In this document: positions 1 to 37,031 of the stretch, one piece after another | Layout: each line of letters begins with the position of its first letter | Numbering within the stretch: position 1 is the stretch's first letter | Assembly (NCBI GenBank): GCA_018700525.1 | Contig: JABITN010000151.1 | Location: forward strand, 1 to 37,031 | DNA length: 37,031 bases | Direction: 5' to 3' | Origin: Opitutales bacterium | Lineage (GTDB): Bacteria > Verrucomicrobiota > Verrucomicrobiia > Opitutales > Opitutaceae | Notes under the pieces: model-generated | What the model saw: only the letters and a program-made list of their open reading frames with translations | Told to the model about the DNA's origin: nothing | Database searches by the model: none | Translations under genes and position numbers: made by a program

Positions 1-4
1 CATC

Positions 5-18
5 CCTCGTAAACGAGG
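5..18. repeat. Small perfect inverted repeat
   Basis: CCTCGT (5-10) and ACGAGG (13-18) are exact reverse complements around an AA loop. It is the first of three inverted repeats packed into the first 100 bases, downstream of the minus-strand sulfatase. No T-run follows on either strand, so a simple intrinsic terminator is not evident. Confidence 0.6.
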
Positions 19-38
19 CCCACAAGTAATGCTTTCAA

Positions 39-74
39 TACCTTTAAAATTACAACGTTGTAATTTTAAAGGTA
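39..74. repeat. Perfect 36-bp AT-rich palindrome
   Basis: The left half TACCTTTAAAATTACAAC (39-56) is followed immediately, with no spacer, by its exact reverse complement (57-74). The symmetry breaks at 38/75. A perfect spacerless 36-bp palindrome is far beyond chance. It could be a dimeric regulator or nucleoid-protein site, a cruciform-forming element, or part of the 3' end of the sulfatase transcript that reads toward it. The sequence alone does not decide between these. Confidence 0.9.
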
Positions 75-80
75 GAGTCA

Positions 81-98
81 GGCCGATTAAAATCGGCC
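81..98. repeat. Perfect inverted repeat, possible transcript-end hairpin
   Basis: GGCCGATT (81-88), loop AA, AATCGGCC (91-98). It lies about 50 bases past the sulfatase stop in the direction of sulfatase transcription and could form a stable RNA hairpin there. No U-tract follows, so Rho-independent termination is only weakly suggested. Confidence 0.6.
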
Positions 99-145
99 CG
101 AAAACTCAAACATACAATCGAGTTCGATGGTATCGACAAAACCTC

Positions 146-1732
146 TTAATGCTTCATCGACTCCGCGTATTCAGGCAGTTCGTACTGCGCTCGCAAGCGC
201 GCGAGCTGGCCTTGCATGTGGATTAGGGTGTCCTTGTATTCCGGAAGCTTCGATAGATCTTTCAATTCATCTGGATCGGTTTCCAGATCGTAAAGACTCC
301 ATCCGTCATTGGAATAGAAATTGATCAATTTATAGCGTTCGCCTCGTACTCCGTCGTGTCGGGGAACTCCATGTTCCGTCAAATGCTCGTAGTAGTGATA
401 GTACACATACTTTCGCCAATTCTGAGAATTCGGCTTTTCGTAAAGCGACACCATACTTTTGCCTTGAATACCATTGGGTCTTTCAATTCCAGCCGCTTCA
501 AGAAAGGTTGGAGCATAATCTATGTTCTGGATCAACTGCTCGTGACGCGTACCGGGCGCTATTTTTTCTGGCCAACGTATCAAGAAAGGCATGCGCAAGG
601 ATTCTTCGTACATCCAACGCTTGTCGTACCAACCATGCTCTCCGAGATAGAACCCTTGGTCTGAACTGTATATGACAATCGTATTTTCAGTCAGGCCGTT
701 CTCGTCCAAATAATTCAAGACTCGACCCACGTTTTCATCCACAGAGTCGATACAACGCAGGTAGTTCTTGATATATCTCTGATACTTCCAGCGGGTCAAA
801 TCCTTGCCCGTTGGCGGCGAAGCGAGAAAAGCCGCATTGCGAGGTTCAAAATAAGCGTCCCACACTGCCCGCTGTTCCGGGTTCATTCGCGCATACTCGG
901 GCTCATTGAGACGACTTTCGAAGTCATTGGCAAATGGTACCCTTTCTTGAAACTTCATATCCCATTGGTAGATGAAATGATCCTTAATCGACATCTCATT
1001 TCCAGCCAGAGTATTGCTGCGACCCTTCCAATCATCAAATAAAGTAGATGGCTCCGGCACCGGAGCGTCCTCGTAATTGTAGAGATGTTTTAAATTAGGG
1101 GCCCAGGTCCGATGAGGAGCCTTCTGCTGACACATCAAAAGAAATGGCTTATCCTTATCGCGCTCATCCAACCACTTGAGTCCCAAATCGGTAGTGATGT
1201 CCGTTATATAGCCTTCGTAACGCTTCTTATTGTCTTGGCCAGCGCTCGTATAAAAATCGGGGTTGTAGTAGCTCCCTTGACCCGGAACGACCTCCCAATA
1301 GTCGAACCCTGTCGGATCCGAAACCAAATGCCACTTGCCCACCAGAGCGGTTGCATAACCTGACTTCTGGAGAAGCTTTGGAAACGTCATCTGGGACCCA
1401 TCGAATTGAGTTCCGCCAGAGTTAGTGTAAAAGCCATTGATATGACTGTGCTTTCCAGTCAGCACCGAGGCGCGTGAAGGACCGCAAATCGAATTGCCGC
1501 AAAACGAATTGAGAAATATACTGCCCTCATTCGCTAATCGATCGATATTGGGCGTCTTATTGATCTTAGAGCCATACGCACCGATCGACTGAGTCGCATG
1601 ATCGTCAGAAAAAATGAATACAATATTCGGACGCCGATTTTCCTCAGCGAAAACCGAAAGCGTAGACAACGCCAAAACCAACCCAATAACCGGATTCCCA
1701 ATGCTTCGTACCATTTTCTCTAAGCTCTGCAT
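146..1732 (-). CDS. Secreted sulfatase (formylglycine-type, S1 family)
   Basis: Alkaline-phosphatase-superfamily sulfatase of 528 residues that hydrolyses sulfate esters, most likely on sulfated glycans. A hydrophobic signal peptide covers about residues 8-29. The metal-binding Asp pair is in FIFSDDH (D43-D44). The signature C-G-P-S-R (C83-R87) carries the cysteine that a formylglycine-generating enzyme would convert. VGKWHL follows, and SSDQG supplies later metal ligands. Length is normal for the family and the frame is intact. The start could instead be the ATG at 1714 (MVRSIG), which has an AGAGA-like stretch upstream and gives a more usual signal peptide. The gene begins 31 bases (or 49) after the PhoD-like gene stop, so the two are probably co-transcribed. 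Substrate cannot be assigned from sequence. Confidence 0.93.
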   Translation of the reverse strand: MQSLEKMVRSIGNPVIGLVLALSTLSVFAEENRRPNIVFIFSDDHATQSIGAYGSKINKTPNIDRLANEGSIFLNSFCGNSICGPSRASVLTGKHSHINGFYTNSGGTQFDGSQMTFPKLLQKSGYATALVGKWHLVSDPTGFDYWEVVPGQGSYYNPDFYTSAGQDNKKRYEGYITDITTDLGLKWLDERDKDKPFLLMCQQKAPHRTWAPNLKHLYNYEDAPVPEPSTLFDDWKGRSNTLAGNEMSIKDHFIYQWDMKFQERVPFANDFESRLNEPEYARMNPEQRAVWDAYFEPRNAAFLASPPTGKDLTRWKYQRYIKNYLRCIDSVDENVGRVLNYLDENGLTENTIVIYSSDQGFYLGEHGWYDKRWMYEESLRMPFLIRWPEKIAPGTRHEQLIQNIDYAPTFLEAAGIERPNGIQGKSMVSLYEKPNSQNWRKYVYYHYYEHLTEHGVPRHDGVRGERYKLINFYSNDGWSLYDLETDPDELKDLSKLPEYKDTLIHMQGQLARLRAQYELPEYAESMKH

Positions 1733-1763
1733 TAACCGAGCTTCGACCCAAGCTGTGCTGTGC

Positions 1764-4505
1764 TCAAGCCTTTTTCGATGTTAAAACCGTGGACTTAGCT
1801 CGGTTACCATTCCACGCAGTCGCTATAATTATCTCGTCCACATCGATATCAGCCAATCCGATTGGCAAAACTTGCCCCTTCCCACCACTTCGTGTTGCCC
1901 GGATTGGGCGACCATCACGGGTAGTAAAACGGACATCAGCATTTGCCAGCGTATTGAACGCTGGTAGCCTTGAAAGCGCTATTCGTCCCGTGTTCGAAGC
2001 CGACGTTTCCAAAGCTGAACCTCCACGAGGGGCATCCTCTGGTCCGTCAATCAAATTCCGTACGCGCAGTCCTATCGCTGGATCCTTTGCTTGTGGATCG
2101 AATTCCATTTCTAAAAAATTCCAATAGAACGGATCACCCTTACCCTGTTGATCGAGCTGAGGGTTTCGATGCGTTTTATGATAGAGTGCATGCATCTCCA
2201 ACTCTCGACCATCCACATCTTGCATCCGTGGGCCGAACCCAGGAATCACCGCTCGTCCGCCACTCCGACCAATCGGCCCAAAGCTGCATTCAATCACATT
2301 GTGCTCAAGGTTCTTCATAATACTGCCATTGTGGACGTCTCCATAGACAGTCACCACGCCATCGCGCGACCCCAACAATTCCAATACACGATCAGAACCA
2401 GCCTTGACCCACCCTGCGTAATCCGCGGTTACACGATCGCGCTGATCGAATTTCATCGGATGTTTCGCGCTAGCGGCAGCTCCGGTCCAAACCGTATGCA
2501 TACCATTGATGCCCGTCAGACAAATCAGTTTCGAAGAATCCGTCGCGATCAATTCCTGCAACCACGCGAATTGCTCCTCGCCGAGCAGGCTTCGCGTGGG
2601 ATCTTTGCGATCGTAAAGGCTCTTAAACGCATCCCAACCCGAGTCATCCCAAATATCGACATCCTGAGAACTCCGCCACAGCCGCGAATCCAGAATGGCC
2701 AAGGTGAAATCGCGATTCGGCATTTTCCAAGCACGCCATTTTTTCGGATTCGCAACCGGATCAACGTATTCAGCGCCCGTTACTAAATGGTGCACAATTT
2801 GAAAGTTCCGCTTCATGTAGGAGGTATCCTGGCCCAATCCTTCCACTGTTCGAATAATGATTTGCTCGGGGCCCTTAACATCGTCCATCCCGTAATCATG
2901 ATCGCCAGGATTAATCACGTTCCAGTGACGCATGCATTGCCAACGACTCGCCGGGCCGCAAATGGAATTTTTTATCACCTTGTACGCATCGTCCGTACTA
3001 GGCGGATACAAAGACAACTCCATATACCAGACATCATCTTCCCACACCATCACTTGAAAATCATAGTCTTCAAGGTGCTGATACGCGCCCTCGGTCGGTT
3101 GATCTCGAAATTGCCACTCCGCACCACCACCCAGGATCTGATAGCCTTCGGGAGTTTTCTTTTGAAGCCCGCTAGTCAGCGCATGACAACTCAGCCCGCA
3201 TAGCTTATACGGAGCAGCAAGCCGAGGAAGTCGTCCCGCATAACCACCGGATTTCGGCACATCTCCGACTAACCCCGTTCCTGGGCCAACCGCCGAAGAA
3301 CCAATTCGTGGATCAGTCGTAACGTTCTGACCATCTTTCCATACAGTGTAGTACAAGGTCTTTCGGTTCGGCGACTCAGGTAGAACCACATCGATAACCG
3401 CAGTGTTACGTCGAAAATCATTATTCACGATAGTCCCCGCCCCTGCTACAGGAACCGATGCCCACCCTTTTTTAGGGTTCTCCGTATCCGCAACTCGAAT
3501 AGCAGCTTCCTTACCGTCTTGATCGAAGATCCCGACAAACCGAACAGACCACTTGCCATCCTCCTGATTCAATGTCTCCCCGAGAGGATAACACACTAAA
3601 CACTCCGTGTGTCCCGCTTCGCTTCGCTCGCAATCAATCGCTGATACATTAAACGCATTCACTTCGAAATCGATCGTTCCTCTTCCTACAACGCCAACGT
3701 ACCCCTCTGTCGCGTTCGTGGCCATCTCCTCTTTTAGCTTCACCGACTTCCCTTTTGCCTTCAAAGTCGTCTCGACGACACTCTTTCCATTCGAACTCGG
3801 CTTCACAACCAAGCGAATCTCCACTTGATCGCCTGGCGACAAGCTAGGTGCCTTCACTCTAAAAACGGCGCCTGTCGCAGCTTTGCTGCCTGCTCCCTTT
3901 TTCGCGCGAATCAATTCCAAGTTCGGCTTATCCGACCAAACAACCTGATGAGCTTGAGCAATCTTTCCATAGCTCTCGAAGATAGACTTCGCCCCAAAGG
4001 CGATCCCCAAATTGCCGTATCCCTTTTCGAACATTTTCCACGTCGTCGAATCCCCATCTTCAGGCTCCGTTCTATCCGCAATGTACGTGAACTCTGCACT
4101 CACTTCATAAGCGCCCGAGAGGCTCCAATCATTCCTGTAGAGGATTCCAACTGGGAGCGAAGGATCATACTCCGTTTCCATCTTTTTCCCAGCTGTCATC
4201 GAATGAAACGGAAAACCAGTTCGACGCGCCCGATCACCCACATTCTTCAGGCGCCTCCGCAACGCTCCTCCTTTCAACTGCCAATAACCGGGATTCAACG
4301 ACTCCCACCCCGACCCGACACTTAGACTGTCAGTATTTCCGAATACATAACTTGCTACTCGATTTCCAGTCTCCGAAGCCGCTCTCGCAGGAAGAGCGTT
4401 TGATAAGGCCATCGCCCCAACCGCACTAGCGCTTGTGGCGATAAAGTCTCGACGATTGAGTCCTTTGCTTTGCGAGGGTTCATTGAAACGAGATTCTTTA
4501 GACAT
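1764..4505 (-). CDS. Tat-exported PhoD-like metallophosphatase with N-terminal accessory domain
   Basis: Large exported protein (913 residues from the ATG at 4505). The frame also stays open upstream to a GTG at 4556, but the ATG places the Tat signal normally. A twin-arginine motif (LNRRDFIA) is followed by an Ala-rich hydrophobic stretch ending in ALPARAA. The first roughly 270 residues look beta-rich (jelly-roll or laminin-G-like, inferred). The C-terminal half has PhoD-type metallophosphatase features: GDHDYGMDD near mid-protein, LDSRLWRSS, and GDVHNG near residue 722. Known PhoD enzymes are Tat-exported, metal-dependent phosphodiesterases or phosphomonoesterases; the substrate here is unknown. 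It is followed closely by the sulfatase, which suggests joint removal of charged ester groups from an external substrate. Confidence 0.85.
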   Translation of the reverse strand: MSKESRFNEPSQSKGLNRRDFIATSASAVGAMALSNALPARAASETGNRVASYVFGNTDSLSVGSGWESLNPGYWQLKGGALRRRLKNVGDRARRTGFPFHSMTAGKKMETEYDPSLPVGILYRNDWSLSGAYEVSAEFTYIADRTEPEDGDSTTWKMFEKGYGNLGIAFGAKSIFESYGKIAQAHQVVWSDKPNLELIRAKKGAGSKAATGAVFRVKAPSLSPGDQVEIRLVVKPSSNGKSVVETTLKAKGKSVKLKEEMATNATEGYVGVVGRGTIDFEVNAFNVSAIDCERSEAGHTECLVCYPLGETLNQEDGKWSVRFVGIFDQDGKEAAIRVADTENPKKGWASVPVAGAGTIVNNDFRRNTAVIDVVLPESPNRKTLYYTVWKDGQNVTTDPRIGSSAVGPGTGLVGDVPKSGGYAGRLPRLAAPYKLCGLSCHALTSGLQKKTPEGYQILGGGAEWQFRDQPTEGAYQHLEDYDFQVMVWEDDVWYMELSLYPPSTDDAYKVIKNSICGPASRWQCMRHWNVINPGDHDYGMDDVKGPEQIIIRTVEGLGQDTSYMKRNFQIVHHLVTGAEYVDPVANPKKWRAWKMPNRDFTLAILDSRLWRSSQDVDIWDDSGWDAFKSLYDRKDPTRSLLGEEQFAWLQELIATDSSKLICLTGINGMHTVWTGAAASAKHPMKFDQRDRVTADYAGWVKAGSDRVLELLGSRDGVVTVYGDVHNGSIMKNLEHNVIECSFGPIGRSGGRAVIPGFGPRMQDVDGRELEMHALYHKTHRNPQLDQQGKGDPFYWNFLEMEFDPQAKDPAIGLRVRNLIDGPEDAPRGGSALETSASNTGRIALSRLPAFNTLANADVRFTTRDGRPIRATRSGGKGQVLPIGLADIDVDEIIIATAWNGNRAKSTVLTSKKA

Positions 4506-4584
4506 AAAATTATAGTTGGGGGTTCGAATACATATTTGCGCCCTAATTTCGGACACGGGCTTGCTTCGCTTAAGAATGACCGAA

Positions 4585-5862
4585 CTAACCAGCCATTCCT
4601 TGCATGAGTTTCACGAAGGGAAGGAATAGCGAAATCGCGATTAGCAAAACGCTTACCGCCAAAAATAAAATCAGTATAGGTTCGATAATAGCGGTAACTC
4701 CCGAAATAGAGGCATCCACTTCCTCGTCAAAAATATCAGCAATCTGGTTGAGCATATTTGGCAACTCGCCAGTCTCCTCGCCAACCTCGACCATACTCGA
4801 CACCATTGGTGGAAATAATCCCGTCGCCGCAATTGGTCGAGCCAGTGGTTCGCCATCTCGCACGCGATTGCGTACCTTATCGATCGCCGTCATTATAAAT
4901 TGGTTACCAATCGAATCTCGAGAATAATTCAAAGCCTCCAATATTGGTACGCCGCTTTCCAGCAGCGTACCCAGAGTCCGGCAAAATCGAGATATATACA
5001 CCTTTGAAAACGTATCCTTCAACAAAGGCGTATGCAATTTCATATAACTAAAAAACAATCCCCCGACCTTAGTAGCCCGAAAAACGAGAAACCCCACCAA
5101 GGCCACCGCCACAACACCTCCGACAAGCGACGCATGGGATGTGAGCACGCTGCTTATCACCATCACAATTCGAGTAAGCTCCGGCAATTGCTCGCCATTA
5201 AGTTGCTTATCGAAAATCTCCGCGAACTTCGGAACGACAAACGTCATCAATCCCAAGACGATCAACGACGAAAAAGCGAACACGACCACCGGGTATATCG
5301 ACGCCTGTGTCACTTTCGAACGAATCTGACGGGCCTTATTCAAATAGTGAGCCAAACGTCCTAACGCCATATCCAATGTACCGCTCGCTTCGCCGGCCTT
5401 GACCATATTCATGTAAAGCGTGTCAAATTCCTTGGGAAATCGCGACAGCCCTTCGGAGAAGGTATTGCCCGTGCGGATATTGTCTAGCTGCTGACTCAAT
5501 ACCCATTTGAATGCTGGATTGCGCTCCTGAGCGACCAATACCTCGAGGCTCTTGATCAGAGACAAACCATTTTGCAACAAAGTCGAAAGTTGCCGCGTAA
5601 AGATCGACATTCCCTTCCCGTTAATCGCTGCTCCAAAATAAGCAGGTTTCTTCACGATCTCGTGAGAATCTCCCCTGACCTGCAACGCTCCGCCCGAACC
5701 GCGTTTTGCACTTAGCGAGCCTACCTTGACAGGCTTCACTTTCGCCGGAGTTAATCCGTAGCTCTTGATTTGCGTAGACGCCATCTCCCGATTAGGAGCT
5801 TCTACCATCCCGCGGCGTTCCTCACCCGCACTGTCCACTGCGATAAATTCGAATTTCGGCAT
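4585..5862 (-). CDS. gspF: Type II secretion / type IV pilus inner-membrane platform protein GspF/PilC
   Basis: A 425-residue polytopic inner-membrane protein of the T2SS/T4P platform family. It begins with MPKFEFIAVDSAGEE, typical of GspF, and contains two repeats of the T2SSF fold. The first has FTRQLSTLLQNGLSL and MVKAGEASGTLD, and the second has FCRTLGTLLESGVPI and MVEVGEETGELP. Hydrophobic segments lie near residues 193-213 and 246-260 and at the C-terminus. In this machinery GspF couples the cytoplasmic ATPase GspE to pseudopilus or pilus assembly. It starts 7 bases after the gspE stop, so the two are clearly an operon. No pseudopilin, secretin or GspG-M genes are in the window, so T2SS versus pilus assignment stays open. 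Confidence 0.93.
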   Translation of the reverse strand: MPKFEFIAVDSAGEERRGMVEAPNREMASTQIKSYGLTPAKVKPVKVGSLSAKRGSGGALQVRGDSHEIVKKPAYFGAAINGKGMSIFTRQLSTLLQNGLSLIKSLEVLVAQERNPAFKWVLSQQLDNIRTGNTFSEGLSRFPKEFDTLYMNMVKAGEASGTLDMALGRLAHYLNKARQIRSKVTQASIYPVVVFAFSSLIVLGLMTFVVPKFAEIFDKQLNGEQLPELTRIVMVISSVLTSHASLVGGVVAVALVGFLVFRATKVGGLFFSYMKLHTPLLKDTFSKVYISRFCRTLGTLLESGVPILEALNYSRDSIGNQFIMTAIDKVRNRVRDGEPLARPIAATGLFPPMVSSMVEVGEETGELPNMLNQIADIFDEEVDASISGVTAIIEPILILFLAVSVLLIAISLFLPFVKLMQGMAG

Positions 5863-5869
5863 AAGTCGA

Positions 5870-7555
5870 TTACGTATACCGTATCACCTCTTCGATCGAA
5901 GTGACACCGGTAAATATGCTTCTTAGTCCATCTTCTCTCAAAGCCAGCATTCCTTGCTCGATCGCCCGCTCGCGAATAATGCTCGCCGGACGCCCATCCG
6001 CAATCAGCTCTCGAATCGGTTCGGTAATCTCCAACATCTCGAAAACCCCCAAACGCCCCCGATAACCCGTGTCCGCGCAAACCGCACAACCAGTCCCTGC
6101 ATAAAATTCTTTATTGAGCAACAAAGCGGGGTCCAGCTCCAACTGATCGATCAAGGCAACCGAAGGAATATACTCCTTACGGCAATCGACACACAAGCGA
6201 CGCAAAAGCCGTTGCGCAAGAACCGCCTCGACCGAAGACGCGATAAGAAATTCCTCGATCCCCATATCCATCAAGCGAGTAATCGCTCCCGCTGAATCAT
6301 TGGTATGCAAAGTGGTTAGCACCAAGTGTCCCGTCAGCGATGCTTGGATAGCGATTTGAGCCGTCTCAAGATCGCGAATCTCACCCACCATTATGATATC
6401 CGGATCCTGCCTTAAAAACGCCTTCAAGGCATCGGCAAAAGTCAGGTCAATCGACGAATTAATCGCCGTCTGCATAATCCCATCTATCTCGTACTCGATC
6501 GGGTCCTCAGCAGTCATCAACTTCGAACCCACCTGGTTCAATCGCTTCAAGCAGCTATATAAAGTCGTTGTCTTGCCTGATCCCGTTGGACCGGTTACGA
6601 TAAAAATACCATTCGGCCGATCGATGACTCGTTCGACGGACTCCACTATTTCAGTCGGCATCCCGATGCTACTCAAATCCAGCGTCGTTGCGGTCTGGTC
6701 TAAAACCCGCAACACCACGCTTTCTCCAAACTGAGTCGGCAAAGTGGATATACGCAAATCAACCGCACGACCGGAAACCGTCAGACGAACCTTACCATCT
6801 TGAGGCACCCGACGCTCGGCAATGTTCAGATTGCCGATTACCTTAATCCGAGAAGTAATCGGAATAGCCAGCTCTCTCGGCGGAGGCGACATCTCGTACA
6901 GTGCTCCATCGATACGATAGCGAATTTTGAACTCCGTATCGAAAGGCTCGAAATGAATATCCGAGGCCTTGTCCTTGATTGCCTGTGACAAAACCAGATT
7001 GACGAATCGAATAATAGGGGTCTCACCCGCCATATTGAGAAGGTCTTCGACAGACATGTCATCGACTTCTCCATTAACATAGTCGACCTCCTCCAATATT
7101 CCCAAATAGTCCGCATCCCCTAACCGATAGTAAACATCCAAAAGTTCTTGAACCGTTCGCGGATCGGCAACTTCGATTCGCGCATCCTTACCCACAGCAA
7201 AGCTCAAGTCGTCGATGATCTGACTATCGAATGGATCTATCGCTATAAACAGGATCCCCGTATCCAAAGACTCGATAGGCACAACTCCATACATTCGGGC
7301 CAACTTAACATCGATCTCTCCGATAACATGACTCGGAATCTCCAGAGGCTCATTCTCACAACGCTCCAAACCCAGAAAATTAGCAACGCGATCCAACAGG
7401 ACATCTCGAGCAACGTGACCTTGATCGACAAGTAGACTTGCCACTGATCGACTCAACTCCTCGGACGACCTTTGCAAGTTCGTCAATATAGAGTCCTCTA
7501 CCAAATGATAAGACCGGCAAAGACCGATAATCGCTGCATTCCGGGAATCAAACAT
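5870..7555 (-). CDS. gspE: GspE/PilB-type secretion ATPase
   Basis: Hexameric AAA-type ATPase that powers type II secretion or pilus extension, 561 residues from the ATG at 7555. An in-frame TTG at 7567 is an alternative start. An N-terminal T2SSE domain (about residues 50-150) precedes the motor. The Walker A motif GPTGSGKT is near residue 322 and Walker B DIIMVGEIRD near 387. A histidine-bearing stretch LTTLHTND follows. The zinc tetracysteine has CVDC near 455 and CAVC near 490, which is characteristic of GspE/PilB. The start lies 4 bases beyond the FMN-reductase stop and the end 7 bases before gspF, so all three genes are probably translated from one message. Confidence 0.94.
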   Translation of the reverse strand: MFDSRNAAIIGLCRSYHLVEDSILTNLQRSSEELSRSVASLLVDQGHVARDVLLDRVANFLGLERCENEPLEIPSHVIGEIDVKLARMYGVVPIESLDTGILFIAIDPFDSQIIDDLSFAVGKDARIEVADPRTVQELLDVYYRLGDADYLGILEEVDYVNGEVDDMSVEDLLNMAGETPIIRFVNLVLSQAIKDKASDIHFEPFDTEFKIRYRIDGALYEMSPPPRELAIPITSRIKVIGNLNIAERRVPQDGKVRLTVSGRAVDLRISTLPTQFGESVVLRVLDQTATTLDLSSIGMPTEIVESVERVIDRPNGIFIVTGPTGSGKTTTLYSCLKRLNQVGSKLMTAEDPIEYEIDGIMQTAINSSIDLTFADALKAFLRQDPDIIMVGEIRDLETAQIAIQASLTGHLVLTTLHTNDSAGAITRLMDMGIEEFLIASSVEAVLAQRLLRRLCVDCRKEYIPSVALIDQLELDPALLLNKEFYAGTGCAVCADTGYRGRLGVFEMLEITEPIRELIADGRPASIIRERAIEQGMLALREDGLRSIFTGVTSIEEVIRYT

Positions 7556-7559
7556 ATAA

Positions 7560-8081
7560 TCAAGCAATCAGACGGGTTGTGAAATCCGCGAAACCGGTAG
7601 CGAACTCATCGATACGCTCCCCTATTTCTTCGGAAAGTCGATCGCCATCCCAATCCTCAGCCGTGGCGTACACGAATCGCGGCAATACGAACATCCGAAA
7701 ATCCAGCATAAGGCTATTCGCGAATGTCATTGGGGACATATAGCTCAATCGCCCACCAGCGGAACATAGAAAGCCCGCCGTTTTGTCCTTCATGGAATGT
7801 CCCGCGAATTCGACGAAATTCTTCATGGCTGCGTTTACGTTGTAGACGTAAACCGGTGATGCGAAGACGATGCCATCCGCCTCGTCAACCATCGCTTTCA
7901 CTCGAATCACTCGTACGTCTCCAAAGGCAGCGCCGCCGTCGCACATCGGCAAGTTCGCTTCTCTTAAATCAAGGAATGCAACCTCGAAGTCAGCACCTTT
8001 CCAGTGCTCCTCCAACTCTTGAGCCAAAAGACGCGACTTGCTATCCGGATTCAAACTCGAACTGACAATCAGTATTTTCAT
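7560..8081 (-). CDS. NAD(P)H-dependent FMN reductase, flavodoxin-like fold
   Basis: A small cytoplasmic flavoprotein (173 residues) of the NADPH-dependent FMN reductase family, which transfers electrons from NAD(P)H to FMN, quinones or azo compounds. The N-terminal beta strand plus phosphate-binding loop reads MKILIVSSSLNPDSKSR. The middle carries FASPVYVYNVNAAMKNFVE, the typical SPxYxxxxxxxxKNxxE segment that holds the flavin. Length is normal. It abuts gspE and is 47 bases downstream of the small secreted protein gene. Its functional link to the secretion ATPase is not evident, and co-transcription may be coincidental. Confidence 0.85.
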   Translation of the reverse strand: MKILIVSSSLNPDSKSRLLAQELEEHWKGADFEVAFLDLREANLPMCDGGAAFGDVRVIRVKAMVDEADGIVFASPVYVYNVNAAMKNFVEFAGHSMKDKTAGFLCSAGGRLSYMSPMTFANSLMLDFRMFVLPRFVYATAEDWDGDRLSEEIGERIDEFATGFADFTTRLIA

Positions 8082-8128
8082 TCAATCAAAATCTCTCTAT
8101 CTATTAGTCGAATCGAAACAGACGCACT

Positions 8129-8629
8129 TCAGAAATCGAACTCCGTCATCGTATAAACATTGTAGTTTATTTTACGATACAAATATCCATCAGCATAAAT
8201 TTCCATCTCGTAAGCGCCAACCGGGTCGGATTTATCGAAAACGAAACTCTCGACGAGTTCCCAAACGAGCTCCTCATTCGATTGAAACACCCGTCCCTTT
8301 TCAAGCACCGTATAATGCTCGTATACCGCAGCAGGGATATTTTCAATTGGTTTCGGAAAACGAACCTTAAAGTAGCCGAAAAACTGAGCCCCATTTTTCC
8401 GCACAATCGAAAAACCGTGCAGGTGAGAAGGATCCGTATTCTTTTCGATCTCGTTCGTCTCCAAATAAACTACCGGCTCGCCCTGGGCTCCCCGAGTCAT
8501 CAAACCAAACTTGAACTTGTATGCGTCTTTTTTCGCGTATACGCACGGAAAAACTAGAATCAATCCAAGGAGTAATCCGAATACTCGGGCTCCCTTGAGA
8601 AATCTCGATGAATAAAAGTCGATTTTCAT
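8129..8629 (-). CDS. Small secreted protein of unknown function
   Basis: 166 residues. A basic N-terminus followed by a hydrophobic stretch (about residues 16-32, ending CVYAKKDA) looks like a signal peptide. The mature part is predicted to be beta-rich. It has a weak resemblance to DUF3859-type proteins: an early FGL strand, a central FKVRFPKPIE segment, and a C-terminal YEMEIYADGYLYRKINYNV pattern. That resemblance is from memory and uncertain. It lies upstream of the FMN reductase-gspE-gspF group on the same strand with small gaps, so it may share their transcript. No catalytic residues are recognisable. Confidence 0.7.
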   Translation of the reverse strand: MKIDFYSSRFLKGARVFGLLLGLILVFPCVYAKKDAYKFKFGLMTRGAQGEPVVYLETNEIEKNTDPSHLHGFSIVRKNGAQFFGYFKVRFPKPIENIPAAVYEHYTVLEKGRVFQSNEELVWELVESFVFDKSDPVGAYEMEIYADGYLYRKINYNVYTMTEFDF

Positions 8630-8688
8630 GGCAAAAACATTAAGCAGCTCGTTTCACGTTTGGCCAGTCCTCATCACCGCCTAAACAA

Positions 8689-9810
8689 TCACTCATCGAG
8701 AAAAAGCCCTTTCAAAATCGCCAGCGACCGCTCTATTTCACCAAGTTCGATGTGCTCGTCCGTTTTATGCGCTTGGGCAATATCTCCCGGACCAAATACG
8801 ACCGTCGGAACCCCGACGCTCGAATAAGCCACTCCATTGGTCATGAACGCAACCTCGCGAAATCCTTCGGCTACACCATGTTTTCGAGCACTCGCCTCAA
8901 GGGCTTGCGGAAACCAATGTCCGTTTTCCGTATTCAAAGCTGGTCGCTCTAAGAAGCTGGATACGCTCACGCCCGATTCGGAATTAACGATAAAATCAAT
9001 ACCCTCCCGAACTGACTCAATTGCTTCGTGAACTCCCAAACGTCGATCCAGTTCGATGGAACAATTATCCGGTACAATATTGAACCCGATTCCACCGCCA
9101 ATTTTGCCGACATTCAAACTACCGCGTTCGATAAACGGCAACGATTCCTCCTGGCTCATCAATACGCCGCATCGATTCAGTTTCTCCGCGATTCGGGCTA
9201 TTTTGTATATTGCATTCTCGCCTAGCTCCGGAGTAGAGCCATGGGCCGCCTTCCCACTCGCCTCGATAGAATACCGGCACGCTCCCTTGTGTTTGGTCAC
9301 GACCTCGCTACGCGTAGGCTCTCCAGTTAGAGCCGCGCCAACATTCATCTCGTCGACCCATTCGGATAGCTTAAAAGCCCCCTGCTGCTGAGATTCTTCG
9401 TCTACCGTTGCCGCAAAAAGTAAAGCATGTTTCAGCTCGGATTCTCTTTCCGCCAAAGATTCTGCCAACAACAAGAAGGTCGTTAAGCTCGCCTTCGTAT
9501 CGCATGCCCCGCGACCATATAATCGACCGTCTTTTTCAACTGGCTCAAAAGGGGCTCCCATCGCCCAACCCTCAACGCCCACTGTATCCATATGAGCCTC
9601 GATCAGGATCGCCTGTTTGTCGACCGGGCCAATACGAGCCACAACATTGTTTCGCCCTGGAAACACTTCCTGCAAACGATAGGCGATTCCTCGCTCCGAT
9701 AGCCAATTCTCGACGAAACCCTGTACTTGAAGTTCCCCTGCTCCCCCATAAACCGGATTTACGCTAGGGATTCGGATCAACGACTTCAGCAATTCGATAC
9801 TCTCGCTCAT
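8689..9810 (-). CDS. M20 family metallo-deacylase, ArgE/DapE-like
   Basis: Cytoplasmic zinc amidohydrolase of the ArgE/DapE/CPG2 family, 373 residues from the ATG at 9810. The frame runs on to a TTG at 9873, but the added residues are not family-like. Metal ligands and catalytic residues are visible: H73 and D75 in EAHMDTVG, D104 in GRGACDTKA, and the Glu pair 138-139 in TVDEES. A later dimerisation-domain histidine is in KAAHGSTPE. ArgE removes acetyl from N-acetylornithine and DapE removes succinyl from N-succinyl-diaminopimelate. The exact substrate here cannot be told. An AEC-family transporter gene lies upstream on the same strand, separated by a 244-base gap containing inverted repeats. 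Confidence 0.88.
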   Translation of the reverse strand: MSESIELLKSLIRIPSVNPVYGGAGELQVQGFVENWLSERGIAYRLQEVFPGRNNVVARIGPVDKQAILIEAHMDTVGVEGWAMGAPFEPVEKDGRLYGRGACDTKASLTTFLLLAESLAERESELKHALLFAATVDEESQQQGAFKLSEWVDEMNVGAALTGEPTRSEVVTKHKGACRYSIEASGKAAHGSTPELGENAIYKIARIAEKLNRCGVLMSQEESLPFIERGSLNVGKIGGGIGFNIVPDNCSIELDRRLGVHEAIESVREGIDFIVNSESGVSVSSFLERPALNTENGHWFPQALEASARKHGVAEGFREVAFMTNGVAYSSVGVPTVVFGPGDIAQAHKTDEHIELGEIERSLAILKGLFLDE

Positions 9811-9934
9811 ATTAAGATGAATATCGTGAACCAAGCAGCGCTCGACGCAATAGTCTTCTCGAATCCACAGCAACCTGAATGGGACCTATTTCACAGTTCC
9901 CAAATAGCTCTTCTTAAACGAATAAAGGCAAATT

Positions 9935-9985
9935 GGTAGCGGCCGATCTTCGAGCGGCCATTCAATGAGCGTTATGGCCGCTACC
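9935..9985. repeat. Overlapping inverted repeats built on GCGGCC
   Basis: GGTAGCGGCC (9935-9944) is the exact reverse complement of GGCCGCTACC (9976-9985). A second copy, AGCGGCCA (9953-9960), is the exact reverse complement of TGGCCGCT (9975-9982). The right arm can therefore pair with either left element, giving two mutually exclusive hairpins. It lies between the AEC transporter gene and the M20 gene. It may be an extragenic palindromic element or a processing/attenuation site; no T-tract follows. Confidence 0.75.
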
Positions 9986-10054
9986 TTGATTCGTCATAGC
10001 CATTGACCAAAATTAGCATAGTTAGTGCAGTAAATCAGCCCACTGAACACATTG

Positions 10055-11032
10055 CTACGCCCCAACGAACCACACGCCGAAACGAATCCAAAGTGGAATC
10101 GTCAGCACTCCCACAACTGTAGTTGCCAAAGCAACCCGCGTCGCAACCATCGGTCTTCCACCGTAATGACGGGCCACCACGATAGTCATTACCGCCGCTG
10201 GCATTGCAGCCTGGACGACTAATACCCGCTTCAATTCCATAGAAATCGGAAGCGTTTTTGCGCATGCCAAAACAATCACCGGCAAAATAAGCATTCGTAC
10301 TGCCACCGATCCCAAACTCGATCGGACATCGAAAAGCAATTCCCCATCCCCCGCCAAATCTCGCAGGGTCATCCCGATTATCAATAATCCGATAGGTATC
10401 GAACAAACGGCTATTGTGGCAATTGTCTTGCTTATCGGTTCCGGAACATAGGCATCAGCCCCTACCAGGTTCAACGCCACCGCAACCACCAAGGTAATCG
10501 CGGTAGGGTTAGCCGCTTTCTTTAAACTCCGTTTCACCGACACACCCGAAACAATCGCCACTCCCAAAGTCCAAATAGCGAATTCAACCCCCGCATTGTG
10601 AACGAACAAAACCGCCAACTCGCTTTCGCCCCACATATCCTGAACTAGCGGTATGGGAATAAAACCGTAATTCGCAATTCCTACCGCAAAGCAAAACGTC
10701 CTCAATCCAGCCCCTTTTTGATAGCCCATTGCTCGAGCGACCAACCAAGCTACGCACATAGCCATCGCCGTCATCCCGAAGCCCACCAGAGGAGGGACGA
10801 TAATGCTAGACGCAGACCGAATCGTATCCGACCCGAGCACTACCGAAAGAATCAAACAAGGAAACAAAACGCGAATCAGCAGATTCATCAGGCTCCCATC
10901 AGCCTCGGGCTTAACCCAATTCCAAGAACGCAGCCCGAACCCGGCCAGTATTATCAAAAAGACGGGCGAAATCAAAATCAGCAGCTGCGCATATTCCGAC
11001 ATTCCGAATCGGAACTTCGCGCCTAGCCTCAT
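10055..11032 (-). CDS. AEC-family (auxin efflux carrier-like) transporter
   Basis: Inner-membrane permease of 325 residues with about ten hydrophobic segments in the bipartite five-plus-five layout of the AEC/Mem_trans family. Family-typical pieces include NLLIRVLFPCLIL near residue 45 and FCFAVGIANYGFIPIPLV in the middle. Another is the C-terminal-half VQAAMPAAVMTIVVARHYGG. Bacterial members move small carboxylates such as malate or malonate, or amino-acid derivatives; the substrate is not predictable here. A second ATG at 11002 (MSEYAQLL) gives a start closer to the first membrane segment and is equally plausible. It faces away from the acidic-protein gene starting at 11139. Confidence 0.9.
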   Translation of the reverse strand: MRLGAKFRFGMSEYAQLLILISPVFLIILAGFGLRSWNWVKPEADGSLMNLLIRVLFPCLILSVVLGSDTIRSASSIIVPPLVGFGMTAMAMCVAWLVARAMGYQKGAGLRTFCFAVGIANYGFIPIPLVQDMWGESELAVLFVHNAGVEFAIWTLGVAIVSGVSVKRSLKKAANPTAITLVVAVALNLVGADAYVPEPISKTIATIAVCSIPIGLLIIGMTLRDLAGDGELLFDVRSSLGSVAVRMLILPVIVLACAKTLPISMELKRVLVVQAAMPAAVMTIVVARHYGGRPMVATRVALATTVVGVLTIPLWIRFGVWFVGA

Positions 11033-11100
11033 TCCGTCAACTTGAAAATCCTACCGTCAATCGATTCTCTTCTGACTTGAATGAAATATTTTTCGCGTAG

Positions 11101-11106
11101 TTGACA
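11101..11106 (+). promoter_or_regulatory. Candidate -35 box (TTGACA)
   Basis: An exact TTGACA lies 32 bases before the start of the acidic-protein gene. The matching -10 is poor: TACTCT begins after an 18-base spacer. A promoter here is plausible but not proven. Confidence 0.3.
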
Positions 11107-11138
11107 GTGCTATTATCCCCTACCTACTCTTTTGATCA

Positions 11139-12278
11139 ATGGCTTGGAGGGTTGATAGATACGTCATCAAAGGCGAAATACAAAATCAAATCCCGGGCAA
11201 GGTCACCGGCTTAATTTGGCTTAAAGGTCTCAACAAACCACTCGAGCTCAAACTCGCCGGAAACTGCTACCGCGACCTTGCTGGTGCACGCCTTGTATTC
11301 GAAAACCCACACCCCGAAGAAGGTGACTACACCGGCTTGCATATTTTCCAACATGGACTTGTAGGCGACATCACCGCTTCGAAGAAAGTGAAGATCCTCG
11401 TCGATCCAGGCGTCCCCACCGACACGTTCACCCCAAGCGGCCTTCCCTACGTAATGGCCAATTGCCTCTACCTAGAATGGTTCAGCGAAACCAACGGTCG
11501 CGTCCTCATCGAAACCACCGATTTCAAATGGACCGTCACGCTCCCAAATTGGAATCTCTCGGAAAACGAAGAAAGCGAACAACGCCTAAAGAACCAGCAA
11601 GCTATGTTCGAATTCATGGAAAAACTGGTCAACGTTATCGAGCCAGATGACGAAGTCGACACCGACTCTAGCGAAATGGACGAATTCCAATGGGAAGCTT
11701 TTCTTCAAAAATCCGATGCCCGCAGCGATATGCTGATGGAACTATTCGAAAAATACGGCGACGATCCTAAATGCGAACTCCTCATCGCCGACGCAATGGG
11801 CTGGGAAGTCGAGAGCATTGAATACCTTGACGAAATTGCCCCCAACTGGGATAAAAACGTCGAGGAATTCGATGACGAAGAAAGCGACGATTCCGATAAA
11901 CGGTTCCCTAACCACCCGCTAATATCCATAATGATGGATATCAGTTCCCGCATATTCTTCGAGGCCGAATCCCGAAAGCTACTAAACGACGAAAGCAGCA
12001 ACCCGTGGAACCAGTTGCTTTGGCACTCCCAACTGACTGTGAGTAAGCTCGTCTCCGCGCTAGAAGATGTCGTCGAAGACGCAGAACCCGAACCCGGATT
12101 CGTCGTAGCCACTTTAAAGCGAGCCCTACATTTAATCCATCTCGCGATCGCGACTCTCGAAGCCGCCAGCCGACTCCAAGAAAAAAAAGAAGACTGGCAA
12201 ATCGAGGTTCGAAAAGAACTATTCACCCTGCGAGAATCCATCTTCGACCTTATGCAAATCTACCGCAGATCCGGCTAG
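11139..12278 (+). CDS. Acidic cytoplasmic protein of unknown function
   Basis: 379 residues with no signal peptide or membrane segment and strongly acidic. The N-terminal ~145 residues look beta-rich, with a VKILVDPGVPTDTFTPSGLPYV stretch near residue 87. The middle has acidic linkers (PDDEVDTDSSEMDE; EEFDDEESDDSD). The C-terminal ~110 residues are predicted to be all-alpha, with FFEAESRKLL and a long helix around KRALHLIHLAIATLEAASRLQEKK. I do not recognise a named family. The gene is single, flanked by a divergent transporter and a convergent dipeptidase. Codon use and strong domain structure argue that it is real. A long antisense open frame at 11705-12241 is its shadow. Confidence 0.8.
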   Translation: MAWRVDRYVIKGEIQNQIPGKVTGLIWLKGLNKPLELKLAGNCYRDLAGARLVFENPHPEEGDYTGLHIFQHGLVGDITASKKVKILVDPGVPTDTFTPSGLPYVMANCLYLEWFSETNGRVLIETTDFKWTVTLPNWNLSENEESEQRLKNQQAMFEFMEKLVNVIEPDDEVDTDSSEMDEFQWEAFLQKSDARSDMLMELFEKYGDDPKCELLIADAMGWEVESIEYLDEIAPNWDKNVEEFDDEESDDSDKRFPNHPLISIMMDISSRIFFEAESRKLLNDESSNPWNQLLWHSQLTVSKLVSALEDVVEDAEPEPGFVVATLKRALHLIHLAIATLEAASRLQEKKEDWQIEVRKELFTLRESIFDLMQIYRRSG

Positions 12279-12318
12279 GAAACGCACCGTCGCATCAAGT
12301 TTTTCTCAGCCGATCGGA

Positions 12319-13692
12319 TTACCCCTCGGCCAGGGCCAATATCACTTTCTTCGAAACTTGTATTCCTTTTTTGATGACAGATAAATTTAAGCTTTCATTG
12401 GGAGCATGCAAATTGTCCTCAGGCAAGAACAAGCCCACCATTACCGAATCCAATCCGAGCGTCTTTTTCATATCCGCAATAATTGGAATACTCCCTCCTT
12501 CTCTTAGGAATAGAGGTGGTTTGTCGAAAATGTCCCCGATTGCTCGCTCTGTGGCCTCAAATGCTTTCGCCAATCGGCGAGGTTGATCCTCAGGCGTATT
12601 CGGACGACCTGGAGGCACCACCAAATACGGCGAACCTTCATGCCCCATTTCAACCGTCGCCTTAATCCCAGCCGGAACTCTAGCCAAAATCGCTTCCTTC
12701 ACAAGAGCACCGACTTTAAAAGGATCTTGATTTCCGACCAATCGACAAGTCAGTTTCGCCATGGCCTTCGAAGGGACGATCGTCTTGCTCCCCTCTCCCT
12801 GATAACCGCCGCCCATCCCATTGAACTCTAGGGTCGGTAGATAGCGAATAGCCTCGAATGGATTGTAGTCGGGATGCGGATGCAAAGCATCGATTCCCAG
12901 AAAATCCCTGTAGCTGTCTTCGTCAGCTCCCAACGCAGCGAGCTCCTCGCGCTCCCAGTCCTCGACTTGAGCCACATCATCGTAAAAGCCCGGCACCGTT
13001 ACCCGGTTTTCCGAATCGTGCAACGACCCGCACACTTCGAACAATGCCTGCAAAGGATTGTACACAGCTCCTCCGTGCAAACCGGAATGCAAATCGCTTT
13101 TAGGACCTTCGAATTCCACCTCTAGAGCCACGATTCCACGTAACCCAACTGTCACGACCAGCTGATCCGCGCTCGGGCTCAGCGTATCCGATAGCAAAAC
13201 CAAATCCGCTTCCGACAGTTCCGCTTTCCGAGCTTCCAAAAACGGCAAAAGGCTTGGGCTGCCAATTTCTTCTTCACCCTCGATCAAAAATGTAATTCGC
13301 AAAGGCAAACTCGGATTCTCCTCCAATGCCTGCGCTACCGCTGCGATATGCGCCATTTGCGGGCCCTTATTATCCGCCGCGCCGCGCCCATATAACCGAC
13401 CGTCACGCTCGACAGGCTCAAAAGGATCCGAATCCCACAGCTCGATTGGATCCGCCGGTTGCACATCGTAGTGGCCGTATATAATAACATGCGGCCAACG
13501 CGCATCCCCTTCGCGCTTCGCCAAAACAATCGGATGCAAATCCGTATCCACGATTTCCACGTTTAGGCCCATTTCCCCAAACAAGCCTGCCAAAAAATCG
13601 CGCGAGCCATTCATTCCTTCCTTAAACGCCGAATCCGTCGACACGCTAGCATGCCGCAGATGTTCCTTCAGTTTTTCGATCGGATCGAACAT
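12319..13692 (-). CDS. M20 family dipeptidase
   Basis: Zinc-dependent dipeptidase/CPG2-like exopeptidase of 457 residues, with no signal peptide. Active-site motifs are intact: H74 and D76 in IYGHYDVQPAD, D107 in GRGAADNKG, and the catalytic Glu cluster 140-142 in EGEEEIGSPS. HSGLHGGAVYNP forms the lid/dimerisation domain. The architecture matches CNDP2-like and bacterial PepV/DapE-like dipeptidases that cleave short peptides in the cytoplasm. It is transcribed toward the acidic-protein gene, with 40 bases between the two stops. It is the second M20 enzyme in the window and only distantly similar to the one at 8689. Confidence 0.9.
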   Translation of the reverse strand: MFDPIEKLKEHLRHASVSTDSAFKEGMNGSRDFLAGLFGEMGLNVEIVDTDLHPIVLAKREGDARWPHVIIYGHYDVQPADPIELWDSDPFEPVERDGRLYGRGAADNKGPQMAHIAAVAQALEENPSLPLRITFLIEGEEEIGSPSLLPFLEARKAELSEADLVLLSDTLSPSADQLVVTVGLRGIVALEVEFEGPKSDLHSGLHGGAVYNPLQALFEVCGSLHDSENRVTVPGFYDDVAQVEDWEREELAALGADEDSYRDFLGIDALHPHPDYNPFEAIRYLPTLEFNGMGGGYQGEGSKTIVPSKAMAKLTCRLVGNQDPFKVGALVKEAILARVPAGIKATVEMGHEGSPYLVVPPGRPNTPEDQPRRLAKAFEATERAIGDIFDKPPLFLREGGSIPIIADMKKTLGLDSVMVGLFLPEDNLHAPNESLNLSVIKKGIQVSKKVILALAEG

Positions 13693-13844
13693 TCTTCAAA
13701 CCAAAGCGAAACCATCCACCTTTGGCAATTTCCAAACCAACTAGGCTAAATTTATCTCTAAGCGACAACTCAGTCTAGCGCTGTAAACGCCCTCAGCTAC
13801 CCCTACCGAGCTACGCGATAGACGCACGTGGATTTCACAAGAAC

Positions 13845-14720
13845 CTACCTTCCAAAGCCCTTCTTTAGCCGACGCCTTAACAGATCGTCCTTATGGGCGG
13901 TGTAAATCCACTCATTATCCGGGCTGATTCGAGCGTAATTGCACCGAGGCCGTCCGCCCGGCGATCGGACGACTATTAAAGATCGATTTGCCGATTCTTC
14001 GCCAGCAGGAGGAGCAACTTGCAACCCCAGGGCCGTCCCGATGAGCACCCGTCCATCTCGAAGGACCTGCAGTCCATCCAAACGACCTAGTCCATCCGAA
14101 GGCACCCCTAATTTATAAGCAGGTCGGCTTTGCCCCGAAATTCGTCCATCATTACTCACAACGAAGCCATGCACCGTACCCGAATCGAACTCCGCAACTA
14201 GCAATATCCTTTGATCCAAGGACAATCCGATTCCATTTGGCTTCCAATCAAGACTAACCGCCAAAGTACGTTTCTTAGATTTCGCATCTATCCGCCACAC
14301 CGATTTATTACCCGGATCCGTAAAGAAAATCGTTCCATCATCGAGGATCGCAATATCGTTCGAACGCGTACCCTTGCCCAATGTTTCCTTTTCCCATGTA
14401 TTCGGATTCCAAACATTTATGCCGTCATCTTCGCTCGAACACCCATAGAGCTTCCCATCCGGTCCAAACGCAATCCCGTTAGCCCTTCCCGTCTTTCCGT
14501 CGATCAACGTCTTAATCCCTGAATGTTTATCAATCTTGAATAACAACTGGCGAGGAACATCCGTAAAATAGAAATGCCCTTCGCGATCCCAGGCCATTCC
14601 TTCCGCAAATTGATGCCCTGAAGAAACCACTTCCCACTCGGATTCAGGGGCAAAAATATGGTCGGCAGCAAGAATAAGTGCCGGTAACCAGAAAACGAAA
14701 GCAGCAAAGAAAAACTTCAT
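13845..14720 (-). CDS. Exported SMP-30/gluconolactonase-like beta-propeller protein
   Basis: 291 residues with a signal peptide (MKFFFAAFVFWLPALILAA). The six-bladed SMP-30/LRE propeller signatures follow: AEGMAWDREGHFYFTD, NGIAFGPDGKLYG and DIAILDDGTIFFTDPGN. WKPNGIGLS and PSDGLGRLDG come next. The conserved Glu (FAEG), Asn (PNGIGLS) and Asp (RLDG) that bind the divalent metal in gluconolactonases are present, so a periplasmic sugar-lactone hydrolase is likely. The C-terminal blade deviates from the usual pattern, ending in a basic tail (LLRRRLKKGFGR). It is divergent from the rhodanese gene, with a 163-base shared upstream region. Confidence 0.87.
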   Translation of the reverse strand: MKFFFAAFVFWLPALILAADHIFAPESEWEVVSSGHQFAEGMAWDREGHFYFTDVPRQLLFKIDKHSGIKTLIDGKTGRANGIAFGPDGKLYGCSSEDDGINVWNPNTWEKETLGKGTRSNDIAILDDGTIFFTDPGNKSVWRIDAKSKKRTLAVSLDWKPNGIGLSLDQRILLVAEFDSGTVHGFVVSNDGRISGQSRPAYKLGVPSDGLGRLDGLQVLRDGRVLIGTALGLQVAPPAGEESANRSLIVVRSPGGRPRCNYARISPDNEWIYTAHKDDLLRRRLKKGFGR

Positions 14721-14883
14721 ACTTCAATTATAAATCCGCGTGCTACCAAATTGGCAATACGAGAGATGCCGCCGATAAGAAACATACTGCAACAAGCGAA
14801 CACTCGCATTTTCATCTTGAATAAATCACTTTCTTACATTCCTCCCCCAGTACCCAATCATTGCTCTCCTGACCCTCTCCGAC

Positions 14884-15207
14884 ATGTTCTGGAGCCGAAT
14901 AACGCAAATAACCGCCCAAGACGTCAAAGCCCTGATCGATCAAGAAGACGTCCTCGTCATCGATGTCCGACAACCGAAAGACTGCGAACTCTCTCACATC
15001 GACGGCGTGATTTTCGGCGACAAGGAAAGCATCCACCAGCAGATCGAACCAACCAGGCAGTCGTCGCCCATCATATGCTACTGCTACACGGGATTCTCGA
15101 GTAAGACCGCTTGCCCAAACCTTACCAATGCTGGGTTCTCTCGCGTATTGAACCTAAAAGATGGATACGCCGCTTGGCAAAAAGCTTTCCCCACGAAGAA
15201 AGACTAG
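14884..15207 (+). CDS. Rhodanese-domain sulfurtransferase (GlpE-like)
   Basis: Single-domain rhodanese of 107 residues, a cytoplasmic sulfur carrier/transferase. VLVIDVRQPKDCELSHIDG is the conserved first half. The active-site loop C-Y-T-G-F-S-S has the persulfide-forming Cys67, and the C-terminal LKDGYAAWQKAFP is diagnostic of GlpE/PspE-type rhodaneses. Physiological acceptors are unknown. Its TAG stop overlaps the recJ TAG stop from the other strand: both are read from the same palindromic CTAG at 15204-15207. Confidence 0.92.
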   Translation: MFWSRITQITAQDVKALIDQEDVLVIDVRQPKDCELSHIDGVIFGDKESIHQQIEPTRQSSPIICYCYTGFSSKTACPNLTNAGFSRVLNLKDGYAAWQKAFPTKKD

Positions 15208-16919
15208 CTCGCCTTCCACTCAACCAAATCGATTTGCAATACTTTCTGCCGACCGAAAGAGTTCCATGCCAAGCGATAAGCGATATCGACTGGCGTATTC
15301 AAATCCGGTATGCGATCGGCCATTTTCCACGCAACGCCCTGAATAAGACGTCCCTTGCGGTCCTCCAAGGCGAACCTAAAATGGACATCCTTAAACACCT
15401 TTGGTCGCTGGCGAAAAACGATCTGCTTCGATCCGAAAATCGGCTCGCGATTTGCCTGCCCAAATGGCTGCAGCAAATCAATTTCGTCCATTAGATCCGA
15501 ATTAATATCCTCAAGCTTGAGAAAAGTCGAAATCTCGATCGTTTTTTCCCAAACATGAGACTCCATAAACGCCTTCACCCCTTGATCGAAATGCTGACGT
15601 AAACGTTCTACCTTCTCTTTGTCGATCGAAACGCCCACCGCCATAGGGTGCCCGCCCCAGGACTCCATCTCATCCGAAAAATTATTGAGAACGTCTACCA
15701 AATTCACGCCATCAATGCTGCGTCCCGAACCCTTGGCCAATTTCCCCTCGCGACCAAGTACGATACAAGGTCGACCATAAGCCCGTGAAACGCGACTCGC
15801 CACGATGCCAACCACTCCCGGGTGCCAATCATCTCCGTAAACGACAAGCCCTGAGTTATTCGACTGGCCCGCCTCAACTTGGGCCATCGCTTCCTGGGCA
15901 ATCTTCTTTTCGATTTCCTGACGCTCGCGATTGAACGAATCGAGCTTGAGCGAAAGCTCCATACTATAAGAGGCATCGTCGCTCAACAACAGCTCGACCG
16001 CCAAAGCGGCGTCAGCAAGACGGCCACTTGCATTAATCCGCGGAGCAATTTTAAAAGAAATATCGACTGGTTTCACTCCGTGGCTCGCATTCATGCCCGC
16101 GACAGACATCAGGCTCTTCAGCCCCATCCGCTTTGTCTTGCCCAAAGCATTTAGCCCGATGCGTGTAAGGGTTCGGTTCTCATGAATGAGCGGCACCAAA
16201 TCCGCGATCGTCCCCATCGAAACGAGATCCAAATACTCGCGTAAAACGATATCGAAAGCCCGCTGATCCTTCTGCTCGCGACGAAGCTTTACGATTCCAT
16301 ACGCCAGCTTGAAGACCAATCCAACCGTACAGAACCTTAAAGCCTCGTTTCCCTCGTCACAGTGCACATGAGGGTTAACCAACACGACCTCTTCGGGCAA
16401 GGATTGCTTGGATTGGTGGTGGTCCACGATAACCAAATCGCAACCCTGAGACAAAATATATTCCGCTTCCTCGAACGAATTTGTTCCGCAATCCAAAGCG
16501 ATGAACAAGTCAGCCGCTTCGCCGCAATCCATCGCTCGCTCGGCCGCTCGTCTCGACAAACCATATCCCTCGTCCAAGCGAAGCGGGACGATGAATTTCG
16601 GGAAATTTCCAAAACGTTGAAGAATGTCTACAAGTAGCGTTGTACTCGTAACTCCATCCACATCGTAATCGCCACAAATAACAATCCGCTGACCATCATC
16701 GATCGCTTGGCAAATACGATTAGCGGCCTTCCTCAGGTTCGGGATTTCAAACGGGCAGGCAACATCGCTTAAACGAGGATTCAAAAACCGCCGCACCTCT
16801 TCGACATCAATGAAGCCGAGCCGAGCAACCAGCTCGGCAATGGCTCCACTAACCTGAAGTTCTTTGCCTAAAGTCTCTACGAGAGTCGCCGGTGGCTGAC
16901 TATATTCCCAAGCGCTCAA
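15204..16919 (-). CDS. recJ: Single-stranded-DNA-specific exonuclease RecJ
   Basis: 571 residues, the normal size for RecJ, the 5'-3' ssDNA exonuclease of recombination and mismatch repair. DHH-family motifs are in order: CGDYDVDGVTST (residues 82-93), ALDCGTNS (141-148), VIVDHHQS (163-170). The DHHA1 portion has RINASGRLADA and, later, the GxxGxx-type KGSGRSIDGVN and WGGHPMAVGVS. A C-terminal OB-like domain follows. It starts 9 bases after the secDF stop, so it is co-transcribed with it. It converges on the rhodanese gene with a 4-base overlap of stops. Confidence 0.96.
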   Translation of the reverse strand: MSAWEYSQPPATLVETLGKELQVSGAIAELVARLGFIDVEEVRRFLNPRLSDVACPFEIPNLRKAANRICQAIDDGQRIVICGDYDVDGVTSTTLLVDILQRFGNFPKFIVPLRLDEGYGLSRRAAERAMDCGEAADLFIALDCGTNSFEEAEYILSQGCDLVIVDHHQSKQSLPEEVVLVNPHVHCDEGNEALRFCTVGLVFKLAYGIVKLRREQKDQRAFDIVLREYLDLVSMGTIADLVPLIHENRTLTRIGLNALGKTKRMGLKSLMSVAGMNASHGVKPVDISFKIAPRINASGRLADAALAVELLLSDDASYSMELSLKLDSFNRERQEIEKKIAQEAMAQVEAGQSNNSGLVVYGDDWHPGVVGIVASRVSRAYGRPCIVLGREGKLAKGSGRSIDGVNLVDVLNNFSDEMESWGGHPMAVGVSIDKEKVERLRQHFDQGVKAFMESHVWEKTIEISTFLKLEDINSDLMDEIDLLQPFGQANREPIFGSKQIVFRQRPKVFKDVHFRFALEDRKGRLIQGVAWKMADRIPDLNTPVDIAYRLAWNSFGRQKVLQIDLVEWKAS

Positions 16920-16928
16920 AACAGGAGG

Positions 16929-19472
16929 CTAGTTCCCTTCCTTGACTTCTTTAGCGCCTGCTTGCCAATCATATTCCGGAGCCACGTCATGACTTGTCTC
17001 GACACTGCGACGATCACCCTTGTGCCACCAAAAGAAAATCGGACTCGCAATGAAGATCGAAGAGAAGGTTCCGGTAATGATACCGATCATGAACGTGAAC
17101 GCTATGTCGCTGATCACTCCTGTTCCGAAAACCATCAAGGATCCCGCTGCAAGCAAAGTCGTAAAACTCGTCAGCAACGAGCGGGATAGCACAGCGTTGA
17201 GAGCCAAGTTGATAATATCGTAAAGCTTCGCAGTCGGTTTAAGTTCCAGCTCTTCGCGTATCCGGTCGAAGACGACAATCGTATCATTAAGCGAGTAACC
17301 GACGATCAAAAGAATCGCTGCGATCATTGGAGCAGTAAACTGGTGATCAGGCCAAAGGACGAACACGCCTACAGTAAGAAGAATATCGTGAATCGTCGCC
17401 ACGATAGCTCCAATACCGTAACCAATTTCGAAACGAACCGCAATGTAGATCAAAATCAACCCGAGAGAAATACCGATCGCATAAAGAGCATTCTTCTGAA
17501 TCTCCGCTCCTACCGAAGGACCGATATTATTACTGCCCAAAACTTTCAGACCAGCTGATGGAAAGGTCTGCATCATAGCGTCCACGACTTTCGAGCTTTC
17601 CTCGAAAGGCGTCTGCATCTTGAGAACCTCCGCTCCACCTCCAAGGGGCATTACGTATTGAGGAGTCACATCGCCGAGATCCAGATCCGCAACCATTTTA
17701 CTAATATCCGATTCGTCGATACGCGTATCGAAAGACAGCGAAACTTCGTCACCACCAGTGAAGTCGATTCCGAAAATCGAATCCCATTTGCTTATCAATC
17801 CAAATATGCCGACAATCACGATTAGCCAAGAAGCGGCGAACGCAGGAAGGCGAAACTTCAAGAATGGAACCTTCGGTTTGTTCACGACGGAGAGCATCGG
17901 AAACTTCTTGATGAGATCCGTTTCGATCAACAGCTCAAGCAAGAGGCGGCTCACAACCAGAGCGCAGAACATCGTCGTCACCACACCAATCGCGAGAGTC
18001 AATCCAAAGCCTTTTACCGGACCAGTTCCAAAATAGAACATCACGAGCGACACGAGCAAAGTCGTTACGTTCGCATCGAAGATCGTCGAGAACACCTTAT
18101 CGAAACCGCCTACCAAAGCGGACTTAAGCGTCTTACCGGCTCGAAGTTCCTCTCGGATACGTTCGAAAATCAGGATATTCGCATCCACCGCCATGCCGAT
18201 TGTAAGAATCACCCCTGCAATCCCTGGTAAAGTCAAAGTAGCGCCGACGCTTGCCAGAGCTCCCAGCACGATCGCCAGATTCAAAACAACCGAGACCAAA
18301 GCAATCCCGCCGCCGATCATATAATACGAGATCATGAAGATAGCGACTAAGCACACACCCCATGACGCCGCACGCTTGCCGGAATTGACAGAATCTTTGG
18401 CGAGAGTCGGTCCGACCTCATAAAGTTCCGCAACCTCTAAGGAAAACTCGAGAGGATTGTTCAATACGTTAGCTAATTCAATTGCTTCACGCTGGGAAAA
18501 ACTTCCCGAAATCTGAGCATTTCCATTGATTCGCTCGTTAACGCTAGGAGCCGAATAAAGTTTACCGTCTAAAACGATAGCCAAACGCCCCGCCGGTTTT
18601 GTCTGAGTGGGAGCCAGTCTACCCGTAATTTCTCCAAAGCGGGCAGACCCTTCGCTATCGAAGCTGAGAGAAATCTCATAGCCACCAACCGGATTTTGGA
18701 TCGGATTTGCGTTCTCAACATATTTACCGGTCAGTGCGGGAAACTTGCTGACATAAAGATTTTCCTCGAAGAGCTCATCGCCCGATTCACGAGAAAGCGC
18801 CATGACCTGGTAGCCATAGGGCTCAGGATCGATACCCGGGCGAGCAGTAGCATGCACCTCGCGAAAATCCAAACGAGCAGGACGTTTTACATCGTCAAGA
18901 ACCTCAGGATTATCCGTCAAATTCAGCCCAGCCAACTGAACCTCGATACGATCTTGGCCAACAGCGCGAACAACCGGCTCGGAAACCCCGTAAGAATTGA
19001 CGCGCGCCTCGATAATTTCGATAGCCTTGGAAAGCTTCTCGTTACGCTCGATTTCCGGTAAACCAGCAATCGCATTCGGGTCAACCTGCAAGGTCATCGC
19101 AACACCGCCGGCGATATCCAAGCCAGGGCGCAAATCCGTCTTCGAATCATTCAACAACGCGTTTAACAGAATCTTGTTACGCTTTTCAACATTACGTAGC
19201 GAAGCTTCCAAATTGATCTGAGGGAAGAACTCCGAGAGATCTATCCGCTCTTCATTACCAATCGCCTTGAGAGCCATGTATACGCTCACGACACTGGTGT
19301 CGTTCACGACACGCTGCTCGGCGCGCTCGAGGATCTGTAGGAACTCCTCGCTGTCAGTCGCCTCGCGAAGGTATTCGCCGAAGGGCTGATCTTCATAAGG
19401 GACAAGGTACGAAACCGAGAAGCCTACGATAACGATTGTCAGTATGAGTTTCCAGAGGTGCTTTCCAGACAT
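16929..19472 (-). CDS. secDF: Fused SecD-SecF protein-export accessory protein
   Basis: 847 residues holding SecD (about 1-545) and SecF (about 545-847) in one chain, predicted to have 12 membrane segments. The SecD part has the DLRPGLDIAGGVAM motif near residue 112, a large periplasmic region with LDGKLYSAPSVNERING, and VDANILIFERIREELRAG in the membrane half. The SecF part has GIDFTGGDEVSLSFD, VRFEIGYGIGAIVATIHD and YSLNDTIVVFDRIREELE. SecDF uses the proton-motive force to pull preproteins through SecYEG. SecDF fusions are known in several phyla. It is preceded by yajC, as in many bacteria, and followed by recJ after 9 bases. Confidence 0.97.
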   Translation of the reverse strand: MSGKHLWKLILTIVIVGFSVSYLVPYEDQPFGEYLREATDSEEFLQILERAEQRVVNDTSVVSVYMALKAIGNEERIDLSEFFPQINLEASLRNVEKRNKILLNALLNDSKTDLRPGLDIAGGVAMTLQVDPNAIAGLPEIERNEKLSKAIEIIEARVNSYGVSEPVVRAVGQDRIEVQLAGLNLTDNPEVLDDVKRPARLDFREVHATARPGIDPEPYGYQVMALSRESGDELFEENLYVSKFPALTGKYVENANPIQNPVGGYEISLSFDSEGSARFGEITGRLAPTQTKPAGRLAIVLDGKLYSAPSVNERINGNAQISGSFSQREAIELANVLNNPLEFSLEVAELYEVGPTLAKDSVNSGKRAASWGVCLVAIFMISYYMIGGGIALVSVVLNLAIVLGALASVGATLTLPGIAGVILTIGMAVDANILIFERIREELRAGKTLKSALVGGFDKVFSTIFDANVTTLLVSLVMFYFGTGPVKGFGLTLAIGVVTTMFCALVVSRLLLELLIETDLIKKFPMLSVVNKPKVPFLKFRLPAFAASWLIVIVGIFGLISKWDSIFGIDFTGGDEVSLSFDTRIDESDISKMVADLDLGDVTPQYVMPLGGGAEVLKMQTPFEESSKVVDAMMQTFPSAGLKVLGSNNIGPSVGAEIQKNALYAIGISLGLILIYIAVRFEIGYGIGAIVATIHDILLTVGVFVLWPDHQFTAPMIAAILLIVGYSLNDTIVVFDRIREELELKPTAKLYDIINLALNAVLSRSLLTSFTTLLAAGSLMVFGTGVISDIAFTFMIGIITGTFSSIFIASPIFFWWHKGDRRSVETSHDVAPEYDWQAGAKEVKEGN

Positions 19473-19501
19473 GATTCGAAAGGGGGATATCCTGAGTTAC
19501 G

Positions 19502-19526
19502 AAAAAAACGCCGACTACGCGGCGTT
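19502..19526 (-). terminator. Intrinsic terminator/attenuator between yajC and secDF
   Basis: In the minus-strand transcript an AACGCCG/CGGCGTT stem (seven base pairs, six-base loop; plus-strand 19507-19526) is followed by a run of seven U from 19508 down to 19502. It lies 18 bases past the yajC stop and 30 bases before the secDF start. It should end or limit transcription from yajC into secDF. Confidence 0.85.
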
Positions 19527-19543
19527 CTATTATAAAAGAAAAA

Positions 19544-19861
19544 TTAAGCGTCGCCTTCGCTTGAAACGACTGTGGTGACCGAACCTTTGGTGATCTCGAT
19601 CTTTGTGCCTTCCGCGATGCGAACCACGAAACGATCCTCCTTCACATTAGTGATCGTTCCATAGATTCCGCCTGATGTCACGATCTCAGCCCCAGAGGCC
19701 AACTCCGTGACCATCTTCTGATGAGCCTTCTGCTTTTTACGCTGTGGAGCGATAAGCAGGAAGTACATCGCTGCGAACATTATAATGATCGGCAGAAATT
19801 GGCCGATGCCTCCGCCACTTGCTGGAGCGGCCTGAGCGAGAATATTAGTAATTTGATCCAT
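19544..19861 (-). CDS. yajC: Preprotein translocase accessory subunit YajC
   Basis: 105 residues. One N-terminal membrane helix (FLPIIIMFAAMYFLLI) is followed by the invariant APQRKKQKAHQKM and a small cytoplasmic SH3-like domain. Its GAEIVTSGGIYGTITNV is the family hallmark. YajC associates with SecDF on the Sec translocon. It is divergent from speA, and the 166 bases between their starts should contain both promoters. An intrinsic terminator separates it from secDF. Confidence 0.96.
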   Translation of the reverse strand: MDQITNILAQAAPASGGGIGQFLPIIIMFAAMYFLLIAPQRKKQKAHQKMVTELASGAEIVTSGGIYGTITNVKEDRFVVRIAEGTKIEITKGSVTTVVSSEGDA

Positions 19862-19989
19862 CGAATCGTTCTTTAAAGTTTGCTATGACGAGTTACTTGA
19901 AAAATGAAGTTCGCTACTCAATCCAGCCGCATTTCAAAAAGCAAGGACAGAAGAAAGGCACTGGTACAAAATAAACCTCTCTCCAATCT

Positions 19990-20018
19990 CTGACAGAAAG
20001 CCTTTAATCTCCTAACTT
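19990..20018 (+). promoter_or_regulatory. Candidate speA promoter
   Basis: CTGACA (19990-19995) and TAACTT (20013-20018) sit at an ideal 17-base spacing and resemble -35/-10 boxes. If used, transcription would begin only a few bases before the TTG at 20028, implying a leaderless or nearly leaderless mRNA. The assignment rests on sequence resemblance only. Confidence 0.35.
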
Positions 20019-20027
20019 CGAATCAAT

Positions 20028-21980
20028 TTGAAAGTGCAAAAATCCAAACGCTGGACCGTCGCCGACTCGATTGACCTCTATGGTCTGGGCCGCTGGGGGT
20101 ATCCCTACTTCGCTATTGATTCCGATGGTTTCCTCTGCGTCAAGCCAGCCGGAGACGATCGGACCGTCCGAATCGCCGACGTAATAAAGGAAGCTGAAAG
20201 CAAAGGATTGAAGACACCCATCGTCATTCGATTCCAGGATTTACTCCGCCAAAGAGTTGAAAAGCTCAATCAAGCCTTTCGAAACTCCATCGCAGAAGAA
20301 GCCTATTCTGGAAGTTACCAAGGTGTCTTTCCCATAAAGGTCAATCAGCTCCGCGAAGTTATCGAAGAGATTCAAGAAGCGGGAAAGCCTTTCCAGTACG
20401 GACTAGAATGCGGCAGTAAACCGGAATTGATCATCGCCCTCGCTATGCACGAGGATTCGGAAGCACTCCTCGTCTGCAATGGCTACAAAGACGATGACTA
20501 CATCCGGCTCGCTCTCTACGGACGAAAAATTGGCAAACGCGTCTTCATCATCGCCGAACAGCTTTCGGAAGTTCGATCCATCATTCGGATTTCTCAGGAA
20601 TTGAATGTTGAGCCGCTCGTCGGCTTTCGTTCGAAGCTCTATGCTCAAGGCGAAGGCAAATGGGCCCTATCGACCGGTGACAACGCCAAATTTGGCCTGA
20701 CCACCACCGAGATGCTCGAAGCCTGCTCCCTCCTTAAGGCTGCCAAACTAACGAACAGCCTTCAATTGCTACACTTTCACATCGGTTCTCAGGTCCCGAA
20801 CATCATCACGCTAAAGAATGCGGTCATCGAAGCCACCCGCTATTACTGCCAATTGAAGAAGCTCGGTTTCCCAATGGGCTTCATCGACGTCGGTGGCGGC
20901 CTCGGTATCGACTACGACGGCTCTCAATCCAACTGGGAGAGCTCAATCAACTACACGCTCGAAGAATACGCCCGCGACGTCGTCTTCAACATCAAGCAAA
21001 TCTGCGACGCCAGCGAAGTGCTCTGCCCCAATATCGTCTCCGAAAGTGGCCGAGCGATCACCGCGCCGCACAGTATCCTCGTCACTCAGGTCATCGATCG
21101 CATCTCCAAACGCGACAGCGTGCTCAAGGTTCCCAAGCATGACATCAAGGATCCAGTCGTTCGCGACCTCTACGAGATGTTAAACGGACGCGTTCGTTAT
21201 GGTCGGCTCGAAAAACTCCACGACGCCCTTCAAAAAAAGAACGAAGCCTATTCGCTATTCAACCACGGTTACTTGGACTTAAAGGGTCGCGCCCAAGTCG
21301 AATCTCTTTTCTGGCAAATCTGCCAGAAGCTAGATCAGACAGCAAAGACTGGATACCAACCCGAAGAGCTCGTCGCCCTAAAACGCCTGCTTGCCGACCA
21401 ATACATCTGCAATTTTTCAGTTTTCCAATCCCTGCTCGATCACTGGGCCCTCGATCAGCTTTTTCCGATCGCGCCGCTGACCCGCCTCGAGGAACGCCCT
21501 TCGGTCAACGCTATCCTCGTCGACATCACTTGCGATAGCGATGGAAAGGTATCCAAATTCATAGACCTCGAAGACGAGAAGGAATACCTACCGCTCCACC
21601 CGCTCAAGAAAAGCGAACCCTACTATCTAGGCTTCTTTCTTATAGGAGCCTACCAGGATATTATGGGCGACAACCACAACCTCTTCGGCCGCGTCAACGA
21701 AGCCCACGTATTCCTCGAAGATGACGAAGATGACGGCTTCTACATCGAAGACACCATTCGAGGCGACCGCGTAAAAGACGTGCTCGAAGGCGTTCAATTT
21801 AAATCGGAAATGCTTTGCCGCCAGATGAAAAAGCAAATAGACAAGGCTACCAAGCAAGACCTCGTTAAACCCCGCGAAGGCGTTCGCTTCATGGAAATGT
21901 ACGAACAAGGAATGCAAAAGAAAACTTACATGGACATTTCTCCACCTCAAAAAAAGAAGACCGCCCGCAAACGGGTCTAA
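20028..21980 (+). CDS. speA: Biosynthetic arginine decarboxylase (SpeA)
   Basis: 650-residue PLP-dependent enzyme converting arginine to agmatine, the first step of the agmatine route to putrescine and spermidine. The PLP-binding lysine is K104 in VFPIKVNQ. HIGSQ, DVGGGLGIDYDGS and ESGRAITAPHS form the barrel-side cofactor and substrate contacts. The C-terminal DITCDSDGK holds the catalytic cysteine of the fold-III decarboxylases. No ATG lies near the start: TTG at 20028 or GTG at 20034 must initiate, because the next in-frame Met is more than 100 residues in. It is followed after 12 bases by the DCC-family gene. Confidence 0.96.
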   Translation: MKVQKSKRWTVADSIDLYGLGRWGYPYFAIDSDGFLCVKPAGDDRTVRIADVIKEAESKGLKTPIVIRFQDLLRQRVEKLNQAFRNSIAEEAYSGSYQGVFPIKVNQLREVIEEIQEAGKPFQYGLECGSKPELIIALAMHEDSEALLVCNGYKDDDYIRLALYGRKIGKRVFIIAEQLSEVRSIIRISQELNVEPLVGFRSKLYAQGEGKWALSTGDNAKFGLTTTEMLEACSLLKAAKLTNSLQLLHFHIGSQVPNIITLKNAVIEATRYYCQLKKLGFPMGFIDVGGGLGIDYDGSQSNWESSINYTLEEYARDVVFNIKQICDASEVLCPNIVSESGRAITAPHSILVTQVIDRISKRDSVLKVPKHDIKDPVVRDLYEMLNGRVRYGRLEKLHDALQKKNEAYSLFNHGYLDLKGRAQVESLFWQICQKLDQTAKTGYQPEELVALKRLLADQYICNFSVFQSLLDHWALDQLFPIAPLTRLEERPSVNAILVDITCDSDGKVSKFIDLEDEKEYLPLHPLKKSEPYYLGFFLIGAYQDIMGDNHNLFGRVNEAHVFLEDDEDDGFYIEDTIRGDRVKDVLEGVQFKSEMLCRQMKKQIDKATKQDLVKPREGVRFMEMYEQGMQKKTYMDISPPQKKKTARKRV

Positions 21981-21992
21981 TCGCTCCCTGTC

Positions 21993-22400
21993 ATGCCGAC
22001 GCCCAAAAACAACATCGTATTCTTCGATGGCGAATGCGGATTCTGCCACACCTCCGTTCGCAAAATCATGCAGATCGATCACGCCAGACGAATCCGCTAC
22101 GCTCCCCTTCAAGGAGCAACTGCTACCGAGCTCCTTTCCTATGAATTCCGCAAAAAAGAAGCTCTCAGCACAGTCATCTATCTCGATCCGAAAAACCGAC
22201 GGTTCGCAAAATCCGAAGCCTTCTTTGAGATTCTTCGCAATACCGGCGGCTGCTGGAAGCTTCTAATCGTCTTTCGAGTTCTCCCTCTCGGATTCCGAGA
22301 TTCCATCTACGATGCAATCGCCAAACGTCGCCACTCGCTAATTTCCAAGGAATCCTGCCCCGTTCCCACTGAAGATCAGCGATCCCGGATTCTACCCTAG
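21993..22400 (+). CDS. DCC-family (DUF393) thiol-disulfide oxidoreductase-like protein
   Basis: 135 residues. The N-terminal FFDGECGFCHTSV carries the D-x-x-C-x-x-C signature (D12, C15, C18) that gives the DCC family its name. YAPLQGATATELL and VLPLGFRDSIYDAIAKRR are also typical. These small thioredoxin-like proteins are presumed redox proteins without a well-established role. The start is 12 bases after speA and probably on the same transcript. A 230-base gap with nothing recognisable separates it from enolase. Confidence 0.9.
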   Translation: MPTPKNNIVFFDGECGFCHTSVRKIMQIDHARRIRYAPLQGATATELLSYEFRKKEALSTVIYLDPKNRRFAKSEAFFEILRNTGGCWKLLIVFRVLPLGFRDSIYDAIAKRRHSLISKESCPVPTEDQRSRILP

Positions 22401-22459
22401 TTCAATTCTCCCGGTTCGACACTTTCCGAAATGATCGCGCAGGCACTCGCGCCTCGTAG

Positions 22460-23932
<1,473 letters not shown>

Positions 23933-23954
23933 TCGTCTACCCAGATATTTTCAG

Positions 23955-23987
23955 AAGTCCGCAGCTATTCGCTGCGGACTTTTTTTT
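23955..23987 (+). terminator. Intrinsic terminator of enolase
   Basis: The stem AAGTCCGCAGC (23955-23965) pairs perfectly with GCTGCGGACTT (23971-23981) around a five-base loop. An unbroken run of eight T (23980-23987) follows. This is the strongest terminator in the window; it insulates eno from the HAD gene. Confidence 0.95.
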
Positions 23988-24021
23988 GATTTCCAGAATT
24001 GTTAGTCACCCCAAAAATACA

Positions 24022-24693
24022 ATGCTCATCATATTCGACGTCGACGGAACGCTAATTGGCGGGGAAGCCTTCGATTGGAGGTGCTTCAACGATGCATTCG
24101 CCAGCGCCTCAGGAATACCCATCGGCCCAAACGATTGGATGGAGCTCGAAGAAGTCACAGCCCGATCCCTCGTTCATCATGTTTTATCCGACCATCCGCT
24201 AAAGCGTATTCAGCAACTCGAGACACGTATCGCCAGAGCATTTTTGAAAAATCTCCAAGCGGCTGACACGCAGAACCAGAGTGTTTTTCAAACAACTCGC
24301 GGCACATCCGAACTACTCGAATTCCTGCAATCGGATAGTCGTTTCGACATAGCCATCGCCACTGGCGACTGGATTGACTCCATTTCGTTCAAGCTCGAGA
24401 GTGCCGGTATAACAATCGCCCATTTCCCTCACGCCACCGCCTCAGACGCACGAAAACGGGCGGACATAATACGTCTCGCTGCCCAGCGAGCCAATCGCCC
24501 TCTATCAGAATCGATATACGTCGGAGACGGCCCCTGGGATCTCAAAGCCTGTCGCGAACTAGATATCCCATTTATCGGAACCGGCAGCCGCGTCGCAGAG
24601 CTCGCCCAAGCTGGAGCTCAATGGACTTTGCCCGCTCTCGGAATCGAGCCGTTCCTGAAAATCTTAGATCAGATACAAAACAAGAGCGCTTAA
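24022..24693 (+). CDS. HAD-superfamily hydrolase (phosphatase-like)
   Basis: 223 residues from the ATG at 24022, just past the enolase terminator. The frame is open further upstream into enolase, but that part is not family-like. HAD motifs: FDVDGTL with nucleophile D6 and acid/base D8, IATGDW as motif II, the KRAD lysine as motif III, and VGDGPWDLKA as motif IV. A helical cap (C1 type) sits between motif I and II. This resembles phosphoglycolate-phosphatase/beta-phosphoglucomutase-like enzymes. The substrate is unknown. It stands alone between the terminator and a 170-base gap. Confidence 0.88.
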   Translation: MLIIFDVDGTLIGGEAFDWRCFNDAFASASGIPIGPNDWMELEEVTARSLVHHVLSDHPLKRIQQLETRIARAFLKNLQAADTQNQSVFQTTRGTSELLEFLQSDSRFDIAIATGDWIDSISFKLESAGITIAHFPHATASDARKRADIIRLAAQRANRPLSESIYVGDGPWDLKACRELDIPFIGTGSRVAELAQAGAQWTLPALGIEPFLKILDQIQNKSA

Positions 24694-24854
24694 CTCCAAA
24701 ATCCCATTTCCAAAGACGTATTCAAGTGAAACGATTTAACCGAAACGCTCCTTCCAAACGTGTAGTAAATCCCTAAATCTCTATTGACCGAAAGCCTTAC
24801 TCTGATAGCCAAGTGACAAATCGCTAGGTTTCAACGCCAGCTTCATAACGACTT

Positions 24855-24859
24855 AGGAG
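24855..24859 (+). promoter_or_regulatory. Strong Shine-Dalgarno site of the DUF6172 gene
   Basis: AGGAG, four bases before the ATG at 24864. It is one of very few clear ribosome-binding sites in this window and it fixes the start of the small gene that follows. Confidence 0.75.
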
Positions 24860-24863
24860 TACC

Positions 24864-25151
24864 ATGAAAAAGACATACAGTCTAATCCACCCGAAAATCA
24901 AAGTTCCCAGACTTGTCGATTCCATAAAGCACGACGTACGAAAGTATTTAAAGCGGGAACGAAGAAAGAAACTCCCCGAAGGAGTAGATTACTGGGATTT
25001 CGACTGTAAATTCGGCCCTACTGAAGATGACGCGAAAGTCGTTCATGTAGCTGAGATTTCAAAATCCATCAATTCAGCCCTAGATCAAGAACTTGACTCA
25101 TTTTACGTCGAGATTCTCGCAAAGCCAGGTCATCGAAACGCCAGTCGTTGA
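24864..25151 (+). CDS. DUF6172-family small protein
   Basis: 95 residues, cytoplasmic and basic at the front. The protein fits the DUF6172 pattern as I remember it: MKKTYSLIHPKIKVPRLVD, then KHDVRKYLKRERRK, PEGVDYWDFDCKFG, and a C-terminal FYVEILAKPGHR. Function is unknown. Its Lys/Arg-rich central helix could bind nucleic acid, but this is inference only. The good ribosome-binding site and conserved ends make it a confident real gene despite its size. It has its own 170-base upstream region. Confidence 0.87.
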   Translation: MKKTYSLIHPKIKVPRLVDSIKHDVRKYLKRERRKKLPEGVDYWDFDCKFGPTEDDAKVVHVAEISKSINSALDQELDSFYVEILAKPGHRNASR

Positions 25152-25285
25152 ACACTTTAGATCCCGCTTCGATCAAAACGAGGATTGTCCACGCCCGCAT
25201 TCGATACGGACCTTGCTACAGATCAAGAATAACGCTTTTGGTCTCGCCCACGGTTAAAAGGGGGCTTTGACTGCGTCGGTTTCCT

Positions 25286-26032
25286 ATGGAGATCTTTAAG
25301 AACATCCGAAATAGCCAGCGGCTCGCAAAATGGGATATCCGACCCATCGACGTCGCTCTTTTCATCTGCTTGGTGCTCACGTTCGGTTACGCATTAACCG
25401 GTCTCCTCGCGAGAGCCTGTGAAATTTTGAGTGGCGAGGAACTGCCTATGAATTCCCTCTCGTTCCTTATCGTATCGGGATTCGGACTTCAACTCGGTTG
25501 CCTGGCTGCCTGGCTGGCGTTTAGCGTCATATCGCCTACCGAAAACGAAAATCAACCGGACTCCTTTTGGCGGGCCGTAAAAATCGGGGTTCTTGGTTTC
25601 ATCGCCGCCTACCTCGCCATCATCCCGACTATGATGGTCTGGCGAATCGTCCTCGATACATTGAATTTTGAATACGAACTTCAATTGCCTGTTCAACTCG
25701 TACAAAATGGCGGATCGAACATAGAGATGGCCTTAATGACTTTGCTTGTAGTAATCGCTGCTCCAATCAGCGAAGAGCTTGTCTATCGCGGTTTCCTTTT
25801 TCGTTACCTAAACAATCGCGCCCCGCTTGGACTAGCGATAATAATCACAGCAATTCTTTTCGCTGCCATTCACCAAAACCTCTACAGCTTCGCGCCACTA
25901 GCTATTCTCGGCGCCGCTCTCTGTGTCGTCTATCGCCTTTCCGGAAACATCGTATCCAGTATCACAATGCACGCATGTTTCAATTTGCTAAACCTGGTAC
26001 TAATGGTCTATTTTACGCCTATCGAAGCATGA
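25286..26032 (+). CDS. CPBP-family intramembrane metalloprotease (CAAX/Abi-type)
   Basis: 248-residue polytopic membrane protein. The CPBP/ABI catalytic set is present: EELVYR motif (E163, E164, R168), H196 in FAAIHQNLY, and H229 with N233 in MHACFNLLN. This is the Rce1-like glutamate intramembrane protease arrangement. Bacterial roles range from bacteriocin self-immunity to unknown. Its TGA stop overlaps the ATG of thiL in an ATGA junction, so translation is coupled and it belongs to the thiL-tsaE operon. Confidence 0.92.
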   Translation: MEIFKNIRNSQRLAKWDIRPIDVALFICLVLTFGYALTGLLARACEILSGEELPMNSLSFLIVSGFGLQLGCLAAWLAFSVISPTENENQPDSFWRAVKIGVLGFIAAYLAIIPTMMVWRIVLDTLNFEYELQLPVQLVQNGGSNIEMALMTLLVVIAAPISEELVYRGFLFRYLNNRAPLGLAIIITAILFAAIHQNLYSFAPLAILGAALCVVYRLSGNIVSSITMHACFNLLNLVLMVYFTPIEA

Positions 26033-27009
26033 ACCCCTTTGCTGTTGAAAAATCCGATCGAATTGACTCCATTGGGGAGTCGGAGCTCATAGAGCGAATA
26101 CGTTCTTGGCTCGGCCACGTCTCTCCCGACTCTCCTCGAGGTATTGGCGACGATTGCTCGGTCCTGCCAATTTTGCCATTCGAGAATCAACTACTGGTCA
26201 CCGCCGACCCTGTCATTTACCATAAACACTTCGACGATTCCCTAAAACCTGAACAAGTCGCTAGCAAACTTCTCAAACGCAATGCCAGCGACATTGCGGC
26301 TATGGGAGGTTATCCACGCTCCGCCACACTCTCGCTTGCCCTTCCCTCAAGGCTTTCAATCTCTTGGCTTCAACGATTTTACAAGGGACTCGCTCTAGAA
26401 GCTAAACATTTGGATACAGAGATTTCCGGAGGTGACATCAGCTCGACTGACGATTTTATTGGAGCATTCCTAACGCTTATTGGCGTTGCCAATAAGCGGG
26501 TGTTAGAGCGGCGCAAGGCGACCTTGAACTCCAAAATCTACGTCACCGGCGACCTGGGAGGAAGTATTTTGGGGAAACATCATAATTTCGAGCCCCGCCT
26601 AGCGGAAGGGCAATGGCTCTCAACGCAATCAACAGTCCTCGCGTGCATGGATTTGAGCGACGGTATTGGCAAGGACTGTCCAGCCCTACTCGAACCTGGC
26701 CTCGGAGTCCTGCTTCAAGCTGACGATATTCCGATCAGCGCCGCTGCCTTGCGACTCAGCGAGCAAAGCCGAAGACCTGCCCTTGAACACGCAATCAATG
26801 ACGGCGAAGATTACGAACTCCTATTCGCCCTCGCGCCTTCGACCGATCACGAAGCACTCCAAACTGCTTGGCGGCAAGTATTCGAAACCCCTTTAAGCCT
26901 AATTGGAGTCGTCGTAGAAAAAAAACCTGGGGACCCTACTCTATCCTTCAGCGAAACAGACGCTTTTATAGGATTCACTGGTTATGAACATTTTCGATCG
27001 ACTCAATAG
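26029..27009 (+). CDS. thiL: Thiamine-monophosphate kinase
   Basis: 326 residues from the ATG at 26029, which overlaps the CPBP stop; a start further upstream would lie inside that gene. ThiL phosphorylates thiamine monophosphate to thiamine diphosphate, the last step of cofactor synthesis. AIR-synthase-like motifs: IGDDCSVLP, a VTADPVIYHKHF metal/substrate loop, KRNASDIAAMGG, SGGDISSTDDF, and CMDLSDGIGKD. The C-terminal INDGEDYELLFAL is strongly diagnostic. Its end overlaps the tsaE start by 26 bases. Confidence 0.95.
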   Translation: MNPFAVEKSDRIDSIGESELIERIRSWLGHVSPDSPRGIGDDCSVLPILPFENQLLVTADPVIYHKHFDDSLKPEQVASKLLKRNASDIAAMGGYPRSATLSLALPSRLSISWLQRFYKGLALEAKHLDTEISGGDISSTDDFIGAFLTLIGVANKRVLERRKATLNSKIYVTGDLGGSILGKHHNFEPRLAEGQWLSTQSTVLACMDLSDGIGKDCPALLEPGLGVLLQADDIPISAAALRLSEQSRRPALEHAINDGEDYELLFALAPSTDHEALQTAWRQVFETPLSLIGVVVEKKPGDPTLSFSETDAFIGFTGYEHFRSTQ

Positions 27010-27427
27010 CGGCATCGAAACGAGATCGCCTGACGAGACGATCACGATTGCCACCCTGCTTGCTGAAGCGCTTCCCACCGAAGCAATTCTAACTCTCGAA
27101 GGCGAGCTCGGAGCAGGCAAGACGACTTTCGTCAAAGGACTCGCTCAAGCAATGGGCATCCAAGAACTCATCACGAGTCCCACATTCAACATCTTCAACA
27201 CCTATGACAGCGGAATAAAGACGCTCATCCACATGGATGCCTATCGCCTGAATCCAGACTCCAATGCCATAGACGAGCTAATGCTCGAAGATTTCATAAC
27301 GCCTCCCTATTGCCTCGCTATCGAGTGGCCTAGCAATCTTGGCGAACTGCCTTGGCCCACGACGCTTCCGCTCGAATTCACCATATCAAGAGACGAAAAA
27401 CATCGCATTCAGTCGATTGCCAAATGA
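26984..27427 (+). CDS. tsaE: tRNA threonylcarbamoyladenosine biosynthesis ATPase TsaE
   Basis: 147 residues, normal length. Walker A is LEGELGAGKTTF (G40-T48 region), followed by the family signature SPTFNIFNTYD and HMDAYRL, and CLAIEWPSNLG near the end. TsaE binds ATP and works with TsaB/TsaD to place the t6A modification at position 37 of ANN-decoding tRNAs. It overlaps thiL by 26 bases, completing the CPBP-thiL-tsaE operon. It ends 52 bases before the stop of the convergent RGG/acidic protein gene. Confidence 0.95.
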   Translation: MNIFDRLNSGIETRSPDETITIATLLAEALPTEAILTLEGELGAGKTTFVKGLAQAMGIQELITSPTFNIFNTYDSGIKTLIHMDAYRLNPDSNAIDELMLEDFITPPYCLAIEWPSNLGELPWPTTLPLEFTISRDEKHRIQSIAK

Positions 27428-27479
27428 CTCAGCATTAGCACAGTGCAAGCGCCACCCATGCTACAAAGAATGTCTGAAC

Positions 27480-29414
27480 CTAAGTGTTAGTCTTTTCAGG
27501 ATCAGACTCGCTGCTCGCTTCCGCTTCTTGAGAAACTTCTACGGTTTTTGCTGCCGATGACTCTTCAGCGACAATTGCCTCCGGTTCCTCGGTTTCAGCC
27601 TTTGGAGCTTCTGCCACTTCCGAATCAGGAGAGGCTTCAGGTGTAGATTCAACCGCTTCGGGGCTTTCAGTTGACGAAGACTCCGGTTTATCAACCGCTT
27701 CAGGTGCAGTCGCTTCCTTCGAAATAGCCTCTTCAAGCACTGGAGTTTCTGCAACTTCCGCAACCTCCGGAGTTTCTTGAACTTCCGAATTAGCAGGGCC
27801 GTCAGGCGTAGATTCAACCGCTTCAGGGTTTTCAGTTGACGAAGACTCCGGCGTATCAACCACTTCATGCGTAGTCGCTTCTTCAGCCGCAGTTGCTTCC
27901 TCCGGCACAGCCTCCTCAACCACTAGAGTTTTCTTGGCAGCCTTCACTGGGTTTGCTTTCGGCTTTGCTACAGCCTTAGGCTTTGGAGCATTCTCCAATA
28001 CCGGTTGAGCGAATAACGTGTCATCGCTAAAGTGGCTCACATATCCATCAGCGATCAACCAATGTAAATCTTGAAAGAGCTTTTTCTCATCGAAAGCGAC
28101 TTCCGATTCGTGTTTCTTTAGCCATGCCTCATATGCCGGAGGTAAGTCTTTTGCCTTGATGTTCTGATTGGCTTCAAGAAATCGAATAAGTCGATCCAAG
28201 CTATCAGACATTACCTGACCTTGAGTGCGGAAACGCCGTTTCGTCGAGCAAATGAGGGTCACACCTTTGGAGCCCTTTTTGTAAATACTGAACTTTTCGC
28301 GACGTAGACGACCGCGAATCGCATTGGCAGTCTCTAGTGGAAACCGACGTTGACGCTCCAACTCGCCAGACACGGCTCGGCTAGCTTCCGTATTCGCAAA
28401 CTTGTCGAGCGTAGAGCCCCCGACGCGAGCATAGCTGACTGCTTTGACGATCTTGTCGCGGTTCGAAGTGCGGAGAAAACCAATCGCATCCTTCAGCGAA
28501 TCGAAACTTTGAGCCTCTTCACCTTCCGCCGGTTTACTAGTGTATCGTTTTACCGTCTTCATCGATTCCAGCCACTCGTTAACCGCTTCCTCTTCGCGAT
28601 CCTGCACGATCGACGACTGAAATCGTTCGAAGGAAACGTTGCTGACCTTCAACTGATGATGACGATTCATGAACTCCTCGTACCGGTGATAGTTCGGTGG
28701 CCCGATCAGCTCTTTCGTGATTCCGCATCGATTGACGAACTGAAAATTACCCGAAGGCGCCTCGACTTCGACTTCTGCGACATCGAAGAGCTCATCCACA
28801 CCGTTGCTCACCGCGTGTTGAATCGCTTCCTCCTCGGTTTCAAACGGCATCCCATCCGGTAGGGATACGAAAACGCGTTCCGGCTTCTCGCCCTTCTCAG
28901 CCTTCCGAGTCACGCTGGCAATATAGCGATCTGATTTTTCCAAGAAAATTTTAGACACGTGGAAGAGCTCGTAAGTAATATGATTGGTTCGCAATGCCTT
29001 GATGATCGTCGAGAATCCTGCGTCATCCGGGTAAAAACCAATGTCGAAAATAGCGCTTTCGTACGGAGCCTCTCGGGCTCCATCCCTACGCGAATTCCCG
29101 CGTTGTTGACCACCCCCACGAGGACCACGCGAATCCTGAGATCCGGCTTCACCTTTAGGCTGACGATCCGAATACGGCTTTCGCTGCGGGCGACGATCCT
29201 TCGCATGAACCGCTCCTCCACCTTCTGTCGATGGGCGACGGTCCGGACGGCGAGGTCGCCTTGAGTCGCGCCCGCCCCCCTCTCGGGAACCTCCTTTCGG
29301 CTTCTTACCGGCATCCGTCCATTGGGTGCCGAAGTTGAAATTTTGAAGATCGGAGAGATTAAGCGGATTGTCTTCCGGCTGATCCTGCGGTTCCGTTGAA
29401 CTAGGTTCGCTCAT
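27480..29414 (-). CDS. Protein of unknown function with Arg/Gly-rich N-terminus and acidic repeat tail
   Basis: 644 residues with three compositional zones. Residues ~35-115 are a disordered Arg/Gly/Gln-rich region with RGG-type patches (SREGGGRDSRRPRRPDRR; RGPRGGGQQRGNSRRDG), common in RNA-binding proteins. Residues ~118-475 look folded: YESAIFDIGFYPDDAGFS, a NRCGITKELIGPPNYHRYEEF stretch, and a lysine-rich KGSKGVTLICSTKRRFR. Residues ~480-644 are Lys/Ala then Glu/Pro/Ser/Thr/Ala-rich and contain a tandem duplication. I do not recognise a named domain. Cytoplasmic RNA or ribonucleoprotein binding is an inference from composition. It is convergent with tsaE. The plus-strand open frame 28350-28862 is a shadow. 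Confidence 0.82.
   Translation of the reverse strand: MSEPSSTEPQDQPEDNPLNLSDLQNFNFGTQWTDAGKKPKGGSREGGGRDSRRPRRPDRRPSTEGGGAVHAKDRRPQRKPYSDRQPKGEAGSQDSRGPRGGGQQRGNSRRDGAREAPYESAIFDIGFYPDDAGFSTIIKALRTNHITYELFHVSKIFLEKSDRYIASVTRKAEKGEKPERVFVSLPDGMPFETEEEAIQHAVSNGVDELFDVAEVEVEAPSGNFQFVNRCGITKELIGPPNYHRYEEFMNRHHQLKVSNVSFERFQSSIVQDREEEAVNEWLESMKTVKRYTSKPAEGEEAQSFDSLKDAIGFLRTSNRDKIVKAVSYARVGGSTLDKFANTEASRAVSGELERQRRFPLETANAIRGRLRREKFSIYKKGSKGVTLICSTKRRFRTQGQVMSDSLDRLIRFLEANQNIKAKDLPPAYEAWLKKHESEVAFDEKKLFQDLHWLIADGYVSHFSDDTLFAQPVLENAPKPKAVAKPKANPVKAAKKTLVVEEAVPEEATAAEEATTHEVVDTPESSSTENPEAVESTPDGPANSEVQETPEVAEVAETPVLEEAISKEATAPEAVDKPESSSTESPEAVESTPEASPDSEVAEAPKAETEEPEAIVAEESSAAKTVEVSQEAEASSESDPEKTNT
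27616..27890 (-). repeat. Tandem intragenic repeat, 165-bp period
   Basis: About 110 bases beginning at 27616 recur with good identity at 27781. Both start ACTTCCGAAT and share GTAGATTCAACCGCTTC and TTTCAGTTGACGAAGACTCC. The period of 165 bases equals 55 codons, so the duplication stays in frame and gives two PESSSTExPEAVESTP units in the acidic tail. The copies differ mostly by substitutions and an in-frame indel after the core. Confidence 0.88.
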
Positions 29415-29617
29415 TGGGATGTTTAAAAAAGGAAGCCCTTGGACTCCCCGATGGTCGATAGTTTGAAATAAGAAAAAATATGGATTGATGCGTAGTTGTC
29501 AGAATTTTTATTAGCGATAGCTGCGAGAATCAATCCAATAGACGCAATTATGCAATTTGTTTATTTTGACGCTTTACATCGTGCTAATTCTGCCCTTTCT
29601 ATCCGCCTTCCTTAATC

Positions 29618-29702
29618 GCTCAGGTGGTGGAATTGGTAGACACGCACGCTTGAGGGGCGTGTGCCGAAAGGTGTAAGGGTTCGAGTCCCTTCCTGAGCAC
29701 CA
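29618..29702 (+). tRNA. tRNA-Leu (anticodon GAG)
   Basis: Cloverleaf of 85 bases with a perfect acceptor stem, GCTCAGG (29618-29624) with CCTGAGC (29692-29698), discriminator A and an encoded CCA (29700-29702). The anticodon stem CACGC/GCGTG encloses the loop TTGAGGG, anticodon GAG, which reads CUC/CUU leucine codons. The long variable arm expected of a class II tRNA is present. The T-loop GGTTCGAGTCC is canonical. Confidence 0.97.
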
Positions 29703-29710
29703 TTAAAAAT

Positions 29711-29737
29711 AGACCGCATTGCGTGGTCTTTTTTTTT
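29711..29737 (+). terminator. Intrinsic terminator of tRNA-Leu
   Basis: AGACCGC (29711-29717) pairs with GTGGTCT (29723-29729) through seven base pairs, one of them G-U, around a five-base loop, followed by a long T-run to 29737. It begins eight bases after the encoded CCA. Confidence 0.9.
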
Positions 29738-29771
29738 GCCGATAGCCAAGACTAACAGAAAAAGCGACACG

Positions 29772-29963
29772 CTATGATACTTTCTTCCTAGTCGAATATT
29801 CTGATGGCCTAACTCCGAATTCCTTTTCGAACATCCGACTACAATAGCTTTGGTCCAAAATACCGACCTTTTGCATAAATTCGGCTACCGAGCTTCTGAC
29901 GAGAGGATTCGGGGCCAAAGCCGTCGCTGCCTTATGTTTTCGATACGAAGGAGTGCGGCTCAT
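29772..29963 (-). pseudogene. Remnant of an AraC-family regulator (C-terminal helix-turn-helix only)
   Basis: A 63-codon frame whose second half matches the C-terminal AraC/XylS helix-turn-helix: SSVAEFMQKVGILDQSYCSRMF, then EKEFGVRPSEYSTRKK. Intact regulators have two such helix-turn-helix units plus a 150-200-residue sensing domain, all absent here. In the same frame an upstream TAG lies seven codons before the ATG at 29963, and I could not recover the missing part in the other frames. It is best read as a truncated, decayed regulator beside the tRNA gene. A tiny functional DNA-binding protein is possible but unlikely. Confidence 0.7.
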
Positions 29964-30426
29964 GGATGAACTACTTATCGCCTAAAAAGCGGACGAGTTC
30001 CGCCGCCTACCTATAAAGAGTGCTTGCAAAGGATTTCTCAACTCCTAACGAACGCGTATATACTATCGTTTGAGGATTAGATTTCTAGTCCCCAAATTCA
30101 ACACTGAAAACAATGAACTAGAGGAGCGGGCGAAGCCAGCTCTTGTGGCAAGGCAAGCATTGCCTCAAAAAGTAGGATAAACTCGCTAGAAAGCTTTAGC
30201 TTATTCCATTAACCATCGTTGAGCGGCCAAACCAAATTCATGCCGAAAACCTGTCAAAACAGGTCCGACAGTTCCCCAACCTCTTTCGCTTGAAATATGC
30301 GGTTGCCAAGACCCTGATCACCAGATTCTACTCCTCGCTAATTATCATACCGGCACACTCCATCGACCGATAATCTCCCCAATAGTGCTTACGGATACCT
30401 GCTTCGTTCTACGGAGCGATCAATGA
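29964..30426. other. 463-base stretch without a gene; several small hairpins
   Basis: No convincing coding frame on either strand. It holds an imperfect hairpin at 30124-30142 (GAGC-G-GGC / GCC-A-GCTC around GAA) and a perfect one at 30151-30165 (AGGCAA/TTGCCT). Another is ACCTGT-CAAA-ACAGGT at 30249-30264. The first two resemble dispersed extragenic palindromes. Reverse-strand translation around 30215-30300 gives a short protein-like run broken by stops, which I could not assign. The 3' end carries GGAG (30413-30416) before the GDPD start. Confidence 0.6.
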
Positions 30427-31269
30427 ATGCTGCGAAATGCTCATATGACCAAATTAACAAATTTTTCCACCACCCTCATTATCCTCATAGCCAGCTTCAC
30501 GACTTACGCCGTCGAACCCATAATCGTCGCCCACCGTGGAGCATCCAAGAATGCTCCTGAAAACACAATACCGGCATTCACTCTAGCATGGGAGCAAGGC
30601 GCCGATGCGATCGAGGGCGACTTTCACCTAACTCAAGATGGGGAAATCGTATGTATCCACGATAATAGCACACTAAAAGTGTCAAAAAGAGACTTCATCG
30701 TTAAAGAGACGCTTTTGGAGGATCTGCGCAAACTGGATGTAGGACGATATAAAGGCAGGAAGTTCACGGGAACCTTAATTCCAACAATTGCAGAAGTATT
30801 CGCTACAATTCCAGATCAAAAACAAATCTATATTGAAATCAAGAGCGACGAATCGATCGTTCCCAAACTAGTCGAAGAAATAAAAAATTCGAGTCTCCAT
30901 ATCGAACAGGTAACAATTATTTCGTTCAACGGAAAAGCTATTCAAGCATTCAAAGCCGTCGCTCCACAGTATAGGGCCTTGTGGTTGTCGAGCTTCAAGA
31001 AAAAAGAATCCGGGGAACTGATTCCCTCAGTTGATTCAGTTTTAACAACCTTGAGACAGATTAAAGCTGATGGTTTCAGCTCCAATAAAGACCTCATTGA
31101 CGAATCGTTCATCAATACCCTCACTGCAAGGGGATACGAATATCACGTATGGACCGTAGATAAACCCAAAACAGCCAAGCGCTTTAAAAGCTGGGGAGCA
31201 AAATCTATCACCACGAACACCCCAGGTTACATAATAAAGAAGCTCGCCGCAGCAAAAAGACCGCATTAA
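30427..31269 (+). CDS. Exported glycerophosphodiester phosphodiesterase
   Basis: 280 residues with a signal-peptide-like N-terminus (hydrophobic ~residues 13-28). GDPD enzymes split glycerophosphodiesters into sn-glycerol-3-phosphate and an alcohol. The catalytic set is intact: H36-R37 in VAHRGASKNAPENT, E63 and D65 in IEGDFHLTQDGE, H78 in CIHDN. IYIEIKSDE supplies a further metal ligand and YHVWTVDKP closes the barrel. GGAG at 30413-30416 precedes this start; an ATG six codons in (30445) is the alternative. Its TAA stop shares the palindrome TTAA with the stop of the convergent DUF1223 pseudogene. Confidence 0.9.
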   Translation: MLRNAHMTKLTNFSTTLIILIASFTTYAVEPIIVAHRGASKNAPENTIPAFTLAWEQGADAIEGDFHLTQDGEIVCIHDNSTLKVSKRDFIVKETLLEDLRKLDVGRYKGRKFTGTLIPTIAEVFATIPDQKQIYIEIKSDESIVPKLVEEIKNSSLHIEQVTIISFNGKAIQAFKAVAPQYRALWLSSFKKKESGELIPSVDSVLTTLRQIKADGFSSNKDLIDESFINTLTARGYEYHVWTVDKPKTAKRFKSWGAKSITTNTPGYIIKKLAAAKRPH

Positions 31270-32002
31270 CGGCTTTTCAGCCATCCACCTGTTGCCTGAA
31301 GTAGCACAAGCGAGTTCTTTTCCATAACCCATGCAGCAATCTCGTAGCGGCTATTTTCGTAGGATTAGACCGAAGGAATGGCCCCTCCCATCCATCATCT
31401 CCAGCTGAAAATGTTCCTTGCCCCAGAACGACAAAGGATTGCTTAGGATCTCGATTTTGACTCTCCCCTTTCGTTACACGCACTGTCAGGTTTATTCACA
31501 AGACAGCCACCTGTAGAGCTTGTCTGTCACGAAATTCAGAAAACGAAGCTCTTAGTTTTCCATCCTCCACAACCACAGCGAGGTTTCCTACTTTAGACTC
31601 CTCTGCCAGTAGATCCGATAGCTCGAACCAACCTCGTCATTCTTTCCCATTTAAAACGAGACCAGGAGTGTACACCGATGCTACCTCACCCCTTTTTCGA
31701 TGCGCATACTGACGAATAGTATTTTCGAATAAAGCGAATGGATCCTTCCATTCAAGGCGATCCCATTAGTCGACATGAAACACGACCGGTACAACTTCGA
31801 CCCACAATCGCTCATCATTCTCAAAGCCGTTGATCCAATGTTCAGCAGGAGGACAACGGCTACAACCTTGAGAGCTGTACTTCTCCAGAAGACCCATTCG
31901 GTTTAACCCGCTTTCGAAACGCTGTTCCTCGCCATCCGCAACAACTCTGGAAATACCCGCAAAAAGCCAAATAGCGATTAAAAGACTCCACTTCCAAATC
32001 AT
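31266..32002 (-). pseudogene. DUF1223-family (thioredoxin-like) pseudogene
   Basis: Minus-strand relic of a secreted DUF1223 protein. From the ATG at 32002 it has a signal peptide (MIWKWSLLIAIWLFAG) and the family motif YSSQGCSRCPPAEHW. VPVVFHVD follows, where the family's next residue (Tyr) is a TAA (31766-31768). In the same frame WDRLEWKDPFALF, IRQYAHRK and VYTPGLVLNGKE continue to a TGA (31637-31639), where Trp is expected. A second TGA at 31496-31498 precedes INLTVRVTKGE. After KIAATR near 31341 a one-base shift restores IAAWVMEKNSLVLLQATGG, ending at TAA 31266-31268. Three nonsense changes and one frameshift make it dead, yet almost the full length survives, so decay is fairly recent. 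Confidence 0.87.
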
Positions 32003-32105
32003 CGGACCAAATAACGAGCCGTAAGCTCCAAAGCATGCAGAAAACTCCTTACTGCAACAATTCCTTGAATTCACGTTCGAGTTGCGATTTACCTGTCTTC
32101 CCGTA

Positions 32106-33488
32106 ATGGATACTCACTCGATCGTTCAGGAACTCATCGCGCTCCTCGGCCAGGAAAGCGTTCTCACAAAAAAGGAAGATCTCATTTGCTATTCCTTCGA
32201 TGGCACCGCCTCACTAAAATGCATGCCACTTGCGGTTGTGTTCCCAACAACCACTCAGGAAGTTTCCGTAACCATTCAACTCGCCTCGAAACACCAGGTC
32301 GGTATATCCACACGCGGTTCCGGAACCGGATTAAGCGGCGGGTCAGTACCCGCTGAAAATAGTATCGTTATCGCTACCGGTAGAATGAATCGGATTCTCG
32401 AATACGACCAAGAGAACCTGACTTTGCTCGTTGAACCCGGCCTTGTAACAAATCGCATTAGTGAGACGGTCGAAGCTGACGGCCTTTTCTACCCACCCGA
32501 CCCAAGCTCCATGAAAGTATCGACTATTGGCGGCAATGTTGCCAATAACTCGGGTGGATTACGCGGATTGAAATACGGGGTAACTCGTGATTACATAATG
32601 GGCTTAGAAGTCGTTCTGGCAAACGGCGAAATCGCATGGCTTGGCAGTAAATGCGTTAAAGACGTCGCAGGCTACTCGTTAAAAGACCTCTTCATCGGTA
32701 GCGAAGGCACTCTCGGCATCATAACGAAGGTCCTCTTGAAACTCATCCCAAAACCAGAAGCTCGCAAAACGTTGCTGGCCTTGTACGATTCAATGGATGA
32801 TGCTGCTGCAACCGTTTCGAAAATCATCTCTTCGAAGATTATTCCCTGCACGCTGGAATTCATCGACCAATACACGCTTCAATGCGTTGAAGACTTCGCT
32901 CAGATTGGTTTACCTACCGATTGCGGAGCCGTTCTCCTCATGGAAACCGATGGCTTTCCTGCTCAGGTCGAAAGCGAGACCGAACAGATGAAATCTATCG
33001 CACTCGAAATGCGGGCTCGAGAAGTCCGTATCGCCGCGACCAAAGAAGAAGGGGTTGCTTTAGCTACCGCCCGCCGATCTGCATTTGCCGCAGTAGCTCG
33101 TATCCGCCCAACCACTATTTTGGAAGACGTTACCGTACCGCGTGACAAACTAGTTGAGATGACGCAATTCGTTCGAGAAACCGCCGCACGACATAATGTA
33201 AGAATAGCCAACTACGGCCATTTCGGCGACGGCAATCTGCACCCAACCATCCTCGCAGATGAACGCGATGAAGAAGAAATGAAACGCGTTCACCATGCAA
33301 TGGACGACTTGATCACAAAAACGATTGAGTTAAAAGGTACTATAACCGGTGAGCACGGTATCGGACTCGCTAAAAAAAAGTACCTCAAGGAGCAGTTCCA
33401 AGATCATAGCTACGAATTGCTCAAACTCGTCAAACGCTCATTCGACCCCAACAACCTGCTCAACCCAGGCAAAATTTTCGATGCCTGA
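32106..33488 (+). CDS. glcD: FAD-linked glycolate/D-lactate oxidase subunit (GlcD-like)
   Basis: 460 residues from the ATG at 32106; the frame runs back to a TTG at 32082. It has a PCMH/VAO-type FAD-binding domain with VVFPTTTQEVSVTIQLA, STRGSGTGLSGGSVP and PPDPSSMKVSTIGGNVANNSGG, and KYGVTRDYIMGLEVVLANG. The FAD-oxidase C-terminal domain has YGHFGDGNLHPTI and GTITGEHGIGLAKKKYL. It oxidises a 2-hydroxyacid, most likely glycolate or D-lactate, passing electrons to the partner Fe-S subunit. The stop overlaps that partner's start by eight bases. GlcE is not present in the window. Confidence 0.92.
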   Translation: MDTHSIVQELIALLGQESVLTKKEDLICYSFDGTASLKCMPLAVVFPTTTQEVSVTIQLASKHQVGISTRGSGTGLSGGSVPAENSIVIATGRMNRILEYDQENLTLLVEPGLVTNRISETVEADGLFYPPDPSSMKVSTIGGNVANNSGGLRGLKYGVTRDYIMGLEVVLANGEIAWLGSKCVKDVAGYSLKDLFIGSEGTLGIITKVLLKLIPKPEARKTLLALYDSMDDAAATVSKIISSKIIPCTLEFIDQYTLQCVEDFAQIGLPTDCGAVLLMETDGFPAQVESETEQMKSIALEMRAREVRIAATKEEGVALATARRSAFAAVARIRPTTILEDVTVPRDKLVEMTQFVRETAARHNVRIANYGHFGDGNLHPTILADERDEEEMKRVHHAMDDLITKTIELKGTITGEHGIGLAKKKYLKEQFQDHSYELLKLVKRSFDPNNLLNPGKIFDA

Positions 33489-34779
33489 AGACGCACCATC
33501 CCTACGCCTTCAATCCCTTGATTACTCGGTCCTGCAACAGTGCATGCACTGTGGTATGTGCCTACCAACCTGCCCCACCTACGACACGACCGGAATAGAA
33601 ACGAACAGCCCTCGCGGCCGCATCTCGTTAATGCGAACAATCGCCGACGGCGAACTCGAGTTGAGCAAAACGTTTTCCGATGAGATGTACTACTGCCTCG
33701 GCTGCTTGGCGTGCACTTCCGCCTGCCCCGCCGGAGTCGACTACGCTCATATGTTCGAAGCTGCGCGTGCCGATATCGAAGATCACCAATTACTCGATAC
33801 ATCGGAACGGCGATTCTGGCGATCGTTGAGCGTAAAGTTCATTTTTATGCGTCCAAAATGGTTGCGATTTATCGGCAGCTCAATGCGCTTCTACCAACAA
33901 TCCGGCCTCCAAAATCTTCTAAGGAAAATCGGCTTCATGAAACTCCTGCCAAAAAACCTGCAGGAACTCGAGCCCATGACTCCCACAATTCAAGATGCAT
34001 TCACCGATGAAATCGTAGCCGAATTCGAATCCCCCGCATCGACTAAGCCCACCTACAAAGTTGGGATGCTCAGTGGCTGCGTTCAGGATATCGCTTTCAG
34101 CGACGTCAATCGAGACACAGTAGACGTCCTGCTTGCCAACAACTGCGAAGTTATAACTCCCCGCAACCAAGGTTGCTGCGGATCCCTCCATTCGCACAAC
34201 GGTGAAATTGAACTAGCCAAAGACCTCGCCCGCAAGGCCATTGACAGCTTCGACCTGGACAAGCTCGATGCAATCATATCGAATGCTGGCGGTTGCGGCA
34301 GCCATCTTCGCCACTACGGGCGTTTACTGTCCGACGATCCTCAATACGCAAAACGAGCTCACCAATGGGACTCCAAGGTCAAAGATATTCATGAATGGTT
34401 AATGAGTATCGATCTTCGAGAACTAGGTCCGTTGGCTACACCCGCCGAAATCACCTACCATCCATCATGCCATCTCTATCACGGGCAAAAAGTCATGAAG
34501 CAACCTTCCCAGTTACTTGCTAGCATTCCCAACGTAACGCTTAAAGTTCTAAAGGAGGCCGACTGGTGCTGCGGCAGCGCTGGTGTGTACAACATTACCC
34601 AGCCCGAACAAGCTAAGCTTCTCCAAGATCGTAAAGTTGACAACATCAAAGCAACCGGCTGCAAGATCGTCGCAACCTCGAATCCCGGTTGTCACTTGCA
34701 GATCCAAAACGGCCTCGGCTCGGACTACTGTGTCCGCCATCCCATTAGTATCCTAGCCGAAGCCTACCGGAATACCTAG
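33481..34779 (+). CDS. glcF: Iron-sulfur subunit of glycolate/lactate oxidase (GlcF-like)
   Basis: 432 residues from the ATG at 33481. The upstream in-frame extension lies inside glcD and is not family-like. Two 4Fe-4S ferredoxin motifs are complete: C21-x2-C24-x2-C27-x3-C31 (CMHCGMCLPTCP) and C72-x2-C75-x2-C78-x3-C82 (CLGCLACTSACP). Two CCG domains follow: GCVQDIAF...GCCGSLHSHNG and YHPSCHLYHGQ...DWCCGSAGVYN. CCG domains bind a non-cubane cluster in related proteins. It transfers electrons from the flavin subunit towards the quinone pool. The eight-base overlap with glcD implies coupled translation. Confidence 0.93.
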   Translation: MPEDAPSLRLQSLDYSVLQQCMHCGMCLPTCPTYDTTGIETNSPRGRISLMRTIADGELELSKTFSDEMYYCLGCLACTSACPAGVDYAHMFEAARADIEDHQLLDTSERRFWRSLSVKFIFMRPKWLRFIGSSMRFYQQSGLQNLLRKIGFMKLLPKNLQELEPMTPTIQDAFTDEIVAEFESPASTKPTYKVGMLSGCVQDIAFSDVNRDTVDVLLANNCEVITPRNQGCCGSLHSHNGEIELAKDLARKAIDSFDLDKLDAIISNAGGCGSHLRHYGRLLSDDPQYAKRAHQWDSKVKDIHEWLMSIDLRELGPLATPAEITYHPSCHLYHGQKVMKQPSQLLASIPNVTLKVLKEADWCCGSAGVYNITQPEQAKLLQDRKVDNIKATGCKIVATSNPGCHLQIQNGLGSDYCVRHPISILAEAYRNT

Positions 34780-34802
34780 AGCACCAAAAAACCAAATACC
34801 CC

Positions 34803-35570
34803 ATAAAATATTTATTCACTCTCGCTTTTTTTATCTATTTTTCCACTCACTTTCTACGCACTCAGGAGCGCCCCAATATACTAATCATCTTCACCAATGA
34901 ACAAGGCTACGGAGATGTAGGATGCTATGGTAACGAAAACCTCTATACGCCACGATTCGATCAGCTAGCAAAGGAGAGACCACGTTTCACTAATTTTTAC
35001 GCTCAACCGATATGCGACCCTTGACGCTCTGCCTTGCTAGCAGGAAGGTATCCTCCCCGGAGTGGTCGATTCGGCATGCCCTCATCAAAAGTTACGCTTG
35101 CTGAACTAATCGGAACCGTCGACTACCAAACCGCCTGCATCGGGAAATGGGACGTTTCGAATCGCAGACCTATCGTTGATCGTATGCCCAACGCAAAGGG
35201 GTTCGACTACTACTTTGGAGGCTTCGGGACCAACGATGAAGACAAAATCAAATTCCATGAAAACAATGAAGAAGCGGATGAAACCCTAGACATGCCTAGC
35301 CTAACTCGAATGTTTACAAACAAGGCAATTCACTATCTATAAGTACACCGCGATCCTTCTCGTCCATTTGTTCTCTACCTTGTTCGTACAATGATGCATG
35401 CCGTGGTGGATGTTTCGCCAAAATTCAAAGGCAAATCGAAATCAGGCCTCTTTGGCGACTCGGTAGAGGAATTCGATTACGAGACCGGACGACTTCTCGA
35501 CACACTCGACGCCCTTAGCCTTCGCGTAAATACGTTCGTCATATACACATCAGACGGTAACCCACATTAG
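34803..35570 (+). pseudogene. Truncated sulfatase pseudogene
   Basis: One continuous plus-strand frame reads a signal peptide (KYLFTLAFFIYFSTHFL), ERPNILIIFTNEQGYGDVG and YTPRFDQLAKERPRFTNFYAQPICDP. The stop TGA (35022-35024) then falls where the Ser of the C-x-P-S-R sulfatase signature should be. It continues RSALLAGRYPPRS, TACIGKWDV and KGFDYYFGGFGT. A TAA follows (35340-35342), then RPFVLYLVRT, DVSPKFKGKS and TFVIYTSDG, ending at TAG 35568-35570. The initiation codon position holds ATA (34803). The usual C-terminal ~150-200 residues are absent. The product would have been an arylsulfatase-like S1 enzyme of a different subgroup from the one at 146. Loss is certain. Confidence 0.88.
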
Positions 35571-35572
35571 GA

Positions 35573-36991
35573 ATGAAACAGCTGACCCTTATTCTAATCG
35601 TCCTTCTAATTCCCTTTAGGGTTTTCAGCAGCAGTTCCCAGGACTCGATCTTCGATATGGACGAGATTCGCGATGCCAGTACGCTTAAATCGGAAATCCT
35701 TCAGGATTGGCACATTGTCAATGGCCTTGTTTCTACACGCCAAAAATCCATAACGATAAGCGTAGGTGAGCTCTGGCCGGGGCGGGATCTCCGTATCCCC
35801 GTCCGTTTCATCGTACCAGTCAACGGAAAGGCAAAGGGTTTCCATCTAACTGGTGGACACAATCTCAAACAATTCGAAAGCGACACCGCAATCAGGGGCG
35901 TAGACATAGAGCTGATCAAGGGTGGAATCGGCTTGGTTCACACAATTGTTCAAGAACCAAGAACCTATGGAGAAGGTGACTTAGGAAAGCAGATGCGTGA
36001 TCGGTTTATAGATACACTCGAAACGCGTTATTCAATCCAATATTGGGGTTGGCCCGCCATTCTCATGCGAGCCACTACGGCAGCCTACGCCGAAAGCCAT
36101 TACTTCGAAAGAGGGAAAATAGCCCTCTCTGGCGGTTCGAAAAACGGAGCATCACCTGCCGTCGCCATTATAGTCGATACTCGTCTTTCTGCTCTACACG
36201 CTAGCGTCTCCCCCCCATGGGAATCCCCCCTTCGACTCTGCGACCCGCAAGCATGGGAGGCATTGAATACGTACAACCAAAACGATCCCGATTTTAAACC
36301 ACATAATTTTCTAGGCGGAACATTCGGACCTAGCTACACTAAAGAAGCAATTGCTGCCGGACACAACTGGGAAAACATCCGAAAACTAGCGAACCGAATA
36401 TCCGATCAAATATTCATATCTCGAAACCTCACTCAGCTTGCCAATCGAAACGTCGACCTCCTATTTCACCCTGGAACCCACGACATGGTTGCCTACGACC
36501 TCTTTTGGGGTGGAAGCCATTACCCTCAAATCCCAACCTATCTTCGAATAAACTCCGGACATGGCAAAAAACATCGCCCCGACAGCGCCGAACTAAAAGA
36601 GCAAAACCTAACAGCTTTTCTTCTCAATCATTTTTTTGGCGGCGAACCCTTGCTAGAATCGCCAAAGGTTTCGTATCACAGAGATAATAACGCGATAAAC
36701 ATAACCGTTACCTTCGAGCCCGATTCCCACGAAGAAAGCGGACGCATTTGGTGGATGTACGACCGGGGCCCCGATGGGAGCTCAGCCTACATCCGAGAAC
36801 TCTTTCCAGAAAAACAATGGAAAGACATGGAACCCGGTCAACAGCCAGCCACGTGGACCACTCAAATCGAAATTGAATCAGGCGCGACACACATCGACTT
36901 CTTCACGAATCACCTCAAAACAATCCACCGCGAATCGAACACCTACCCCACGTATATTTCAAGTCCATATAATCGAATAAACTTGAAATGA
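35573..36991 (+). CDS. Secreted alpha/beta-hydrolase, PhoPQ-activated (PqaA)-like
   Basis: 472 residues with a signal peptide (MKQLTLILIVLLIPFRVFS). The nucleophile region is IALSGGSKNGAS with S189 in a G-x-S-K-x-G context, like the GASKRG motif of PhoPQ-activated pathogenicity-related proteins. It is preceded by YWGWPAILMRATTAAY and followed by VDTRLSALHASV, in the same order as that family. Possible acid and histidine lie in FHPGTHDMVAYD and INSGHGKKH. A C-terminal beta-sandwich-like part ends the protein. Function is unproven; an esterase acting on external carbohydrate or lipid is inferred. It begins two bases after the stop of the sulfatase pseudogene, so it once formed an operon with it. 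Confidence 0.75.
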   Translation: MKQLTLILIVLLIPFRVFSSSSQDSIFDMDEIRDASTLKSEILQDWHIVNGLVSTRQKSITISVGELWPGRDLRIPVRFIVPVNGKAKGFHLTGGHNLKQFESDTAIRGVDIELIKGGIGLVHTIVQEPRTYGEGDLGKQMRDRFIDTLETRYSIQYWGWPAILMRATTAAYAESHYFERGKIALSGGSKNGASPAVAIIVDTRLSALHASVSPPWESPLRLCDPQAWEALNTYNQNDPDFKPHNFLGGTFGPSYTKEAIAAGHNWENIRKLANRISDQIFISRNLTQLANRNVDLLFHPGTHDMVAYDLFWGGSHYPQIPTYLRINSGHGKKHRPDSAELKEQNLTAFLLNHFFGGEPLLESPKVSYHRDNNAINITVTFEPDSHEESGRIWWMYDRGPDGSSAYIRELFPEKQWKDMEPGQQPATWTTQIEIESGATHIDFFTNHLKTIHRESNTYPTYISSPYNRINLK

Positions 36992-37031
36992 ATTCATCTT
37001 CATAACGTATCCAAAAACACCTATTATTTTC

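Follow-up and report, generated by a model that had tools for sequence, protein, structure and literature searches.

What lies behind a tRNA-Leu(GAG) gene in an uncultured member of the Opitutaceae: the ruin of a single genomic island, a spot of ordinary gene loss, or a patch put together piece by piece? We analyzed a window of 37,031 nucleotides (contig C169, positions 1 to 37031, of genome G000, a draft of 4.80 Mb in 268 contigs) and compared it with the rest of a genus set of 11 genomes (G000 to G010) and with two genomes outside the genus, G018 and G022. A scan with the 644-aa protein encoded on the left flank of the tRNA gave matches at five loci, in MAGs of Opitutaceae, Opitutales and Verrucomicrobia. 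The decay zone past the tRNA is real and fairly ordinary. We consider a mosaic accessory patch likely, one that is eroding gene by gene at a tRNA locus prone to rearrangement.

Relics and intact genes past tRNA-Leu(GAG)

The zone and its borders hold the following features.

29618..29702, plus strand: tRNA-Leu (GAG), CCA encoded (ARAGORN and Rfam); left border of the zone
29772..29963, minus strand: 63-aa remnant of the C-terminal part of an AraC-type regulator, with an incomplete HTH (Pfam HTH_18 at E 1.2e-5, under the cut-off)
29964..30426, no strand: non-coding stretch without a Pfam match in six frames; folds no better than shuffles
30427..31269 (start may be 30445), plus strand: intact GDPD-family gene (Pfam GDPD, E 5.7e-39)
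31271..32074, minus strand: DUF1223 pseudogene whose homologous part has three in-frame stops and no frameshift
32082..33488 (start probably 32109), plus strand: glcD-like FAD-linked oxidase subunit, open (Pfam; NCBIfam glcD, 516 bits)
33484..34779, plus strand: glcF-like iron-sulfur subunit, open, overlapping glcD (Pfam; NCBIfam GlcF, 261 bits)
34806..35572, plus strand: sulfatase pseudogene, two in-frame stops, C-terminal part lost; intact 435-aa homologue in G003
35573..36991, plus strand: intact gene for 472 aa that falls in no named family; its DNA is 91.6% identical to G008
36896..37031, no strand: 136 bp identical to the first bases of contig C95, also of G000

An earlier note on this DNA had picked out three relics past the tRNA, and profile searches together with in-frame stops bear it out. 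The DUF1223 relic, the only copy found in G000, carries its stops at 31768 (TAA), 31639 and 31498 (both TGA) in a single minus-strand frame; with the stops read through, it matches profile positions 1-167 of 202 with an E value of 1.4e-28. The sulfatase relic runs in one frame from 34806 through stops at 35022 (TGA) and 35340 (TAA) and has lost its 3' end; read through, it covers profile positions 1-240 of 301 (E 1.4e-31). Since each keeps one frame with stops and no frameshift, an assembly error would be an unlikely source of either. Both thus match their families clearly (Sulfatase, PF00884; DUF1223, PF06764), with homology running on through stops or deletions, but they are broken here whereas congeners have intact relatives. 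The AraC stump is the weakest of the three: it is short, scores 25.9 bits against a Pfam cut-off of 33.6, and covers profile positions 32-79 of 80. No further AraC parts were found in the three minus frames of 29705-30426.

The same note had described an empty 463-base stretch with hairpins. The emptiness holds, with no Pfam match; the hairpins are no better than chance would give, the fold having a z score of -1.31 and being equalled by 9 of 100 shuffles. Compared with the whole genome, 29500-30600 had no matches except two further tRNA genes.

How unusual is the clustering? DNA outside intact genes, with relics counted as such, makes up 32.6% of 29703-36991 to the right of the tRNA and 7.7% of 146-29414 to its left, the latter an overestimate that leaves two small intact genes uncounted as genes. 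The right side is thus about four times as dense in such DNA. That the other 29 kb contain no relics, as had been stated, is likely: the two largest gaps on the left contain small intact genes (DUF6172, 95 aa; a rhodanese ORF, 117 aa), a third was checked on one strand, and three more lie outside the check. The probability of finding all three relics in the zone is 0.008, and about 0.08 for any 6-kb span (a scan bound). Hence, the clustering exceeds chance only modestly, which is one point in favor of ordinary local gene loss with the tRNA nearby by coincidence.

The other rival reading is a single genomic island, integrated at the tRNA and now decaying, whose integrase and far border are gone. 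Tests for the marks of such an island gave mostly negative answers. The tRNA-Leu at the left end is intact, as a regenerated gene should be, a weak sign since any intact tRNA qualifies. Across the window and C95, a reach of about 30 kb to the right of the tRNA, no 12-base piece of the tRNA's last 30 bases recurs exactly, which argues against a single island, and an ungapped search for tail copies against shuffled DNA found nothing in G000. Nor does an integrase family appear among the zone's four intact genes or 10-11 genes of C95, searched up to its last ~6 kb. That neither was seen in the window had been noted before, and these results agree with it; the suggestion to look for them beyond 37031 led, within C95, to neither. 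Composition is not foreign. The window's GC minimum, about 0.45, falls at 29.5-31.5 kb; tetranucleotide distances in the zone reach a z of at most 2.3, under the largest value of the left part, and codon use is inside the range of left-part genes. The codon and k-mer plots that had been recommended therefore place the zone within the left-part range, again in disfavor of a single island.

The same tRNA locus in relatives

The 644-aa gene and tRNA-Leu(GAG) occur together in eight other genus genomes (G001, G003, G004, G005, G007, G008, G009 and G010) and also in G018 and G022; no 644-aa gene was found in G002 or G006. Past the tRNA, G003 is alone in having matches to the window longer than ~50 bases among the eight other genus loci compared, two of which (G001 and G004) end less than 650 bases past the tRNA and one of which (G008) is partly unreadable there. 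The site thus has other content in relatives.

In G003, GDPD (75% nucleotide identity), the start of glcD (79%) and the sulfatase (72%) follow the same tRNA in the same order; for reference, the stretch with the core 644-aa gene is 81% identical between the two genomes. A frameshift and a cut at ~123 aa have broken glcD in G003; the sulfatase there is intact, and no match to glcF was found on that contig. With a broken glcD and a whole sulfatase in G003 and the reverse in G000, decay has gone separately in the two lineages. Against the intact G003 gene, the sulfatase relic differs by 0.23, 0.14 and 0.55 at codon positions 1, 2 and 3. It thus keeps codon periodicity: the break came late, and constraint acted on the gene through most of the interval after the two lineages parted. 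The G003 zone contains neither DUF1223 nor the AraC stump, and 3.5 kb of other DNA separates its tRNA from GDPD; only part of the patch is thereby shown to be old.

Inserts of unequal length sit behind this tRNA elsewhere in the genus, because a shared gene (ThuA-type by Pfam in G007) lies 1.4, 6.4, 14.8 and 50.5 kb from it in G005, G007, G010 and G009, respectively. The G009 insert (L086-L097) is a prophage. It has a GpA-type terminase beside the tRNA, tail genes and an integrase that matches phrog_1 (E 5.6e-16) but nothing in Pfam, and 47.7 kb from the tRNA 26 bases of the tRNA 3' end recur without a mismatch. We conclude that tRNA-Leu(GAG) is an attachment site in the genus. An integrase-bearing prophage bounded in this way at the same tRNA speaks for a single island in G000, and a used integration site speaks against mere coincidence of tRNA and gene loss.

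Two other loci have features of their own. Behind the same tRNA in G007 (L083, ~2800-6260), a DUF1501 gene missing the first 63 profile positions and overlapping frames look broken, perhaps another decay site. In G010 (L084), six genes in a row, each encoding 501-531 aa and several of them with similar starts, occupy 2.0-11.7 kb past the tRNA, between it and the gene common to G005, G007 and G009.

The comparison with related strains, which the earlier note had called for, thus gave a divided answer: G003 shares the order of part of the zone, the other congeners that could be judged differ, and synteny is poor on both sides of the tRNA. To the left, the gene order shared with G007 and G010 extends over four genes only. 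Since synteny is lost on the left too, variability on the right does not set the tRNA apart, and this favors local gene loss.

Separate gene histories and the right border

Do the genes of the zone share one history? GDPD is under purifying selection, with a dN/dS of 0.15 against G003, and occurs at 58% identity or more in 5 of the 11 genus genomes (G000 plus G003, G004, G005 and G006, with orthologues at 58-73%). An orthologue of glcD exists in only 2 of 11, G000 itself and G003 with its frameshifted, truncated stump; elsewhere in the family, seven genera have relatives of it at 59-63%. A glcD tree run to find the origin of glcDF settled none of its 8 inner branches. As in the GlcD/GlcF 2-hydroxy acid oxidase genes (TIGR00387, NF008434), FAD-linked and iron-sulfur subunits are encoded by overlapping genes; unlike them, the window's pair misses the curated equivalog cut-offs (516 against 568 bits for glcD, 261 against 333 for GlcF) and has no adjoining glcE-like third gene. 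Such patchiness of zone genes across the genus would suit a single island.

DUF1223 does not. It gives a single match in each of 8 of the 11 genus genomes and none in G003, G005 and G008. The copy is near-full and free of stops in G002, G004, G006, G007 and G009, shorter and free of stops in G001, and interrupted by stops in G000 and G010. In G002, G004, G007 and G009, a frame of 428-448 aa resembling the sulfatase genes of the window and C95 adjoins it, and no GDPD or glcD match lies within its 1.5-kb flanks. DUF1223 is thus a genus-native single-copy gene that is located elsewhere in relatives, which counts against arrival in one island.

The 472-aa gene came by yet another route. It is 91.6% identical to DNA of G008 over 1356 bases (35642-36997; L154), a match that stops six bases past its stop codon. 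Its dS against G008 is 0.30, whereas silent sites of the 644-aa gene are saturated between these two genomes. The 472-aa gene was therefore exchanged horizontally between distant congeners; this separate arrival is likewise at odds with a single island. The 78 bases across the join of the sulfatase relic and the gene (35504-35581) are 79% identical to G008, which would be near what neutral change leaves at that distance. The structure model of the protein is poor (mean pLDDT 62.8), and its weak match to a CE15 esterase (E 4.6e-4, TM-score 0.20 by query) gives a weak hint of a possible CE15-esterase-like fold.

Beyond the overlap, C95 continues with an intact sulfatase, SOD, a KamA-family gene and carA. 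We found kamA in all 11 genus genomes, and SOD adjoins it in 9 of 10 relatives, the G003 piece ending before SOD. Through the C169-C95 join, SOD-kamA-carA lies ~9 kb right of tRNA-Leu; in the single-contig genomes G007 and G010, the distance is ~549 and ~272 kb. The zone marks a rearrangement point, provided that the join, one contig overlap in a 268-contig draft, is correct. Misassembly may have produced the join. For the zone itself we rejected it: no contig boundary falls inside the zone, and several of its parts follow in the same order in G003.

Like the tRNA-borne genomic islands and prophages of the Islander definition (PMC4383910), the zone stands directly behind a tRNA used by a relative's prophage and carries accessory genes. 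Unlike them, it has no integrase or displaced tRNA fragment that we could find, and its genes have separate histories. We therefore regard one decaying island as improbable. Ordinary local gene loss strikes us as unlikely too, since the zone's genes are accessory or of differing histories. The description offered in the earlier note survives in part: patchy glcD and GDPD, the order shared with G003 and the separate decay bear out "accessory," "old" and "eroding," but not a single two-ended island.

We favor instead the mosaic accessory patch. In what we take to be the most likely course of events, peripheral genes (GDPD, the glcDF-like pair and the sulfatase) stood behind tRNA-Leu before G000 split from G003, its nearest sampled relative, as their shared order shows. 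The genus-native DUF1223 gene now sits among them, and the 472-aa gene was exchanged later with the lineage of a distant congener, as its low silent divergence shows. Unneeded genes then gained stop codons or deletions lineage by lineage (seen in the sulfatase and DUF1223 here and in glcD in G003), with GDPD staying under selection meanwhile, as its dN/dS indicates. An integrated element may first have brought genes to the tRNA; it is possible that a tRNA-targeting element started the patch. Some of the relics could equally be local gene loss with no mobile history.

Repeats behind tRNA genes in the genus

In G007, G004 and G022, a repeat of ~110-150 bp follows tRNA-Leu(GAG), and its final 14-19 bases repeat the tail of that tRNA, with one mismatch in G007. 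A search with a pattern for the repeat body, allowing one mismatch, found it in 13 of 57 relatives, which are G022, G029 and every one of the 11 genus genomes; the reversed pattern, used as a control, never matched. Five genomes in a phylum-wide draw of 387 match the pattern, all within the 13. The 46 matches are 44 distinct sequences (L127, L129, L175-L220), with a single copy in G000 (L181). The pattern had no exact match in viral contigs.

A tRNA gene (Leu, Ser, Val, Glu, Gln, Asn, Pro or Tyr) lies at most 700 bases upstream on the same strand of 31 of the 44. Five of the other 13 have less than 700 bases of upstream sequence; eight have more than 1 kb and no tRNA, which argues against a strict bond to tRNA genes. 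Among 30 repeats with a tRNA within 200 bases, 21 carry a copy of their own tRNA's tail scoring at least 14, whereas pairing with tRNAs of other kinds gave such a score in 7 of 812 comparisons. Ahead of the body, 19 of the 30 have an inverted T-arm copy that scores at least 10; the corresponding control count is 47 of 812. Seven of 23 copies with a tail score of at least 12 also repeat 26-45 bases of post-tRNA DNA, the rest scoring at most 8 in a comparison run without a shuffled control. The consensus fold of a 40-copy alignment is nearly empty, and we accordingly claim no RNA structure.

Perhaps, then, these repeats of ~100-150 bp are a new kind of element that copies the tail of the adjoining tRNA (from T-loop to CCA, at times with the terminator) together with an inverted T-arm; we put this forward tentatively. 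We found no description of the family in the open-access literature, a body from which most subscription journals are missing, and the search is weak evidence of novelty. We know of no mechanism for a small repeat tied to the duplicated tail of many tRNA kinds.

The window's own tRNA-Leu has no tail-copy repeat. That repeat insertions and phages destabilize tRNA loci and seed zones like the one in the window is thus only an idea.

For this uncultured genus of the Opitutaceae, the zone means that peripheral genes gather and decay beside a phage-used tRNA, two lineages breaking different genes of one set. The repeat family, if it holds, would matter more than the zone itself.
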